From: Sediminivirga luteola
GTDB lineage: Bacteria > Actinomycetota > Actinomycetes > Actinomycetales > Brevibacteriaceae
Length of the DNA stretch: 64,000 nucleotides
Reading direction: 5' to 3'
Assembly: GCF_014639315.1 (NCBI RefSeq)
Contig: NZ_BMFY01000016.1
Coordinates: forward strand, 1-64,000
Position 1 is the first letter of the stretch. Every line of letters starts with the position of its first letter. A program made the translations under genes and the position numbers. The notes under the pieces were generated by a model. It did no database searches, was not told the origin of the DNA, and saw only the letters and a program-made list of their open reading frames with translations. Below are positions 1 through 64,000 of this stretch, one piece after another.

Positions 1-31
1 CCCGCCCGGCCCGGCGGTGGCCTCACCCCAC

Positions 32-110
32 GGTGGTCTGGCCCCCGGGTCTGGCCTGGTGGTGGTCTGGTCCCGGGTCTGGCCCGGTGGTGGTCTGGCC
101 CGGCGGTGGG
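32..110. repeat. 28-29 bp GC-rich tandem repeat
   Basis: Two full units (32-60 and 61-88) and a partial third (from 89) begin GGTGGTCTGG and continue with a CCCGGGTCTGGCC core. The units differ by single bases and a 1-base indel. No coding potential is apparent; the array sits at the window edge and may continue upstream. Confidence 0.75.
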
Positions 111-640
111 CGTTCCCGTGTGCGTGAGGGGGCACGGTCGTGGTGATAGGACACCACGGTAGTGACGGGACACCACCGTCTACGGTGTGGTTTTGTCACT
201 AGGGTGTCGTTCTGTCACGAACCTGGTGCCCCGGGGTGGTCTGACGTGGACACCCCTGCTGCCCTCCGTTCTTCGGTGGGTAGCGGGGGTGTTCTCATGT
301 CGCGGGGTGTGCGGGTGGCGTGCGGGAGAGGACACCTACCTGGCAGCCGGGCCGGGTCGGGAGTCGGTAGGCGCTTCCCGGCTGCGTGAGGGGACACCAT
401 CGTGGTGACAGGACACCACGATAGTGACAGGACACCGCCGTGGTGACAGGACACCACCGTCTACGGTGTGGTTCTGTCACCAGGGTGTGGTTTTGTCACG
501 AACCTGACGCCCCGGGGCGTGTGGGTGTCGTTCCGGCGGACCGCCACGGATACGGGGCGTTCACCCTGCCGTCCTGTCACTAAGGTGTGGTTTTGTCACC
601 AGGGTGTGGTTCTGTCACGAGCCCGACGCCTCGGGGAATG
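111..640. repeat. Interspersed inverted/direct repeat field, about 130 bp modules
   Basis: Clusters at 139-219, 391-500 and 571-619 are made of a 13-16 base motif (GTGACAGGACACCAC on the top strand) and its inverted counterpart (GTGTGGTTTTGTCAC). In the first two clusters both meet at a CCGTCTACGG axis. Flanks are also conserved: a TGCGTGAGGGG segment before clusters 1 and 2, and a GAACCTG...CCCCGGGG segment after each cluster. So whole modules, not only motifs, are repeated. The same family recurs at 44100-44177. No convincing gene lies in 1-666. Remnants of a non-autonomous mobile element are possible; no transposase is present. Confidence 0.8.
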
Positions 641-666
641 ATGCCCGCAGGTCTCGTTAGTGCCCG

Positions 667-1635
667 TTAGTGCCCGTAGTGCTCGGCGAGGCGTTCCAGG
701 CCCTCGTCGATGCTGATCCGCGGGCGCCAGTCCAGCGCTTCGCGGGTGCGGCGCTGGTCGAACCAGTGCGCGGTGGACAGCTGCTCGGCCAGGAATCTGG
801 TCAGCGGCGGCTCGTCCTCACGCTCTTTGAGGTTCCACACCTTCTCAACGGCCGCCCCGGCCACCAGCGCCGGCGCCACCGGGATGCGCAGCTTAGGCGC
901 GGGCGCGCCGGCCGCCTGGGCGATGCCGGTGATCAGCTCACCGATGGGCCGCGGCTCGCCGTTCGTGACGACGAGCGCTTCGCCGTGCACCTGCTCCACC
1001 CGGTCCACGGCCGCCACCGCCGCGTCCACCGCGTTGTCGATGTACAGCGTGTCCACGAGGGCAGCACCGGAACCCAGCACCGGCATGCGACCCTTCCGGG
1101 CGCGGTCGGCGATGCGTTCGGTCAGCTGGGTGTCCCCCGGCCCCCACATCAGGTGCGGGCGGATGGCCAGGACGCGGAAGTCATCGGCGTCCGCGGCCAG
1201 GGCCGCCAGCTCGCCAGCCGCCTTGGTCCGGGCGTAATCGCCGCGCGCCCGCACCGGATCGGCGGGACCGGCAGGAGCGCCGATGAGCGAATGCCCGGCG
1301 TGCGCCACCGAGGGCGAGGACACCTGCACCCAGCGGCGGACACCGGCGGCGCGGGCCGCGGCCAGCAGCGTCTTGGTGCCGCCGACGTTGACCTGCTCGA
1401 ACTCGCTGGCCGGGCCCATCATGGAGACCTTCGCGGCCACGTGGAGGACGGTGTCCACCCCGCGCACCGCCTGCTCCACGGCCTGCGGATCGGTGACGCT
1501 GCCCAGGATGTCCGTGGCCCCGGCCACGCCGGATGGCCGCCGCTGCAGGGTCACCACATCGTCGCCACGCTCGGCGAACCGTCGTGCCGCGCCCGAGCCG
1601 AGCAGCCCGGAAGCACCCGTGACCAGGATCTTCAT
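667..1635 (-). CDS. oleD: OleD, NAD(P)-dependent 2-alkyl-3-oxoacid reductase
   Basis: A 322-residue extended short-chain dehydrogenase. The N-terminus carries the nucleotide-binding TGASGLLGSG motif (residues 6-15), and a YARTK catalytic Tyr/Lys pair lies near residue 135. In the Ole pathway this enzyme reduces the 2-alkyl-3-ketoacid made by OleA to the beta-hydroxy acid used by OleC. The ATG at 1635 overlaps the TGA of oleBC in an ATGA junction, so translation is coupled. Length and position match OleD of Micrococcus. It is the last gene of the operon, before the repeat field. Family alone would allow other sugar or steroid substrates; the neighbours decide the call. Confidence 0.92.
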   Translation of the reverse strand: MKILVTGASGLLGSGAARRFAERGDDVVTLQRRPSGVAGATDILGSVTDPQAVEQAVRGVDTVLHVAAKVSMMGPASEFEQVNVGGTKTLLAAARAAGVRRWVQVSSPSVAHAGHSLIGAPAGPADPVRARGDYARTKAAGELAALAADADDFRVLAIRPHLMWGPGDTQLTERIADRARKGRMPVLGSGAALVDTLYIDNAVDAAVAAVDRVEQVHGEALVVTNGEPRPIGELITGIAQAAGAPAPKLRIPVAPALVAGAAVEKVWNLKEREDEPPLTRFLAEQLSTAHWFDQRRTREALDWRPRISIDEGLERLAEHYGH

Positions 1636-4600
1636 GGCGTGCCCACCGCCTGTCCGCTGAGGACCCGGTCCGCCCAGACGGCCAGCCGGGAACGGTCGAT
1701 CTTCGAGTTGTGCCGGATGTCGGTGGGGAACTCGTGCGTGACGAGCACCGCGGCGATCTCCACCGGCGCGGGCAGGGCCCTGGCGGCGGCGCGCACCGCC
1801 CGGGCGAGGGGCTGCGGCGCCAATCCGGTGCGCAGTCGCGGCGCACCGCTGCTGCGGGCGTCCCCGGTGCGGGCACGACTGGCGCGCTCGGGATCCGCCG
1901 CGAGCGCCTCGGGCTCGGGTTCGATCACGGCGACCGCCACCTGCGTACCGGCGGGGCCGACGCCGACGACGGCCGAGCGGAAGACCCCCGGCACCGTGTC
2001 GATCGCCGCCTCAGGGCCGCCGGGTCCCAGCGGCCCCTCAGGGGTGCTGATCACGTGCTGCAGGCGTCCTTCGATCCACAGCCGGCCCTCGGCGTCGATA
2101 TGCCCGATGTCGTTCGTCCGATGCCGGGCCAGCGCACCGGAGACGTCCCTGGCACCGGCCGCGCCCGCAGCGCGCCCCGCCGGCTTCCCGGTGTCTCGTT
2201 TGCTGAGCGCATCGGTGTACCAGAGCCGGTCGTAACGCTCCTTGATGTGCGGGGCCGAGACGATCACCTCACCCAGCCGGCCCACCGCCTCCGCCGGCGG
2301 TAGCAGCTCCTCGGTAGGGCGGCCCAGGTCGTCGAGCGGGCTGATGAGCAGCTCCACGCCCTCCACCGGCCGGCCCACGCACACGCCGCGTTCGCTCGTG
2401 GTGCGGGCCCGGGCGACCTCGTGCCGTTCGATGTCGGTCAGCAACAGCCCCTCGGTCATGCCGTAGGGGGAGTGGATCTCCGCGTTCGGGAAGACCTGCG
2501 CCACCTCGTTCATCAGTTCCAGCGGCACCGGCGCGCCCGCCGAGAGGACGAGGCGCACCCTCGCCAGGGCGCGGTGCCCGGCGAGGTCGAGCTGGCGGGC
2601 GGTGGCCACGACGTTCACGAGTGCCGCGGGCGAGGCGAATACGATGCTGGCGTCCCCGGCCTCGGCGGCGCGGGCCACCGCGGTGGCCGTCAGGGTGGAC
2701 GGCTTGGTCACGGACATGTCCGGGGTGACCGTGGTGGCGCCGATTCCCGGGCCGAGCAGCGCGAACGGCGCGAAGCCCGCCACCAGACCAGAATCCGGGG
2801 TGATCCCGAAGGTGTCGATCAGCCGCCGCACCAGCGCCGAGAGCCGCCCGTGGGTGTAGAGCACGCCCTTGGCCGGACCGGTCGACCCGGAGGTGAACAG
2901 CACCGCCGCCGGGTCCTCCGGCGCTGGGTCGGGCAGCCGCTGTGAACCCGGCTCGGTGCGGGCCAGGGCGGTCAGGCTGGTCTCCACGCCCAGCGCTTTG
3001 CCCGCGGCGCCCGTCATCGGGCGCACGGAGATCCGGCGCCCCTTCCATCCCTTCGCCCGGGCCAAGGTCAGCCCCGGCGTCTCGCCGATGATCCAGGACG
3101 GCCCAGCGGCACGCACGGCACGGGTCATGCCGGCCGGGCCGAGGCCGGCATCGGCGACCACGACGACGGCGCCGATGCGCACGCAGGCGTAGAGGGCCGC
3201 GGTGAGGTTGTTGCCGGGCGGGATCAGCAGCGAGACGCGGTCACCCGGCCTCACCCCCTGGGCGACCAGGCCGGCGGCGATGCCGTTCACGACCCGCGCG
3301 AGCTTGGCCCAGCTGACCGGCCGCGGCTCGGGCCCGGACATGTCCACGCTGGCGATGGCGTCATCGCCAGCGCGTTCGTCGATGAGTGCCCACAGCGGCG
3401 GCAAGGGGTGGCCCTCACCGGCGGTTGTCTCGGCTCCGGTGACCCCGTCAATGGCGGCGCTGGCGGCGCCTTGAGCAGTCTCGTTCTCGGTCGCACCGAC
3501 ATCCGCCGTGCCGGTGGCGCCTTGAGCAGCGCCGCTCTCGGTGAGTCCGCCGGTTCCATGGGCGGCCACGCCGGCGCCCGCGCGAGCGCCGCGCTCGCCG
3601 TGGCGTTCAGCGCCTTCGCCGTATCCCTCCGCGACAGTCGCTGCCGCTTCCCTTAGGGAGGCCTGCGCAGCATCCGCCGGACCCGCCTCCGGCTGTGAAC
3701 CCGCGACGGTCACCACACCGCGACCTGCCGCCGGCACCGCGTCGCCGAGCCAGCGCAGCACGGCCGCGGAGACATCCGCCTCTTCGGCCAGGAGGTGCCC
3801 GGCCTTCTCGAACCGGTGCACATCGGCGTGCGGCAGCCGTGTCATGAGGTCTTGCAGGTGGTACTCCTGGAACACCGGATCGCGCGGCCCCCACAGGATG
3901 AGGGCAGGCCGGTCGAAGGAGCGCAGCTCGGTCCCGATGCGGGCCAGCTCATCGGCGCTCGGATGCGAGGGACCGGCCGGGATGTCGGCGACGAATCCGC
4001 CGATGCCGCCACGCAGGGCGGGCGCGGCGTAGGGCGCCAGGTACGCCTCCTTGACCTCGGGCGCCAGCGGTTCAGCGGTCAGGCGCAGTGTGACCTCGGA
4101 GAACGCCTTGGTCAGCACCGTGGAACCGGGCAGTAGCGGGCCGGCCAGGGCGGCGCGCAAGGGCGCCGGCACGGGTTCGCCTTCCGGCTGATGGACGGCG
4201 GTGTTGAGGGTCATCGCGGCGGCGATGTCTGCCCGGTGCCGGGCCGCCCAGCCGAGCGAGATGGTGCCGCCCCAGTCGTGGCCCAGGGTGACGAGCGGCC
4301 GGTCGTCGCCCCGGAGGTCCAGGCCCTCGGCAAGCACGTCCAGGTCCGCGATGCGTTCCCCGAGACGCCGGTAACCGGCATCATCGCGCCCCTCGCCCGG
4401 GGTGGGAAGCGCAGGGTGCTCCAGCCGCTCCGAGTAGCCCATGTCGAGCTGGTCCGGCGCGACGAGGCGCCAGGCATCCCCGCCGGCACGCGCCTGCCGC
4501 AGGGTGGCTTCGGCGAGGTGACGCCATAAGTAGCTGTAGGTGGGATTGCCGTGCACCGCGAGGATGGTGCCGCGGGCCTCGATGCCCTCGGCCTCCAGCA

Positions 4601-4730
4601 GCGGGCCAGTGTCCAGCAGATGGAAGCCTCGCGACCCGTCGTGGGCCTGAACCGTGAGGAGCCGGCTGAAGCCGGGATTCCAGCCGGCCAGTCCGGTGGG
4701 CAGGCTGGCGGCGCGCGGGGGGAACCTCAC
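1632..4730 (-). CDS. oleBC: OleBC fusion: beta-lactone decarboxylase plus beta-lactone synthetase
   Basis: I start this 1032-residue protein at GTG 4730: it overlaps the oleA stop as GTGA, follows a GGAG eight bases upstream, and begins just before recognisable homology. Residues 1 to about 320 are an alpha/beta hydrolase of the haloalkane dehalogenase type (HGNPTYSYLW near 60, nucleophile Asp152 in GHDWGG), matching OleB, which decarboxylates cis-beta-lactones to cis-olefins. An Ala/Gly/Thr/Glu-rich linker of roughly 100 residues follows. The rest is an acyl-adenylate-forming domain (TSGSTGPAKG near 610, TDALSKRDTGK further on) matching OleC, which makes the beta-lactone from the hydroxy acid with ATP. 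The fusion is known from Micrococcus and relatives; elsewhere oleB and oleC are separate. Confidence 0.93.
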   Translation of the reverse strand: MRFPPRAASLPTGLAGWNPGFSRLLTVQAHDGSRGFHLLDTGPLLEAEGIEARGTILAVHGNPTYSYLWRHLAEATLRQARAGGDAWRLVAPDQLDMGYSERLEHPALPTPGEGRDDAGYRRLGERIADLDVLAEGLDLRGDDRPLVTLGHDWGGTISLGWAARHRADIAAAMTLNTAVHQPEGEPVPAPLRAALAGPLLPGSTVLTKAFSEVTLRLTAEPLAPEVKEAYLAPYAAPALRGGIGGFVADIPAGPSHPSADELARIGTELRSFDRPALILWGPRDPVFQEYHLQDLMTRLPHADVHRFEKAGHLLAEEADVSAAVLRWLGDAVPAAGRGVVTVAGSQPEAGPADAAQASLREAAATVAEGYGEGAERHGERGARAGAGVAAHGTGGLTESGAAQGATGTADVGATENETAQGAASAAIDGVTGAETTAGEGHPLPPLWALIDERAGDDAIASVDMSGPEPRPVSWAKLARVVNGIAAGLVAQGVRPGDRVSLLIPPGNNLTAALYACVRIGAVVVVADAGLGPAGMTRAVRAAGPSWIIGETPGLTLARAKGWKGRRISVRPMTGAAGKALGVETSLTALARTEPGSQRLPDPAPEDPAAVLFTSGSTGPAKGVLYTHGRLSALVRRLIDTFGITPDSGLVAGFAPFALLGPGIGATTVTPDMSVTKPSTLTATAVARAAEAGDASIVFASPAALVNVVATARQLDLAGHRALARVRLVLSAGAPVPLELMNEVAQVFPNAEIHSPYGMTEGLLLTDIERHEVARARTTSERGVCVGRPVEGVELLISPLDDLGRPTEELLPPAEAVGRLGEVIVSAPHIKERYDRLWYTDALSKRDTGKPAGRAAGAAGARDVSGALARHRTNDIGHIDAEGRLWIEGRLQHVISTPEGPLGPGGPEAAIDTVPGVFRSAVVGVGPAGTQVAVAVIEPEPEALAADPERASRARTGDARSSGAPRLRTGLAPQPLARAVRAAARALPAPVEIAAVLVTHEFPTDIRHNSKIDRSRLAVWADRVLSGQAVGTP

Positions 4731-5749
4731 CAGACGATCTCCGTCATGGCCGTGTTGATTCCCGAGCCGACGCCCATGCATAGCACCCGGTTGCCCGGCT
4801 GGAGGTTCTGGGTCTCCCGGGCCAGGGTGATCGGCAGGGAGGCGGGGCCGACGTTCCCGAGCTTCGGGTAGGTCAGCGGCACGCGGTCCCGGATCAGGTC
4901 GATCGCCTTGACGATGGCGTCGGTGTGGATATGGGAGACCTGGTGCATCACGTAGCGGTCCATCTGACGCCAGTCCCATTCCTGCTGCGCCTCGCGCCAC
5001 GCGGCCACCACCAGCTTCATGCCGTTCTCCAGCAGCGCCTTCGCGTTGGTGAACATGCCCTTGTGGTCGCCGACGCAGAGCTCGTGGTGCTCGGTGCCGG
5101 CCCGTGCGATGCCGCCCTTGATCCGGTGGCCTTCCGGGTGGCGGTCGGCCGGGCCGATGACCGCTGCGGCGGCGCCGGAGCCCAGGGTCAGGCTGGCGAA
5201 CTCGTTCATGAACTCGTCGCGGGTGATCTGGGGCTCATTGAGGCGGTTGAGCGTAGCCTGCTGCACTTTGGCGGCGTCCTCACCGTCGACGATGAGGGCG
5301 TAGTCGATCTGGCCGGAGTCGATCATCGTCGCGGCGAGGGTCATGCCGTTGACGAAGCCCAGGCAGGCGTTGGTGATGTCGAAGTTCATCGCGCCCGGCT
5401 GCAGTCCCAGGCCGTGGTGAATCGCGACGGCGACACTCGGTTCGAGGTTCTCCCGGGTGACGGACGTGTTGATCAGCAGGCCCACCTGGTCGGGGCGGAT
5501 GCCGGCCTCGGCAAGGGCTTTCTCCCCCGCCTCCACGGCTCCGGCCTGGAAGTCTCCGGAGTCGTGCCAGTTGCGGCGTTCGGTCACGCCGGCGACCCGT
5601 TCGAGCAGGCCCTGAGGCAGCCGGAGCCGCTTGAGCGTAGGGGCCAGTACCCGGTCGAACTCGCTGGAGGGGACAGGGACGGGAGCGGTGACCTCAGCAA
5701 CCGAGAGGAGCGCAGCGTTGTGGTGGCGGAAAGTGGTATTGCCGGTCAC
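4727..5749 (-). CDS. oleA: OleA, thiolase-fold acyl-CoA head-to-head condensing enzyme
   Basis: A 340-residue FabH/KAS III-like protein. Cys129 lies in TNACLGF, a His in MHQVSHIH and an Asn in GSGINTAM complete the thiolase triad, and Glu103 in TRENLEPS matches the extra base of OleA. OleA joins two fatty acyl-CoAs by non-decarboxylative Claisen condensation, the committed step to long-chain internal olefins. The start is GTG 5749 behind an AAGGA six bases upstream. It is the first gene of oleA-oleBC-oleD. A duplicated 25-bp element lies 54-103 bases upstream and may control the operon. Confidence 0.93.
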   Translation of the reverse strand: MTGNTTFRHHNAALLSVAEVTAPVPVPSSEFDRVLAPTLKRLRLPQGLLERVAGVTERRNWHDSGDFQAGAVEAGEKALAEAGIRPDQVGLLINTSVTRENLEPSVAVAIHHGLGLQPGAMNFDITNACLGFVNGMTLAATMIDSGQIDYALIVDGEDAAKVQQATLNRLNEPQITRDEFMNEFASLTLGSGAAAAVIGPADRHPEGHRIKGGIARAGTEHHELCVGDHKGMFTNAKALLENGMKLVVAAWREAQQEWDWRQMDRYVMHQVSHIHTDAIVKAIDLIRDRVPLTYPKLGNVGPASLPITLARETQNLQPGNRVLCMGVGSGINTAMTEIVW

Positions 5750-5802
5750 TCAAGTTCCTTGTCAGTCGGTTAACAGTGCGACCACGGGCAGATCGACTCA
5801 AT

Positions 5803-5852
5803 TCTAGAGGGCGAGCCTGCATGAAACTCTAGAGGCCGAGTCTGCGTGAAAC
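5803..5852. repeat. Tandem 25-bp duplication upstream of oleA, possible operator
   Basis: Copies 5803-5827 and 5828-5852 both read TCTAGAGGnCGAGnCTGCnT followed by GAAAC, differing at three positions. They lie head to tail in the oleA promoter region. The rest of the 327-base gap (5750-6076) shows no gene. A regulator-binding role is inference. Confidence 0.7.
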
Positions 5853-6076
5853 ATGAAACGCGTCATGCCGGCTTCGCGGGCCGGTCCCGTCGTCCTCCAG
5901 AGGCTCCGGCCCGGCCTTCCCGGAGTCCCCGCCGCCGGCGTCGTCACCTGCGCCGGACGCGGAAACCGTGCCGGTTGCTGCAGCGAACGCCGCGGCACCT
6001 CGCGCGGGGCGTCCGCCGCAAGGCTCAGGCCCCGGCCCGGCTCAGATCCCGTCCGGCCGATGCCGGCCGGCGGGGA

Positions 6077-6865
6077 TCAGGCGGGCTTACGGCAGATCAT
6101 CAGTTCCGTGCTCGGTCCTTCCGGCATCGCGCGCACCAGGCGTTTCTCCAGCGGGTAGAGCGCGGCACCGGTAGCCCAGCCGAGCGGCGGCAGCGACGTC
6201 GCGGCACGCATCGCCGCTCCCCAGGCACGGCGGCGCAGCCACCCCGAATCGACCTGGGCGTTCATCAGGACGAACATCGGCGTGTGCCGGACGACCTCGA
6301 AGCCGGCGCCGAGCAGGGAGCGTTCGATCCGATGCCGCGACCGGTTGGCCTGCCGAGGACCGCGCTGTTCGGGCACGTGCAGGAAGTTCTCCGAGAAGAC
6401 GAACCAGCCGCCGGGACGCAGCAGCCGCCAGGCGTTCCGGATCGCCTGGTCGTGGCCGGCGTCGTCGGTGATGTGGAACAGGACGTCCATGGCGTTGACG
6501 ACGTCGAAGGTGCCTTCGGGCACGGGCAGCTGCGGATCCGTGGCGTCGAACTCATGGAACTCGTGCTCCGGGAAGCGCTCACGCAGATTCGCCACGGCCG
6601 CCGCGGTGATGTCCGAACCGGTGATCTCGGCGGCGCCGAGCTCCTTCCACAGGCGGACGTAGAAGCCGGTGCCGGAGCCGATGTCGAACACCCGAGAGGA
6701 TCCCGGGTCGATGGGGGACTCGCGGATCTCCCGCAGGAAGACGTCCCGGCGCAGCCGGTACATCCACATGTTGAACTGCTTGCCCAGGGCGCGATAGCCC
6801 ACACCGGTCTCGCTCCAGTCCTGGCTCAACCGGTCCTGCCAGAAGTCACGGTTTCCGCTCGCCAT
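6077..6865 (-). CDS. Class I SAM-dependent methyltransferase
   Basis: A 262-residue protein with a Rossmann-type SAM site, DIGSGTGFYV near residue 67, followed by an acidic GSDIT strand and a DVVNAMDVLFH motif IV region. It belongs to the Methyltransf_11/25 group, which modifies small molecules, lipids or quinones; the substrate cannot be told. It is co-directional with oleA but 327 bases upstream, so probably a separate unit. The ATG lies exactly seven bases after a TAGTGT hexamer, suggesting a leaderless transcript. Confidence 0.85.
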   Translation of the reverse strand: MASGNRDFWQDRLSQDWSETGVGYRALGKQFNMWMYRLRRDVFLREIRESPIDPGSSRVFDIGSGTGFYVRLWKELGAAEITGSDITAAAVANLRERFPEHEFHEFDATDPQLPVPEGTFDVVNAMDVLFHITDDAGHDQAIRNAWRLLRPGGWFVFSENFLHVPEQRGPRQANRSRHRIERSLLGAGFEVVRHTPMFVLMNAQVDSGWLRRRAWGAAMRAATSLPPLGWATGAALYPLEKRLVRAMPEGPSTELMICRKPA

Positions 6866-7166
6866 GAGCCCACACTACAAGGTGGCCCGCCTCGTCCTCG
6901 ACCGCCGTCTGTGTTCGTGCCGGCGCCTGTGGGGAGACACTGCGCTCAGAGGCACCGCGAACGTGCGGCGACCGCGGTCTCGCTACACGGATGGGGCCCG
7001 TCGATTCGATGCGACTCGATGCGATGTGACTCGATGCGCCGTCGTCAGTCCTTCCAGCGGCGACTCATACGGCGAGGGCCGTTATCGCCGGAGCCCGGAC
7101 GCTCATCACCGACGGCGCGTGGCAGGCACAGACCGCCGATGATGCACTGGCGGCCCCGCGGCCCCG
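6866..7166. other. Intergenic region with short repeats
   Basis: No credible gene. It holds the methyltransferase -10 (6872-6877), three GACTCGATGC-type 10-mers (7003-7012 with one mismatch, 7013-7022, 7028-7037), and a 15-base sequence CGTCAGTCCTTCCAG at 7043-7057. The last is repeated at 7165-7179 over the stop-codon end of the next gene, as if that gene's 3' tail had been copied. Confidence 0.6.
6872..6877 (-). promoter_or_regulatory. -10 hexamer for leaderless methyltransferase mRNA
   Basis: Read on the minus strand this is TAGTGT, followed by six bases and then the ATG at 6865. Transcription would start at or next to the A of the ATG. No clear -35 is seen and no Shine-Dalgarno is present. 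Confidence 0.5.
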
Positions 7167-8012
7167 TCAGTCCTTCCAGAGGCCGTAGGAGTCGGCCAGC
7201 GCGGCGATCTTCTGGGCGCGCTTGAGCCGGGGCAGGTACGAACCGTCGCCGATCTCCTCGCCGGCCTCGTGACGGGCGATCATGTCCTTGGCCCAGCGCC
7301 GCTCGTCATCGCTGGGCGAGAGCGCCGTGTTGATGGCGTCGACGTGGTCCACGTTCAGGCAGAGCCGGCCGGTCATGCCCATCTCCACGGTGGCGCGGCT
7401 ACCCAGCCGGGCCTCTTCGGCGGTGTCCGTGACCGGGGGCGGGCCGTCGATGGCGCCCGGCAGCTTGCCCACCCGGGAGGCCACGACCAGCTTGCCGCGC
7501 GCGTAGGCGAGGGCCAGCGGACTATCGGAGACTCCGGTGTCCTTGCGGAAGTCATTGGTGCCGAAGGCGAGGCGGAAGGTGCCCGGCGCCAGTGCGATGT
7601 CCGTGGCGCGCTCGATGCCGCGCGCCGACTCGATCAGCGCGATCACCGGGACGCCGGCGTGCAGCCGCATGGCGGTGAGCGTGACCTGCTCGGGGCGTTC
7701 GGTCTCCGGCAGCACGATGCCGCGCAGGCCCTCGACGGCGTCCAGGGCGTCCAGGTCCTTGGCCCAGTGCTCGGTGTTCATGGCGTTGACGCGCACCCAG
7801 GCGGGCATCCCGGAGCTGAGCGCGCGGACCACGTTCTCCCGGGCCTCGTCCTTGCGGTCCTCCGGGACGGACGCCTCCAGATCGTAGACGACCGAGTCGC
7901 TGTCCGACATGAGAGCGGGCTCGAAGAGCTCGGTCTTCACGGCGTTGACGAGCAGCCAGGAGCGGGACAGTTTGGCGGGAAGAGCGGCAGCGCGCTTGTT
8001 GCGGATACCCAT
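7167..8012 (-). CDS. CitE-like HpcH/HpaI-family CoA-ester lyase
   Basis: A 281-residue TIM-barrel protein of the citrate lyase beta/HpcH-HpaI superfamily. Family motifs are SDSDSVVYDLEASVP, with an acidic metal-binding site, WVRVNAMNTEHW, and ALIESARGIERA carrying the metal-binding Glu. These enzymes cleave or hydrolyse CoA esters such as citramalyl-, malyl- or beta-methylmalyl-CoA. No citF/citD partners are nearby, so a stand-alone lyase or thioesterase is likelier than citrate lyase. I prefer ATG 8012 to upstream in-frame starts because homology begins there and a promoter ends two bases before it. Confidence 0.82.
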   Translation of the reverse strand: MGIRNKRAAALPAKLSRSWLLVNAVKTELFEPALMSDSDSVVYDLEASVPEDRKDEARENVVRALSSGMPAWVRVNAMNTEHWAKDLDALDAVEGLRGIVLPETERPEQVTLTAMRLHAGVPVIALIESARGIERATDIALAPGTFRLAFGTNDFRKDTGVSDSPLALAYARGKLVVASRVGKLPGAIDGPPPVTDTAEEARLGSRATVEMGMTGRLCLNVDHVDAINTALSPSDDERRWAKDMIARHEAGEEIGDGSYLPRLKRAQKIAALADSYGLWKD

Positions 8013-8050
8013 GATGCTCAAGCCTAGTGGGTACGGGCTGCCGCCGTGAA
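8013..8050 (-). promoter_or_regulatory. Promoter of the CitE-like gene, near-leaderless
   Basis: On the minus strand a TTCACG (8050-8045) and a TAGGCT (8026-8021) are separated by 18 bases. Transcription would begin one to three bases before the ATG at 8012. No Shine-Dalgarno is visible, consistent with leaderless translation. Confidence 0.5.
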
Positions 8051-8146
8051 GAATCGCCACAACTCCCCGCGGTCGCATTGGCGTTTCCCGCCAAGCGAGG
8101 CACATCAGCCGGCGGTGCGCGTCGCCGCGCCGCTATCTCCCGAGCT

Positions 8147-8186
8147 GTGCACTAATTCCAGGTGAGCTCACCCGGAATTTGTGCAC
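8147..8186. other. 40-bp near-perfect palindrome
   Basis: The arms start GTGCAC, continue through AATTCC and meet at GGTGAGCTCACC. Only two symmetric pairs fail to match. It lies between two minus-strand genes, after the stop of the 8222-8524 gene and about 100 bases above the CitE-like promoter. It could terminate transcription of the upstream gene or be an operator. The AT pairs inside and the lack of a loop or T-tract make an operator or cruciform at least as likely. Confidence 0.8.
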
Positions 8187-8221
8187 CCCTCCGGAAGTAA
8201 GCCTTCCTGCCGGACCGCTCT

Positions 8222-8524
8222 TCAGCGCTTGCGGGCGCCGAAGATCAGGGAGGCGGCGCCCATGGCCGCGGTGACACTCGCCACGGACGGCCAGGCGCCG
8301 ATCTTCTTGGCCAGCGGGTGCGAGCCACCGAAGGCGCCGATGTATGCGGCCGTGAGCAGGCTCGCCGTCAGCGGCCCCGCATCGCGCTTCCACAGGGCGA
8401 AGGCACCGACGCCGGCCGTAGCAAGCACCGCGCCGCCGAGCTGCCTGTTACCGGTGTCGCGGGCGACCTTGTAGCCCAGGACCAGGCCGGCCGAGCTGAC
8501 GAGGGAACTGGGGATCGAGCTCAT
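8222..8524 (-). CDS. Small membrane protein of unknown function
   Basis: A 100-residue protein with three to four hydrophobic stretches (for example LVSSAGLVLGY, LGGAVLATAGVGAFALW, SVASVTAAMGAASLIFG) and a basic GARKR end. I take ATG 8524 because AAGGAG stands five bases upstream; an in-frame start 12 codons further up lacks this. The family is not recognised. It has its own short transcript unit, ending near the 40-bp palindrome. Confidence 0.65.
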   Translation of the reverse strand: MSSIPSSLVSSAGLVLGYKVARDTGNRQLGGAVLATAGVGAFALWKRDAGPLTASLLTAAYIGAFGGSHPLAKKIGAWPSVASVTAAMGAASLIFGARKR

Positions 8525-8654
8525 CGCACTCCTTGTCTCATGCGGCCCGCAGCTTGGCACAGCGAGCCGTGTCGTTCATGCACCACCACACTATCGAGCG
8601 GCCGGGCAGCGCGTGACGCGGCTGCCGGGCCCGACGGCCGCGCCCGGCCGCGTC

Positions 8655-10331
8655 TTACCGCTCGGTGATCCGCCATACGGCGGCATCGGGCACCAGATGG
8701 CCGTCGGTGAGCGCCGAACGGCGGCTGGTCACCTGCGTTCCCTCGTGCGGGCCGACCCGGACCGGCTGCGTACCGAGGTTGACCAGCACCTGCAGATCCG
8801 AGCTCTCGGCCGTCACCGTGAACGCCAGGAACCCCTCCTGCGGATCGTTCAGCTCGTGCCAGGCGAACTCCCCGCGGCCGAATCCGTGCTGGGCCCGCAG
8901 CCGCAGCAGCGTGCGGTACAACTCCAGCGTGCTCGTCTCGTCGCCGCTCTGGCGGTCCACGGCGTAATGCCGGAAGCGCTCCGGCTGCGGCAGCCATGGC
9001 GTAGCGTCCTCGCCCGCGCCGAACCCGAAAGCGTGCTCCTCCGCGGCCCAGGGAAGCGGTACCCGGCAGCCGTCGCGACCCATCTCGCCGCCGCCGGTGC
9101 GGAAGTACGCCGGGTCCTGCCGATCCTCCGGCGCCAGCGTGGTGTGCTCGGGCAGGCCCAGCTCATCGCCCTGGTAGACGTACGCGGAACCGGGCAGGCC
9201 CAGCTCCAGCAGGGCTGCGGCGCGAGCCCGCACCAGCCCCAGCGCCTCATCGGGCTGCGGATCCTCCGGCCCGATCCCCCGCTGATGCGGCGGGACGAAC
9301 TCCAGGCCGAAGCGGCTGGCGTGGCGTACCGTGTCGTGATTCGAGAGCACCCAGGTGGAGGTCGCGCCCACTGTGGCGGCTTCGCGCAGCGAATCGGTGA
9401 TGGCCTCGTGCAGTGCGGCCGCGTCCCACCCGGCGGAGAGGAACACGAAGTTGAACGCCTGATGCATCTCGTCGCCACGCACATACCGGAACAGGCGCGA
9501 GAGCGGGTGCACCCAGGCCTCGGCTACCAGGATCCGGTCCTCGTACTCGTCCAGGACCCGGCGCCATTCGCGGTAGATCTCGTGCACGCCCTCCTGGTCG
9601 AAGAACGGCGCCCGGCGGTCCTCGTCCTCGCCGCCGACCATGTGCACGCTGCCCTCCCAGTCGGGCAGCCCCTCGGCCTTCACCATCCCGTGCGCCACAT
9701 CGACGCGGAAACCATCGACGCCTCGGTCCAGCCAGAACCGGAGGATCGCCTCGAATTCGGCGTGCACCTCCGGGTTGTTCCAGTTCAGATCCGGCTGGCT
9801 GGAATCGAAGAGGTGCAGATACCACTCGCCGCCGGTCTCATCGTCGTCCGCACCGGCGATGCGGGTCCACGCCGGACCGCCGAAGATCGACTGCCAGTTA
9901 TTGGGCGGCTGCTCACCGCCGGGGCCCTTGCCCGGGCGGAAGATGTACCGTTCGCGGGCCGGTGAGCCCGGCGGTGAGGCCAGGGCCTCCTGGAACCAGA
10001 CATGCTGATCGGAGGTGTGATTGGGCACCAGGTCGACGATCACTTTCAGGTGCCGCGCGTGCGCCTCGGCGATGAGCCGGTCGGCGTCCTCCAGTGAGCC
10101 GAACATCGGGTCGACGTCCCGGTAGTCCGCGACGTCGTAGCCGGCGTCCTTCTGCGGCGAGACGTAGAACGGGGAGAGCCAGACGGCATCGACGCCAAGA
10201 TCAGCCAGGTAGTCCAGGCGGCCGATGACACCGGGGAGGTCTCCCATCCCGTCACCGTCGCCGTCCGCGAAGGAACGCGGGTAGACCTGGTAGATCACGG
10301 CATCGGACCACCAGCGGGGGGCAGCAGTCAT
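8655..10331 (-). CDS. GH13 alpha-glucosidase / oligo-1,6-glucosidase type
   Basis: A 558-residue cytoplasmic glycoside hydrolase of family 13. The four signature regions are present: DLVPNHTS, DGFRVDVAHG with the nucleophile Asp near 210, VAEAW with the acid/base Glu near 270, and SNHDTVR with the transition-state Asp near 332. A QVYPRSFADGDGDGMGDL block near residue 15 is typical of alpha-glucosidases and isomaltases. It hydrolyses alpha-glucosidic bonds of malto- or isomalto-oligosaccharides. The start is ATG 10331 behind GAGGTGA. No transporter or LacI regulator is adjacent. No signal peptide is seen. Confidence 0.9.
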   Translation of the reverse strand: MTAAPRWWSDAVIYQVYPRSFADGDGDGMGDLPGVIGRLDYLADLGVDAVWLSPFYVSPQKDAGYDVADYRDVDPMFGSLEDADRLIAEAHARHLKVIVDLVPNHTSDQHVWFQEALASPPGSPARERYIFRPGKGPGGEQPPNNWQSIFGGPAWTRIAGADDDETGGEWYLHLFDSSQPDLNWNNPEVHAEFEAILRFWLDRGVDGFRVDVAHGMVKAEGLPDWEGSVHMVGGEDEDRRAPFFDQEGVHEIYREWRRVLDEYEDRILVAEAWVHPLSRLFRYVRGDEMHQAFNFVFLSAGWDAAALHEAITDSLREAATVGATSTWVLSNHDTVRHASRFGLEFVPPHQRGIGPEDPQPDEALGLVRARAAALLELGLPGSAYVYQGDELGLPEHTTLAPEDRQDPAYFRTGGGEMGRDGCRVPLPWAAEEHAFGFGAGEDATPWLPQPERFRHYAVDRQSGDETSTLELYRTLLRLRAQHGFGRGEFAWHELNDPQEGFLAFTVTAESSDLQVLVNLGTQPVRVGPHEGTQVTSRRSALTDGHLVPDAAVWRITER

Positions 10332-10621
10332 CAGGGTCACCTCACGTGGCTGGCCGGGCATCGCTCTTCAGCAGTCTAAACGCCGCACCGCCTCGCACAG
10401 CGCGGGCCCGTCGGCCGTACCGGCCGCCGGTCCGGAGGGTGCCGGTGGTGAACCGGTCGCCGATCTCCGCAACCGGGAAGGGCAGCCTTACCTGCCGTAG
10501 CGCGATGTCAGCAAAACGGCACCCAGATGTAAGAAAGTCCTTATTTCTCGTTCATCTGCACACGGTCAGCTAACAAGGCCCCCTGACAGAAGTCAGCACT
10601 GCCCTCCCGAGGAGCCCCGCC

Positions 10622-12994
10622 ATGCCCGACGTCCCCCGCCCCACCGCGATCCCCCTGACCCTGCTGCCCATGGCCGGGCATACCCGGGGCAAGCGGAGTC
10701 CCGTCACCTGTCATCTGAAGTGCGCCAGCGCCTGCGCGAAAGAGCTCTGCAACACCTCGGAGAACAGTTACTTCCGCGATATCGTCAATGCGCGGCTCAG
10801 CCGCCGTGCGGCACTCGGGCTCGGACTCTCCGGCGCCATCGCCGTCGGCGTGACCGGCCGCAGCAGGCCCGCCGTCGCCTCGGGCCGGCCCGAGTCGGTC
10901 TCCGCGACGCTCCCGTTCACCCCCATCGACCCGGTCGGCTACGAGGTCGATGAGTTCACGGTGCCGGCCGGTTATGCGTGGATCCCGCTCATCCGCTGGG
11001 GCGATCCGCTCTTCGACGACAGCCCGGCCTTCGACGCGATGAACCAGACGGCGGAGTCGCAGGCCCGGCAGTTCGGCTACAACAACGACTACACCGACGT
11101 GCTGCGCCTGGACGACACCCACGCCCTGCTGTTCGTGAATCACGAGTACACGAACGAGGGCATCATGTTCCCCGCCGCGCAGATCGAGAACGAGCCCGAG
11201 CGCGTCCGCGCGGTCGCCCGCGCCGCCCATGGATTGAGCGTCGTGGAACTGGAACGCCCCCGGGTGCAGGCACCGTGGTCGGTCGTCGTCGGCGCATCCC
11301 GCAACCGCCGTTTCCTGATGGACACCCCCTATGAGCTGACCGGGCCGGCCGCCGGCGGCGAACTGCTGCGCACGAGCGCCGACCCGACCGGCACCCGGGT
11401 GCTGGGAACCATCGGCAACTGCGCCGGGGGCACCACGCCCTGGGGGACCATCCTGTCCGGCGAGGAGAACTTCCACGGGTACTTCCGCGCCTCCGGCACC
11501 TCCGAGGCCGAGCGGCGGTACGGTCTGGCGGACGAGCCGTCCGTCTACGGCTGGGAGCTGGACGAGGAGCGGTTCGATACCCGCAACCCCGGATACGAGA
11601 ACGAGGCGAACCGCTTCGGCTGGATCGTGGAGATCGATCCGGCGGATCCGCAGTCCACTCCGCGCAAGCACACCGCGCTCGGCCGTTTCAAGCACGAGGG
11701 CGCCAATGTCCGCGTCGACGGCAACGGGCACGTCGCGGCATACATGGGCGATGACGAACGGTTCGACTACCTGTACAAGTTCGTCTCCTCCGGCACCTAC
11801 CGGGAGGGCGACCGTGCGAACAACATGCAGCTGCTGACCGCCGGAAGCCTCTACGTCGCGCGGTTCGACGGCAATTCGGAGAGCGAGATCGACGGCAGCG
11901 GCGAGGTGCCCTCGGACGGGCGCTTCGACGGCACCGGGGAATGGCTCCCGCTCATGGTGGACGGCGAGTCCCGGGTGGAAGGCTTCACGGTCGAGGAAGT
12001 CCTGGTGCACACCCGCCTGGCCGCGGATCTGGCCGGAGCCACCAAGATGGACCGCTGCGAGGATGTGGAGCCGAACCCCGCCACCGGGCGGGTCTACATC
12101 GCGTGCACCAACAATTCCGAGCGCGGCGTGGGGGACGGTGCCGTCGCCGATGAGGCCAATCCGCGCGCTGACAACCGCGACGGGCACATCATCGAGCTGA
12201 TCGAGGACGGCGACGATGTGACCGCCGCACGGTTCAGCTGGAACATCCTGATGCTGGCCGGCGATGCCTCCCAGGGCGATCCGGTCTACTTCTCCGGGTT
12301 CCCCGCCGATCAGGTCTCCCCGATCTCCTGCCCGGACAATGTGGCCTTCGACTCCGAGGGCAACCTGTGGATCTCCACGGACGGCGCACCGGACGGGATC
12401 GGATACAACGACGGCCTGTTCAAAGTCACGCTGGAAGGCGAGCGGCGGGGGCTGGTGGAGCAGTTCCTGTCCGTGCCGACGGAGGCGGAGACCTGCGGGC
12501 CGGTGATCCACGATGATGAACGGCACGTCTTCGTGGCCGTGCAGCATCCCGGTGAGGACGGGGCGTTCGGCGCGCAGCACTCGTACTGGCCCGACTATGC
12601 CCGCGAGGGCGCCACGGGCACCGACGGGACGTTCCACGGACCGCGGCCGGCCGTGGTGCAGGTACTGCCGGCGGCGGAACTCGACGATCCGACCACCCCG
12701 ACGCCCGCGCCGACGACGAGCCCCACGCAGGAGCCGACGTCCTCCCCGACGGCTTCGCCCACCTCGTCGCCGACCGGCTCTCCGAGCGCTTCGCCGAGCA
12801 CCTCAGTCACGCCGGGGCCCGGCGGCTCGACTCCCGCGCCGGGTGGCGGCGAGATGCCCCGGACCGGCTTCGACCCGCTTGGCGGACTCCTCACCGGCGC
12901 CGCCGCCGTGGCCGCCGGACTCGGCGCCACCCTCCTGGCTCGCCGGAACCGCGGCGCTCAGAACGACGGGGAAGGTGCGGGCGAGGACCTGTAA
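10622..12994 (+). CDS. phoX: PhoX-family phosphatase with Tat signal and C-terminal wall anchor
   Basis: A 790-residue protein of the PhoX (DUF839) alkaline phosphatase family, which uses Ca/Fe metal centres to release phosphate from organic esters outside the cell. The N-terminus has the family's Cys-spaced segment (C30, C34, C38, C43), then a twin-arginine signal SRRAALGLG at 60-68. Catalytic-type motifs such as GNCAGGTTPWGTILSGEE follow. The C-terminus is unusual: a Pro/Ser/Thr linker, an MPRTG box near 745, a hydrophobic helix and a basic tail, as in sortase substrates. ATG 10622 follows AGGAG. Phosphate limitation would be the expected cue; no convincing Pho box was found in the 290-base upstream gap. 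Confidence 0.88.
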   Translation: MPDVPRPTAIPLTLLPMAGHTRGKRSPVTCHLKCASACAKELCNTSENSYFRDIVNARLSRRAALGLGLSGAIAVGVTGRSRPAVASGRPESVSATLPFTPIDPVGYEVDEFTVPAGYAWIPLIRWGDPLFDDSPAFDAMNQTAESQARQFGYNNDYTDVLRLDDTHALLFVNHEYTNEGIMFPAAQIENEPERVRAVARAAHGLSVVELERPRVQAPWSVVVGASRNRRFLMDTPYELTGPAAGGELLRTSADPTGTRVLGTIGNCAGGTTPWGTILSGEENFHGYFRASGTSEAERRYGLADEPSVYGWELDEERFDTRNPGYENEANRFGWIVEIDPADPQSTPRKHTALGRFKHEGANVRVDGNGHVAAYMGDDERFDYLYKFVSSGTYREGDRANNMQLLTAGSLYVARFDGNSESEIDGSGEVPSDGRFDGTGEWLPLMVDGESRVEGFTVEEVLVHTRLAADLAGATKMDRCEDVEPNPATGRVYIACTNNSERGVGDGAVADEANPRADNRDGHIIELIEDGDDVTAARFSWNILMLAGDASQGDPVYFSGFPADQVSPISCPDNVAFDSEGNLWISTDGAPDGIGYNDGLFKVTLEGERRGLVEQFLSVPTEAETCGPVIHDDERHVFVAVQHPGEDGAFGAQHSYWPDYAREGATGTDGTFHGPRPAVVQVLPAAELDDPTTPTPAPTTSPTQEPTSSPTASPTSSPTGSPSASPSTSVTPGPGGSTPAPGGGEMPRTGFDPLGGLLTGAAAVAAGLGATLLARRNRGAQNDGEGAGEDL

Positions 12995-13006
12995 CAGGAA
13001 CACCGG

Positions 13007-13038
13007 CCGTCCGCCCCGCGCTGCCGCGGGGCGGACGG
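13007..13038. terminator. Bidirectional hairpin terminator
   Basis: A perfect 14-bp stem (CCGTCCGCCCCGCG and its complement) with a CTGC loop, 12 bases after the phoX stop and between convergent genes. No T-tract follows on the plus strand, as is common in high-GC actinobacteria. Confidence 0.85.
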
Positions 13039-13163
13039 CTGATCGCGCCGGACATTGCGACACCGGCTTCGCACGAGGGGCCGCTCACGGATCAGTCGTG
13101 GCGTCCGTCCCGAACGATGCGGACAACGCCGGCCCGGCAGGACTGCGGGGGCGGTCGTGGTCG

Positions 13164-14825
13164 TCAGCGCTGCGGGGTCTTCGGCTGACGCAGCAGAGTG
13201 ACCGCCAGGCCGATGGCGAGGGCGACCAGCAGGGCTCCGGCACCGGCACTGACCACCACGCCCGAGTCGAATGCGCTCTTGGCGGCCTCGGCAAGCTGAG
13301 CGCCCTGCACACCGCCGAGCTGCTCGCTCACCTGCAGCGCACCGGCGAGGGTTTCGCTGGCCCGCCCCGCCTCATCGGCGCTCAGACCGGCCGGCAGCTG
13401 GAGATTGCCGCGGTAGGACGCGGTGAGCACGCCACCCAGGATCGAGGTGCCCAGGACTGCGCCGATCTCGTAGGCGGTCTCCGAGACCGCTGAGGCGGCG
13501 CCGGCCTTATGCGGCGGCACGCTGGCCAGGATGATGTCGTTCGACAGGGTCTCGGCCACGCCGATGCCGACCGCGAGGGCGCTGAAGATGAGCGCCAGGA
13601 CGGCGGCCGGGACGTGCGCGCCGCCGGCGGCCATCGCCACATACGCCATGGCCGAGAGGCTCAGGCCCGTGCTGACCAGCGTGCGCTCGGAGAACCGGCG
13701 GACCAGCCGGACGACGAGGATGCCGGCCACCACCATCGACACGGTGCCGGGCAGGAGCAGCAGACCGGCCTGCATCGGGCTCAGGCCCAGGACCAGCTGG
13801 ATGTGCTGGGAGAGGAAGAACAGCAGACCGATCAGGGCCAGGACGCTCAGCAGGTTGATCAGCACCGAGCCGGTGAACGCCGGGTAGGCGAACAGCCGCA
13901 CGTCCAGCAGCGGGTTGGGCTGGCGCAGCAGCCTCCGCACCAGGAGCCAGCCCGCCATGAGGCCAAGGCCGGCGCAGCCGATGGCGATCAGATCCAGGCC
14001 GTCCACGGCGATGTGCTTGATGGCGAACACCACCGGGGTGATGGTCAGGACCGATAGCAGCACCGACGGCAGATCGAACGGGCCCGGGTCGGGATCGCGT
14101 GATTCGGTCACGAAGACCGGTGCCAGGATGAGCAGCGGCAGCAGGAGCGGCACGGCGATGAGGAAGACCGAGCCCCAGTGGAACCGCTCCAGCAGGACAC
14201 CACCGACGATGGGGCCGATGGCGGCGCCGGCGGAGAAACCGGTGGCCCAGATCGCGATCGCCAGGCGCCGCTGCTCACGCACGGCGAACATGCAGCGGAT
14301 GAGGGAGAGGGTGCACGGCATGAGCGCCGCGCCGAACACCCCCAGGCCGATCCGGGCGGCCAGGAGCGCCTCGGCCGTCGGCGCGAAGGCCGCGAGGACG
14401 GACACCACGGCGAACCCGGTGGCGCCGATCAGCAGGAGACGGCGACGTCCGATGCGGTCGCCGAGGTTACCCATCGGGACCAGGAGCGCGGCCAGGACGA
14501 GCGGGTAGCTGTCGACGATCCACAACTGGGTGGCGGCGCTGGGCTGCAGCTCGCGTGAGATCGAGGGCAGCGCGAAGCTCAGGACCGTGTTGTCGATCGA
14601 GACCAGGAGCACGGCCAGCAGCAGCACGGCCAGGCCGGCCCATTCCCTCGCGCCGGCGCGGCGCATCGGTTCTTCCGGCGCCCGCTGACCGGTGGGGACG
14701 GCGGAGGGACCGGCCGGCACGGAGACGACCTCGTCGCTAGCCGGGGAGGCCGGCTGGCGGAGGTCGCCCGCAGGGGCAGGCTGATGGCGCGGGGCGCGGG
14801 TCGAGGACACGGTCGGTTCGGACAT
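13164..14825 (-). CDS. DHA2-family MFS multidrug exporter (QacA/SmvA-like)
   Basis: A 553-residue major facilitator with about 14 membrane segments. The DHA2 motifs are visible: SIDNTVLSFALPSI in TM1, LGDRIGRRRLLLIG (motif A) and a GAAIGPIVGG motif C in TM5. It should expel drugs or quaternary amines by proton antiport. The first 65 residues are a Pro/Ala-rich cytoplasmic tail. I start at ATG 14825, since upstream in-frame starts lie across the operator. It is divergent from a TetR gene with a shared operator just upstream, so ligand-induced derepression is likely. Confidence 0.9.
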   Translation of the reverse strand: MSEPTVSSTRAPRHQPAPAGDLRQPASPASDEVVSVPAGPSAVPTGQRAPEEPMRRAGAREWAGLAVLLLAVLLVSIDNTVLSFALPSISRELQPSAATQLWIVDSYPLVLAALLVPMGNLGDRIGRRRLLLIGATGFAVVSVLAAFAPTAEALLAARIGLGVFGAALMPCTLSLIRCMFAVREQRRLAIAIWATGFSAGAAIGPIVGGVLLERFHWGSVFLIAVPLLLPLLILAPVFVTESRDPDPGPFDLPSVLLSVLTITPVVFAIKHIAVDGLDLIAIGCAGLGLMAGWLLVRRLLRQPNPLLDVRLFAYPAFTGSVLINLLSVLALIGLLFFLSQHIQLVLGLSPMQAGLLLLPGTVSMVVAGILVVRLVRRFSERTLVSTGLSLSAMAYVAMAAGGAHVPAAVLALIFSALAVGIGVAETLSNDIILASVPPHKAGAASAVSETAYEIGAVLGTSILGGVLTASYRGNLQLPAGLSADEAGRASETLAGALQVSEQLGGVQGAQLAEAAKSAFDSGVVVSAGAGALLVALAIGLAVTLLRQPKTPQR

Positions 14826-14833
14826 AGTGCCTT

Positions 14834-14859
14834 CACTGTACCGTCTGGACGGTTCAGTG
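14834..14859. promoter_or_regulatory. TetR operator palindrome between exporter and regulator
   Basis: A 26-bp palindrome with half-sites CACTGTACCGTC and GACGGTTCAGTG around a TG centre; only one symmetric pair is off. It ends nine bases before the exporter ATG and overlaps a TACAGT (-10-like) on the minus strand, so binding would block exporter transcription. Confidence 0.8.
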
Positions 14860-14936
14860 GCGAGGCGATGGGCGGGGTTTGTGAGCAACCCCACCATCGG
14901 CTGGCACGCACGCCTCCCGGGGGCCCGGGGGCTTGC

Positions 14937-14942
14937 TAGGGT
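14937..14942 (+). promoter_or_regulatory. -10 hexamer for leaderless tetR mRNA
   Basis: TAGGGT ends seven bases before the ATG at 14950, placing the transcript start at or beside the start codon. No Shine-Dalgarno is present between them. Confidence 0.5.
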
Positions 14943-14949
14943 GACGTGC

Positions 14950-15528
14950 ATGTCCGAAACGCGCGAGCGCATTCTCGATGCCTATGAGCGGATCCTGATC
15001 GCCCAGGGCGAGCGGGCCGCGACCCTGGAGGCGGTGGCCGAGGCCGCCGACCTGTCCAAGGGCGGCCTGCTCTACCACTTCGGGTCCAAGGCCGCGCTCG
15101 TGGAGGGGCTCATGGGCCGGCTGCACACCCTCGCCGCACAGGACGTCGAACGGATGGGCCACGACGTCCGCGGAGCCATCGATTACTTCCTGCGGTCCTC
15201 CATCATCACCGCGCAGGCCAAAGAGCAGACGTTCCTGGCCGCGCAGACCCTCGTCCTGGCGGGAGACGGCGCCGCCGCCGAGGCCGTGCTCTCCGCGGAG
15301 CGCGAATGGCTCCGGGCGCTGGAGGAACGCACCGGGGATCCGGTGCTGGCCAAGATCGTGCTGCTGGTGGGCGACGGGCTGTACTTCGGTTCATCGCTCG
15401 TGCTGGCCGCCGAAGCGGCCGGCGCAGGCACCGACGAGGACGGCGTGCCGGCGCGCACGAGCATCCTCCCGGACGACACCCGGCTGGCCGAGATCCTCGA
15501 GACGCTCCTGTCCGCCCGGAAAGCCTGA
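14950..15528 (+). CDS. TetR-family repressor of the adjacent MFS exporter
   Basis: A 192-residue regulator. An N-terminal helix-turn-helix (ILDAYERILIAQG ... AEAADLSKGGLLYHFGSKAALVEGL) is followed by a helical ligand-binding domain of the TetR_C_6 type. ATG 14950 is chosen over an upstream frame because the HTH begins there and a -10 box ends seven bases before it. The 26-bp palindrome lies 91-116 bases upstream next to the exporter start, indicating local control of that transporter. The inducer is unknown. Confidence 0.9.
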   Translation: MSETRERILDAYERILIAQGERAATLEAVAEAADLSKGGLLYHFGSKAALVEGLMGRLHTLAAQDVERMGHDVRGAIDYFLRSSIITAQAKEQTFLAAQTLVLAGDGAAAEAVLSAEREWLRALEERTGDPVLAKIVLLVGDGLYFGSSLVLAAEAAGAGTDEDGVPARTSILPDDTRLAEILETLLSARKA

Positions 15529-15579
15529 ACCGGCCGCTCCTGCGGGCGGGTTCGCTCGCCGGACGATCATCCTCAGTGC

Positions 15580-15664
15580 TGGGCCCCACTCCGCCGAGGG
15601 CCAGGTATGGTCCAACACCCCCGAGCGGCAGGCGTGGTTCCACCGCCCCCCAGAGGGCCAGGCC
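15580..15664. repeat. Imperfect 27-30 bp tandem repeat, three units
   Basis: Units 15580-15607, 15608-15634 and 15635-15664 share a TGG(T/G)(T/C)CC start and an AGGGCCAGG or GCGGCAGG end with a C-rich middle. They lie between the convergent tetR and aminotransferase genes, where no gene or clean terminator is otherwise seen. Confidence 0.5.
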
Positions 15665-15784
15665 CACCGCCTCGGACAGGCTCGGCTCCGTCGAGCAGGA
15701 GCGGACGCGCCGGACAGGCGTCGCGCCCCGGTGCGAGCACCCCCGACGCATGCCCCGGCTGGTGCGACCCCGCCTTTCAGGCGC

Positions 15785-16969
15785 CTATAACCGCGCCTGG
15801 AAGGCAAGGATCCGGCGTAGCGCCTCAGCGACGGCCTCCTCGCCGGCGGCGAGCGAGAGCCGGATGAACCGTTGCCCTTCGACCGGGTCGAAATCGTCGC
15901 CGGGCACGACGGCGACACCTTCCTCCTCCAGCAGCGCGGTGGCCCAGGCCGAGGCGTCCGCGTGCGGTCCGAGCACGGGACCGATCCCGGCATAGAAGTA
16001 GAACGCGCCGTCAGCGGGCGCCACATCCACCCAGCCGAGCTGCGGCAGGGCGTCGAGGACCAGGTGCCGGGCACGGGCGAATCCGGCCAGCGCCTCACCG
16101 GCCTCGGCGAGCGCTTCCGGGGAGAAGGCACGAACCGCGGCGTGCTGTGCCGGCACCGGCGGGCACAGCGCGTAGTTGCCCGCCAGCGCCGCGACCGGCT
16201 CCTGGAGGTCCTCCGGGATGAGCGCCCAGCCGAGCCGCCACCCGGTCATCCCCCAGTACTTGGAGAACGAGGAGATGATGATCGCCTCCGGGTCCGCTTC
16301 CCAGGCGCAGACGCCGGGCGAGCCGGTGAAGCTGATCCCGTGGTAGATCTCGTCGCTGACGATCCGGACCCCGGCGGCGCGGGCCCAGCCGGCCAGCGCC
16401 TGCATCTGGTCGCGGTCGATCATCGTCCCGGTGGGGTTCGCCGGCGAGGCCAGCATCAGCCCGGCCAGCGGAGCCTCGGCGTGCACCCGGGCGAGCTGGT
16501 CCACCGTGGGCTGGAATCGCTGGGCCGGACCGCAGTCCAGCTCCACCACCTCCACGCCGAGCGAGGAGAGGATGGTGCGGTAGGCCGGATAACCGGGGCG
16601 GGCGAGCGCCACTCTGTCCCCGGCGTCGAAGGCCGCCAGGAAGCTCAGCAGGAAGGCACCGGAGGAACCGGTGGTGACCGCGACCTGCGCGGGCGTGACG
16701 TCCAGGCCGTACAGCGTGCCGTAGTGGGCGGCGATGGCACCGCGCAGCTCGGGAATGCCCAGCGGCGCGGAGTACCCCAGCGGCGTTCCGTCCAGATGCA
16801 CCTCCGCGGCCCGCGCGCGGACCGCGCCGGGCGCACCTTGCGCCGGCTCTCCCGCGCACAGCGAGATGACGTCCCGTCCGGCGGCGCGCAGCCGGTCGAG
16901 GCGGTCGAGGATGCTCATCACGGTGAAGCCCGGCACCTGGCCACGGGCGGAGATCTTCCGAGTGCTCAT
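15785..16969 (-). CDS. Class I/II PLP-dependent aminotransferase
   Basis: A 394-residue fold-type I aminotransferase. It shows SLCAGEPAQGAP near residue 34, the LASPANPTGTM block, SDEIYHGISF with the cofactor Asp/Tyr, and the Schiff-base Lys in SSFSKYWGMTGWRLGW. It most resembles aspartate/aromatic-type aminotransferases of family AT I; the amino donor cannot be fixed. The start is ATG 16969 behind AGGGTGGG. It lies 74 bases downstream of the MacB-like operon on the same strand and could be read through from it, but a functional link is not evident. Confidence 0.88.
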   Translation of the reverse strand: MSTRKISARGQVPGFTVMSILDRLDRLRAAGRDVISLCAGEPAQGAPGAVRARAAEVHLDGTPLGYSAPLGIPELRGAIAAHYGTLYGLDVTPAQVAVTTGSSGAFLLSFLAAFDAGDRVALARPGYPAYRTILSSLGVEVVELDCGPAQRFQPTVDQLARVHAEAPLAGLMLASPANPTGTMIDRDQMQALAGWARAAGVRIVSDEIYHGISFTGSPGVCAWEADPEAIIISSFSKYWGMTGWRLGWALIPEDLQEPVAALAGNYALCPPVPAQHAAVRAFSPEALAEAGEALAGFARARHLVLDALPQLGWVDVAPADGAFYFYAGIGPVLGPHADASAWATALLEEEGVAVVPGDDFDPVEGQRFIRLSLAAGEEAVAEALRRILAFQARL

Positions 16970-17043
16970 ATTCCCACCCTGCCATGCCCGCGCCCGCACC
17001 CGATGCCCGCGTCCGGCAGGGATGACTCCGGCACCCGCGCGGC

Positions 17044-18294
17044 TCAGCTGCGGATGGCGTCGACGATGCGGACCCGGGTTGCGAGCACGGCCGGCACCAG
17101 GCCCGCGAGCGCGCCGACCCCCACCGAGACCACCAGGCCCAGCAGCGCGGCCGAGAGCGGGAACGGCGGCGCGTCCATCACCACTCGCTCCAGCTCCGCG
17201 GTCACCCGCGGGGACTTCAGGATCAGCATCGCCGCCAGCACGCCGACGCCGCCGGCCACGGCGGTGGCGACGACGCTCTCCATCATCACCGAGAAGAAGA
17301 TCCGCCCGCCCGTGGCGCCGAAGCTGCGCCGGATGCCGATCTCCCGGATCCGCTGCTGGATGGTCACCAGGGCGATGTTCATCAGGCCCAGCGCGCCCAG
17401 GAGCAGGATCAGGCCGCTGATGCCCAACAGCGCCGTCCGCAGACCGCCCAGCGCGACCGGGTCCTCTCCCCAGGCGGCGTAGTCGGTCCGCCAGACGCTG
17501 ACCTCCGCGTCCGGCAGGGCACGGGCGACATCGGCGGCGACCTGCTGCGCCAGTTCCTCGGAGATCTCCTCCGGCAGCCACATCTCCAGGGAGACATATT
17601 CCAGGTTGGCGGCGAGCTCGGGGACCTGCGCCGCCGTCTGCGAGAGCAGGAACATGGCGGGCTGATCGCTCGCGTAGGGCGCCGGTCCCACGCCGATGAT
17701 GGTGGCGGTCATCCCGCCAGAACCCGGCAGTTCCGTGGTGACGGGCAACTGCGCGGCGGAGAGCCCCCGCCGGTCGAGGAACAGCTGGTCCACGACGATC
17801 GGAGGGGAGAGGTTCTGCGCGTCTTCCGCCGTGAACCATCGGCCGGCGGTGACGCGCTGGCGGTGGATGACCGCGTAGTCCGGGTCCACGACGAAGACCT
17901 GCGTGAACGCCCCCAGCTCGAACGACTCCATCCCCGTCCCGGCCGCGATCCCGCCGTCCGCCGGCACGGCGTCGTCGATGCTGGTGGGCGAGTTGACCGA
18001 GGCGTACCGGATTCCGGAGCGCTCCAGCGCCTCGTCGGCGGCGGTCCGGACCGCCGTGTAGCCGGGTGAGGCCGCGGTCTCGAAGAACACCTCCATCGTG
18101 TAGGTGGCGGGACGGCCGGATTCGCGTTCGAAGGTCTCCCGCAGGCCCTGGGACATCATGTCCCCGAGGGCGACGACGACGGTGAGCGCGCAGACCGCGA
18201 CGCCGACGCCGATGAGCGAGAGCAGCACCCTGAGCTTGTGGATGCGCAGTTCCTGCCAGGCCTCCACGCAGGCGGCGGCGAAGGACGTGATCAT
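17044..18294 (-). CDS. MacB/FtsX-type ABC transporter permease
   Basis: A 416-residue permease: one N-terminal membrane helix (LRVLLSLIGVGVAVCALTVV), an extracytoplasmic MacB-PCD-like domain of about 210 residues, then three C-terminal helices of the FtsX domain (QRIREIGIRRSFGATGGRIF coupling helix). These export peptides, antibiotics or lipids by mechanotransmission rather than through a pore. The ATG at 18294 overlaps the ATPase stop as ATGA. It is the third gene of adaptor-ATPase-permease. In a monoderm no TolC-like partner is expected. Confidence 0.9.
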   Translation of the reverse strand: MITSFAAACVEAWQELRIHKLRVLLSLIGVGVAVCALTVVVALGDMMSQGLRETFERESGRPATYTMEVFFETAASPGYTAVRTAADEALERSGIRYASVNSPTSIDDAVPADGGIAAGTGMESFELGAFTQVFVVDPDYAVIHRQRVTAGRWFTAEDAQNLSPPIVVDQLFLDRRGLSAAQLPVTTELPGSGGMTATIIGVGPAPYASDQPAMFLLSQTAAQVPELAANLEYVSLEMWLPEEISEELAQQVAADVARALPDAEVSVWRTDYAAWGEDPVALGGLRTALLGISGLILLLGALGLMNIALVTIQQRIREIGIRRSFGATGGRIFFSVMMESVVATAVAGGVGVLAAMLILKSPRVTAELERVVMDAPPFPLSAALLGLVVSVGVGALAGLVPAVLATRVRIVDAIRS

Positions 18295-19082
18295 GCCCCC
18301 TCCTCCGCGTTCGCGACGCCGGCGTTTCCGCAGGCGGCAGGGTGCAGCGAACCGCCGGGGTGGCCCGCCTCACCGGGGTGCAGCCGGCCTCCGGCGAGCC
18401 GGAACCTGCGCCCGGCCATCATGGCGATGGCCGGGTCGTGGGTGATCGTGATCAGGGCGCTGCCGCTCTCCCGGGTGGCCTCGTCCAGCATGCCCATGAC
18501 CATGCGGCCGGTCTCCACGTCCAGGGCACCGGTGGGCTCGTCCGCCAGGACGACCCGAGGGCCCCGGACGAGGGCACGGGCGATGGCGACGCGCTGCTGC
18601 TCCCCGCCGGACAGATTCGTCGGGAGTTCATCCAGCCGGTGCCCCAGGCCAAGGCGGTCGAGCATGGCCGCGGCGATGTCCTTCCGGCGGCGGAACTCCC
18701 TGCCGGTCGCGTAGAGCAGCGGCGCCGCCACGTTCTCCAGCGCGGTGCGCCCCGGCAGGAGGTTGAACTGCTGGAACACGAATCCGATGTCCCTGCCGCG
18801 GATGCGCGCCGCCGCCCGCCCCGACAGGCGCTGCACAGGTGTACCCGCCCACAGCATGGCGCCGTCGCTGGGCCGGTCCAGCAGCCCGAGCAGGTTCAGC
18901 AGCGTGGACTTCCCGGTGCCGGAACGGCCGACGATGCCGATGTGCTCGCCGGACTGCACGGTGAGGTTCACCCCGGCCAGGATGGTCAGCAGCGAATCGT
19001 CCGGCAGGCGGACGCTCCGGGAGGCGTCCTGCAGTTCGATCAGCGCGGGCTGCGGGTCGGGAGCCTGCGGCGGCGCGCTCAC
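18291..19082 (-). CDS. MacB/LolD-type ABC transporter ATPase
   Basis: A 263-residue nucleotide-binding subunit with Walker A (GRSGTGKST), Q-loop FVFQQFNLLPGRTALENV, signature LSGGEQQRVAIARAL and Walker B VVLADEPTGALD, plus the switch His in ITHD. The Gln-rich Q-loop phrase is typical of the MacB/LolD/FtsE class. The GTG start at 19082 overlaps the adaptor stop (GTGA). The last 30 residues are a Gly/Pro-rich extension with no motif. It powers the FtsX permease encoded next. Confidence 0.93.
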   Translation of the reverse strand: MSAPPQAPDPQPALIELQDASRSVRLPDDSLLTILAGVNLTVQSGEHIGIVGRSGTGKSTLLNLLGLLDRPSDGAMLWAGTPVQRLSGRAAARIRGRDIGFVFQQFNLLPGRTALENVAAPLLYATGREFRRRKDIAAAMLDRLGLGHRLDELPTNLSGGEQQRVAIARALVRGPRVVLADEPTGALDVETGRMVMGMLDEATRESGSALITITHDPAIAMMAGRRFRLAGGRLHPGEAGHPGGSLHPAACGNAGVANAEEGA

Positions 19083-20149
19083 GCTCCGTCCTCGAAGGAC
19101 TCCTCATAGCCCTCGTCGTAGACCTCGCCGAACTCATCGAACTCGCCGAACTCACCGGGATCCTCGGCGCCGGAAGGCCCTGTGCCTGGGACGTACTCCT
19201 CGATGAGCTCACCCTCCTCGAGCCCTTCCATGATCTCCGCCATGACGCCGTCATTGAGCCCGACGACGACCTGCCGCTCCTCGCTGGCGCCGTCCTCAGC
19301 CAGGACCCACACGGTCCCGTTGCCGGTCAGGCCGCGCACCGCGGTGACGGGTACCAGCAGGACATCATCGGCGGTGCCGGCCTCGACGCTCATGGTGACC
19401 GGCAGATCGTGGAACACGCGCACGTCATCGGGCACCCGGCAGGTGAGTCCCGGCCCGCCCCCGGCGTTCTCGGCCGGCTCCTCCCCCTCGCCGGCCGGGG
19501 CACCGGCCTGGTCGATGCGCAGCCGGTCGCAGTCGAAGGGCTCGGGGCCGCCGATGATGGTGATCGTCGCCGCGCCGGGCACCTCGGGAAGCCGGTAGAG
19601 CTGACCCGGCTCGATCTGCGCCACTGCCCGGAAGCTGTCCTTGGCGAGGGTCGTCACGATCCCGCCGCGCTCGACCTCGTCGCCGGCACTGATCTGGAAC
19701 TCCCCGACGGTGCCGGCCTCGGGCGCCGTGACGGTGTGGTACCGGTAACGCTGAGCGTCTGAGGAGGCGGGCGCGGGTGCTTCCTCACCCGGCTCGCCCG
19801 TGTCCGCAGGTGGCTCGGGAGCGTCTTCGGTGCGGATCTGGAAGAGTTCGGCGCCGCGCAGGACCTGCTGCCCGGGCTCGGCGAAGATGTGGTTGACGGT
19901 GCCGGTCTGGCTGGCCTTGACCTGGACCGGGGAGTCGACCTCGATCCTGCCGTTGAGCTGCAGGACATTGGAGATGCTGCCGCGCTCGACCGCCACCTGC
20001 GAGGACAGCAGCTCCCCGGTGGGGCTGAGCGCGTCGTCGGCGTTGGCTTGCCCGCTCGGGCGGAAGGCCATCCAGGCCAAGGCCACGGCGATCACCGCGA
20101 GGACGGCGAGGTAGGCGATCGGCAGGACCACCCGGCGGAAGACTCTCAT
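19079..20149 (-). CDS. HlyD/MacA-like periplasmic adaptor (membrane fusion protein)
   Basis: A 356-residue protein anchored by one N-terminal helix (VVLPIAYLAVLAVIAVALAW). Two half-lipoyl segments (VQVKASQTGTVNHIFAEPGQ and APEAGTVGEFQISAGDEV) flank a short, disordered Glu/Pro/Ala insert where Gram-negative members have a coiled-coil hairpin. A beta-barrel and a C-terminal VTAVRGLTGNGTVWV segment follow; the tail is strongly acidic. It begins the three-gene efflux operon. The lack of a long hairpin fits a monoderm that has no outer-membrane channel. The ATG at 20149 is preceded by GGAAAGAG. Confidence 0.85.
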   Translation of the reverse strand: MRVFRRVVLPIAYLAVLAVIAVALAWMAFRPSGQANADDALSPTGELLSSQVAVERGSISNVLQLNGRIEVDSPVQVKASQTGTVNHIFAEPGQQVLRGAELFQIRTEDAPEPPADTGEPGEEAPAPASSDAQRYRYHTVTAPEAGTVGEFQISAGDEVERGGIVTTLAKDSFRAVAQIEPGQLYRLPEVPGAATITIIGGPEPFDCDRLRIDQAGAPAGEGEEPAENAGGGPGLTCRVPDDVRVFHDLPVTMSVEAGTADDVLLVPVTAVRGLTGNGTVWVLAEDGASEERQVVVGLNDGVMAEIMEGLEEGELIEEYVPGTGPSGAEDPGEFGEFDEFGEVYDEGYEESFEDGA

Positions 20150-20513
20150 CGGCGCTCTTTCCAGTGAGAACGGCGGGCGGCCGGATGCTCCCGCGCTGCC
20201 CGGGCGCCCTCACGCGGGAAGAACACGCCGAGCTGCGCTGCTCTCATGGTAGAGCCTCGCGCGGGCCGCCCGGCGCCGGTGCTCTGGCGACCGACGCCGG
20301 CACCAGCGTAGGAGCACACGGACCGTCCGCACATCATCCGCACGAGGTATCGACCACGGCACGATGACGTGGTACAGCGAGAGGTCGCGCACCAGTGTGA
20401 TTTCAGTCTCGTTCCCCCCGCGGGCGATCAAGGCGTACTAGCGTAGATAGGTGAGCCAAACCTCACCGGGCGCCTGGATGCGGCGGCCCGGACGACCCGA
20501 AGGAGGACCAGCG
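20150..20513. other. Divergent intergenic region
   Basis: 364 bases between the efflux operon and the flavoprotein gene. Apart from an iron-box-like palindrome at 20447-20465 and the flavoprotein Shine-Dalgarno (AAGGAGG, 20500-20506), I see no gene and no clear terminator. Confidence 0.5.
20447..20465. promoter_or_regulatory. DtxR/IdeR-type iron-box candidate
   Basis: The 19 bases ATAGGTGAGCCAAACCTCA match 14 of 19 positions of the IdeR consensus TTAGGTTAGGCTAACCTAA. The site contains most of a GGTGAG/CTCACC inverted repeat (20450-20467). It lies about 50 bases before the flavoprotein ATG and just after TACTAG, a possible -10, so binding would block transcription. Iron control is inferred from the match only. 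Confidence 0.5.
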
Positions 20514-22259
20514 ATGCACCCCCACCACCGTCCGGAGGAACGCCGCCTCAGCACGTCCGTTCTCGTCATCGGCACCGGGGGCGGCGGCCTGCGCACCGGT
20601 ATCGAACTGGCCGAGGCCGGCCAGGACGTCCTCCTCGTCGGCAAACGGCCCCGCATGGACGCCCACACGTCCCTGGCCGCCGGGGGCATCAATGCGTCAC
20701 TGGCGACCATCGACGCCGAGGACTCCTGGCAGCAGCACGCCGCGGACACCATCAAGGAGAGCTACTTCCTGGCCGATCCCCGCACCGTCGAGATCGTCAC
20801 CCAGGGCGCCGCCCGCGGCATCGCGGACCTGGAGCGCTACGGGATGCCCTTCGCCAGGGAGCGGGACGGGCGCATCACCCTGCGGTTCTTCGGGGCGCAC
20901 ACCTACCGGCGTACCGCGTTCAGCGGCGACTACACCGGTCTGGAGATCCAGCGGGCCCTGCTGCGGCGGGCCACCGAGCTGGAGATCCCCGTGATCGACT
21001 CGCTCTACATCACCCGTCTCCTGGTGTCGGAGGGAACCGTGTTCGGGGCCTACGGCTTCGACGTAGGCGACGGCACCCGCTACCTCATCCACGCCGATGC
21101 CGTGGTCCTGGCAGCCGGCGGACACAACCGCATCTGGCGGCAGACCTCCTCCCGCCGGGACGAGAACACCGGGGACTCCTGGCGGCTGTCGGTCGAGGCC
21201 GGCGCCAGGATCCGCGACGCCGAGCTCGTCCAGTTCCATCCCTCCGGCATCCTGGAGCCCGCGCACGCCGCCGGCACGCTCGTCTCCGAAGCGGCGCGCG
21301 GCGAAGGCGGCATCCTCCGCAACGCGCTCGGCGAGCGCTTCATGGAACGCTACGACCCCGAGCGGATGGAGCTGTCCACCCGCGACCGGGTGGCGCTGGG
21401 CGCCTACACCGAGATCAAGGAGGGGCGGGGCACCGAGAAGGGCGGCGTATGGCTGGACGTCTCCCATCTGCCGCGCGAGACCATCATGCAGCGGCTGCCG
21501 CGGGTGTACCAGACGATGATCGAGCTGCAGATGCTGGACATCACCAGGGAGCCGATGGAGATCGCGCCGACCGCGCACTACTCCATGGGCGGGGTGTGGG
21601 TGCGGCCGGAGGACCATGCCACCGATGTCGACGGCCTGTACGCCATCGGGGAAGTGGCCTCCGGGCTGCACGGCGCCAACCGGCTGGGCGGCAATTCGCT
21701 CATCGAGCTGCTGGTCTACGGACGCGTCACGGGTCAGGCGGTGGCGGAGTACGTCGCCGGGCGGCAGACGCATCGGCGTTCACCGGAGGCCGTCACCGAG
21801 GCGCGCGCCGAGGTGGACGGCCTGCTGGCCGCGGACGGGGACGAGAACGTGCGCACCCTGCAGCGGGCCATCAGGGACACCATGACCGAGCATGCCGGCG
21901 TGGTCCGGGACGAGGCGGGCCTGCAGGCGGGCCTGGCACGGCTGAGCGAGATCGAGGAGCGGATCTCCGGCATCGGGGTCCACCCGGACATCGCCGGATT
22001 CCAGGACCTTGCGCACGCTTTCGACGTGAAGGCCTCGGCGCTGGCCGCCAGGGCCACCCTCCAATGCGCGCTGGAGAGGCGTGAGACCCGCGGCTGCCAC
22101 AACCGCAGCGACCACCCGGAGACCGATCCGGCACTGCAGGTGAATCTGGTGTGGTCCGCCGACGGCACGATCGAGCGCGAAGCCATCCCGCCAGTGCCCG
22201 AGGAGATCGCCGCGCTCATCCCCGAGGCGGTCTCCCAGGAGGGCAAGCTGGTGGAGTGA
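20514..22259 (+). CDS. SdhA/FrdA/NadB-type FAD-dependent dehydrogenase
   Basis: A 581-residue flavoprotein of the succinate dehydrogenase/fumarate reductase/L-aspartate oxidase group. It has an FAD site VIGTGGGGLRTGIELAEAG, the HTSLAAGGINASL loop, HPSGI, catalytic-region SEAARGEGGILRNALGERFM, AHYSMGGVWV, ANRLGGNSLIELLVYG and a RETRGCHNRSDHPE arginine region. It should oxidise or reduce a C4 dicarboxylate or aspartate. No iron-sulfur or membrane subunits are adjacent and no nadA/nadC, so it may act alone or with subunits elsewhere. The start is ATG 20514 after a strong AAGGAGG. Confidence 0.85.
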   Translation: MHPHHRPEERRLSTSVLVIGTGGGGLRTGIELAEAGQDVLLVGKRPRMDAHTSLAAGGINASLATIDAEDSWQQHAADTIKESYFLADPRTVEIVTQGAARGIADLERYGMPFARERDGRITLRFFGAHTYRRTAFSGDYTGLEIQRALLRRATELEIPVIDSLYITRLLVSEGTVFGAYGFDVGDGTRYLIHADAVVLAAGGHNRIWRQTSSRRDENTGDSWRLSVEAGARIRDAELVQFHPSGILEPAHAAGTLVSEAARGEGGILRNALGERFMERYDPERMELSTRDRVALGAYTEIKEGRGTEKGGVWLDVSHLPRETIMQRLPRVYQTMIELQMLDITREPMEIAPTAHYSMGGVWVRPEDHATDVDGLYAIGEVASGLHGANRLGGNSLIELLVYGRVTGQAVAEYVAGRQTHRRSPEAVTEARAEVDGLLAADGDENVRTLQRAIRDTMTEHAGVVRDEAGLQAGLARLSEIEERISGIGVHPDIAGFQDLAHAFDVKASALAARATLQCALERRETRGCHNRSDHPETDPALQVNLVWSADGTIEREAIPPVPEEIAALIPEAVSQEGKLVE

Positions 22260-22287
22260 GCGCGCGCGGCCGGCGAGCGGACGGATG

Positions 22288-22305
22288 GGTCACAGCCAAG
22301 TGACC
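22288..22305. promoter_or_regulatory. Inverted repeat before the nucleotidyltransferase gene
   Basis: GGTCAC and GTGACC separated by six bases lie 29 bases after the flavoprotein stop and 13 bases before the next ATG. It could be an autoregulatory operator of the MNT module or a weak terminator of the upstream gene. Confidence 0.4.
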
Positions 22306-22318
22306 TCCTCGCAGCAGG

Positions 22319-22579
22319 ATGGCAGTGCTTCCCCAGCTTGCCGAAAGTTGCGCCCGCACGCAGATCACCGCTTTCGACTCCACGGCACGCGGTGACGATC
22401 GGGCGGGTTCCGACGTGGATCTCCTCGTGCAGCCTCCCGCGGACGCCGACCATTTTGACATGATCTGGCTGGAAGAAGCGTTCGAGACAATCCTGGGCCG
22501 AGACGTCGATCTGGTCAGCTATGGCGGCCTCGATCCACGCCTGGATCGCGACATCCTTCGCGACAAGGTTCTGTTGTGA
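22319..22579 (+). CDS. MNT-type minimal nucleotidyltransferase (MntA-like antitoxin)
   Basis: An 86-residue minimal nucleotidyltransferase. The active-site segment reads FDSTARGDDRAGSDVDLLV: the Ser and the paired metal-binding Asp residues (DVDLLV) are present, but the usual Gly before Ser is Asp. The end, DVDLVSYGGLDPRLDRDILR, is typical of MntA. These proteins normally AMPylate and silence a HepT RNase toxin encoded immediately downstream. Here the downstream partner is only 23 codons long. Slightly short for the family (about 97), so a few N-terminal residues may be lost. Confidence 0.75.
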   Translation: MAVLPQLAESCARTQITAFDSTARGDDRAGSDVDLLVQPPADADHFDMIWLEEAFETILGRDVDLVSYGGLDPRLDRDILRDKVLL

Positions 22580-22650
22580 TGGAGGTTCGAGTCGCGAAGG
22601 AGTTGCTGCACATCGCACACGCTTCCGCCACGCTCGATCTCGACGCCTGA
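22579..22650 (+). pseudogene. 23-codon ORF, possible hepT remnant
   Basis: The ATG overlaps the nucleotidyltransferase stop (TGATG), the classic coupling for the MNT-HepT pair. The frame begins MEVRVAKELLHIAHAS and stops at 22648-22650. A full HepT has about 110-140 residues, so this is either a truncated toxin start or a chance ORF. The 140 bases after it hold no continuation I can recognise. Confidence 0.35.
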
Positions 22651-22790
22651 TCCGGTCACCAGAATGCGCGGCGAGCCGGACGAGCCAGCTACATCTCGTC
22701 GCACAGTCCTGCTGTACCTCTGGACGGATTCCTACTGTACTTTTCGCCGGGTTTTCGTCAGGACAGTCCGAGCCCGATGCCCGCCCCGCC

Positions 22791-24683
22791 TCAGCGCAGG
22801 AACAGGCGCTTCATCCGGTAGGCCGCGAGCGCGCCGCCTGCGACGATCATCGCCAGGTAGTAGCCCAGGTGCACGAGGGTCAGCCCGCTGAACTGCCAGA
22901 ACGCGATGTCCCGCATCAGTTCCACGCCGTGCCACAGGGGAAGCGCCTGGATCACCCACTGCACGCCGGCCGGGTAGACGTCGATGGGGAACAGCGTCGC
23001 GGAGAACAGGAACATCGGGATGAGCACCATCATCATCCAGTCCATCTGCTGGAAGCGCTTCATGAAGCTGGTGGCGGCCATGCCGATGCAGGCGAAGCCG
23101 AGGGCGATGAACAGCGCGGTGAACCACATCAGCACCGCCGAGGCCGGTCCCACCAGGCCCGCGCCCAGCAGCACGCCAAGGAACCCGAGCGCGTAGATCC
23201 CGCCGCGGAACAGCGCCAGGCAGATCTCCCCGACGGCCACGTCCACGGGACCCAGCGAGGTGGACATCATCGTCTGGTAGAGCTTGGTGATCTTCAGCTT
23301 GAAGAACACGTTCCAGGTGGAGTCGAAGACCGCTCCGTTCATCGCGGAGACCGCCAGCAGGGCCGGCGCGATGAAGGCCGCGTAGCTGATGGTGTCCTGC
23401 CCGGCGAGTCCGGCCTGCTCGGCCTCGATGCCGCTGATCATGGGGGACACCCCGAGGCCGAAGCTGGTCAGGAACAGCACCGGCTCTAAGAATCCGGACA
23501 GGAAGATCACGCCACGGTTGTTGCGGATCGCCGCCAGGCCCCTGGCGAAGACGGCGCGGATGTTGCCGGAGTAGTAGCTTGATGCCACTCCGGTGCGGAA
23601 CGTGACCGGCGGCAACCCGGCGCCGACACCGCTCCCGGTGGCCGGTGCGTTCGCCCTGGGGGCCGCTCCCGTCATCTGGGCACCGGCGACGCGACCAGCC
23701 TCGGCGCGGGCCTCATCGGCGTCCTTGGCGTCCTGCTTGGCCTGCCGCCGCAGATCGGATTTCAGGCCTGGCACCCGGCCGGGCCATTCCTCGTAGCCGA
23801 GGCGCCGGATGAAGACCCGGCGGACGACGAGCCACGCCAGGAACGCGACGCCGGCGAGGTACCCCAGATGCACCGCGACCATCCACGGCGGGCCTGGCTG
23901 CCCGAAGGCGAGCACCCGGCCGAGTTCGTTGGCGTGCCAGATCGGGGAGATCCAGCCGACGACCTGCAGGAACCCCGGCAGATTGGTCAGCGGGTAGAAG
24001 GTCCCGGAGAACAGGAACAGCGGCATGATGATGAACCGCTGGATGAGCGCCGCGTGGCCCTTCTCGTCCCGCAGCGTGGAGATGTACGCCATGATCGGCA
24101 GCCCCATGGCCAGACCGCCCAGGACGGCGGAGAAGACCATGAGGACCGCCAGCGGGGAAGCCAGCACGCCGAAGGCGAACAGGACGCCGATGAAGATCAG
24201 GGCGTGCACGGCGAACCGGCAGCACACCCCGAGGATGTGCCCGAGCGCGATCTGCTGCGGGCTCAGCGCGGTCGCCTGGGCGCCGTAGTACTTGCGGCGC
24301 CACTTGAACCCCTCCATGACCGGGAAGGTGAACTCGGTGCCGGCGGTCATCGCCACGGTGGAGGCCAGGATCGCCGGGGCGATGTACATCAGGTACGAAT
24401 CCGCGCCATAGGCGGAGAAGTCCGTCTCCGCGCCGATCAGGACCCCCAGCCCGAGGCCCATCGCCAGGATGTACACGATGGGCTGGAACGTCGAGGAGAA
24501 CAGCACCACCCCGCCGTAGGCGCGCATCGACCGCAGCGTGGCTTCCGCCTGGTAGAGCGCGCCCCAGCGGCGGACGCGCCGGGCGAGCACGTCCTTGTCC
24601 GCAGCCGGCGAGCCGGTCATGGGAGCCGGAACGGCCGTCGGCGCGCCGGCCCGGGGTAGCCGGGTGCTCGCAGGCTCAGTCAA
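22791..24683 (-). CDS. Fused double ABC-2 permease of a DrrAB/NodJ-like exporter
   Basis: A 630-residue protein made of two ABC-2 membrane domains. The first half (about residues 40-290, starting near LYQAEATLRSMRAYGG) and the second (about 355-630, starting near YYSGNIRAVFARGL) each have about six membrane segments. A charged, Ala-rich cytoplasmic linker joins them. In most actinobacteria these are two separate genes. The frame opens at TTG 24683, overlapping the ATPase stop by eight bases; ATG 24620 is an alternative without a good Shine-Dalgarno. With the ATPase it likely exports a lipid, glycolipid or hydrophobic drug. Confidence 0.87.
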   Translation of the reverse strand: MTEPASTRLPRAGAPTAVPAPMTGSPAADKDVLARRVRRWGALYQAEATLRSMRAYGGVVLFSSTFQPIVYILAMGLGLGVLIGAETDFSAYGADSYLMYIAPAILASTVAMTAGTEFTFPVMEGFKWRRKYYGAQATALSPQQIALGHILGVCCRFAVHALIFIGVLFAFGVLASPLAVLMVFSAVLGGLAMGLPIMAYISTLRDEKGHAALIQRFIIMPLFLFSGTFYPLTNLPGFLQVVGWISPIWHANELGRVLAFGQPGPPWMVAVHLGYLAGVAFLAWLVVRRVFIRRLGYEEWPGRVPGLKSDLRRQAKQDAKDADEARAEAGRVAGAQMTGAAPRANAPATGSGVGAGLPPVTFRTGVASSYYSGNIRAVFARGLAAIRNNRGVIFLSGFLEPVLFLTSFGLGVSPMISGIEAEQAGLAGQDTISYAAFIAPALLAVSAMNGAVFDSTWNVFFKLKITKLYQTMMSTSLGPVDVAVGEICLALFRGGIYALGFLGVLLGAGLVGPASAVLMWFTALFIALGFACIGMAATSFMKRFQQMDWMMMVLIPMFLFSATLFPIDVYPAGVQWVIQALPLWHGVELMRDIAFWQFSGLTLVHLGYYLAMIVAGGALAAYRMKRLFLR

Positions 24684-25677
24684 CGAGGGACCGTCCCGTC
24701 AGACGCAGGAACACATCCTCCAGGCTGGAGCGGCGCACCAGTGAGGTGAGGGGTTTGTGACCGGAGGCGTGCAGGCGCTCCATCGCGGCCTCGGCCTGCC
24801 CGGCGTAGACCAGCAGCCGGTCCGGCAGCACCTCGATGTGGCTGAAGCCGATCATGCCGGCGACCTCCGGGGCGTCGAGCAGGGCGGTGAGCTCCCGCGC
24901 GATCTCCGCGTTGCGGTCCATGCCGAACCGCAGCTCCAGCACCTCCCGGGTCGAGTGCTCAGCGATCAGGCCGCGCGGCGAACCCTCGGCCATGATGGCG
25001 CCCTGGTCGACGACGATCAGCCGGTCGCAGAGCTGCTCGGCCTCGTCCATGTGGTGGGTGGTGAGCACCAGCGTGGTGCCGGACTCCTTGAGCCGGAACA
25101 GCCGGTCCCACAGCACATGCCGCGCCTGCGGGTCCAGGCCCGTCGTCGGCTCGTCCAGCAGCAAGACCTGCGGCTCGTTCACCAGAGCGCGGGCGATGGT
25201 GAGCCGGCGCTTCATCCCGCCGGAGAGGTCCTCCACCCGGGCACGCGCCTTGTGGCTCAGCTGCGCGAACTCCAGCAGTTCCTCGGCTTTGGAGACCAGA
25301 TACCGGCGGGGCAGGCCGAAGTAGCGGCCGTACATGATGATGTTCTCCCGGACCGAGAGTTCCTCGTCCAGATTGTCCTGCTGCGGCACCACGCCGAGGC
25401 GGGCGCGTACCTCGGGGCCGTGCCGTTCGGGGTCGAGCCCCGCCACGAGCAGCTCGCCGCCGGTCCGCTCGGACACCGCGGCGATCATCCGCATCGTGGT
25501 GGACTTACCGGCGCCGTTCGGGCCGAGCAGCCCGAAGGACTCGCCACGGGCCACGGTGAAGTCGATGCCGTCGACGGCGGTGAAATCGCCGTAACGCTTG
25601 GTCAGGGAGCTTGCCGTGATCGCGGGAGCGGCGGAATCAGCCGCCTGCTGCCGGGCCGGGGACAGAGAAGACGTCAC
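24676..25677 (-). CDS. DrrA-like ABC transporter ATPase
   Basis: A 333-residue ABC-2 type ATPase: Walker [11 protein letters not shown]-loop VVPQQDNLDEELSVREN, signature LSGGMKRRLTIARAL, Walker B LLLDEPTTGLD and switch TTHHMDEA. The roughly 100 C-terminal residues match the DrrA/NodI accessory domain. The GTG start follows seven bases after a TACACT -10 hexamer, suggesting leaderless translation. The next gene starts inside its end, so ATPase and fused permease are made together. Confidence 0.92.
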   Translation of the reverse strand: MTSSLSPARQQAADSAAPAITASSLTKRYGDFTAVDGIDFTVARGESFGLLGPNGAGKSTTMRMIAAVSERTGGELLVAGLDPERHGPEVRARLGVVPQQDNLDEELSVRENIIMYGRYFGLPRRYLVSKAEELLEFAQLSHKARARVEDLSGGMKRRLTIARALVNEPQVLLLDEPTTGLDPQARHVLWDRLFRLKESGTTLVLTTHHMDEAEQLCDRLIVVDQGAIMAEGSPRGLIAEHSTREVLELRFGMDRNAEIARELTALLDAPEVAGMIGFSHIEVLPDRLLVYAGQAEAAMERLHASGHKPLTSLVRRSSLEDVFLRLTGRSLVD

Positions 25678-25684
25678 CTCGTGC

Positions 25685-25690
25685 AGTGTA
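25685..25690 (-). promoter_or_regulatory. -10 hexamer for the DrrA-like gene
   Basis: TACACT on the minus strand is followed by seven bases and the GTG start at 25677. No -35 or Shine-Dalgarno is convincing; a leaderless mRNA is inferred. Confidence 0.4.
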
Positions 25691-25704
25691 CTCGCGCGGG
25701 CGCC

Positions 25705-27240
25705 TCACGCGAGGGGCCAGGTGTGCACCGGTTCGTTCCCCCACTGCCGTTCCAGATAGGTCCCGGTGATCGTGGCGAGCGCCTCGCGCCTGGGCTCGGG
25801 CACCGGCACGGGGTCGTCGCCCGGTTCCGCGCCGCCGGCCGCCCGGTCCAGGCGGAGGCCCCCGTCCAGTCGGTCCAGGGAGTCCAGCAGCCAGCGGGAC
25901 CCGTTCATACCGGTCAGCGCCCGCTCGCGGACGATGCCGATGTAGCGGTCGATCAGGTCGGCGTCGACGCCGATGGCCGCCAGGCCCTCCGCCGCCTGCG
26001 GGATGAGCACCTTCACCAGCAGCTCGCTGACCGGGACGGTGCCGGCGCGGGGCCAGAAGACCTGCGCGTCCAGGCCGTGCTTGGCGCATTCGAAGAAGTT
26101 CTCGCGGGCGGTGCTGAACGACATCCGCGACCATAGCGGCCGCGCCTCCGAGGCGAGGTACCTGACCAGGCCGTAATAGAAGGCGGCGTTCGCGGCCGTG
26201 TCGACCACGGTCGGCCCGGCCGGCAGCAGCCGGTTCTCCACCCGCAGATGGGGCCGGTCCTCCCCAGGCACGTAGATGGGCCGGTTCCAGCGCCAGATGG
26301 TGCCGTTGTGCAGCAGCAGCTCGTGGATGGTCGGCGCGCCCGACTCGGCCCGCTCATCGGCGCCGGCGTCTTCCTTGGATTCCGGCAGCAGCGCCGGGAA
26401 GTAGCGGACGTTCTCCTCGAACAGATCGAAGACGCTGGTGATCCAGCGTTCCCCGAACCACACGCGGGGCCGCACCCCCTGGTGCACCAGTTCCGGGGGA
26501 CGGGTGTCGATGGCCTGGGTGAACACGGGGATCCGGGTCTCGTGCCACAGCCGCCGCCCAGCGAACAGCGGGGAGTTGGCCGCGAGCGCCAGCTGGGGCC
26601 CCGCCAGAGCCTGCGCGGCGTTCCAGGTGCTGGCGAAGTCGCCCGGCGCCACCTGAAGGTGGAGCTGCACCGAGGTGCAGGCGGATTCCGGGGCGACGCT
26701 CTCGGCGTAGAAGTCCACGGACTCCTCGCCCTGGATGCGGATCCGCACGTCCTCGCCGCGGGCCTCCAGCACCGAGGAGTTGAGCGCCTCGTAGCGCCGG
26801 GCCGGGCTCATCCACTCCGGATGGGAGAAGAAACCGGCTTCCAGGGTGGGGAGTATCCCGGCGGTGACCAGTTCGATCCCCTGCCCGCGAGCGGTGTCGC
26901 GGGCAGCGTGCAGTCGCCGGGTGAGCCCCTGTTCCAGCTCCTCCAGTCCGCGGCCGGTGACATGCAGCACCGGGTGGTTGAGCTCGATGTTGTAGGCGCC
27001 GATCTCCGCCTGGAACTCCTCGCCGAGCTCTTCCAGCAGCGCGATGTTCCGCAGCGCTGGCGCGTGCGGGAAGGCCCGGTCGGCCAGGTTGATCTCCATC
27101 TCCAGCCCGATGGTGCCCTCGCCGGCGAACTCCGCCTCCTGCAGGTACCGGTCGAAGGCCTCCAGATTCTCCTGGAGCCGTTCGCGGTAGCCGGTGCGGT
27201 CTTTCCGGGAGAACGACTCCGAGGTGATCTCATCGCCCAT
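25705..27240 (-). CDS. GCS2-family glutamate-cysteine ligase-like enzyme
   Basis: A 511-residue carboxylate-amine ligase of the GCS2 superfamily. The N-terminal GTIGLEMEINLAD carries the acidic metal-binding residues, and HLQVAPGDFASTWNAAQ, ANSPLFAGRRLWHETRIPVF and HLRVENRLLPAGPTVVD match the ligase core. The family couples ATP hydrolysis to a gamma-glutamyl or similar amide bond. Actinobacteria use mycothiol, so classical glutathione synthesis is not implied; a gamma-glutamyl-cysteine or other ligase role is open. I start at ATG 27240, where homology begins; longer in-frame starts overlap the promoter of the divergent HAD gene. Confidence 0.82.
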   Translation of the reverse strand: MGDEITSESFSRKDRTGYRERLQENLEAFDRYLQEAEFAGEGTIGLEMEINLADRAFPHAPALRNIALLEELGEEFQAEIGAYNIELNHPVLHVTGRGLEELEQGLTRRLHAARDTARGQGIELVTAGILPTLEAGFFSHPEWMSPARRYEALNSSVLEARGEDVRIRIQGEESVDFYAESVAPESACTSVQLHLQVAPGDFASTWNAAQALAGPQLALAANSPLFAGRRLWHETRIPVFTQAIDTRPPELVHQGVRPRVWFGERWITSVFDLFEENVRYFPALLPESKEDAGADERAESGAPTIHELLLHNGTIWRWNRPIYVPGEDRPHLRVENRLLPAGPTVVDTAANAAFYYGLVRYLASEARPLWSRMSFSTARENFFECAKHGLDAQVFWPRAGTVPVSELLVKVLIPQAAEGLAAIGVDADLIDRYIGIVRERALTGMNGSRWLLDSLDRLDGGLRLDRAAGGAEPGDDPVPVPEPRREALATITGTYLERQWGNEPVHTWPLA

Positions 27241-27376
27241 GAAGAAAGCAAACCACACCAGCCGTGACCGTCGTGCATGCGGGAGGTGTGAATGCGCTGA
27301 ACCGCCGGGCCAGGCCAGGGGCGCATGCGTAGAGTGGAGGTATCCCTGCTCGGACTCCACGCCCGAAAGAGACGAC

Positions 27377-28153
27377 ATGCCTGCAGTCAGCACCACAGTG
27401 CCTGATCCCTCCCGCCGGTACCGCGCGGTCATCCTGGACATGGACGGGGTGGTCACGGATACCGCCAGCGTGCACGCCCTGGCCTGGAAACAGCTCTTCG
27501 ACGAGGCGCTCTCGCAGATCACGAGCACGCTCCAGGCGCCTTTCGACGCGGTGCACGACTACCTGAACTATGTGGACGGCAAGCCGCGGACAGGCGGTAT
27601 CGAGAGCTTCCTGGCCTCCCGCGGGCTGCGGGTGCCACCGGGCAGCCCGGACGACGAGCCCGGCGTGCTCACGGTGCACGGCCTGGCCGCCGCCAAGCAG
27701 GGGTACTTCCAGGCGATCCTGGAGCGGGACGGCATCGCGCTGTTCGGTTCCACCGTGGAGCTGCTGCGCGTGCTGCACGCCCGGGGGGTGCCGCTGGCCC
27801 TGGTGAGCTCCTCGAAGAACGCCACGGCGATGGTCCAGCAGGCCGATCTGGAGAAGTACTTCAGCCGGATCGTGGACGGCAACGAGGCGGCGCGGCTCGG
27901 GCTTCCGGGCAAGCCCGCCCCCGATATGTTCGTCACCGCCGCCAGGGACCTCGGAGTCGAGCCCGCGGAGGCGATCGTGGTGGAGGACGCCATCTCCGGC
28001 GTGCAGTCGGCGAAGGCCGGGGGCTTCGGGCTGGTGATCGGCCTCAACCGCGAGGGCGCCGCCGAGCGGCTGGCCCAGGCCGGCGCCGATGTCGTCGTCG
28101 GCGATCTGGCCGAGCTCGACGTCGCCGCCCTCGTGGTGGCGCCCGGGGAATGA
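27377..28153 (+). CDS. HAD-family hydrolase of beta-phosphoglucomutase type
   Basis: A 258-residue HAD with motif I LDMDGVVTDTA, motif II LVSSSKN, a conserved Lys in LPGKPAPDMF, and motif IV VVEDAISGVQSAKAGGFGLVIG. The cap domain fits the beta-phosphoglucomutase-like subgroup, which isomerises beta-glucose-1-phosphate or dephosphorylates sugar phosphates. No trehalose or maltose phosphorylase lies beside it, though the GH13 gene is 17 kb away. It begins 136 bases from a divergent ligase gene. The stop overlaps the ATG of the ion channel (ATGA), an unexpected pairing. Confidence 0.88.
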   Translation: MPAVSTTVPDPSRRYRAVILDMDGVVTDTASVHALAWKQLFDEALSQITSTLQAPFDAVHDYLNYVDGKPRTGGIESFLASRGLRVPPGSPDDEPGVLTVHGLAAAKQGYFQAILERDGIALFGSTVELLRVLHARGVPLALVSSSKNATAMVQQADLEKYFSRIVDGNEAARLGLPGKPAPDMFVTAARDLGVEPAEAIVVEDAISGVQSAKAGGFGLVIGLNREGAAERLAQAGADVVVGDLAELDVAALVVAPGE

Positions 28154-29190
28154 CGGCTGCAGGTTCCGCGCCGCGGCGCACCGTTCGCGGCCGCGTCACG
28201 GCTCTGGTCGAGTCCGCCCGCTTCCAGACGTTCATCATCGGCGTCATCCTGATCAACGCCGTCATCCTGGGCGTGGAGACCTACGAGGGGCTGCCGGCCG
28301 GGGTGACCCGGTCCCTCGGCTGGTTGAACCACGTCGCCGTCGGAATCTTCGTGGTGGAGATCGCGCTGCGGATCTACGCGCACCGGGGGAGGTTCTTCCG
28401 GGACCCCTGGGGCTGGTTCGACATGCTCATCGTCGCGGTGGCTCTCATCCCCGCCACGGCCGGCGGCGAGGTCTTCCGGGTGCTGCGGGCGCTGCGGATC
28501 CTGCGCCTGCTCTCCACCGTGCGGTCGATGCGGATGGTGGTCGGCGCGCTGCTGGCGTCACTGCCGGGCATCGCGTCGATCAGCGGGTTGCTGCTGATGG
28601 TGATGTACATCTACGCGGTCATCACGACCAGCCTGTTCGCGCCGGCCGAGCCCTACCGGGACCTGGGCATGGCTTTCGCCAGCCTGTTCCGGCTGCTGCT
28701 GGGCGACGGCTGGAGCGATGTGGTCGTCCCCGTGGCCACCACGCCGTGGGCCTGGTTGCTGTTCATCAGCTACTCGGTGATCACGACCGTCATCGTGCTC
28801 AACCTGCTCATCGCGGTGGCCGTGGAGGCCATGGAGCGCTTCAAAGAACGGGAGCGGGCAGGGACGGCCGAGGGCGGCGCTGCTGAGCTCAGCTCCGGGA
28901 CGGACGGCATGCTGGGGGACGGGCGCGATGCCGGAGACGCGGAACTGCTGGCGGAGGTCCGCGCCCTTCGCGCCCAGCTGCACCGGCTGGAGTCCCGGCT
29001 CGATGCGGCTGTGAACGTTCCCTCGCAGCTCGCGCATGAGGCGGGTATGACTCCCCCGGCGAGCCGGGCGGGGACCGCGTACGAGGGCTCTCCGTCTCCG
29101 GCGAGCAGGCACGACGGCCCGGGCGAGCACGGTTCCGTGGGAGACGAATTCCGCTCCCAGTCAGGACCAGCACACCCAGGTTCCCGGTAG
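28150..29190 (+). CDS. Voltage-gated cation channel, single-domain NaChBac-like
   Basis: A 346-residue six-helix channel. S1-S4 span about residues 22-130, with S4 reading FRVLRALRILRLLSTVRSMR, an Arg at every third position. The pore segment is SLFRLLLGDGWSDVVV, then S6 ITTVIVLNLLIAVAVEAMERF. The C-terminus holds a short heptad stretch (LLAEVRALRAQLHRLESRL), as in bacterial Nav coiled coils, and a disordered tail. The filter LGDGWSD departs from the usual TLESWS and keeps the Gly and final Asp that I recall from the Ca-selective CavMr filter. Translation is coupled to the HAD gene. Confidence 0.88.
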   Translation: MTAAGSAPRRTVRGRVTALVESARFQTFIIGVILINAVILGVETYEGLPAGVTRSLGWLNHVAVGIFVVEIALRIYAHRGRFFRDPWGWFDMLIVAVALIPATAGGEVFRVLRALRILRLLSTVRSMRMVVGALLASLPGIASISGLLLMVMYIYAVITTSLFAPAEPYRDLGMAFASLFRLLLGDGWSDVVVPVATTPWAWLLFISYSVITTVIVLNLLIAVAVEAMERFKERERAGTAEGGAAELSSGTDGMLGDGRDAGDAELLAEVRALRAQLHRLESRLDAAVNVPSQLAHEAGMTPPASRAGTAYEGSPSPASRHDGPGEHGSVGDEFRSQSGPAHPGSR

Positions 29191-29580
29191 CGACAGGCAG
29201 CGACGCTCCACGAGAGCCTGCGCCCGGTGGCGGGCCCGCGCCCGGTTGGAGGCCTGGGCCCGGTGGCGGCACAGCCCATCAGGTTGCGGACCTGTGCCCG
29301 GTGACGCCACCGCCCGCCAGGATTGCACGGTCTCGACAGCGGCAGGGCCCGAATGGCTGGTGCCGACCGCGGGCGCTCCGGTAGGGGTTCCTGCCACGCA
29401 TTCCGGCAAGCTGCCCTGCATCTCCTCGGCATGCCCCGGTATACAGCGCTCTCACCAGGAAAAACATGCCTTGCCGCAGGCCTTGCGCCGGTCTATGTTT
29501 AAGGAGCCGGACGGATGGCGCCGGTATGGCCTGAAGGGCGCGCATCGGCGCGAGGCTCTTCTTCCAGACAGGATCCGCAC
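29191..29580. other. Intergenic region with degenerate repeats
   Basis: 390 bases without a credible gene. Between about 29215 and 29310 the phrase CCTGnGCCCGGTGnCG occurs three times, plus a partial copy, at roughly 36-38 base spacing. A TATGTT near 29495 could be part of the promoter of the following surface protein; this is weak. Confidence 0.4.
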
Positions 29581-31092
29581 GTGAAGAATCGCATATTCGC
29601 CGCCGCCGGCGTCACCGCCCTGGCAGGACTGCTCGCTTTCCCCTTGACCGCCATGGCCACGCCGGCTCCGGATGCCCCGGCCACGACCACGCCGGGCACA
29701 ACCACCCCGGGCCCGGACGCGGAAGTCCCGGGCCCCGCGGCGGCTGGCCCCGCCGATGAGTCCTCGGCGCCGGGGGAGACCGCACCGGCTGAGCCGCACC
29801 GCACCATCAATGACACCCCTGGCGCTCTGACCGCCCCCTTGAGGCTGGCGGAGGAAGTACTCTCAGACGACGGGTTCGATATCACCGCCGAGTGGGGCGA
29901 GTTCTGGCTGGACATGGAAGCGGAGTACGAGCGGGCCGAGCTCAACCGCGACGGCCTGACAGTCTCCTTCCGCGACGCCGACGACGACGCGGTCGTCCCG
30001 GATGCGGAACCGGAGTTCTCCTTCGTCGAGTACACCGAGGCGGACGACTTCGACTACCAGGAGACCCCCACCGACCGGTTCGTCCCGGCCGGCGGCACCG
30101 GCGACAGCTGGACGTTCACGCCCGCGGAGGAGTTCCCTGCCGGGTATGAGGGCTTCTTCGGGCTGAGCGCCGTGGTCGTCCTGGACGGCGAGGAATGGGA
30201 GTTCTGGTCGGACTTCTACGTCTTCGACGCCGAGACGGTCTTCTGGGTGGAGGTCGATCCCGAGCTGCTCAGCCCGGGCCGCCTCGCCCAAGAGGGCGTG
30301 AGCCTTGCGCTGCGGGACTACTGGGACGAGCCGGTGGACGCGGCTGCCGATTACAGCTTCTTCGGCTTCGACGACGAGACGGAAGAGATCGTCGAGCTGG
30401 ATGAAACGTTCGTCCAGGACGGCGGCACGTTCACCGCGGAACTCCCGTCGGACTACCAGGCTCCGGTGTTCGTCATCGCGCAGTTCTCGCAGAGTGAGGA
30501 ACCGCGCTCGGCCCTTGGCGTCTTCGATGTCGCGAGTTACCTGATGACCATCGACCCGTACGAGTTCACCGTGCCGGAACTGGCCGAGACGGGCGTGACG
30601 GTGCAGATCGACCCGGTGGATGCGGCGGTGGCGCCGGCCGGCTCCGCTGTGGACTTCGTCTTCGAGGCCGACGTCTATGACGAAACGAGCGACGAGTACG
30701 AGTGGCGTGATGTGACCGGGCTCTTCAGCCACGTTCCCGGCACCACCTGGACCTACACCGCTGAGCTGGACGAGGACTTCGAGGGCTTCATCGATGTCAC
30801 CGCCGTCCTGGACGCAGAGGCAGGACAGTTCACGCTGTGGGACTGGTTCTACGCCGAGCCCGGTGAAGCGAGCGCCTCCCCCTCCCCGGCTCCGCCGTCG
30901 GCCGCGCCCGAGGACGATGCGAGCCAGGCCCCCAGCGCAGCTCCGGAGACCGAGAGCCCGGCTGCCCCGGGCGGGCAGGCGCAGCAGTCCCTGCCGCGTA
31001 CCGGCACCGGGCTCGGACCGCTCACGGCCGGGCTGGTCCTTCTGGTCCTCGGACTCGGCGCTCTGCTGTTGACCCTCCGCCGCCGCGCCTAG
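29581..31092 (+). CDS. Acidic LPRTG wall-anchored protein with three beta-type repeats
   Basis: 503 residues. A signal peptide (IFAAAGVTALAGLLAFPLTAMA) is followed by a Pro/Thr-rich stretch. Next come three repeats of about 95-115 residues, each with a strand starting like GLTVSF, GVSLAL or GVTVQI and an ending like GFFGLSAVVV, FVIAQF or GFIDVTAVL. A Ser/Pro linker, LPRTG near residue 471, a hydrophobic helix and RRRA complete a sortase signal. The repeats are extremely rich in Asp and Glu. No known domain is recognised; an Ig-like adhesin or cation-binding surface protein is possible. The start is GTG 29581 behind AGGA. Confidence 0.85.
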   Translation: MKNRIFAAAGVTALAGLLAFPLTAMATPAPDAPATTTPGTTTPGPDAEVPGPAAAGPADESSAPGETAPAEPHRTINDTPGALTAPLRLAEEVLSDDGFDITAEWGEFWLDMEAEYERAELNRDGLTVSFRDADDDAVVPDAEPEFSFVEYTEADDFDYQETPTDRFVPAGGTGDSWTFTPAEEFPAGYEGFFGLSAVVVLDGEEWEFWSDFYVFDAETVFWVEVDPELLSPGRLAQEGVSLALRDYWDEPVDAAADYSFFGFDDETEEIVELDETFVQDGGTFTAELPSDYQAPVFVIAQFSQSEEPRSALGVFDVASYLMTIDPYEFTVPELAETGVTVQIDPVDAAVAPAGSAVDFVFEADVYDETSDEYEWRDVTGLFSHVPGTTWTYTAELDEDFEGFIDVTAVLDAEAGQFTLWDWFYAEPGEASASPSPAPPSAAPEDDASQAPSAAPETESPAAPGGQAQQSLPRTGTGLGPLTAGLVLLVLGLGALLLTLRRRA

Positions 31093-31190
31093 ACACACAG
31101 CGGCCCCGGCAGCGCATCGGCACCGCGGCGAGTGCCCGAGGGCGTCAAGTGCACGGCACCGGCTCGCCCCTATTACCGCGGCAACGTCCT

Positions 31191-31294
31191 TATGTCACCG
31201 CCGCTCTTACGTCACCGCCCCGCCCGTACGTCGCCGCTCCGCCCGTACGTCGTCACCCTCCATGCCTGGGGGACGACGACGCACGGGCGGAGCG
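31191..31294. repeat. 19-bp tandem repeat with an inverted copy
   Basis: Units at 31191-31207 (degenerate), 31208-31226, 31227-31245 and from 31246 follow TACGTCACCGCCCCGCCCG. An inverted copy (ACGGGCGGAGCG, 31283-31294) can pair with CGCTCCGCCCGT in the third unit. It lies downstream of the LPRTG gene in the 310-base gap 31093-31402, which shows no gene. It might terminate that transcript. Confidence 0.65.
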
Positions 31295-31402
31295 ACGATC
31301 TAAGCGCCCTCGGGACGGGCCCGGGGATAACCTCACGCCACGCGGCAGGCCGCCCTGCGCAGCTGCCGGTTTACACTGGGAGCGGAGCGCACAGGAGGGA
31401 GC

Positions 31403-32344
31403 TTGCAAGTGCCCGACTTCCGGCGGAGTCGCCGAGCCCGACGGCAGAGCTGGTACGGCGCGAAGAAGCACGTGAAGACCGCTTTGAGCCTTCCGGTGCT
31501 GCACCCGCTCATGCGCCTCGTCGCCCCGCGGATCCCGCGCATCACCGTGCGCCGCCTGCCGGCGCCCAGGCGACTGCGCGAGGTGCGCGGTTACGCCGGC
31601 GGCGCAGGCTTCGTCATGGTGCGACCCGACCGCTGTGAGATCGCCAAGGAACTCTACTGGGGCCACGGTCACCGGCCCGATCCCCAGGACGCCCTCGCCC
31701 TGGAGGTCATGACCGCCCTGGCGAAACAGGCCCGGACCTTCCTGGACATCGGCGCCTACACCGGGGTGTTCACCCTGGCAGCGGCGGCCGCCAACCAGCA
31801 CATCCGGGCGCACGCCTATGAGATCGTCCCTCCGGTGGCGCTGGCGCTGCGCGCGAATGTGGAGCGGAACCGCATCGCCGACCGCACCACGGTCCATCAC
31901 GTCGGGGTGGGCGACCCAGCCACGACGATGCGGGTTCCCACCTCCGACGACGGTTCCGCGCTGCCGTCCTTCTACTCCTCGGACATGGCTTTCGACGAGG
32001 GCACCACGGTCGGTTTCGTCTCCCTGGACTCGCTGACGGACGAAGTACGCGGGCCGGTCGCGATGAAGGTGGACATCGAGGGCGGGGAAGCCTCGCTGTT
32101 CGGCCACGGCCAGGAGTTCCTGGCCCGCCACCGCCCGGACATCCTCTGCGAGGTGCTGCCGGACGCCGATGCCTCCGCCCTGGCGGCGCTGCTCGCGCCC
32201 CACGGACTGCGCTACTACGTCGTCGGCGCCCAGGCGCTGGAGCCCCGGAACGCCCTGGAGCCGGACGCCGCTTACCGTGACTGGTTCTTCAGCCCGCGCA
32301 CGCCCGAGGAACTTCGGAAGCTGGGCGTGCCGGTCGCCGGCTAG
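31403..32344 (+). CDS. FkbM-family methyltransferase
   Basis: A 313-residue protein with the SAM motif FLDIGAYTGVFTLAAAAAN near residue 114, YEIVP, and the FkbM hallmark VAMKVDIEGGEASLFGHG followed by RPDILCEVLPD. FkbM enzymes O-methylate sugars, polyketides or lipids. The frame opens at TTG 31403, four bases after AGGAGGGAGC begins; GTG 31409 is an equally plausible start. No glycosyltransferase cluster is adjacent, so the substrate is unknown. It converges with the LLM operon at a shared hairpin. Confidence 0.85.
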   Translation: MQVPDFRRSRRARRQSWYGAKKHVKTALSLPVLHPLMRLVAPRIPRITVRRLPAPRRLREVRGYAGGAGFVMVRPDRCEIAKELYWGHGHRPDPQDALALEVMTALAKQARTFLDIGAYTGVFTLAAAAANQHIRAHAYEIVPPVALALRANVERNRIADRTTVHHVGVGDPATTMRVPTSDDGSALPSFYSSDMAFDEGTTVGFVSLDSLTDEVRGPVAMKVDIEGGEASLFGHGQEFLARHRPDILCEVLPDADASALAALLAPHGLRYYVVGAQALEPRNALEPDAAYRDWFFSPRTPEELRKLGVPVAG

Positions 32345-32355
32345 GCTTTCGCCAT

Positions 32356-32395
32356 GCCGGCGCCGGGTTCTCCGCTAGCAGCCCCGGCAGCCGGC
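32356..32395. terminator. Bidirectional hairpin terminator
   Basis: Arms GCCGGCGCCGGG (32356-32367) and CCCCGGCAGCCGGC (32382-32395) pair with one bulge around a 14-base loop. The site fills the 62-base gap between the convergent FkbM and LLM genes. Confidence 0.7.
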
Positions 32396-32406
32396 AGAGA
32401 CGAGCA

Positions 32407-33732
32407 TCAGGCGGGTGCCTCACCTGGGTAGGGCAGTCCCAGAAGATCCCGGAGCGTGGCGTTGGCGGGGTATTCGGTGCGTAGGGCGCCGCGTTCCTGC
32501 AGGAGCGGCACCACGCGTTCCACGAACGGTTCCAGGCCGGCGGGGGTGATGTGCGGCACCAGGATGAACCCGTCGCAGACCCGGGTGCCGACAGCGTCGA
32601 TGAGTGCTTCCGCCACCGTCTCCGGGCTGCCGACGAAGGTCTGCCGGCTCTGCGTCTCGATCACCGTCTGACGCAGGGTGAGGTTCTTCTCCCGGGCGAG
32701 CGCGCGGAGCCGCGCGGCTTCCGCGGCCCTGTCATCGATCTGCCGGGCACGACCCTGGAATACGGTGGTCTCCGACAGATCCGGCTCGATGTCCGGCAGC
32801 GGCCCGTCGGGATCGTAGCCGGACAGATCACGGTTCCACACATGTTCCAGCAAGAGGATGGCGGTCTGCCCGCTGACCTGCTGGGCACGGATCGCGGCCG
32901 CCCGCTCCCTGGCGTCCTCGTCCGTGTCGCCGATGACGAAGGTCACGCCGGGCAGCACCTTCAGGTTCTCCGGGTCGCGGCCGTGGGCCTGCGCACGGGA
33001 CTTCACATCGGCGTAGAAGGCGCGTCCGGCTTCCGGTGTGCCGTGCCGTGTGAAGACGGCGTCCGCGTTGCGCGCGGCGAAGTCCCGACCGGCGGCGGAG
33101 TCTCCTGCCTGGAAGATCACCGGATGACCCTGGGGCGGCCGCGGGACGCCGGGATAGCCCGCCACGTCGAACTGCGTTCCCGTATAGGAGACCCGGCCCG
33201 GTTCGATCCGCGGATCGGGCCAAGAGTCCCAGAACAGGCGGGCCACATCGAGGAACTCCTGGGCGCGGCTGTAGCGCTGGTCGTGGGGCAGGTAACCGGC
33301 GCGGCGGAAGTTCTCGCCGGTGAACGCGTCTGAGGTGGTGACGACGTTCCAGGCGGCCCGGCCCGCGGAGAGATGATCGAGCGTGGCGAACTGGCGGGCC
33401 ACTTCGTACGGCTCGTTGTACGTGGCGTTGATCGTCCCGGCCAGGCCCAGATGCGCGGTGACCGCCGCGAGCCCGGACAGTACCGGGAGCGTGTCCGGGC
33501 GCCCCACGACGTCCAGGTCGTGGATCACGCCCCGCTGCTCTCTTAGCCTGAGGCCCTCGGCGAGAAAGAGGAAGTCGAAGAACCCGCGCTCGGCGCTCTG
33601 AGCGAAACGCCGGAAGGACTCGAAGGCGATGTGACTTCCGGAGGCGGGGTCGCTCCACACGGTGGTGTTGTTGACCCCGGGGAAGTGCGCTCCCAGGATG
33701 ATCTGCCGGCCTGCGGCGTGAGCGCGCGTCAT
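32407..33732 (-). CDS. NtaA/SnaA/DszA-family FMN-dependent monooxygenase
   Basis: A 441-residue bacterial-luciferase-like (LLM) monooxygenase of the nitrilotriacetate monooxygenase/SnaA/DszA branch. Motifs include LGAHFPGVNNTTVW, FFDFLFLAEGL, the substrate/FMN segment TINATYNEPYEVARQFATLDHLS, RAAWNVVTTSD, and FVGSPETVAEALIDAV. These need reduced FMN from a separate reductase and oxidise chelators, sulfones or other C-S/C-N compounds. It is the third gene of a three-LLM operon; its ATG overlaps the preceding stop as ATGA. No flavin reductase is in the cluster. Confidence 0.88.
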   Translation of the reverse strand: MTRAHAAGRQIILGAHFPGVNNTTVWSDPASGSHIAFESFRRFAQSAERGFFDFLFLAEGLRLREQRGVIHDLDVVGRPDTLPVLSGLAAVTAHLGLAGTINATYNEPYEVARQFATLDHLSAGRAAWNVVTTSDAFTGENFRRAGYLPHDQRYSRAQEFLDVARLFWDSWPDPRIEPGRVSYTGTQFDVAGYPGVPRPPQGHPVIFQAGDSAAGRDFAARNADAVFTRHGTPEAGRAFYADVKSRAQAHGRDPENLKVLPGVTFVIGDTDEDARERAAAIRAQQVSGQTAILLLEHVWNRDLSGYDPDGPLPDIEPDLSETTVFQGRARQIDDRAAEAARLRALAREKNLTLRQTVIETQSRQTFVGSPETVAEALIDAVGTRVCDGFILVPHITPAGLEPFVERVVPLLQERGALRTEYPANATLRDLLGLPYPGEAPA

Positions 33733-34925
33733 GACTGCTCTCCCGTTCCGGGGCTGCTGCGGTGCAGGCGGGAGTCCTCACCGGTGAGCTCGTCACCGTC
33801 CGCCTCTGGCCCATAGCGGTTGACGGCCGGCCGGAGGCCCAGCCGGGTGCGCAGGGTGCCGCCGGGATGAAGCGCGGCGTCTGGCCGCAGCCCCCGGGCG
33901 CGCAGCAGGCCGGGTATGGACTCGGCCAGCAACGGGAGGTCCGCGTCCTGGTCGGACAGCAGGAACCGGACCCCGTCGTACCCGAGGGACGCGAGATCGG
34001 TCACCTGCTCCGCCAGCGCCTCCGGAGTGCCGGGCTGCCCCGCCTGCCCGGCCAGCCGCACCGGTACATCGGCGAACACCTTCAAAGCGGCGCCCCGGCG
34101 GTGGTGCCGGCGCTGCGCTTCCCTCACCTCGCCCAGAGCCGCTGCTGGGTCGTCGCTGACGACGGGGGCGGGGATGAGCACCGCATCGGCGCCGTCGACG
34201 GCGGTGCGAAGCGCCGCAGGCGAGTCCGCGGGGATGACGACGACCGGCTGGCCCTGCGGCGGGCGCGGGGTGATCGAGGGCCCTTTCACGGAGAAGTACC
34301 GGCCGGTGAAGTCGATGTAATGCACCTTGTCCCGGTCGATGAAACGCCCGGTCGCGGTGTCGCGGATCTCCGCGTCGTCCTCCCAGCTGTCCCAGAGCCG
34401 TCGGGCCACCTCGATGGCGTCAGCGGCCTCGGCCTGCAGCTCCCCGTCGAGGTCACCACTGGTTTCCCGGTCTCCTGCCCCGGACCGCTCCGCGCCCGCC
34501 CCCGGCCGCTCCGTGCTCGCCCCGGGCACCGCGAGGGCCGGATGTCCCCTGCCGACGAGCCGGGACTCCTCCTCGGTACGGGAAACCGCCACCAGCCATC
34601 CGGCCCGGCCACCGCTGATGTGGTCGAGGGTCGCGAGGTTCTTCCCGACGTGAAACGGCTCGGTGTGCGTGGTCGTCATGGTGGGCAGCAGCCCTATCAC
34701 GGCGGTGCGCGCCGCCAGCCAGGACGCCAGCAGGCTGGTGTCCAACCGGGGCAGTCGTCCCGGTCCGAACCGGTCGTGCAGGGTCACCAGGTCGAAGCCC
34801 GCCCGTTCTGCCAGCTGGACGGCCCCCAGCCAGTAGCCCGGGTCGAGCAGCCGGCCGGGATCATGTGCTGCCGCACCGGGATGATCATCGGCTACGCCGA
34901 GTCCGGCCGCCAGGGTGAACGTCAT
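33729..34925 (-). CDS. LLM-class flavin-dependent oxidoreductase
   Basis: 398 residues, luciferase-like fold: ERAGFDLVTLHDRFG, GLLPTMTTTHTEPFHVGKNL, HISGGRAGWLVAVSRTEEE, DFTGRYFSVKGP, and LTDLASLGYDGVRFLL, which aligns to the family's end. A low-complexity Gly/Glu/Arg insert of about 30 residues (after LAVPGAS) interrupts the region where paralogues have a short loop. Its ATG overlaps the stop of the upstream LLM and its stop overlaps the next ATG. A substrate related to that of its partners is likely but unproven. Confidence 0.85.
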   Translation of the reverse strand: MTFTLAAGLGVADDHPGAAAHDPGRLLDPGYWLGAVQLAERAGFDLVTLHDRFGPGRLPRLDTSLLASWLAARTAVIGLLPTMTTTHTEPFHVGKNLATLDHISGGRAGWLVAVSRTEEESRLVGRGHPALAVPGASTERPGAGAERSGAGDRETSGDLDGELQAEAADAIEVARRLWDSWEDDAEIRDTATGRFIDRDKVHYIDFTGRYFSVKGPSITPRPPQGQPVVVIPADSPAALRTAVDGADAVLIPAPVVSDDPAAALGEVREAQRRHHRRGAALKVFADVPVRLAGQAGQPGTPEALAEQVTDLASLGYDGVRFLLSDQDADLPLLAESIPGLLRARGLRPDAALHPGGTLRTRLGLRPAVNRYGPEADGDELTGEDSRLHRSSPGTGEQS

Positions 34926-36211
34926 ATCCCCGCCTCCGCCCAGGCCCGGGCCAGCAGCTCGTATGAGCGCCGTCGCGCCTCGTAGTCGTGTGTGATGGTG
35001 CTGATGAGCAGCTCATCGGCGCGTGTGGCCCGACGCAGTCTCCGCAGCTGATCCACGACGTCCCCGGGGGTGCCGACGAAACGGGTGGCCAGGCGGTCCT
35101 CGACGAGGGCGAGTTCGGCAGGGGTCAGGCGGTGGTCTCTGGCGTCCTCGGGCCGGGGGTAGGCAATCGCGCCGCGGCCGGTGCGGATGCCGAGCACCCA
35201 GGCGTCGTAGCCGTGGGAGAGGTGCTCCGCTTCCGCGCGGGTGGGCGCCACGAGCACTTCCGCGGAGACGCTCACATAGGGGGCGGCGAGCTGGTTCTGC
35301 CCGCCGGTCCCGGGGGCGCCCGGATCCGCGGCGGCGTGCGGGGTCTGAGCGGCCGGGCGGAAAGCACGACGGTAGTGTTGCACCGCGTCGATCACGCCGC
35401 TGGGCGCGACGTGGTAATTGGCGCCGAAGCGCAGACCGCGGGAGCCGGCGACCTCTGCGGATAGACCCGCGGAACTGCCCATGATCCACGTCTGGGGCGT
35501 GGTGCTCCGGACCACGGCTTCCGGGAAGTCCACCCCCTGGGCGTGCGCCCGCCCGACGAAGGCGGCGAGTACCTGGTCGATGAACTCCGGATAGCTGGGC
35601 GGCGTGGCGCCCTCGGTGTAGAGCAGGGACGTGGAGGCGTGGGCTCGGGGCGAGTCGAGGACCCCGGCGAGGTCCGGGGGTGCGGGGATCAGCAGGCCCT
35701 CGGGCGTCCGGCGCTCCCCCGCCTCGTCGTGTCGTCCCGCCGGATTTCCGGACGCTGGCACGTCGTTGCCGGTCTCACGGCGGCGCTCCCCCGTCCCGCC
35801 CGCGGACCGGTGTTGCCCGGGCGGGACGGGGCCGGAGGCGTCCTGTGCTCCCGGCGGGGCGGATGTCTTGGCGCGAAGCGCCGCACGTCCCAGACCGAGG
35901 TCGATCCGCCCCGGGTACGCGGCCGAGAGGAAGGCGAATTCCTCGGCGATGGACAACGGCGTGCGATGGCCAGCCAGCACAGCGGCCGAGCCCAGGCGGA
36001 TACGCGAGGTGACGGCGCCGGCCAGGGCGATCGTCAGGGCCGGTGAGCTTCCCAGGACTCCGGGATTGAGGTGGTGTTCGCCGTACCAGATGCGGTGGTA
36101 CCCGGCCTCCTCGGCGGTACGTGCCAGCCGCAGGGTCTGGGCGATGGCCTCTTCCGGCGTGGACCCCTCACTGCGGGGCACGAGGTCGAACACGCTCAGC
36201 GGGGTCGGCAT
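34922..36211 (-). CDS. LLM-class oxidoreductase of the MsnO8/alkanal monooxygenase-like group
   Basis: A 429-residue first gene of the LLM operon. It has FDLVPRSEGSTPEEAIAQTL, YHRIWYGEHHLNPGVLGSSP, IRLGSAAVLAGHRTPLSIAE, PGRIDLGLGRA, and the C-terminal FVGTPGDVVDQLRRL of single-component-type LLM enzymes. A disordered insert of roughly 60 residues (Pro/Gly/Arg/Glu-rich) follows GLGRAALRAK. I start at ATG 36211 with AGGAG eight bases upstream rather than at a frame opening 22 codons earlier. Homologues often sit with organosulfur uptake genes. Confidence 0.85.
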   Translation of the reverse strand: MPTPLSVFDLVPRSEGSTPEEAIAQTLRLARTAEEAGYHRIWYGEHHLNPGVLGSSPALTIALAGAVTSRIRLGSAAVLAGHRTPLSIAEEFAFLSAAYPGRIDLGLGRAALRAKTSAPPGAQDASGPVPPGQHRSAGGTGERRRETGNDVPASGNPAGRHDEAGERRTPEGLLIPAPPDLAGVLDSPRAHASTSLLYTEGATPPSYPEFIDQVLAAFVGRAHAQGVDFPEAVVRSTTPQTWIMGSSAGLSAEVAGSRGLRFGANYHVAPSGVIDAVQHYRRAFRPAAQTPHAAADPGAPGTGGQNQLAAPYVSVSAEVLVAPTRAEAEHLSHGYDAWVLGIRTGRGAIAYPRPEDARDHRLTPAELALVEDRLATRFVGTPGDVVDQLRRLRRATRADELLISTITHDYEARRRSYELLARAWAEAGI

Positions 36212-36572
36212 CCGGTCGCGCTCCTGTCCTGGTGCGGTCCTTCTTGAGCAACTCACACCATCTGACCTCCGGACCACGCCCTGCCGGTGCAGGCGTGTCG
36301 CACAGCGCTATACGCCGTAGCGAAACGTCACACAGCATCCGCGGATTCTCGTGCGACGGCGTCCCAGGCGACAGTGTCGCGGCTGCCGCTGGTGGCACTC
36401 GCTGCGGTGCGCACGCTCCCCGCATGGGCTCAAAGTGCGCGTGCCGAGGCCTCTGGGGGCGGCGACGACGTGGCCACGGGCGTGCACGCGGGTTGGCGGT
36501 GCCGGTGTGAAGGGCACGGCGGCGTGTCTCAGCGGGGTCCTTCGGCACGCCTCGCTGACATCCTGCTGTGCC
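36212..36572. other. Intergenic region, nothing recognised
   Basis: 361 bases between the start of the LLM operon and the end of the nuclease-helicase gene. ORFs exist in several frames but none has a Shine-Dalgarno, homology or consistent codon bias. No terminator-quality hairpin was found. Confidence 0.4.
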
Positions 36573-39500
36573 TCAGCCAGGGCCTGCGGCTTCTCCCACA
36601 CCGATGAAGGCGCCCAGCTCCCCCAGTCCTCGGGGCGTGCTGGGCAGGTACGCCGTCAGCCGGGGCGACCGCAGGATGTACGCGGCCCACTGCGCCCGGG
36701 AGATGGCGACGTTGATGCGATTGCGGGAGAGCAGGAACTCCATGCCGCGGGGCACCTCCTCCGGGGAGGAGGCCGCCATGGAGACCAGCACAACGGGCGC
36801 CTGACGTCCCTGGAACTTGTCCACGGTGCCGACGGCGACCTCGTCCAGGCCCTCCGCGGCGAGCGCGTCCTGCATCAGGCCGACCTGAGCGTTGTAGGCC
36901 GCGACGATCAGGATGTCCTGCTGCCCGAGCGGACGCGGGCCGGCCGCACCGGCGTCCCAGCGCGTGCCGAGGAGCGCACGCACCCGGCGGACCGCCTCGG
37001 CCGCCTCTTCCACCGAGGCGGTGGCGTTGCCCTCATGCTCGACCAGCACGGTGTGCACACCCGGGGCGATCCCTTCCAGGCGCCTGCCCGCGGCGGCCGG
37101 CGCAGCTCGCAGCCGGCCCTCGTAGGAGAGACGGGAGACGACCCGGCACAGGTCCGGATGCATCCGCCAGGATTCGGCGAGGAAGTAGCCGAACTCCGCG
37201 GGCAGGGTGTCATGGCCCGCGGCGAGCCAGCCGAGCGCCGAGGCGTCGACGGGTTCGGGATGCAGCCCCTGGCTGACCTGGGGAAGCTGCTGCGGGTCTC
37301 CCAGGAGCAACAGCCGCTGGGCGGCGCGGGACACGGCGAGAGTGTTGGCGAGGGAGAACTGGCCCGCCTCGTCGATCACGAGCAGATCGAGCTGCTTGTC
37401 CTCGAACCTGTTCGGATTGACGAAATCCCAGACGGTGCCGCCGATGACGCGGCCCGGGCCGCCTGGGTCTTCCACGTCGGCACCTGCGGCACCCGCGACG
37501 GGCGCTGCGCCGCGGGTCCTCCCAGCGGCGCTCAGGAAGGCGGGGAATTCGGCGGTCTTGGTCAACCTGAGCGGGCCGGAATCATCTGCGCCCTCGTCGT
37601 CCTTGCGCGCGCGGCCGCTCTCGGCTTTCTTGGCCACGTGCTCCCGCGGGACGCCCGCGGCGATCACCCCGGCCAGCATGTTCTCCACGACGGAGTGGGA
37701 CTGCCCGACGACGCCGATCCGCCAGCCCTCCCGTACGAGGGCGGCGATGACCCGCGAGCCGGTGTACGTCTTGCCCGTTCCCGGCGGCCCCTGAACGGCC
37801 AGGTAGGAGCCGGTCATGGCGCGCAGGGCCTGGACGATCGCCTCGGCGTGGTCCCGTGCGACGAAACCGGACGATGCGCCGACGTCCGGACCTGGGCTTC
37901 TCGCGCTGTCCGGGCCTGGTTCATCCGTGCCCGCGCCGGTCGCGGCTGCCTCCGCGCTGACCACCCCGGCCCAGCCTGTCTCCCCGCCGGCCGCACCGGG
38001 CAGGTCCGTGTCCCCGCCGGCCGCGCCAGGCAGACCCGTTTCCTTGCTGTCGGACGGGACCGCTGGCAGCCCGCCGGGTACGACCGGGGGGCGTCGGCGG
38101 AAGATGTCCAGGGCACAGTCGTCCGGGAGCTCCGGCAGCGTCCGGGCCAGCTGCTCGGCGGTTTCCGCTACGGCCGCCTTCTGACCGTCGGTGCGCAAGG
38201 GGAGGCCTGGAGTCAGGGCGGACGGTAGCGCGGGATAGGGCTCCATCCCGGTCTTGAGTTTCTCCTTCACGATGACGGTGTCGCCGTCAGCGTGGCTCTC
38301 CAGCTCCTCGATCACGGTGCCGTCCAGCCATGCCCGGCCGCCCCCGCTGCTGCGGGCCAGGCCTGGGACGTCGTCCTCGTAGAGGCTGAGCACCGAGGCG
38401 CCCGGACGCACGGCGGAGCCTTCCGCCCAGCGTCCGCGCAGCAGGAGCCGCCGGGACTGCAGTCGCGCCCGGGGCGGTGTGTGCCAGTCGTCCAGCACCT
38501 CGGCGCCGGTGACGGTGAAGACGTCCCGGTCCTGCGCGAGGTCTTCGGCCGGGGCGGTGAGCCGGGCGAAGTGCGCCCACCACTGCGGTTTCTCCTCCCG
38601 CCGGTAGAACTCCACGGCGGCCGCGACCAGGGCGGCTGCCTGCTGATCGGCGGTGCGCTGGCCCGGCGGTCCGGCGTACTCCTCCAGCGCCGCGACGGCA
38701 CGGGCCCGGGCGGCATCGGCGGCCTCGCGTTCCCGGCGCTTCTCCAGCAGGGCCGGATCCTCGGGCTCCTCGGAACCATGACCGGCCTCGCCGCGCGGAG
38801 GCAGCAGCGAGCCTGGGACGATACCGCGTTCGGCTGCCAGGGTGAGGAGCCAGTCACGCAGGCGGAGCGTGGAGAGGCAGTCGTAGCGGTTGTATTCGCG
38901 GATACCCTCCAGGATGCGTGCTGCCTCGTCCTGGCGGCCCGCGTCCCGCGCGGCGCAGTATTCGGCGTAGGCGACCACGGAGTCGGCGGCGTTCTGGACG
39001 TCCGCCTCCCGGTATTCCTCCCCCATGTAGAGCGGTTCGAGCTTCTTGATGCTGTAGGAGCGCTGTGAGACCCGCAGTGCCTTGCGCACCACCGGGTAGA
39101 GGTCCACCAGGACGCCCTCACGCAGCAGCTCGTCCACGGCGTCCTCGCCGAGCCCGTGCCTGGCGGCGAGCCGCTTCAGCGCGGCGTTCTCATAGGGCGC
39201 GTAGTGGTAGATCCGCATGTCCGGCCAGCGCTCCCGGCGCTGCCGGACGTAATCGAGGAAGTCCGCGAGCGCCTGTCTCTCCTCCGCGCGGCTGTGCGCC
39301 CAGAAGGGTACGAAGCGTCCATGCCGTTCCCCCGCCTCCGGCGTCTCCATGATGCCGAAGAGGTACTCCAGTCCGGCTTCTGCGGCGCCGGCAGCAGAGG
39401 CAGCACCATTGCCGCCGCCCGGTTCGGTGTAGAGCGGATCGCCTTCGAAGTCGAAGAAGACGTCGCCCAGGCTCGGCGCGGGGATCGCCCCGAGCTGCGC

Positions 39501-40580
39501 AGCGTTCTGCACCAGGTAGGCCACTCCGCCGATGACGCCGTCGGCGGATCCGGTTCCCTGCTGCATGCGGGCCTGATGCCAGAGACCCGCAGGGACGCCA
39601 GCGGGCGGCTGCGGGCGGCGGGCCAGGGCGGTGACGCTGGCGATGCCCTGCGCGTGCAGGCGTTTGCGCTGATCCATCCGCATCCCGGCGACCAGCAGCA
39701 GATCGTCGTGCTCGTGCACCTCGGGCTCGCACACCTCGCATCTTCCGCAGGCGGGAAAGCGCGGATCGCCCCAGGTGACGGGGCCGCTGGGGGCACTGTC
39801 CTGCCTGGGCGTCCCAGGGTCCGGCGTCAGCACCTGGATCAGCCGGCGCAGTTCGGCTCGCCGTTCCCGGTAGACGGGGAGGATGTCCGAGCTGCGGAAC
39901 CCTTCCCAGCTGCCGGTGCCCAGGACGAGGTACGCATGGTCTGCCACGGCGATCCCGGCACGCTGAAGCTGGTCGGCGTAGGCGCCGAGCTGGAGCAGCG
40001 CCGAGACCTTGGCGCTGCGGGCGAGCTTGGCATCGACGACGGCGTAGGCCGGAGACGGCAGCGCATGCGCTCCGCCACGCTCGCCGGGCTGCTCGTTCGA
40101 AGAGCCGGAGAGGCGCTCAGCGGCGCTGGCCGCTAACGGGCCTCCGGAGGTCTGCTCGCTCAGCAGCCCGGGCAGGCGATCCGCCCGGACGACGAAGTCG
40201 GCCCGGCCGCTGAACTCGCCGTCGAAGAAGGTGGCCTGGCAGACCACATCGGCGCCGGATCGCAGGGCCGTCAGTGTCTCCTCGTGAAGCCGGCGCAAGG
40301 CAGCCGGGTCCCGGCTGGGATGGTCGGTGAGCGTATGCACCCCGCCGGGCTGTCCCGGCTGCCAGGTGCCGAACTGCCGCTGGAACCGCAGCAGGAGCCG
40401 TCTCTCGTGCTCGGCGCCGAGCTGCGCGGTCCGCGCGAGCATCGCCTCGTCCCGCTGCCCCGGCACGGGCTCGCCGCGGCCGTAGAGGGCATCCACTCTG
40501 CGCGCCGTGGCGAAGGCACAGCCGGAGGCCGCCGCGATGTCGCTCGCGGAGACGATGATGCGTTCTCCGGCCCTGAACAC
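36573..40580 (-). CDS. TM0106-type RecB-like nuclease fused to SF1 helicase
   Basis: 1335 residues. The N-terminus has a PD-(D/E)XK RecB-like nuclease (GRADFVVRAD, then YAVVDAKLARS near 180) and a Cys cluster FPACGRCEVCEP. A DEDD exonuclease-like domain follows (VFFDFEGDPLY near 375, YHYAPYENAALKRL, YNRYDCLSTLRL). The C-terminal SF1 helicase shows Walker A QGPPGTGKTYTGS near 930, LVIDEAGQFS near 1065, LLLGDPQQLPQVSQG, VDKFQGRQAPVVLVSM and RINVAISRAQ. It is a bifunctional DNA/RNA-processing enzyme. I start at GTG 40580 after GGGAGG; homology begins there. Two low-complexity inserts interrupt it, one with LPGAAGG repeats just before the helicase. Confidence 0.88.
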   Translation of the reverse strand: MFRAGERIIVSASDIAAASGCAFATARRVDALYGRGEPVPGQRDEAMLARTAQLGAEHERRLLLRFQRQFGTWQPGQPGGVHTLTDHPSRDPAALRRLHEETLTALRSGADVVCQATFFDGEFSGRADFVVRADRLPGLLSEQTSGGPLAASAAERLSGSSNEQPGERGGAHALPSPAYAVVDAKLARSAKVSALLQLGAYADQLQRAGIAVADHAYLVLGTGSWEGFRSSDILPVYRERRAELRRLIQVLTPDPGTPRQDSAPSGPVTWGDPRFPACGRCEVCEPEVHEHDDLLLVAGMRMDQRKRLHAQGIASVTALARRPQPPAGVPAGLWHQARMQQGTGSADGVIGGVAYLVQNAAQLGAIPAPSLGDVFFDFEGDPLYTEPGGGNGAASAAGAAEAGLEYLFGIMETPEAGERHGRFVPFWAHSRAEERQALADFLDYVRQRRERWPDMRIYHYAPYENAALKRLAARHGLGEDAVDELLREGVLVDLYPVVRKALRVSQRSYSIKKLEPLYMGEEYREADVQNAADSVVAYAEYCAARDAGRQDEAARILEGIREYNRYDCLSTLRLRDWLLTLAAERGIVPGSLLPPRGEAGHGSEEPEDPALLEKRREREAADAARARAVAALEEYAGPPGQRTADQQAAALVAAAVEFYRREEKPQWWAHFARLTAPAEDLAQDRDVFTVTGAEVLDDWHTPPRARLQSRRLLLRGRWAEGSAVRPGASVLSLYEDDVPGLARSSGGGRAWLDGTVIEELESHADGDTVIVKEKLKTGMEPYPALPSALTPGLPLRTDGQKAAVAETAEQLARTLPELPDDCALDIFRRRPPVVPGGLPAVPSDSKETGLPGAAGGDTDLPGAAGGETGWAGVVSAEAAATGAGTDEPGPDSARSPGPDVGASSGFVARDHAEAIVQALRAMTGSYLAVQGPPGTGKTYTGSRVIAALVREGWRIGVVGQSHSVVENMLAGVIAAGVPREHVAKKAESGRARKDDEGADDSGPLRLTKTAEFPAFLSAAGRTRGAAPVAGAAGADVEDPGGPGRVIGGTVWDFVNPNRFEDKQLDLLVIDEAGQFSLANTLAVSRAAQRLLLLGDPQQLPQVSQGLHPEPVDASALGWLAAGHDTLPAEFGYFLAESWRMHPDLCRVVSRLSYEGRLRAAPAAAGRRLEGIAPGVHTVLVEHEGNATASVEEAAEAVRRVRALLGTRWDAGAAGPRPLGQQDILIVAAYNAQVGLMQDALAAEGLDEVAVGTVDKFQGRQAPVVLVSMAASSPEEVPRGMEFLLSRNRINVAISRAQWAAYILRSPRLTAYLPSTPRGLGELGAFIGVGEAAGPG

Positions 40581-40995
40581 GCCGTCCTCCCGCCCGTGCC
40601 GTAGTGGTCTGAGTCGAGCGTATCCGAGCGCACGGACAGCTCCGGCTGGGTCCAGCGCGCGGACCGCGAGACCGGGACGAGGGCGTCGACACATGAGAGC
40701 ATCAAGAAACTCTGCGCCTGCGACAGCCACCGGGGACAATGCGGCAGCGCTCGCCGGATCGACCCTCGGCCCCGGCAGCGGCGGCGCCCGCTGTCAGGCC
40801 CCTGGCTGCACGACCGTCAGGCCGGACCGCACCGCAGCCTCACCACGCCGTCCCGCGCCGCGCTGAGCCCGGCCCACCGCGCCGCCCGGCCCTACGCCCT
40901 GCCAGGTCCGTTCCATCCCGTCCCGCGCCGCGCTCCACCCGCTGCCGGCGCGCCGCAAATTTGAATGACTCCAGAAAATGCGGCATGCTTGTGCC
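40581..40995. other. Divergent intergenic region, GC-rich with a 17-bp direct repeat
   Basis: 415 bases between the helicase and furA. CCGTCCCGCGCCGCGCT occurs at 40848-40864 and 40918-40934, exactly 70 bases apart. The last 50 bases are abruptly AT-rich and hold the furA promoter. No gene is seen. Confidence 0.6.
40961..40989 (+). promoter_or_regulatory. furA-katG promoter, leaderless
   Basis: TTGAAT (40961-40966), 17 bases, CATGCT (40984-40989), then six bases to the ATG at 40996. The spacer GACTCCAGAAAATGCGG resembles, from memory, the mycobacterial furA promoter, where FurA binds its own AT-rich site. Autoregulation through the AAATTTGAAT segment is likely. Confidence 0.7.
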
Positions 40996-41421
40996 ATGAC
41001 CCTCACCGATCCCGTGGAGCAGCTGCGCAGCGTTGGCCTGCGCGTCACGCGCCCGCGTCAGGCGGTGATCGGCGTCGTCCGGGACCACCCCCACGCCACC
41101 GCGCCCGAGGTCTTCGCGGCCGTCCGCGAGGCCCTCCCCAGCGTGTCCCAGCAGGCGGTGTACGACTGCCTCGGCGCGCTGTCCGAGGCCGGTCTGCTGC
41201 GACGCATCGACATCGGCGGCGGGGTCTCCCGCTATGAGAGCCGGGTCGGGGACAACCACCACCATCTGGTCTGCACGTCCTGCGGCACCATCGTCGACAT
41301 CGACTGCGCCACCGGTGAGGCACCCTGCCTGTCACCGGACCACGACCACGGCTTCGACATCGCCCACGCCGATGTCGTCTACCGGGGCCTGTGCCCCGCC
41401 TGCCGCGCCGCACGCGAGTGA
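40996..41421 (+). CDS. furA: FurA-type Fur-family repressor
   Basis: A 141-residue Fur-family winged-helix metalloregulator. It has RVTRPRQAVIGVVRDHPHATAPEVF, the recognition region VSQQAVYDCLGALSEAGLL, the metal motif RVGDNHHHLVCTSCG and a second CxxC in LCPACR. It lies 75 bases upstream of katG, the arrangement of mycobacterial and streptomycete FurA, which represses katG and itself and is relieved by peroxide. The ATG at 40996 sits exactly at the predicted transcript start. An in-frame start six codons earlier would lie inside the promoter. Confidence 0.93.
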   Translation: MTLTDPVEQLRSVGLRVTRPRQAVIGVVRDHPHATAPEVFAAVREALPSVSQQAVYDCLGALSEAGLLRRIDIGGGVSRYESRVGDNHHHLVCTSCGTIVDIDCATGEAPCLSPDHDHGFDIAHADVVYRGLCPACRAARE

Positions 41422-43803
<2,382 letters not shown>

Positions 43804-43900
43804 CGACCCGGTCGCTCTACGGCCCGCTCGCCCCGGGAGCAGTGCAACGGCCCCAGGGCTGAGCTGGCTCTGACGCGCGACGACCGGCCTGCGTTGGTCG

Positions 43901-43936
43901 CGACGCCCCTGGAAGGGTTCCCTTCCAGGGGCGTCG
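43901..43936. terminator. katG hairpin terminator
   Basis: A perfect 16-bp stem starting CGACGCCCCTGGAAGG with a four-base GTTC loop, about 100 bases after the katG stop. No T-tract, as expected here. The gap 43804-44244 otherwise holds only the dispersed repeat cluster. Confidence 0.85.
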
Positions 43937-44099
43937 TGCGTGCAGGGAACCAGCTTCTCCAGGATCGCCGCCTCCAGGTCGATGCCGAGGGGCGTCCTGC
44001 GGCGAACGAACGGTGATCGCTTGAGCCAGTTGGCGCCTTAGCCCGCCCCCCTGCACCGCACGCCGTGCCTGCGAAATCGCGGCACTCATCGCCGGTGGT

Positions 44100-44177
44100 G
44101 CACAGAACACCACGTAAGTGACAAAACCACGCCGTAGACGGTGGTGTTCTGTCACTGCGCTGTTGTTTTGTCACCAC
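44100..44177. repeat. Fourth copy of the dispersed inverted-repeat cluster
   Basis: An ordered set of GAACACCAC, GTGACAAAACCAC, CCGTAGACGG, GTGGTGTTCTGTCAC and GTTGTTTTGTCAC: the same motif family and the same central axis as at 111-640, in the opposite orientation. Arms 44118-44130 and 44141-44155 can form a hairpin. It lies between katG and an LLM gene. Confidence 0.8.
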
Positions 44178-44244
44178 GCGATCGCTCACCGGGCACGGGC
44201 GCCTGGCACTCCAGCAATGCCGCGGTCAGTGAGGATCCCGGCCG

Positions 44245-45291
44245 TCACCCGTCGACGGGACCCTTAGTCCCGCGTGACCAGCCGAGAGCGGGACCGAGGC
44301 GTTGGGCGATGTCGGTGAGGATCTGGACGTAGTCGTCCTCGTCGAAGCTGAACGGCAGGGCGAAGGCCACCTCATCGACTTCCCGGAAACCGGCGTGGGC
44401 GTACAGTTCCGCGGCGATCTCCTCGCTGCTGCCGATGAGATCCTTCGCTGGGAGGAAGCCTTTGGGGCCGGAGGGTTTCAGCGTGCGGGGAGTGCGCTGG
44501 TCGACGTACTGCCGGTACTTCCGGCGCTGAGTCTCGGTGGCCGAGTCGGTCGGGATGACCACCAGGCCCTGTGAGACTCGCGCTCGCTCGCCGTCGGGAT
44601 GCTGCGCGCGGAACGCCCGGACGTGCCCGGCCTGGATCTCACCGAAGTCCGGATCGGCCTCACCTGAGGCGAACACGACGGAGGACGTCAGCAGGTTCAG
44701 TCCCGCCCGCCCCGCCCATTCGGCCGAGCGGAGGCTACCGGCGCCGTACCAGAGCCGGGAGCGCAGTCCCGGCGAGTGCGGCTCGACCCGGTCGGAGAAC
44801 TCCTCGACCACGCCTTCCTTCCCGGAGAAGTCCCGCACCGGCTCCCCGGAGATGAAACGGACCAGCCGTTCCACCCGCGCATAGCTGAAGTCCTCCGCCT
44901 CGGCGGTGTCCGGGTACAGCGCATCCTTGACGGTGTCCCAGTGGAAGGGCTCACCGACGCTGATGCCGGGGTTGATCCGGCCGCCGGAGAGGACATCCAC
45001 GGTCGCCAGGTCCTCGGCCAGCCGCAGCGGGTTCTCCCAGGCCAGGGGCGTGACGGCGGTGCCCAGTTCGATCTGCGAGGTGCGCTGCGAGGCGGCAGCC
45101 ATGACGGCGACGGGAGAGGAAATGCCGAACTGCAGGTGCCTGTGGCGCAGCCAGGCCGAGTCGAGGCCGAGGCGCTCACCGAGTTCGATGATCCGCAACG
45201 TGGATTCGTGGCCGGTGGCCGGCTGATCGGGATCGAACAGGCCGATGGTGAGGAAGCCGAGCTTCTTCAAGGGCGTTCCGGGTAGGGGCAC
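44245..45291 (-). CDS. LLM-class flavin-dependent oxidoreductase
   Basis: A 348-residue luciferase-like oxidoreductase: LGFLTIGLFDPDQP near the N-terminus, RLGLDSAWLRHRH, QIELGTAVTPLAWENPLRLAEDLATVD, GRINPGISVGEPFHWD, RLWYGAGSLRSAEWAGRAGLNLL, and LIGSSEEIAAELYAHAGF near the end. It differs from the three-gene LLM operon 8 kb away and more resembles F420/FMN-dependent members with unknown substrate. GTG 45291 follows GGAGA. A DUF2087 gene lies 76 bases upstream on the same strand. Confidence 0.83.
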   Translation of the reverse strand: MPLPGTPLKKLGFLTIGLFDPDQPATGHESTLRIIELGERLGLDSAWLRHRHLQFGISSPVAVMAAASQRTSQIELGTAVTPLAWENPLRLAEDLATVDVLSGGRINPGISVGEPFHWDTVKDALYPDTAEAEDFSYARVERLVRFISGEPVRDFSGKEGVVEEFSDRVEPHSPGLRSRLWYGAGSLRSAEWAGRAGLNLLTSSVVFASGEADPDFGEIQAGHVRAFRAQHPDGERARVSQGLVVIPTDSATETQRRKYRQYVDQRTPRTLKPSGPKGFLPAKDLIGSSEEIAAELYAHAGFREVDEVAFALPFSFDEDDYVQILTDIAQRLGPALGWSRGTKGPVDG

Positions 45292-45367
45292 GGCAGCAGT
45301 CTCCCAGACGCCGACATCGGCGGCCAGTATGTGACGTCGAAAGACCCGCTCCTGCGTCCCGCGGGCC

Positions 45368-45898
45368 TCATCGCAGGTGCATGAACCAGCGGGATTCGAA
45401 CGGCTCCACTTCCTGGGCGATGGTCTCGGACCACACCGGCCACTCCTCGCTCACCCAGTACTGGCCATCGTGGCGCTGCATCCAGCGGTAGTCCACCAGT
45501 TCGCGGCGCAACGTCGCGAAGTCCGGATGGGCAGCGCCGAGGATCTGGTTGACCTCCCGCTCCGCGTACGCCCTGCCGCGCTCAAAGCGCTGCAGCAGTT
45601 CAAGCAGCACCACCACTTTTGCGCGTCGCTTGCCCGGGATGCGGTGCAGGCGCCCGTCCCGGTCAAAGGAGGCGCGCACCGTGCGCGCGTAGAAGTCGCG
45701 GGAGGCCCGGTCCGCGCCGGCCATCCAGGAAGGGACGTCGTTATTCTGCCGGGTTCCCGGTGACGGATCGACACCGCCTGATGAGGCGGTGGGTACCGGG
45801 GAATGCGCCAGCATCGCAGCTCTGGCCTGGGTGTAGCTCTCGCCGGTGCGCTGCATGCGTGTCCGGACGAGCTTCTTGAAATCGGCGTCGGAAGTCAC
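45368..45898 (-). CDS. DUF2087 domain protein
   Basis: About 176 residues. The N-terminal FKKLVRTRMQRTGESYTQAR motif recurs at the start of many small actinobacterial proteins. The C-terminal DUF2087 domain reads LHRIPGKRRAKVVVLLELL, FERGRAYAEREVNQIL, FATLRRELVDYRWMQRHDGQYW, a winged-helix-like fold often linked to transcription regulators. I prefer GTG 45898, directly before the conserved motif; the frame is open to GTG 45970, with an additional 24 non-conserved residues. Neither start has an ideal Shine-Dalgarno. Function unknown. Confidence 0.75.
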   Translation of the reverse strand: MTSDADFKKLVRTRMQRTGESYTQARAAMLAHSPVPTASSGGVDPSPGTRQNNDVPSWMAGADRASRDFYARTVRASFDRDGRLHRIPGKRRAKVVVLLELLQRFERGRAYAEREVNQILGAAHPDFATLRRELVDYRWMQRHDGQYWVSEEWPVWSETIAQEVEPFESRWFMHLR

Positions 45899-46155
45899 GT
45901 GGTCCACGTCCCTCGTGATCGCGGCATCCCCGGCATGCTCGTGATCGGGTCGTGACGACGGATCGATCACATCCGAGGATCTGCTCCCCTTCGCCGGGCT
46001 CCCCCGTACCGGGGCGGGGGCGGCTGGGCGTCGGACTCACGCCGTGGACACGAGAGTACTGCGGGCCGCGGCCAGCGAGCAAGCGAGGGGTCGCGTCCCG
46101 GCGGGCAGCGCACAGCCTGCCACTTCGGTGCGAAGAAGCCGCGACCGCGCGGCGT

Positions 46156-47742
46156 TCAGGGGCGGCGCTTCACCGATAGCAGGAGGACGCCTCCGAGGCC
46201 GAGCAGCATCGCGCCGGCCACCATCGCCGCCGCCACAGCGGAACCTGTCCTGGGCAGCTGTCCAGCAGGATCACCCCCGGCCGGAACCGACGGGGACACG
46301 CTCGGCGCGGGAGCACCAGGAGACTCGGTCGGATCCGTCGCGGGCTCAGTCGTCGAAACTGTAGTGGGGTCCGTCGTCAAGTCCGTGCTCGGCTCAGTCG
46401 TCGGCTCAGTTGTGGGGTCCGTCGTCGGGTCCGTCGTCGGCTCAGTCGTCGCGTCCGTAGTCGGAACCGTGCTGGGGTCCGTCGTGGGCTCAGTCGTCGG
46501 GTCCGCGCTCGGCTCGGTCGTCGGCTCAGTTGTGGGGTCCGTCGTCGGGTCCGTCGTGGGCTCAGTCGTCGGGTCCGTAGTCGGAACCGTGCTGGGGTCC
46601 GTCGTCGGGTCCGTGGTCGGCTCAGTCGTCGCGTCCGTAGTCGGTTCCGTTGTCGGCTCAGTTGTAGGATCCGTCGTCGGCTCGGTCGTCGGGGAGGGCG
46701 TCGGCTGAGGCTCGTCGCCCGAACCGCTGCCCTCGCCGTCGTAGTAGGTGTGCTCCCATGAGACCGCGACCTCGCCGATCAGGACGTCGTTGACGAATGT
46801 GTCGCCGTCTTCCACGCCCTCCGGCAGCGGTGTCTCATAAAGGATCCGGTACACAGTCGTTCCATCGCCGACGACATCGTGCAGCGTGACGTTGAGCGGC
46901 CAGTCAGGGTCCGCGCCCAGCGTATAGCCGGACTCGGGCAGCTCGTACCAGGGCCCGCGCTCCTCCTCGACCCACGTCTCGGCCAGCGCGTACTCGATCT
47001 GCAGGCTGCCGGGGACAAGCTCCAGTCCGGCCAGGTTGTCCACCACCAGGAGATCGGCGGGTTCTGACGGCAAGGCGTCGTCGGTGATGGAGATACCCCA
47101 GCCGATGCGTCCCTCACCGTAGGGGATCGGCCACGAGGACTTGTAGCTGTCCCACGGGTAGGGGAACTCGTACTCGTCGGGCGACCGCACCGGGCCGCCC
47201 GGGACCGGCACCTCGATCTCGACGTCTTCGCCGGTCAGGAAGACCAGGGTGTCCTCGCCCTCGGCGTCGGCTTCGACCAGGGCTTCGAACCGGACCCAGC
47301 CATGGACGTTCTCGTAACGCTCGACGTAGTCGGTGAAACGGCAGACGATCTGCCCGGCGGACACCTCGCACCGGCCGACCTCGGCGTTGTCCCGGCCTTC
47401 GTCCAGGAGGGGGAACTCCATCACGAATCCGGTGAGCTCCTCGGGCAGGATAATGACGAACCCGTCTCCGGCCACCGCGGCGGCGTCGGCTTCCCATTCG
47501 GCGTAGATGCTGATGGACTGCCAGACGCTGACCACACCGCCCGGTCCCTCCGCCTCACCGTCATCGGTCTGGATCTCGATGTGCGTGACGGTCCCGCCGG
47601 TCTGCGCCAAGGCCGGCGTGGCGAACGGCAGAGCGGCGAAGACGGCGATGGCCAGGGCCAGCAGGACCGCCGCAGCAGAGAACAGGCGCCCCCGGAACGA
47701 AGGGCGCTCGCTGCTGCTGGACGATTGTTCCGCTGACACCAC
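46156..47742 (-). CDS. LPRTG wall-anchored protein with long TTEP/TTDP repeat stalk
   Basis: 528 residues. A basic N-terminus and a long hydrophobic signal segment (LLALAIAVFAALPFATPALAQ) precede an extracellular region of about 300 residues. That region resembles the Ig-like fibrinogen-binding/collagen-binding adhesin fold (VWQSISIYAEWEADAA, GFVIILPEEL, VGRCEVSAGQIVCRFTDYVE, VVDNLAGLELVPGSLQI). Then follow four-residue TTEP/TTDP-type repeats over roughly 130 residues, LPRTG, a hydrophobic helix and KRRP. The repeats would lift the domain off the wall. GTG 47742 has GGAG seven bases upstream. The ligand is unknown. Confidence 0.88.
   Translation of the reverse strand: MVSAEQSSSSSERPSFRGRLFSAAAVLLALAIAVFAALPFATPALAQTGGTVTHIEIQTDDGEAEGPGGVVSVWQSISIYAEWEADAAAVAGDGFVIILPEELTGFVMEFPLLDEGRDNAEVGRCEVSAGQIVCRFTDYVERYENVHGWVRFEALVEADAEGEDTLVFLTGEDVEIEVPVPGGPVRSPDEYEFPYPWDSYKSSWPIPYGEGRIGWGISITDDALPSEPADLLVVDNLAGLELVPGSLQIEYALAETWVEEERGPWYELPESGYTLGADPDWPLNVTLHDVVGDGTTVYRILYETPLPEGVEDGDTFVNDVLIGEVAVSWEHTYYDGEGSGSGDEPQPTPSPTTEPTTDPTTEPTTEPTTDATTEPTTDPTTDPSTVPTTDPTTEPTTDPTTDPTTEPTTEPSADPTTEPTTDPSTVPTTDATTEPTTDPTTDPTTEPTTEPSTDLTTDPTTVSTTEPATDPTESPGAPAPSVSPSVPAGGDPAGQLPRTGSAVAAAMVAGAMLLGLGGVLLLSVKRRP
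46345..46700 (-). repeat. 12-bp tandem repeats with a 120-bp higher-order period
   Basis: The stalk-coding DNA is built from 12-base units encoding T-T-E/D-P. A larger block is itself duplicated: TAGTCGGAACCGTGCTGGGG occurs at 46458 and again at 46578, exactly 120 bases apart, with near-identical sequence between. All unit changes keep the frame, so slippage would change stalk length only. Confidence 0.85.
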
Positions 47743-47885
47743 GTACCGGCTCCGCTCCTAGGGAATGTTTCCTGATCAACCTAGGCGAGGCTACTGAGTG
47801 CCACCCGGTGCGTCAACCGTGTGCTGCACCCCACATCACGCGGTTCACAACGCAACTTGACCGGAACCGGATCGTTCCCGTGCGC

Positions 47886-49283
47886 TCACTCAGCTGCGAT
47901 TGCGCGTTCGCCCAGCAGCCGGGCCCGGGCGACCCGAGGGTTATGGGAGATGAGCGTGCGGGCGTTGCGCCAGTGCCGGTCCAGCGCCAGGCCCGCGGAC
48001 GTCCCGGAGGCACCCAGCGCGTCGAACACGATGCTCGCCGCGGTCAGCGCGTGCTCGCCGATGGTCAGCTGGGCCGCCTCGACGGCGTCCTGGGACCGGG
48101 CGGCCAGTACGGCGCGGGCGTCCTCGTCGTCGGCGCGTTCGGCGGCCACTACGGCATCGATCAGCCGGGCCGACTCCTTCAGGGACGCATCGGCGGCCTG
48201 AGCGTGGGCCACCAGCCGGCCTATGACCTCCAGCAGCTGCGGGTCCCGGGCGGGCTCCTCCGCGACGTTGTTGCGGTGCGCCCGCCGCCGGGCTTTCAGC
48301 GCTGCCACGCCGTCCCTGGCGATGGCGCGGACGATCCCGGTCACGACGGCGTTGAGCGCGGTCTGGTAGTACTGCGACTGATAGGTGTAACGGGTCGCAT
48401 AGGGGATGACGTCGATGTCCTCCACGAAGGCGTCCGTGTAGACCACCGTCCCGCTGCCGGAGAGCGTCTGGCCGAAGCCGTCCCAGTCGTCGCGGACTTC
48501 CACGCCGGACTGCGCCGTAGGCACCAGGGCCACCGCCTGTTCACCGTCGGGGGTGAGCGCCAGGACGGTGTTGTAGTCGGCGTGGTTGCTGCCGGTGGAG
48601 TAGTACTTGGTGCCGGTAAGCGTCCAGCCCTCCCGGTCGTGGCTGCGGATCAGGCGTGTGGTGACCTCGCCGGCGCCAGCGTCCTTATCTGTCCAGCCGC
48701 CGCCGATGAAGGTGCCCGCCGCCAGCTTCTCCAGCCACCTGCGGGTGGTCTCATCCCGGGTGGCGCTGATCCGGTCCTCGATGAAGGAGAAGTGGTTGCG
48801 CCACACCTGCGCCAGGTTGGGGTCGGCCTCGGCAAGCTCGGCGAGCAGACGGAACAGGTCCGAAAGCCGGGCGCCGAGGCCGCCGTAGTCCGCCGGCAGC
48901 CGCAGCAGCCCGAACCCTGCGTCCACCAGCCAGCGCAGTTCCTCGTGCGCGTGCGTGCGGGTCCGCTCTCGTTCCACGGCGCGCGCAGCGATCTTGCCGA
49001 ACACCGGGCGGAACCGCTCCGCCAGCGCTTCGTAGTGATCATCGGCGGTATAGGCGGCGAGGCGTCCTTGGAGGTACCCGGCGCCGGCCGGAGCACGCGA
49101 GTCCTCATCAGCGACGGAAACACGCGGCCCCGCCAGCGTGTCCGGCCGGTCCGGGACGCCGCCGGGTTCTTCCAGGCGGGCCCGGGGGCTCCCGCCGGCC
49201 CGCGCGCTGTCCGTCTGCACACTGCCTGGGCGCCCGGGATCACCCGGGGCTGCGGGACATCGGTTCTTGTTCATCTCCGGCAT
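47886..49283 (-). CDS. Acyl-CoA dehydrogenase-like flavoprotein of the SfnB/DszC type
   Basis: 465 residues. After a disordered Pro/Gly/Arg-rich N-terminal tail of about 70 residues comes an acyl-CoA dehydrogenase fold: LPADYGGLGARLSDLFRLLAELAEADPNLAQVWRNHFSFIED, GGGWTDKDAG, LTGTKYYSTGSNHADY, GQTLSGSGTVVYTDAFVE, and a C-terminal helical domain ending HNPRVARARLLGE. This matches the SfnB/DszC monooxygenase subgroup used in sulfur acquisition from sulfones, rather than beta-oxidation enzymes. ATG 49283 follows GGAAGAGG; homology begins well inside the frame. The LLM operon and met importer lie within 16 kb. Confidence 0.83.
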   Translation of the reverse strand: MPEMNKNRCPAAPGDPGRPGSVQTDSARAGGSPRARLEEPGGVPDRPDTLAGPRVSVADEDSRAPAGAGYLQGRLAAYTADDHYEALAERFRPVFGKIAARAVERERTRTHAHEELRWLVDAGFGLLRLPADYGGLGARLSDLFRLLAELAEADPNLAQVWRNHFSFIEDRISATRDETTRRWLEKLAAGTFIGGGWTDKDAGAGEVTTRLIRSHDREGWTLTGTKYYSTGSNHADYNTVLALTPDGEQAVALVPTAQSGVEVRDDWDGFGQTLSGSGTVVYTDAFVEDIDVIPYATRYTYQSQYYQTALNAVVTGIVRAIARDGVAALKARRRAHRNNVAEEPARDPQLLEVIGRLVAHAQAADASLKESARLIDAVVAAERADDEDARAVLAARSQDAVEAAQLTIGEHALTAASIVFDALGASGTSAGLALDRHWRNARTLISHNPRVARARLLGERAIAAE

Positions 49284-49454
49284 AGGGTGCCTCTTCCTTC
49301 ACACGGGGATCTCCCCGAAGTGTGCGCGAAGACCATGGGAGCGGGCGCGGCCGGATGTCACCGGCTGACACACTTCACGGCGAGAGCCAACCAAACCTGC
49401 CTAGCGGGCGCCCAGCGTGCGCACTGCGGTGTACCGCGCGTCGCACGCTGGGCA

Positions 49455-49910
49455 TCAGTCCGAGCCGGCGCGAGAGCCTTCGGCCCGCGGGTCGATCAGC
49501 TCCAGTCCGGGATAGTTCTCGAAGTCCTTGACGTTCAGCGTGGTCAGCGACGCCTTCGACGTCACCGTCGAAGCGGCGATGTAGGCGTCGTTGACCGACG
49601 TGTTCAGCCCCTGGGACTTCAGCTGCGCGAAGCTCACGGCGTAGTGCTGGGCCGCGGCGGCGGTGAACGGGACAGTCCGCTGCCGGTAGGCCTTGCGGAC
49701 GCTGTCGGCGTGCCGGCGCAGCTCGGTCTTCCGGCGTCCCTCGTCGACGAACTCGACGCCCAGGTAGATCTCGCCAAGGACGACCGTGGTGATCAAGGTG
49801 CGGTGACTGACCCGGCGGAGGTAGGCGAGGCCCTCCGGATCGGGCCGGGGTCTGGCGAGCTCGGAGACGACGTTGGTATCCAGGACGATCGGCTGCTCGC
49901 CCTGGGTCAC
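49455..49910 (-). CDS. vapC: PIN-domain ribonuclease toxin (VapC/FitB-like)
   Basis: A 151-residue PIN domain. Metal-binding acids are Asp11 in IVLDTNVVSEL, Glu in VVLGEIYLGVEF, Asp in SVNDAYIAAS and Asp in LNVKDFENY. FitB/VapC toxins cleave tRNA, rRNA or mRNA when the antitoxin is degraded. The GTG start at 49910 overlaps the antitoxin stop (GTGA). The set of catalytic acids looks intact, so the toxin should be active. The C-terminal ten residues are a disordered tail. Confidence 0.9.
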   Translation of the reverse strand: MTQGEQPIVLDTNVVSELARPRPDPEGLAYLRRVSHRTLITTVVLGEIYLGVEFVDEGRRKTELRRHADSVRKAYRQRTVPFTAAAAQHYAVSFAQLKSQGLNTSVNDAYIAASTVTSKASLTTLNVKDFENYPGLELIDPRAEGSRAGSD

Positions 49911-50140
49911 TGGAAGTCCGCGTGCTCGTGCTCGAACTGGTCAGGCACCTCGACTGGCTCAGCGCCCCCACCGGCCATGCGGGCCAGGACGCGGCCCACG
50001 GGGTCATCAACCTCGGTGCTGCGGGCGGTGTCGAGGATGGCGCGGGCCTCAGCCTCCATGGAGCGGTTGTGACGAGCGCTGCGCTCCCGGAGCCACTGGT
50101 GCAGGGAGTCGTCCAGGTCTCGTATGAGCAGATTGGGCAT
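49907..50140 (-). CDS. vapB: Ribbon-helix-helix antitoxin (VapB/FitA-like)
   Basis: 77 residues. The N-terminal MPNLLIRDLDDSLHQWLRERSARHNRSMEAEARAIL is the FitA-type Arc/MetJ-like DNA-binding ribbon and helices; the C-terminal half is acidic (VEVPDQFEHEHADF) and would wrap the toxin. It lies first in a two-gene operon coupled to the PIN toxin. A strong AAGAGGAGG precedes the ATG, and inverted repeats upstream may serve autorepression. Confidence 0.9.
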   Translation of the reverse strand: MPNLLIRDLDDSLHQWLRERSARHNRSMEAEARAILDTARSTEVDDPVGRVLARMAGGGAEPVEVPDQFEHEHADFQ

Positions 50141-50156
50141 GGCAACCTCCTCTTGT

Positions 50157-50168
50157 AGCGCTATCGCT
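50157..50168. promoter_or_regulatory. Candidate vapBC operator
   Basis: AGCG-CTAT-CGCT, an inverted repeat whose near edge is 17 bases before the vapB ATG, overlapping the likely promoter. Such short palindromes are usual VapBC autoregulatory sites; the assignment is by position only. Confidence 0.35.
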
Positions 50169-50253
50169 GATATTCATGCTGTCGGTCACCGCAATCCGTG
50201 CGGGCCGCTGGTGGCGCCGCGGTGCGACGAGCACTCCCCGCGGGGATGATCCC

Positions 50254-50281
50254 GTTACGGACGTTAGTTAACGCCCGTAAC
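50254..50281. promoter_or_regulatory. 28-bp palindrome between vapB and the dehydrogenase gene
   Basis: GTTACGG, a mismatch, CGTTA, a GT centre, TAACG, a mismatch and CCGTAAC: 24 of 28 positions are symmetric. It is 113 bases above vapB and about 100 bases below the stop of the dehydrogenase gene. It looks more like a regulator-binding site than a terminator, given its AT content and absence of a loop. Confidence 0.7.
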
Positions 50282-50384
50282 TCCGGTGCTCCCCGCCGCG
50301 CGGAGGGGACTACCGCCGTCCGAAGGCCGCCGCTCAACCAGACAACAGGCGCCATCGTCTGCCGGAGTCCCTCCCCGCCCGGGG

Positions 50385-51467
50385 TCAGCCGCCCTGCCCC
50401 AGCACCCGTTCCGCGATTGCGGCGCCGAGCTCGGCGGTGCCGGCGGTGCCGCCCAGGTCCCGGGTGAGGTGCTCCCCGGCGGCAAGCGTCTCCTCGATGG
50501 CGCGCAACACTCCGGCGCCCGCTTCCTTCTCACCGAAATGGTCGAACATCATCGACGCGCACCAGATCTGACCGATGGGGTTGGCCAATCCCTTGCCCGC
50601 GATGTCCGGCGCCGAGCCGTGCACCGGCTCGAACAAGCTCGGGAACGTGCCCTCGGGGTTGATATTGGCGCTCGGGGCCACGCCGATGGTTCCGGTACAG
50701 GCCGGTCCCAGGTCGGAGAGGATGTCGCCGAACAGATTGCTCGCCACCACCACGTCGAACCAGTCCGGATGCAGGACGAAGTTCGCCGCGAGGATGTCGA
50801 TGTGGAACTTGTCCACCCGGATGCCCGGGTACTGCTCCGCCCGTGCCTCCACCCGCTCATCCCAGTACGGCATGGTGATGGAGATGCCATTGCTCTTGGT
50901 CGCCGAGGTCAGATGCTTCTTCGGCCTGGACTGCGCCAGCCGGAACGCGTAGTCCAGGATCCGGTCCACGCCCTGCCGCGTCATCACCGTCTCCTGCACC
51001 ACGACCTCCCGGTCGGTGCCCTCGAACATCTTCCCGCCGATGCTGGAGTACTCACCCTCGGTGTTCTCCCGCACCACGTAGAAGTCGACATCACCGGGCG
51101 CCCGCCCCGCCAGCGGGGAGACGATGCCCGGCAGCAGCCGGACCGGCCGCAGGTTCACATACTGGTCGAAGTGCCGGCGGAACTGCAGCAGGCTGCCCCA
51201 CAGCGACACGTGGTCCGGCACGACGTCCGGCCAGCCGACCGCGCCGAAATAGATGGCGTCGAAGCCCTTCAATGTCTCGAACCAGTCGTCCGGGAGCATC
51301 TGCCCGTGCGCCTGGTAGTACTCGGCGCTGGCAAAGTCGAAATGCTCGAAGTCGACGCCGATGCCATACACCCGGGCAGCGGCCTCGAGGACCCGCACGC
51401 CCTCTGGGACGACTTCCTTGCCGATCCCGTCACCGGGGATGACTGCGATCCGGTACGTCTTTGTCAT
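50385..51467 (-). CDS. D-malate/tartrate dehydrogenase (isopropylmalate dehydrogenase family)
   Basis: 360 residues. It carries the beta-decarboxylating dehydrogenase hallmarks: VIPGDGIGKEVVPEG, VNLRPVRLLPGIVSPL, DFYVVRENTEGEYSSIGG, VASNLFGDILSDLGP and FEPVHGSAPDIAGKGLANPIG. The NTEGEYSSIGG stretch and FDFASAEYYQAHGQMLP favour TtuC/DmlA (tartrate or D-malate) over LeuB; leuB is usually slightly shorter and clusters with leuC/D, absent here. It uses NAD and Mn or Mg and yields pyruvate or oxaloglycolate. AAGGAG precedes ATG 51467. A possible leader ORF lies upstream. Confidence 0.85.
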   Translation of the reverse strand: MTKTYRIAVIPGDGIGKEVVPEGVRVLEAAARVYGIGVDFEHFDFASAEYYQAHGQMLPDDWFETLKGFDAIYFGAVGWPDVVPDHVSLWGSLLQFRRHFDQYVNLRPVRLLPGIVSPLAGRAPGDVDFYVVRENTEGEYSSIGGKMFEGTDREVVVQETVMTRQGVDRILDYAFRLAQSRPKKHLTSATKSNGISITMPYWDERVEARAEQYPGIRVDKFHIDILAANFVLHPDWFDVVVASNLFGDILSDLGPACTGTIGVAPSANINPEGTFPSLFEPVHGSAPDIAGKGLANPIGQIWCASMMFDHFGEKEAGAGVLRAIEETLAAGEHLTRDLGGTAGTAELGAAIAERVLGQGG

Positions 51468-52022
51468 GGGGTCTCCTTACGCCCGCCGGATTCATCTCAC
51501 TGTCATCCCCACGCTACCGGGCGCGCGGCGTAAGCGCCGCCCTTAACGAGACACCGTGCGCACGTGCGGGCTATCCGCCCGGGCAGGTGACGCGCCTGGT
51601 CCGGCGGTGCGCTGTGCGCTGGTCATATCGGGCTCCTTCCAGTCCGGGTGCGCCGCCCGGCCCCGCACTGGGAGCTATTCGGAACGCGGGCGGCGCCGCC
51701 GTGAGAGACCCCGGTGCGCAGGAGCGGTACTTCTCGCGGCGTGGCTACCAGTGTTGGGCCGGCCGGCGGTCGGCGGAAAGTGCTGTGACGCACCGTGTCC
51801 GCGCATGTCGGCGTGTGGCCGTCCGTGTCCGGAGGGCGCGTCATCGGCGGTCTGTCCGGCTTTAACTTGACCCGGAAGTGACAGGATCGCCTGCCAAGCA
51901 CAGGCGGAGCCGCCGGCAAAACCAGCGGACACGACCGGCCGCACGAGGAGCCGGGCTCAGATGACTCAGCGAAGAACCAGCGCTGTGAGGACAGAGATGC
52001 GAGGACCAGAGAGGAGGCGCCG
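51468..52022. other. Divergent regulatory region between the dehydrogenase gene and metNIQ
   Basis: 555 bases without a full-length gene. It holds the hairpin at 51632-51675, a GGCGGCGCCGCC palindrome at 51686-51697, a CGCCTG/CAGGCG stem-loop at 51888-51906 and two small ORFs (51543-51626 minus and 51961-52026 plus). TTAACTTGACC near 51862 is a weak promoter-like sequence. No SAM or S-box riboswitch core could be matched. Confidence 0.45.
51543..51626 (-). CDS. 27-residue leader ORF with hairpin-masked ribosome site (candidate)
   Basis: ATG 51626 has a perfect AAGGAG six bases upstream and the frame stops with TAA at 51543, 76 bases before the dehydrogenase ATG on the same strand. The Shine-Dalgarno lies in one arm of a hairpin (51632-51675 on the plus strand) whose other arm reads GCTCCCAGTGCGGG. 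This could be a regulatory leader peptide or simply a small protein. The peptide is Ala/Arg/Ser-rich with no runs of one amino acid, so simple attenuation is not indicated. Confidence 0.35.
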   Translation of the reverse strand: MTSAQRTAGPGASPARADSPHVRTVSR

Positions 52023-52026
52023 ATGA
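51961..52026 (+). CDS. 21-residue upstream ORF overlapping metN start (candidate)
   Basis: ATG 51961 opens a frame of 21 codons, Arg-rich at the end, whose TGA (52024-52026) overlaps the metN ATG at 52023. GAGGAG lies about ten bases upstream. The ATGA overlap would allow coupled re-initiation on metN. It has only two Met codons, so Met-responsive stalling is not suggested. It may be chance. Confidence 0.3.
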   Translation: MTQRRTSAVRTEMRGPERRRR

Positions 52027-53096
52027 CCGCAGGAACCGCCAGCACCGGCAGGGCGGATGACGCCGGGGCGGCCGGGGAACCCCTCATCGAGTTCGACCGG
52101 GTGACCAAGTCGTTCGGCACCGGACCGGAGCAGGTGACCGCCCTGAACGGGGTCTCCCTGACCGTCGGCAGGGGTGATATCCACGCCGTGATCGGCCGCA
52201 GCGGGGCGGGAAAGTCCACGCTGATCCGCACCATCAACGGCCTGACCGGGATCAGCGGCGGGCGGCTCGTGGTCGACGGGGAGGACATCGCCGCCATCGG
52301 GCCCGGGGCACTGCGCCGCAAGCGCCGCGATATCGGCATGATCTTCCAGCACTTCAACCTGTACGAGCGCCGCACCGTGGCCCAGAATGTGGCTTTCCCG
52401 CTCGAGATCCACCGCCTCCCGCAGGCCCGGATCAGGGAGCGCGTCGCCCGCGTGATCGACCTGGTCGGTCTCAGCGACCGGGCCGGGCACTACCCGGCGC
52501 AGCTGTCCGGCGGGCAGAAACAGCGCGTCGGCATCGCCCGTGCCCTGGTCACCGAACCGCGGATACTGCTCTCGGACGAGGCCACCTCGGCCCTGGACTC
52601 GGAGACGACGTTGCAGATCCTCCATCTGCTGCAGGACATCCGCGACCGGCTGGGCGTCACGATCGTGCTGATCACCCACGAACTCGATGTGGTCAAGCAC
52701 GCCGCCACCCACGCGACCCTGCTGGAACACGGCACGGTCGCCGACTCCGGCCGCGTCCGCGATCTCGTCCTCGACCGGTCCTCCACCCTGGGCGCCGCGC
52801 TGTTCCCGCACCGGCTGGACCAGCACGGGCGGCACGAGCATGCCGGTGAACTGCTGATGGTCACCTTCGAGGGGAACCTCGCCGCGGCACCGTACTGGAG
52901 CCAGATCGCTCGCGTCTTCGGGGTCGACGTCACCATCGTGTCCGTCAGCTCAGACCGCATCGCCGGCACCTGGTTCTCCCGCTTCCACCTGCGGATCACG
53001 CCGGCGCCCGGCGGTCACGACGAGGACGCCCCGGTCCCGCTGACCCCCATTGCCGCATGGCTGAGAGAGCGAGGCGCCGATGCTGTCCCTGTCTGA
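52023..53096 (+). CDS. metN: Methionine ABC transporter ATPase MetN
   Basis: 357 residues: Walker A GRSGAGKSTLIRTING, Q-loop IFQHFNLYERRTVAQNVAFPLE, signature LSGGQKQRVGIARAL, Walker B ILLSDEATSALD and switch ITHELDVVK. SDEATSALD rather than the usual ADE is characteristic of MetN. A C-terminal ACT-like (NIL) domain from about residue 275 normally binds intracellular Met and shuts uptake down. It energises MetI. GAGGAGG precedes the ATG. The metI start lies inside its end. Confidence 0.93.
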   Translation: MTAGTASTGRADDAGAAGEPLIEFDRVTKSFGTGPEQVTALNGVSLTVGRGDIHAVIGRSGAGKSTLIRTINGLTGISGGRLVVDGEDIAAIGPGALRRKRRDIGMIFQHFNLYERRTVAQNVAFPLEIHRLPQARIRERVARVIDLVGLSDRAGHYPAQLSGGQKQRVGIARALVTEPRILLSDEATSALDSETTLQILHLLQDIRDRLGVTIVLITHELDVVKHAATHATLLEHGTVADSGRVRDLVLDRSSTLGAALFPHRLDQHGRHEHAGELLMVTFEGNLAAAPYWSQIARVFGVDVTIVSVSSDRIAGTWFSRFHLRITPAPGGHDEDAPVPLTPIAAWLRERGADAVPV

Positions 53097-53781
53097 ACGG
53101 TTCTTCCCCGGCTACAACTGGGACCGCGCCACCGGGAACATCTGGGAGGCCACGCGGGAGACCCTCTACACCAGTTCCATCTCCTTCGTCGTCATCGTGA
53201 TCCTCGGCATCGCGCTGGGTGTGATGCTCTACATCACCAGCCCGCTGGGCGTCTCCCCCGCCCCGTGGCTGTACCAGCCGCTGGGCACCGCGGTGAACAT
53301 CGTGCGCGCCGTGCCGTTCGTGATCCTCGCCGTCGCCGTGATCCCGGTGACCCGCGCCATCGTCGGCACCTACATCGGCCCGACGGCCGCCATCGTGCCG
53401 ATCGTCATCTCCTCCGTGCCGTTCGTGGCCCGGTTGGCCGAGACCACGCTGCTGAACATCGGTCAGGGCAAGATCGAGGCCGCGCACGCGATGGGCGCCA
53501 CCCGCACCCAGATCGTGTTCAAGGTGCTGCTGCCGGAGTCGGTTCCGGGCCTGATCGCGCTGAGCACCTTCGCCGGGATCGCCGTAGTCTCCAATTCCGC
53601 GATGGTCGGCGCGGTCGGCGGCGGCGGTCTGGGCAACCTCGCCCTCACCTATGGCTATCAGCGCTTCGACTACATCGTCATGACCGTCACCGTCGTCCTC
53701 CTGGTCGCGATGGTGCAGGCCCTGCAGAGCATCGGCGACGTCCTGGTGGCCCGGGCGTCCCGAGCGCAGAAGGGCGAATAG
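53080..53781 (+). CDS. metI: Methionine ABC transporter permease MetI
   Basis: A 233-residue permease with about five membrane helices and the coupling-helix EAA motif EAAHAMGATRTQIVFKVLLPES. Its segments RAVPFVILAVAVIPVTR and AIVPIVISSVPFVARLAETTLL are typical of MetI. It overlaps metN by 17 bases in a different frame, with AGAGCGAGG ahead of the ATG. It forms the membrane pore of MetNI2, receiving substrate from MetQ. Confidence 0.94.
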   Translation: MLSLSERFFPGYNWDRATGNIWEATRETLYTSSISFVVIVILGIALGVMLYITSPLGVSPAPWLYQPLGTAVNIVRAVPFVILAVAVIPVTRAIVGTYIGPTAAIVPIVISSVPFVARLAETTLLNIGQGKIEAAHAMGATRTQIVFKVLLPESVPGLIALSTFAGIAVVSNSAMVGAVGGGGLGNLALTYGYQRFDYIVMTVTVVLLVAMVQALQSIGDVLVARASRAQKGE

Positions 53782-53803
53782 ACGCACCCGGGACACAGGC
53801 CAC

Positions 53804-53850
53804 CTGAACACCGAGCGTCTGAAACACCGAGCATCCGGAACACCGAACAG
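53804..53850. repeat. 15-16 bp triplicate in the metI-metQ gap
   Basis: Three head-to-tail copies of a CTGAACACCGAGC-like unit: 53804-53818, 53819-53834 and 53835-53850. The last is followed one base later by the metQ ribosome site AAGG. The 82-base gap is otherwise featureless. A regulatory or expression-balancing role is conceivable. Confidence 0.75.
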
Positions 53851-53863
53851 AAAGGCACCGCCA

Positions 53864-54754
53864 ATGAACACCATCCGCGCCCCGCGCCCACGTGCCCGCC
53901 TCGTCCCCGGCCTCTCCGCCGTGCTCCTGCTGGGCCTCGGCGCCTGCGGCGGGAACGGCACCGGAGAGGGGGACTCATCGGCGCCCCTGCGGATCTTCGC
54001 CTCGGCGACGCCGCACATCGAGATCCTGGAGTACATCGAGGACGAACTGGTCACCGAGGAGGATGAGCTCAGCCTGGACATCACCGAGCTGACCGAGGGC
54101 GTGCAGGGCAATCAGGTCCTGCTGGACGGCGAGGCCGATGCGACCTTCCACCAGCATGTGCCGTTCCTGCGCCAGTGGCTGCAGGACGCCGGCGAGCCGG
54201 AGGACGCGATCACACCGGTCGCCACCGTCCATGTGGAGCCGCTGGGCCTGTACTACAACCAGGGCGGGGAGGTGACCTCCCTGGAGCAGGTGGGCGAGGG
54301 CACGTCCATCGCCATCACCAGTGACGTCGTCAACCAGAACCGCGCACTGCTCCTGCTGGCGGACAACGGTCTGATCGAGCTCCCGGACGGCTTCGACCCG
54401 GAGACCGATGTCATCACCGTCAAGGACGTCCTGGCCGATGACGAGCTGAACGTCCGGGGGCTGGACCTCCTGGAGGTCGACTACAACCTGACCGCCCGCA
54501 CCGTGAGCGACGGTGAAACGGACCTGGGCGTGGTCAACGGCAACGTAGCACTGCAGTCCGGTCTGGACCCGGACCAGGACACCCTGGCGCTGGAGCGGGC
54601 CCAGGACAATCCGTACGCCAATGTCCTCACGGTGCTGCAGGAGAACGCCGACGACCCGCGCATCGTCACGCTCGCGCAGTACCTGGAGTCCAGCGAGGTG
54701 GCCGCCTGGATCTCCTCGGAGTACGGCTCCGGGGTGCTGCCGGTGAACGAGTAG
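53864..54754 (+). CDS. metQ: Methionine-binding lipoprotein MetQ
   Basis: A 296-residue NlpA-family substrate-binding lipoprotein. The signal ends in a lipobox LGLGACGGN, giving a lipidated Cys near residue 28. The mature part shows ATPHIEILEYIEDEL, LLDGEADATFHQHVPFLRQWL, VEPLGLYY and TSDVVNQNRALLLLADNGLIEL, all typical of MetQ. It captures methionine (or, in some homologues, D-Met or Met peptides) at the outer membrane face for MetNI. Confidence 0.95.
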   Translation: MNTIRAPRPRARLVPGLSAVLLLGLGACGGNGTGEGDSSAPLRIFASATPHIEILEYIEDELVTEEDELSLDITELTEGVQGNQVLLDGEADATFHQHVPFLRQWLQDAGEPEDAITPVATVHVEPLGLYYNQGGEVTSLEQVGEGTSIAITSDVVNQNRALLLLADNGLIELPDGFDPETDVITVKDVLADDELNVRGLDLLEVDYNLTARTVSDGETDLGVVNGNVALQSGLDPDQDTLALERAQDNPYANVLTVLQENADDPRIVTLAQYLESSEVAAWISSEYGSGVLPVNE

Positions 54755-54776
54755 CCGCAGCTACGCGGCATGCCTG

Positions 54777-54814
54777 CCGGCGCTGGGCTCCGCATCCCCG
54801 GAGCCCAGCGCCGG
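54777..54814. terminator. metNIQ hairpin terminator
   Basis: A perfect 16-bp stem, CCGGCGCTGGGCTCCG and its complement, with a six-base CATCCC loop, 22 bases after the metQ stop. It also serves the convergent ABC permease gene. Confidence 0.88.
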
Positions 54815-54926
54815 TGCAGGCCGGAGAGGAGGGACGACGGCCTTCCGCACCGTCCGGCCCCCAGCACCCATCAGCGCCCGTCAGTGCCGGCCAGCGCCCG
54901 TGCCATTCCGGGCGAAGCGGCCCGCC

Positions 54927-56579
54927 TCAGGCAGTGGACAGATCCCGCCGCCGGAAAGCGGCTGTACCCAGGGCGCTGAGCAGCACGAACACCCCGGCGA
55001 ACCCGCCGATGGCCACCCAGGAGAGGTCCTCCGCCGGGTACTGCCCGATGTGCTGGAAGGGCGAGGTGTTCAGCACCGCCTCAGGGGTGTCGAGCATCTG
55101 CCCGAACAGGCTCATGAAGACGCCGTAGACGAACACCGCCCACACCGCCCCGAGCAACCGCGGGAAGGCGCCGTACAGGAACACCGCGAGTCCCAGCAGC
55201 AGCCACACCGCCGGTGCGTGCGCCAGGTGCCCCAGTACCGTCGGAGCCATCAGACCCCAGTCCCCGGTGCTCAACGCCGCACCCAGCCCCTCACCGATGC
55301 CGGCCAGCCCGAGCAGCAGCACCGCGCCGGCCGCGGTCACTCCGGTCCAGGACAACAGCCAGGCCGGCCTGCTCACTCCGGTCGCCAGGACCGGTTCGGC
55401 GCGCATCCCCTGTTCCTCGCTCCGCAGGCCCTGGAGGGAGATGATCGCGTAGGCGGCCACCATCATCGCGAAGTACAGCCCCATGAAGCCCAGGTACCCC
55501 TCTACGATGCCGTCGGCGCCGCCCATCAACGCCACGATCTCCTCCGGCATCTCCTCAGCTCCCTCGCGCATGGGCTGCACGAAAGCCCCGAAGGTGGCTC
55601 CGGCCAGGAGCATGGCCATGGACCAGCCGATGAGAGCCGAGCGCTGCAGGCGGAAAGCCAGCGAGACCGGGCCCCGCAACCACGCGGCGGCGTACGCCGC
55701 GCCCGGCCGGTCCGCCAGCAGGCCGGCACCCAGGTCCCGACGGGCCTGAAGCGCATAACCGGTCGCCATCAAGCCAGCCGCCAGGCCGGCTGAGAGCAGC
55801 AGCGGCCACCAGCGGTCCAGGGTGAACGGCGCCGTCTGCTGGGACCAGCCGAGCGGGGACAGCCAGGAGAGCCAGTCCAGGTTTCCGCCCTGCACCGCGG
55901 ACATATCGCCTAGACCGCGGACGACGAATGCCACGCCCAGCACGCCGCCGGCCATGGAGGAGGCCGCCCGTGAGAACGGTGAGAGCTGCACCGTCACGGC
56001 CGCGACACCGGCGAAGACCAGGCCTGCGGCACCGATGCTGAGGGCGAAGAGGAACGACGGCGCCGGTTCCGGAGCCGGGTCGACCGCCGAGCCGATGAGG
56101 ACGAGGCCCATCAGCAGCGACATCGCGAGGTTCATACCCACGGTGAGGATGAGCGCCGCGGTCAGCGGCGCGTGCCGGCCGGTGACATTGGCACGGACGA
56201 GTTCTGCCCGCCCGGTCTGCTCCTCCACCCGGGTGTGCCTCGAGACGGTGGTGAAACTCATGAAGGCAGCGCCCAGCATGAGGTAGGCGCCGTACATCCC
56301 GGCCAGGAACCGGGGCACGGTGATCTCGTCGAAGCCGTAGCCGGGACCACCGATGAGCGCCATGATCGGGTTGGCGGCGAATCCCGCCAGACCCGCCAGG
56401 TTCTCCCCGTCCATCAGGGTGCCGATCGCGTTGGCGAAGTACGCCATCATCACGGTCATGCCCAGCACCCAGGCCGGCAGCCGGACCCGGTCCCGCCGCA
56501 GCATGAACCGTAGCAGCACGCCGGTGCCGGCCAGCCGGCTACCCCGGCCGGAGGGCAACGTCCGGGTGGCGGCGCTCAT
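54927..56579 (-). CDS. ABC exporter permease of the tetronasin/TnrB3-like type
   Basis: A 550-residue polytopic protein with about 12 membrane segments in two halves; the second starts near [21 protein letters not shown]. Conserved phrases are [57 protein letters not shown] and [21 protein letters not shown]. This family pairs with a DrrA-like ATPase to export polyether antibiotics or other lipophilic drugs. ATG 56579 overlaps the ATPase stop (ATGA). It ends near the metNIQ terminator. Confidence 0.88.
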
Positions 56580-57505
56580 CGGCGTGCCTCCTGCAGGTCA
56601 TCGCCGTAGTGGCGCAGCAGGAGCTGTTCGAGCGTCGGCGGCGTCGCGGTCAGGGCACGCAGGCCCCGGCCGGACAGCTCCCCCATGACCCGCGGCAGCA
56701 CGGCGGCGTCCACGTCGAAGCGCAGGCGCTCGCCCTCCTGCCGGAGATTGTGCACCCCGTCCCAGGCGGCGAGATCGCCGAGCGGCCGCTCGGTCACGGC
56801 TGTGACCGCAGTCCGGCTCAGATGCCGCAGTTCGCCCAGCGTGCCGGATTCGACGATGCGTCCCTTCCGGATGATCGACACACGGTCCGCCAGGACCTCC
56901 ACCTGAGCCAGGATGTGGCTGGAGAGCAGCACCGTACGGCCCTGTGCTTTGGCCTCGCGGATGCATTCCTGGAACACCGCCTCCATGAGCGGATCCAGGC
57001 CGGCGGTGGGCTCGTCCAGCAGGAGCAGTTCCACGTCGCTGGCCAGGGCGGAGATGAGCGCGACCTTCTGCCGGTTGCCCTTGGAGTAGGTGCGTCCCTT
57101 CTTGTGCGGGTCGAGGTCGAAGCGCTCGCACAGCTCGTCGCGTTTCCGGGTGTCGACGCCGCCGCGCAGACGCGCGAACAAATCGATGGACTCGCCACCG
57201 GTGAGATTCGGCCACAATTCCACATCACCGGGCACATAGGCGAGCCGCCGATGCAGGGCCACGGCGTCCTTCCAGGGGTCACCGCCGAGGACCCGGGCGG
57301 TGCCGTGGTCGTGCCGCAGGATGCCCAGCAGGATCCGCATCGTGGTGGATTTCCCTGCCCCGTTGGGGCCCAGGAACCCGTGCACCTCGCCGGGGGTGAC
57401 CCGCAGGTCGAGCCCATCGAGGGCGGTGGCACGGCCATAGCGTTTGGTGATGCCGGTGAGGTCGATCGCGAGAGCGCCGCTGCGCCCTGGTTCTGTGGGG
57501 GACAT
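56576..57505 (-). CDS. ABC exporter ATPase (drug-resistance type)
   Basis: 309 residues: Walker [19 protein letters not shown]-loop [17 protein letters not shown], Walker [13 protein letters not shown], switch [10 protein letters not shown]. The signature is degenerate, [15 protein letters not shown] instead of LSGGQ, a known feature of this exporter subgroup. I start at ATG 57505 with AAAGG upstream; the frame remains open 37 codons further without homology. It is coupled to the permease gene and follows a tetR gene on the same strand. Confidence 0.9.
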
Positions 57506-57683
57506 GATCAAGAAGCCTTTCGTGAGGGTGGTCGCCGGCGGTGCGGAGTGCGCGTGGCCGGAAGGGATGTCCCGCCAGGCCCCACGGCGACAAGCGGCTA
57601 TGGCAGGGACGCACAAGAAGGCGGGTACGACGATGCGCCGCTACCGCGGAAGTGAAACCCAGGTGGTGACGGGACCAGTGAAA

Positions 57684-57698
57684 GACGGCGGTGCCGTC
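57684..57698. promoter_or_regulatory. Inverted repeat next to an AT-rich promoter-like element
   Basis: GACGGC-GGT-GCCGTC lies just downstream, on the minus strand, of a TATATAAGAG stretch (about 57699-57708). The latter is a likely -10 of the exporter operon, so the repeat may be a regulator site at the transcript start. It is unlike the palindrome at the tetR promoter, which argues against a shared operator. Confidence 0.4.
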
Positions 57699-57730
57699 TC
57701 TTATATAGCCCGGCCGGCCGAGCTACGAGG

Positions 57731-57759
57731 CCGAGGGCGCCGCTGGCGGCGCGCCTCGG
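57731..57759 (-). terminator. tetR hairpin terminator
   Basis: CCGAGG and CGCCGC pair with GCGGCG and CCTCGG around a short loop, with small bulges. It begins three bases after the tetR stop, separating tetR from the exporter genes that follow on the same strand. Confidence 0.65.
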
Positions 57760-57761
57760 GT

Positions 57762-58433
57762 TCAGGCGGAGGTCTCCTCCGCGCCGCTCTCGCCGGGCGG
57801 GTCGCTCCGGTAGAGCATGTAATGCTCCAGCAGGGTGCGGTCGGCGAACAGCCCCTCCGCGTAGAGCTCCAGCGCAGGCATGAGCATCTCATCGAAGGTC
57901 CGCGCCCAGAAGTCCGCATCGAGCTCGCCGAGGTCCTTCTCCGCTGCGAGCACCGACTGCACCATCCAGCCGATGGAGATGCTGAAGGTCAGCTTCACCC
58001 GGAGCTCCTCGTTCCGGCTGGGTTTGAGGTGACCGGCTTTGACGCCCTCGGCCATCCAGGTGAGGGCACGGCTCCTCATGTCCTCCAGGAGGTTCCGCGC
58101 GACATCGCCGCCGGCCAGGAAGCTGCGCATGGTGTAACGGATGAGCGGCTGGAACTCCTCCATCCGCGCCATCTGGGTCATCAAGGTAGCGCCGAGGTCC
58201 GCGGACTTCATCGCTTCGGTCTTGTAGGCGCTGATGACCGCCAGGACATGCGCGTCGCATTCCCGGTGCAGTGATTCCTTGGAGCCGAAGTGCTTCATGA
58301 CCGCAGCGGCGCTCACTCCGGCATCCGCCGCGATGGCGCGGAGCGAGGCACCGAACCCGTCCCGGCCGAACCGATCGACGGCGGCTTCGAGAATGCGCGT
58401 CCGGGTGTCGGAGGCGATCTGCGGTGAACGCAT
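57762..58433 (-). CDS. TetR-family regulator
   Basis: A 223-residue TetR-type repressor. The HTH is TRTRILEAAVDRFGRDGFGASLRAIAADAGVSAAAVMKHFGSKESLH, and a helical TetR_C domain follows. ATG 58433 is preferred over GTG 58439 because a TACACT -10 ends exactly seven bases before the ATG. A 16-bp palindrome sits between that -10 and the likely -35, indicating autorepression. It probably also controls the downstream ABC exporter or the divergent MFS gene. Confidence 0.88.
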   Translation of the reverse strand: MRSPQIASDTRTRILEAAVDRFGRDGFGASLRAIAADAGVSAAAVMKHFGSKESLHRECDAHVLAVISAYKTEAMKSADLGATLMTQMARMEEFQPLIRYTMRSFLAGGDVARNLLEDMRSRALTWMAEGVKAGHLKPSRNEELRVKLTFSISIGWMVQSVLAAEKDLGELDADFWARTFDEMLMPALELYAEGLFADRTLLEHYMLYRSDPPGESGAEETSA

Positions 58434-58442
58434 GTTCACAGT

Positions 58443-58458
58443 GTAAACACGTGTTCAC
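58443..58458. promoter_or_regulatory. TetR autoregulatory palindrome
   Basis: GTAAACACGTGTTCAC is symmetric except for one pair; the perfect core is AACACGTGTT. It overlaps the tetR -10 (58445-58440, TACACT on the minus strand) and lies ten bases above the start codon. It is about 105 bases before the divergent MFS -10. Confidence 0.7.
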
Positions 58459-58561
58459 CCGGAGGGCAAGAGAGGTTTCGCTGGGCTTGACCGCGACCCG
58501 TCGGGAAGCCGGATCCGCGCTCGCGTTCCGCCCCTGGCCAGCTGGGCGAACCACGCCGCTG

Positions 58562-58567
58562 TAGCCT
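58562..58567 (+). promoter_or_regulatory. -10 hexamer for leaderless MFS mRNA
   Basis: TAGCCT followed by six bases and the ATG at 58574. No Shine-Dalgarno precedes the gene; a leaderless mRNA is inferred. Confidence 0.5.
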
Positions 58568-58573
58568 GGCGGA

Positions 58574-60106
58574 ATGAGCCAGGGACACGCGGCACCGCCT
58601 CCGGGGAACACGCACCGGGACCCCCGGGCGCAGCGTCCGTGGCCGGCACTGTGGGCCCTCGCGCTGGGCTTCTTCATGATCCTGGTGGACACGACCATCG
58701 TCTCGGTGGCGATCCCGGCCATCATCGACGGACTGCACGCCGAGCTGACCACCGCCGTATGGGTCACCAGCGCCTACCTGCTCGCCTTCGCCGTGCCGTT
58801 GCTGGTCACCGGCAGGCTGGGCGATCGCTTCGGCCCCAAGACGGTGTATCAGACCGGCCTCGTCGTCTTCACCCTCGCATCGCTGGCCTGCGGCCTGGCC
58901 GGCTCGGCGGAGGCCCTCATCGGCGCTCGCGTGGTGCAGGGCCTGGGAGCGGCCATGATGACCCCGCAGACGATGGCGGTCATCACCCGGTTGTTCCCGC
59001 CGCAGAACCGCGGCGCCGCCATGGGGTTCTGGGGTTCGATCGCGGGCGTCGCCACGCTGATCGGTCCGATCCTTGGCGGGGTGCTGACCGATGCCTTCGG
59101 CTGGGAGTGGATCTTCTTCGTCAACATCCCCGTCGGCGTTCTCGCCTTCATTCTGGCCGCGCGGCTGGTGCCGCGCCTGGATCAGGCGGCACGGCGGCTG
59201 GACTGGCCCGGCGTGCTGCTGAGCGCGATCGGCATGCTGCTGCTGGTCTTCGCGCTCCAGGAGGGCGAGCGCGCCGGCTGGGGCGGGATCCCGGTCGCGC
59301 TCGGCCCGCTGCACGCCGATGTCGATGTGCGCGTGCTGCTGATCGTGGGCGTGCTGGTCCTGATCGCCTTCGTGCTGTGGCAGCGGCGCGGCGGCGATGA
59401 GGCGCTCGTCCCGCCGGCCCTGTTCCGCGACCGCAACTTCACCCTGGGCAGCATCGCCATCATGTCGATGGGGTTCACCGTGACCGCGCAGATGTTCCCG
59501 ATCATGCTGTATCTGCAGCACGCCCGGGAACTGAGCCCCACGCTGGCGGCGCTCTGCCTGGCCCCGACGGCACTCATCTCCGTGGTGCTGCCGCCGATCG
59601 TCGGGCGGCTGCTGAGGATCATCGACCCCAAATGGGTCGCGATGGCCGGGTTCGGCGGTTTCGCCCTGGGCCATCTGTGGCTGGCGCAGCTCATGCGCGC
59701 CGATGCCTCCCTGCCGTGGCTGCTGCTGCCGTTCGCGTTCTTCGGGCTCTGCCACTCGTGCATCTGGGCGCCGGTCTCGGTCACGGCGACGCGCCACCTG
59801 GATCCCGGCCGCGCCGGAGCCGGGTCCGGGGTCTACAACACGATGCGGCAGATCGGCGCGGTGCTCGGCTCAGCCGGCATGGCCGCGATGATGGAGGCGA
59901 TGCTGGCCCGTCAGGAGGTAGACGGCGCGATCTCCACGCAAGGAGGCGAGGCGCCGGTCGTCACTGCGCTTCCGGCGGAGTCGCTCGACGCGTTCGGGGC
60001 GGCGATGAGCGCCTCGGTGCTGTTGCCTGCCGTGGTGATCCTGATCGGCTTCACCGCCGCGTGCCTGTTCCGGAGGGCGCCTGCCGCGCATATGCGCCGT
60101 CGCTGA
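58574..60106 (+). CDS. DHA2-family MFS exporter (EmrB/QacA-like)
   Basis: A 510-residue transporter with about 14 membrane helices. It shows MILVDTTIVSVAIPAI in TM1, GRLGDRFGPKTVYQTG (motif A), the motif C region AGVATLIGPILGGVLTDAFGWEWIFFVNIP and a conserved GVYNTMRQIGAVLGSAGMAA near the end. It expels drugs or metabolites by proton antiport. It is divergent from a TetR gene 140 bases away and thus a plausible target of that regulator. The two DHA2 exporters in the window are clearly distinct paralogues. Confidence 0.9.
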   Translation: MSQGHAAPPPGNTHRDPRAQRPWPALWALALGFFMILVDTTIVSVAIPAIIDGLHAELTTAVWVTSAYLLAFAVPLLVTGRLGDRFGPKTVYQTGLVVFTLASLACGLAGSAEALIGARVVQGLGAAMMTPQTMAVITRLFPPQNRGAAMGFWGSIAGVATLIGPILGGVLTDAFGWEWIFFVNIPVGVLAFILAARLVPRLDQAARRLDWPGVLLSAIGMLLLVFALQEGERAGWGGIPVALGPLHADVDVRVLLIVGVLVLIAFVLWQRRGGDEALVPPALFRDRNFTLGSIAIMSMGFTVTAQMFPIMLYLQHARELSPTLAALCLAPTALISVVLPPIVGRLLRIIDPKWVAMAGFGGFALGHLWLAQLMRADASLPWLLLPFAFFGLCHSCIWAPVSVTATRHLDPGRAGAGSGVYNTMRQIGAVLGSAGMAAMMEAMLARQEVDGAISTQGGEAPVVTALPAESLDAFGAAMSASVLLPAVVILIGFTAACLFRRAPAAHMRRR

Positions 60107-60118
60107 CCGGAACGCTGA

Positions 60119-60141
60119 CCGGAACACCGGGCGCGTTCCGG
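60119..60141. terminator. Hairpin after the MFS gene
   Basis: CCGGAAC and GTTCCGG pair over a nine-base loop, 13 bases after the stop. A 12-base tandem repeat (GCTGACCGGAAC at 60102-60113 and 60114-60125) spans the stop codon and the hairpin's left arm. Confidence 0.5.
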
Positions 60142-60181
60142 TACGCGCCGCTGGGCGCTCCCAGGTCCGCAAGAACGCCGG

Positions 60182-60247
60182 AACCCCACGGCTGTTTCGA
60201 AGACCCACCGGAGATCAACAGTGGGAATTCGAAACAGCAGTGGGTTT
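60182..60247. other. 66-bp imperfect palindrome between convergent genes
   Basis: The arms pair in order: AACCC(C)AC with GTGGGTT, GCTGTTTCGAA (60191-60201) with TTCGAAACAGC (60228-60238), and CCCAC with GTGGG. They leave a 12-13 base loop, and only four to five positions mismatch. Base composition is more AT-rich than the surroundings. It lies between a convergent MFS gene and the flotillin gene. It could be a two-way terminator, a REP-like element or a miniature mobile element. Confidence 0.8.
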
Positions 60248-60305
60248 CTCTCTGGTTATACGACGCTTTCCGGCGGGTGCGCGGCGCATGGCCGTGCGCG
60301 GGATC

Positions 60306-61877
60306 TCAGGCTTCCGGGTCGGCGGAGGCCTGCGCCTCGGCGGTCTCGGAAGGGTCCTGCGTGCCCGCGGAGGCGCCGGCTGCGCTGCCGGCCGGCCCAT
60401 CCGTGCCTGCGGCTGCCGGTGCCTCGGCAGCGGATGCCCGGTCGTCGGCGGCGCTTCCGGCAGAGGCGGCACCTCCGGCGGCCGGACTGCTGCCCGGGGC
60501 GCCGACGGTGGCCTCGGTCTTGGCGATGTTCTCCGCAGCGCGGTTGACCGCGGCGCTCAGGTCCAGGCCGGTGGTGCCGCGCACCATCTCCAGCACCTGC
60601 GCCAGGTTCGAGGAGATGCTCCGCCCGATCTTCGCCTCGCCGTCGGTGGAGACGATGGAGAGCTCGCCGATGTTGCTGTACGGCTTGGCCAGGGCGTCGG
60701 CGATCTGCGGCAGCGCCTCCAGCACCTTGGACAGCACCGCGGCGTCGTTGAACTGCTTGTACGCCTCGGCCTGCTTCAGCAGCGCTTCGGCTTCCGCGGC
60801 GCCCTTGGCGGCGATGGCTGCGGCCTCGGCCTCGCCCTCCAGGCGAACCGCCTCGGCCTCCTTGGAGCGGCGATGCAGCTCGGCGGCAGCCTCGGCGCGA
60901 CCGCGGGCCTCGATGTCGTAGGCCTCGGCGTCGGCCTGAGTCTGGCGGCGGTAGCGCTCGGCGTCGGCCGGCCGCTTGATCTCGGCGTCCAGCTGCTCGG
61001 CGCGCACCTCCGCCTGCTCGCGGGCCAGCACCTTGTCCCGTTCCAGCAGCTTGGCCTTCTGCTCGGCCTGCGCCAGGGGCCCGGCGGCATCGGCGGCCGC
61101 CTGCTTCCGGTCGGCCTCCTCTTTCAGCTCGGCCCGGCGCAGCGCGAGCTGCTGCTGCTGCTCGGCGATGGCCTCATCGGTGAGCGCCTGCTGCTTCTGC
61201 GTCTCCTCCGTCTGCAGGGCCTCCTGGACGGCCGCCTCCCGCTGCGCGTTCGCCTCGGCGATCGCGGCGTTCTTGGCGACCTGCGCGGCCTGCGGGCGAC
61301 CCCAGTCGCGCAGGTAGTCGCCGTCGTCCTCGACGGCGGAGATCTGGAAGGTGTCGATCACCAGACCCTGGTTGTTCATGGAGTGCTCGGCTTCCTCCTG
61401 CACCTGCGAGGCGAAGGAGGCACGGTCCTGGATGATCTGCTCGACGGTCAGGGTGCCGACGACCGCGCGGAGGGTACCGGAGAGGATCTCCTGGCTGTAG
61501 TGGTCGATCTGTTCCTGCTGGTCCAGGAAGCGCTGGGCGGCCTTGCGGATGTCGTCGACGGTGCCGCCCACCTTCACCTGCGCGACGCCGCGCAGCCGCA
61601 GGGCGATGCCGTTGACGGAGATGCCGTCGATGGCCACCTGGATCTGCCGGGAGGACAGCGAGAGGGTGAAGGCCTTCTGCACGATGGGGTAGACCACGGC
61701 ACGGCCGCCGATGATGATCCGGCCGCCGCCTTCCAGGTTTCCTCCCGAGGCGCCCCTGCCGGTGATGATGAGCGCTTCAGAGGGGGATGCGATCTTGTAG
61801 CTGCGCAAGACCACGATGACGACGATCAGGAGGAAGATCAGGCCGAAGCCGATCCCCACCAGGCCCAGAAAATCCAT
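60306..61877 (-). CDS. Flotillin-like SPFH-domain protein
   Basis: 523 residues. One N-terminal membrane segment (LVGIGFGLIFLLIVVIVVLRSYKIA) is followed by the SPFH/band-7 domain (SEALIITGRGAS to VIDTFQISAVED, about residues 35-195). A long Ala/Glu/Gln coiled coil follows (about 200-395), and a flotillin-type C-terminal region contains YKQFNDAAVLSKVLEALPQIADALAKPYSNIGEL. The last 70 residues are an Ala/Gly/Ser tail. Flotillins scaffold membrane microdomains and affect fluidity and signalling. Strong GAGG upstream of ATG 61877. No NfeD partner is adjacent. Confidence 0.92.
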   Translation of the reverse strand: MDFLGLVGIGFGLIFLLIVVIVVLRSYKIASPSEALIITGRGASGGNLEGGGRIIIGGRAVVYPIVQKAFTLSLSSRQIQVAIDGISVNGIALRLRGVAQVKVGGTVDDIRKAAQRFLDQQEQIDHYSQEILSGTLRAVVGTLTVEQIIQDRASFASQVQEEAEHSMNNQGLVIDTFQISAVEDDGDYLRDWGRPQAAQVAKNAAIAEANAQREAAVQEALQTEETQKQQALTDEAIAEQQQQLALRRAELKEEADRKQAAADAAGPLAQAEQKAKLLERDKVLAREQAEVRAEQLDAEIKRPADAERYRRQTQADAEAYDIEARGRAEAAAELHRRSKEAEAVRLEGEAEAAAIAAKGAAEAEALLKQAEAYKQFNDAAVLSKVLEALPQIADALAKPYSNIGELSIVSTDGEAKIGRSISSNLAQVLEMVRGTTGLDLSAAVNRAAENIAKTEATVGAPGSSPAAGGAASAGSAADDRASAAEAPAAAGTDGPAGSAAGASAGTQDPSETAEAQASADPEA

Positions 61878-61973
61878 CTGTGTTCCTCACTCCAGGGGAT
61901 GCGCCGTTCCTGGATGTCAGGACACGGTTGCCTACCAGTATGCCGGATATCCGGGCGCCCTGGGCAGTGGATC

Positions 61974-62426
61974 TCAGCCGCCGGGCGGGCCGGCCACCAT
62001 GAGCGCCGCGAACACCACGGCGACGACCAGGAGAGTCACGGCGCCGGAGAGCGCGGGCCGGCGCAACGCCAGGGCGATGAGCCGTTCGACGGCGTGACGT
62101 GGTTCCCGGCCGCCGGGGGCAAGCTGCCAGCGCCCATCGAGATGCCCCTTGCGGGCAGCCCAGATCTCGTGCGGGACGGTGGCCAGCGGCAGGACGGAGG
62201 CGATGAGCGCGAGCACTCCCACGTGCGCGGGCCAGCGCTGCGAGATCCACACCAGGATCGCCACGGCCACGTAGGCCAGGAACGCGAATCCGTGCACTGC
62301 GCCGCCGATGCTGACCATCACATCGGTGCTCTGCGCGATGTACTTCAGGTACATCCCGGTCAGCAGCAGCACCCAGGTGAACGCCTCCGCGAAGGCGAGG
62401 GTGCCGAACAGCGCGCGCGGTGACAT
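61974..62426 (-). CDS. DUF3817 integral membrane protein
   Basis: 150 residues with four to five membrane helices. The conserved DUF3817 phrases are AFAEAFTWVLLLTGMYLKY, SIGGAVHGFAFLAYVAVAI, and a third region LIASVLPLATVPHEIW. Function is unknown; members are common in actinobacteria. I choose ATG 62426 with GAAGGAG upstream rather than the frame's 81-codon upstream extension, which has no homology. It lies 96 bases upstream of the flotillin gene on the same strand and may share its transcript. Confidence 0.85.
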   Translation of the reverse strand: MSPRALFGTLAFAEAFTWVLLLTGMYLKYIAQSTDVMVSIGGAVHGFAFLAYVAVAILVWISQRWPAHVGVLALIASVLPLATVPHEIWAARKGHLDGRWQLAPGGREPRHAVERLIALALRRPALSGAVTLLVVAVVFAALMVAGPPGG

Positions 62427-62508
62427 GGAGCTCCTTCGTTCACGGGGACCGCGCACCAGCCTAACCGGCCCGGACGGCACGGCGGCAATGATCCGCCTCA
62501 CGCCTCGT

Positions 62509-62596
62509 GCGGCTACCGCTCTGTCCCGGGCAGCAGCCGCCGGCAGCACCCGGAGCGAACCCCCAGACAGGCGGCTACCGCTCCGTCCGGGGCAGC
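62509..62596. repeat. 26-bp direct repeat pair
   Basis: GCGGCTACCGCTCnGTCC followed by GGGCAGC occurs at 62509-62534 and 62571-62596, 62 bases apart, with two to three differences. The surrounding gap 62427-62788 contains no gene. Confidence 0.7.
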
Positions 62597-62622
62597 GCGT
62601 TCCCGGAGTCCCCCGGAACGAC

Positions 62623-62667
62623 GAACCGGCCGCCGCCACCCTCGGGGAGGATGACGACGGCCGGTTC
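62623..62667. terminator. Hairpin downstream of the peptidase gene
   Basis: GAACCGGCCGCCG (62623-62635) pairs with CGACGGCCGGTTC (62655-62667) with one mismatch and a 19-base loop. It lies 122 bases after the peptidase stop. A terminator role is likely but the loop is long. Confidence 0.5.
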
Positions 62668-62788
62668 ACGTCGTACTGAGCAGCACCTGCTACGAGCTGG
62701 CCGCGGACCCGTTCATCGCGGGCCCGCCTCTCCGGCCCGGCGGCGTAAGCGGATCACCGCTCGCCCCACCGGGCCGGGCCGGCATCGC

Positions 62789-64000
62789 TCAGTTCTGCCG
62801 GTAGCGCGCCTTGCTCGATGCCGCGATGAGCGCGCCCATCACGATCAGCAGCAGTGCGGTGGCCGCCAGCGGGAGCATGTCCGCACCGGTGGTCGGCAGG
62901 CTCGGGTCCTGCGCGCCCGGATCCTGCGGGGCCCCGCCGGGGCCGGGCTCGGTGGTCGGATCGTCCGTCGGAGCCGTGGTCGGATCGTCGGTGGGCTCGG
63001 TCGTCGGCACCTCGGTCGGGTCCGGCGTGGGCTCGGTGGGTTCGGTGGGCTCCACCAGGTCCCAGGCCAGGACGTGGGTCGAGTAGCCGATCGCCGGGGC
63101 GAAGATGTCCAGCGACTCCTGGTTCACGTTCTCCAGGGTGTCGTTGATGGTGTGGTAGTTGGTGTCGTGCTGCACGCCGGGGGTGCCGCCGAACAGCTCG
63201 GCCTCTTCTTCGGTCTTGACCCCGTCGGCGCCGGAGAACAGACCGCCGGAGGGGATGCCCGCCAGGATGAACGCCTGGTAGTCGGAGCGGCCGGAGAACT
63301 CGGAGTCCACCCAGGGCTGATCGACCGAGTCGAAGTAGTCCGTGTAGATCTGCTCCAGCTCGACCGAGCCTTCGGGAATCGGCACCGGTGCGGGGTAAGT
63401 GGACTCGTCGGCGTCGTAGACGCTGACCACGAAGTTGTCCGAGCCGATCATGTCGTAGTTCAGGTAGGCCTGGATGCGCTCCAGCTCAGCCGGATCGTTG
63501 GCCGTCAGGTCCTCGACGTAGTGGTAGGAGCCCAGCAGGCCGATCTCCTCCGCGCCCCAGAAGGCCAGGCGCACCTGCCGGTCGGGAGCGTACTCGTAGG
63601 CGGCGATCTGCTCGGCCAGGGCCAGCAGGGCGGCGGAGCCGGAGGCGTTGTCGTTCACGCCCGGTCCTTCGTCGACGCCGTCCAGGTGGGCACCGGCGAC
63701 GATGACCTCATCGGGGTCGCCGGCGGTCGTGCTGGCCAGGACGTTGAACGTCTCGGTCTCGGTGAATTCCTTCTCCACCGTCAGCGAACCCAGGACCGTC
63801 TCCTCGGCCTCCGCGGCGGCGGTGACGGCTGCGGCGAGTTCCTCGCCCACTCCACGGGTCACGCCGATGGTGGCCGCGCCGCCTTCGATCCGCTCCCCGA
63901 GGGTGCCGCTGAAACCGGCGTCGGGATCGGCCTCGTTGTTGTAGATCACGACCGCGGCGGCACCGGCCTGGGTGCCGTTGAAGGCCTTGTCGTAGAAGGG
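62789..64000 (-). CDS. M28-family zinc aminopeptidase with PA domain and LPTTG anchor (5' truncated)
   Basis: At least 403 residues; the frame stays open past the window end, so the start and signal peptide are outside. The visible N-terminal part is the end of a protease-associated domain (AAVVIYNNEADPDAGFSGTL). Zinc ligands of M28 peptidases follow: GAHLDG, GVNDNASG, FWGAEEIGLLGS, the YDMIGSDN Asp, and a C-terminal DTNYHTINDT His. A Thr/Pro-rich stalk, LPTTG, a hydrophobic helix and a basic tail form a sortase signal. It should trim N-terminal residues from peptides at the cell surface. Confidence 0.93.
   Translation of the reverse strand, partial: PFYDKAFNGTQAGAAAVVIYNNEADPDAGFSGTLGERIEGGAATIGVTRGVGEELAAAVTAAAEAEETVLGSLTVEKEFTETETFNVLASTTAGDPDEVIVAGAHLDGVDEGPGVNDNASGSAALLALAEQIAAYEYAPDRQVRLAFWGAEEIGLLGSYHYVEDLTANDPAELERIQAYLNYDMIGSDNFVVSVYDADESTYPAPVPIPEGSVELEQIYTDYFDSVDQPWVDSEFSGRSDYQAFILAGIPSGGLFSGADGVKTEEEAELFGGTPGVQHDTNYHTINDTLENVNQESLDIFAPAIGYSTHVLAWDLVEPTEPTEPTPDPTEVPTTEPTDDPTTAPTDDPTTEPGPGGAPQDPGAQDPSLPTTGADMLPLAATALLLIVMGALIAASSKARYRQN

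Follow-up and report, generated by a model that had tools for sequence, protein, structure and literature searches.

How a homotetramer tells calcium from sodium is not a settled question (PMC10120453). The locus described here raises this question for a bacterial channel whose selectivity filter reads LGDGWSD. The window, a stretch of 64,000 nt from Sediminivirga luteola, contains a gene (28150..29190, + strand) for a single-domain voltage-gated cation channel of 346 aa, of the bacterial sodium channel (BacNav) type. Its filter is nearer to those of calcium-permeable sperm channels than to those of bacterial sodium channels, and the actinobacterial channel group represented by this gene probably lets calcium in.

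The original prediction of a voltage-gated BacNav-type channel at this place was confirmed. The ATG at 28150 is the first ATG/GTG/TTG past the last in-frame stop, and the codon-position GC of the ORF (0.69/0.51/0.90) is a coding pattern resembling that of two neighbouring genes, which encode a HAD hydrolase and a glutamate-cysteine-ligase-like (GCL-like) protein. The product matches PF00520 (Ion_trans) with an E-value of 3.7e-42 and a score of 144.6 bits (cut-off 25), the single Ion_trans match in the genome (3.86 Mb, 45 contigs). The AlphaFold model has a mean pLDDT of 81.8 and a pTM of 0.60, and its helices were assigned to S1-S6, a pair of pore helices and a further helix at the C-terminus. 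The best Foldseek match of the model in the PDB is CavAb (5klb, 4.7e-15); VIA-align superimposes it on NavAb (6mvy) with a Z of 19.5 and an rmsd of 3.0 over 219 residues, with 37% sequence identity over 219 residues. The Ion_trans domain with S1-S6 and the NavAb-like fold thus place the protein in the BacNav type. Four-domain Cav and Nav channels rank first in PDB sequence searches because their repeats add up, and this rank is not read as a sign of kinship.

The fold, voltage sensor and pore of the predicted channel are intact. Specifically, the voltage-sensor domain S1-S4 (residues 23-123; 28216..28518, +), helical in the model, contains N36, E43, E70 and D91, which are conserved in 123, 118, 126 and 126 of 126 aligned rows, respectively. 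The S4 gating arginines R110, R113, R116 and R119 (28477..28506, +) are each present in 126/126 rows, so that the S4 arginines of the BacNav type and the countercharges E70 and D91 are in place. In the model, the P1 pore helix (residues 172-183; 28663..28698, +) precedes the filter, and S6 with its cytoplasmic extension (residues 201-245; 28750..28884, +) forms a helix that contains N218, invariant in the 126 rows. Residues 260-288 (28927..29013, +) are helical in the model and predicted to form a coiled coil; from L266 to A287, 7/7 heptad core positions are hydrophobic in one register, and this helix is likely to be the tetramer bundle. From the coiled coil and the single channel gene found in the genome we infer a homotetramer. 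The analysis itself shows the gene, its predicted fold, the intact sensor residues, the filter and the clade; voltage gating, ion preference and physiological role are deductions, as the tetramer is.

The selectivity filter, L184 G185 D186 G187 W188 S189 D190 (28699..28719, +), was assigned from the sequence and the alignments, and the pattern GDGWxD occurs once in the whole six-frame translation of the window. In the numbering of PMC7041947, positions 1 to 7 are Leu, Gly, Asp, Gly, Trp, Ser and Asp. As originally predicted, the key Glu is replaced by Asp, which is followed by Gly, and a terminal Asp is kept. The channel resembles NavAb and NavMs in predicted whole fold, voltage-sensor residues and C-terminal coil, but five of its seven filter residues depart from the NavAb filter TLESWSM, and its post-filter stretch is one residue shorter than in 47/47 rows with TLES (43 of which read SMG). 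Because the filter is LGDGWSD, and not the TLESW of sodium-selective BacNavs, the channel is not filed as a sodium channel. Its fold and sensor are those of a BacNav; its filter is not the sodium filter of that type.

Among the published filters compared, the nearest are those of CatSper3 (TVDGWTD) and CatSper4 (TQDGWVD), followed by that of CavMr from Meiothermus ruber, reported as 183-TLEGWVD-189 (PMC7041947). With filters alone compared, the window channel shares Asp, Gly, Trp and Asp at positions 3-5 and 7 (DGWxD) with CatSper3/4, which carry Thr1 and Val2 or Gln2 in place of Leu1 and Gly2; moreover, these are eukaryotic proteins that act as one channel of four different subunits (PMC7041947), whereas the genome examined here has its one Ion_trans match. 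CavMr, of the ancestor-like BacNav group, shares the single-domain prokaryotic build, Gly4 and the acidic Asp7, but has Thr1, Leu2, Glu3 and Val6 where the window channel has Leu1, Gly2, Asp3 and Ser6; this comparison covers build and filter. By this measure the acidic and glycine pattern of the window channel is that of CatSper3/4, and also that of CavMr save for Asp in place of Glu. The CavMr filter had been given correctly in the original prediction, which missed the nearer CatSper3/4 filters. The text of section 13 of a review (PMC10120453) gives Glu for CatSper2/3/4 and Asp for CavMr, whereas the sequences in PMC7041947 show Asp in CatSper3/4 and Glu in CavMr. The engineered calcium filter of CavAb and CaChBac, TLDDW(S/A)D (PMC7041947), has Asp3 and Asp7 in common with the window channel, with Asp4 and Leu2 there against Gly4 and Gly2 here. 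In PDB sequence searches the TLEGWVD of Cav3.2 aligns with LGDGWSD without gaps, and Gly2 is present also in one Cav1.1 repeat, TGEDW.

The original prediction had proposed a phylogeny of actinobacterial filters, and this shows that LGDGWSD is no one-off. A review (PMC6259924) reports one-domain channels from both proteobacteria and actinobacteria. Proteins of relatives were excised by script, with the start codon guessed and written as M. Loci L001-L003, L023-L028 and L102 were dropped first, being weak matches or duplicates of the window locus or of the place of L015. Next went L063 and L097-L101, which are partial or weak, and proteins with the same sequence across residues 41-200, which left 126 rows. 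A careful tree was built from 85 of these with the filter columns removed and a midpoint root, and 'clade' here means one side of a branch in this sample. The tree omits many proteobacterial rows, the TLESWSEA group, the near-copy L014, and distant rows whose filters read TLENFP/TLENLP, SLETLP, TLDG(L/I)GD, TMEGWQD and TLEDWTD.

The closest relative found, L029 from Microbacteriaceae, carries LGDGWPD, with an identity of 63% in the scan and 67% in the alignment, and pairs with the window channel at 100/100 in the 85-row tree. Relatives at about 43-56% carry VADGWAD (Cellulomonas), ISDGWPD (Demequina), LGDGWPD and IGDGWTE (further Microbacteriaceae), [I/T]GDGGLGD (Phytoactinopolyspora) and TGDDWAN (Aeromicrobium and Nocardioides). 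The window channel lies in a 24-row actinobacterial clade (99/98) nested in a 48-row clade (100/94) made up entirely of actinobacterial rows. Position 3 is Asp in 24/24 rows of the inner and 42/48 rows of the wider clade, position 2 is one of Gly, Ala and Ser in 24/24 and 43/48, and position 4 is Gly in 16/24 and 27/48; position 7 is acidic in 27/48 rows of the wider clade. In the 16-row subgroup of the window channel, with weaker support of 90/83 (96 in a quick tree), Asp3 and Gly4 are each present in 16/16 rows, with an acidic residue (Asp or Glu) at position 7 in 15/16. The filter of this subgroup is mostly [LITV][GAS]DGWxD, a putative Asp ring that replaces the sodium filter TLESW, which is found in nearly all non-actinobacterial rows sampled. 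A separate actinobacterial group of nine rows, with TLDSW or TLDNW, also has Asp at position 3; this label needs four changes on the 85-row tree, and the starred branches force at least two. L092, with a NavPp-like TLEDWTD filter, falls outside the window's clade in the quick tree, but on a long branch; neither tree includes CavMr or NavPp.

The distribution of the channel is patchy. It was found in one of 60 genomes of the window's family, namely its own. Of the 396 genomes in the order sample, the window's own among them, 25 have a match at E<=0.001; 19 of these reach 4.4e-43 or better, and the remaining six matches are weak and short. In the class sample, 78 of 394 genomes match a subgroup profile, a count that includes other subfamilies; 20 of the matches for which the profile scan gave no locus, hand-picked and mostly weaker ones, have one TGDSWGE, four TLDG(L/I)GD and 15 Glu filters. 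The patchiness suggests loss or transfer, between which the GC content (channel 0.697, window 0.703) does not decide.

The original prediction called the channel one of a little-studied kind, and this agrees with the literature search, in which LGDGW, TGDGW and TADGW were not found and TGDDW appeared once, in an unrelated cancer paper. The search, which left most subscription-journal papers outside its reach, also returned no description of these actinobacterial filters and no electrophysiology of any clade member.

A calcium-permeable, probably calcium-preferring pore is the best reading of the channel and, in our own estimate, somewhat favoured to be right; permeability to calcium is likely, and strict selectivity for it is uncertain. 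The gene would produce a homotetrameric cation channel of the BacNav superfamily opened by depolarisation. Four Asp186 side chains would form the high-field site, Gly187 would keep the filter entrance wide, Asp190 would form a second acidic ring, and Gly185 would leave a cavity beneath the filter. Jointly, these four residues would favour divalents over sodium, so that opening would admit Ca2+ to the cell through a pore that prefers calcium and need not be strictly selective for it. By analogy with characterised channels, several features argue for calcium. Gly4 is reported as the key to the calcium selectivity of CavMr, the change D4G confers divalent selectivity on NavPp, and filters swapped between these two channels yielded current (PMC7041947). 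Asp7 is shared with CavMr, CaChBac and CavAb, where NavAb has Met181, and Asp3 with the engineered TLDDW(S/A)D filter. Replacing Met181 by Ala in NavAb lifts PCa/PNa from <0.05 to 0.36, a value that does not reach 1 (PMC12919392). The 'beacon' rule, by which Gly after the high-field residue (D or E) predicts calcium selectivity (PMC10120453), the DGWxD pattern equal to that of CatSper3/4 and the gap-free alignment with TLEGWVD of Cav3.2 point the same way; the same review notes that Glu rings make sodium channels in one-domain bacterial channels and calcium channels in four-domain ones. In addition, Asp3 is constant in the inner clade (24/24) and Gly4 in the subgroup (16/16), where position 7 is acidic in 15/16 rows, and the filter columns had no part in the making of the tree.

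Other features speak against calcium. In CavMr, Asp7 is reported to be dispensable and Val6 to matter (PMC7041947), whereas position 6 is Ser in the window channel, and in the wider clade Gly4 and an acidic position 7 are each limited to 27 of 48 rows. Gly4 is not sufficient for calcium selectivity because the NavAb mutant S178G has a reported PCa/PNa of <0.01 (PMC12919392). The calcium preference originally predicted thus stands as the best reading, and was put too strongly as a deduction from the motif alone, from which it does not follow because an Asp-site channel of Bacillus, NsvBa (TLDSWGS), is non-selective and NavAb with Gly4 excludes calcium to the extent just given.

NsvBa does not discriminate among Na, K and Ca, and this property travels with its filter (PMC4225499), which raises the alternative that the window gene encodes a voltage-gated non-selective cation channel, permeable to Na and K and partly blocked by Ca, in which the Asp ring has lost sodium selectivity without gaining calcium selectivity and the cavity at Gly185 traps Ca. 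We regard this as doubtful, though a serious contender. In NavAb, Gly at position 2 (L176G) opens a cavity and loses about half of the current at 40 mM Ca, a partial block, so calcium could block, and not permeate, an LGDGWSD pore (PMC10349818). In line with the alternative, the NavAb M181A mutants are termed non-selective by their authors (PMC12919392), and the nine TLDSW/TLDNW rows of the other actinobacterial group have Asp without Gly2 and Gly4. The high-field Asp, however, is what NsvBa and the window channel share, whereas Ser4 and Ser7 there are Gly4 and Asp7 here, as in CavMr and CatSper3/4. The change of Glu to Asp at position 3, cited as lowering the sodium selectivity of NaChBac in E192D (PMC4225499), also bears on whether the protein could be a sodium channel like the canonical BacNavs, with filter changes that amount to tuning only. 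The NavAb-like fold and the prevalence of TLESW in the non-actinobacterial rows would suit such a channel, but positions 1-4 and 7 all depart from TLESWSM, and we consider it very improbable. Hardly any weight is given to the view that the gene is a relic, either non-conducting or leaking protons, or an acquired gene in decay, which the confinement to one of 60 family genomes would favour: its sensor residues, filter, S6 Asn and coiled coil have been preserved, the frame is undisrupted, and LGDGWPD is the filter of the closest relative found (67% identity).

On the calcium-permeable reading, a wider and more tentative proposal, plausible but short of probable, is that Actinomycetota hold a whole clade of native voltage-gated calcium channels, built as homotetramers, in which an Asp ring flanked by Gly (xGDGWxD) provides a route unlike that of CavMr. 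CavMr is described in a 2026 paper as the only identified prokaryotic Cav (PMC12919392); if the proposal is true, the clade would be a second native prokaryotic class beside it and would offer one-gene models of the CatSper3/4-type filter. The natural series LGDGWSD, VADGWAD, ISDGWPD, TGDDWAN, TADGWGx and TGDSWxx forms a panel that separates positions 2, 3, 4 and 7, and would test the 'beacon' rule (PMC10120453) on Asp-ring channels.

The gene upstream of the channel (27377..28153, +) encodes a HAD hydrolase of the beta-phosphoglucomutase family (TIGR02009, 162.6 bits, cut-off 153.35), which does not reach the cut-off of the equivalog TIGR01990 (111 against 189.4). Its stop codon overlaps the channel start by 4 bp in ATGA (28150..28153, +), and this may couple translation of the two. 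The overlap noted in the original prediction is real, but the two genes do not stay together across the loci searched. In tblastn (E<=1e-3) against 121 channel loci, some genomes being represented twice, with flanks of about 1.5 kb or, at other loci, up to 5 kb, HAD was found near the channel at the window's own locus and as two weak matches only, at L055 (opposite strand) and L043 (about 4 kb away). The idea of HAD as a meaningful functional partner of the channel was rejected, the sole strong match among the 121 loci being the window's own. Beyond the window, the seven best HAD homologues (50-56%) come from 6 of the 38 other genomes searched and sit in open frames 1075-1227 aa long. Matches in the remaining genomes are weaker or shorter, and some of them occupy frames of a size to stand alone. 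The homologue tested, L134, has GH65 domains behind HAD, and L135, L136 and L138 look alike by eye. Given this association with GH65, and two GH65 matches found elsewhere in the window's genome on other contigs, the HAD protein is most simply taken as a companion enzyme of a sugar phosphorylase, with a HAD gene that happens to end in the channel start codon.

The divergent GCS2-type GCL-like gene lies further upstream (25705-27528, - strand); the true start may lie downstream of the listed one, since relatives match from about 27240, the point at which the query of that search began. Homologues were found in 9 of 11 other genomes searched, and tblastn found neither HAD nor channel beside these nine within flanks of about 1.5 kb (less in two). 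As far as these searches reach, the pairing of HAD and channel seems peculiar to this genome: apart from the two weak HAD matches, it recurs neither at the other channel loci among the 121 nor at the nine GCL-like loci. At L029:4282-5813 the channel starts 11 bases behind a purQ-like gene, and its close upstream neighbour is thus unlike that of the window channel; purQ was rejected as a shared neighbour, since it matched no other of the 121 loci. For the neighbours of 17 relatives only tblastn results were relied on, a crude gene caller having missed the channel in 4/17. Downstream, the protein of 29515-31092 (+) has no Pfam match and carries an LPxTG-like sorting signal by eye (LPRTG, hydrophobic stretch, Arg tail). 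PF01699 (Na_Ca_ex) is absent from the window's genome and present in 11 of 14 control genomes.

Several unusual pores were encountered among the relatives. In the alignments, the [I/T]GDGGLGD pores are one residue longer and have Leu in place of the usual Trp, an odd native pore; they occur in Phytoactinopolyspora channels (L032:4962-5861, L033:4941-5885, L037:4953-5930 and L048:4977-5978) and in L103-L107 and L111. Distant actinobacterial channels (L145-L148, from genomes G744, G467, G549 and G620) have TLDG(L/I)GD, with a high-field Asp and without Trp. CavMr-like Glu-Gly filters are present in a Hyphomicrobiales channel (L083:1393-2223, TLEGWAGD) and in one from the window's own order (L022:1447-2439, TMEGWQD), and on the strength of these motifs both are possible further native calcium channels.
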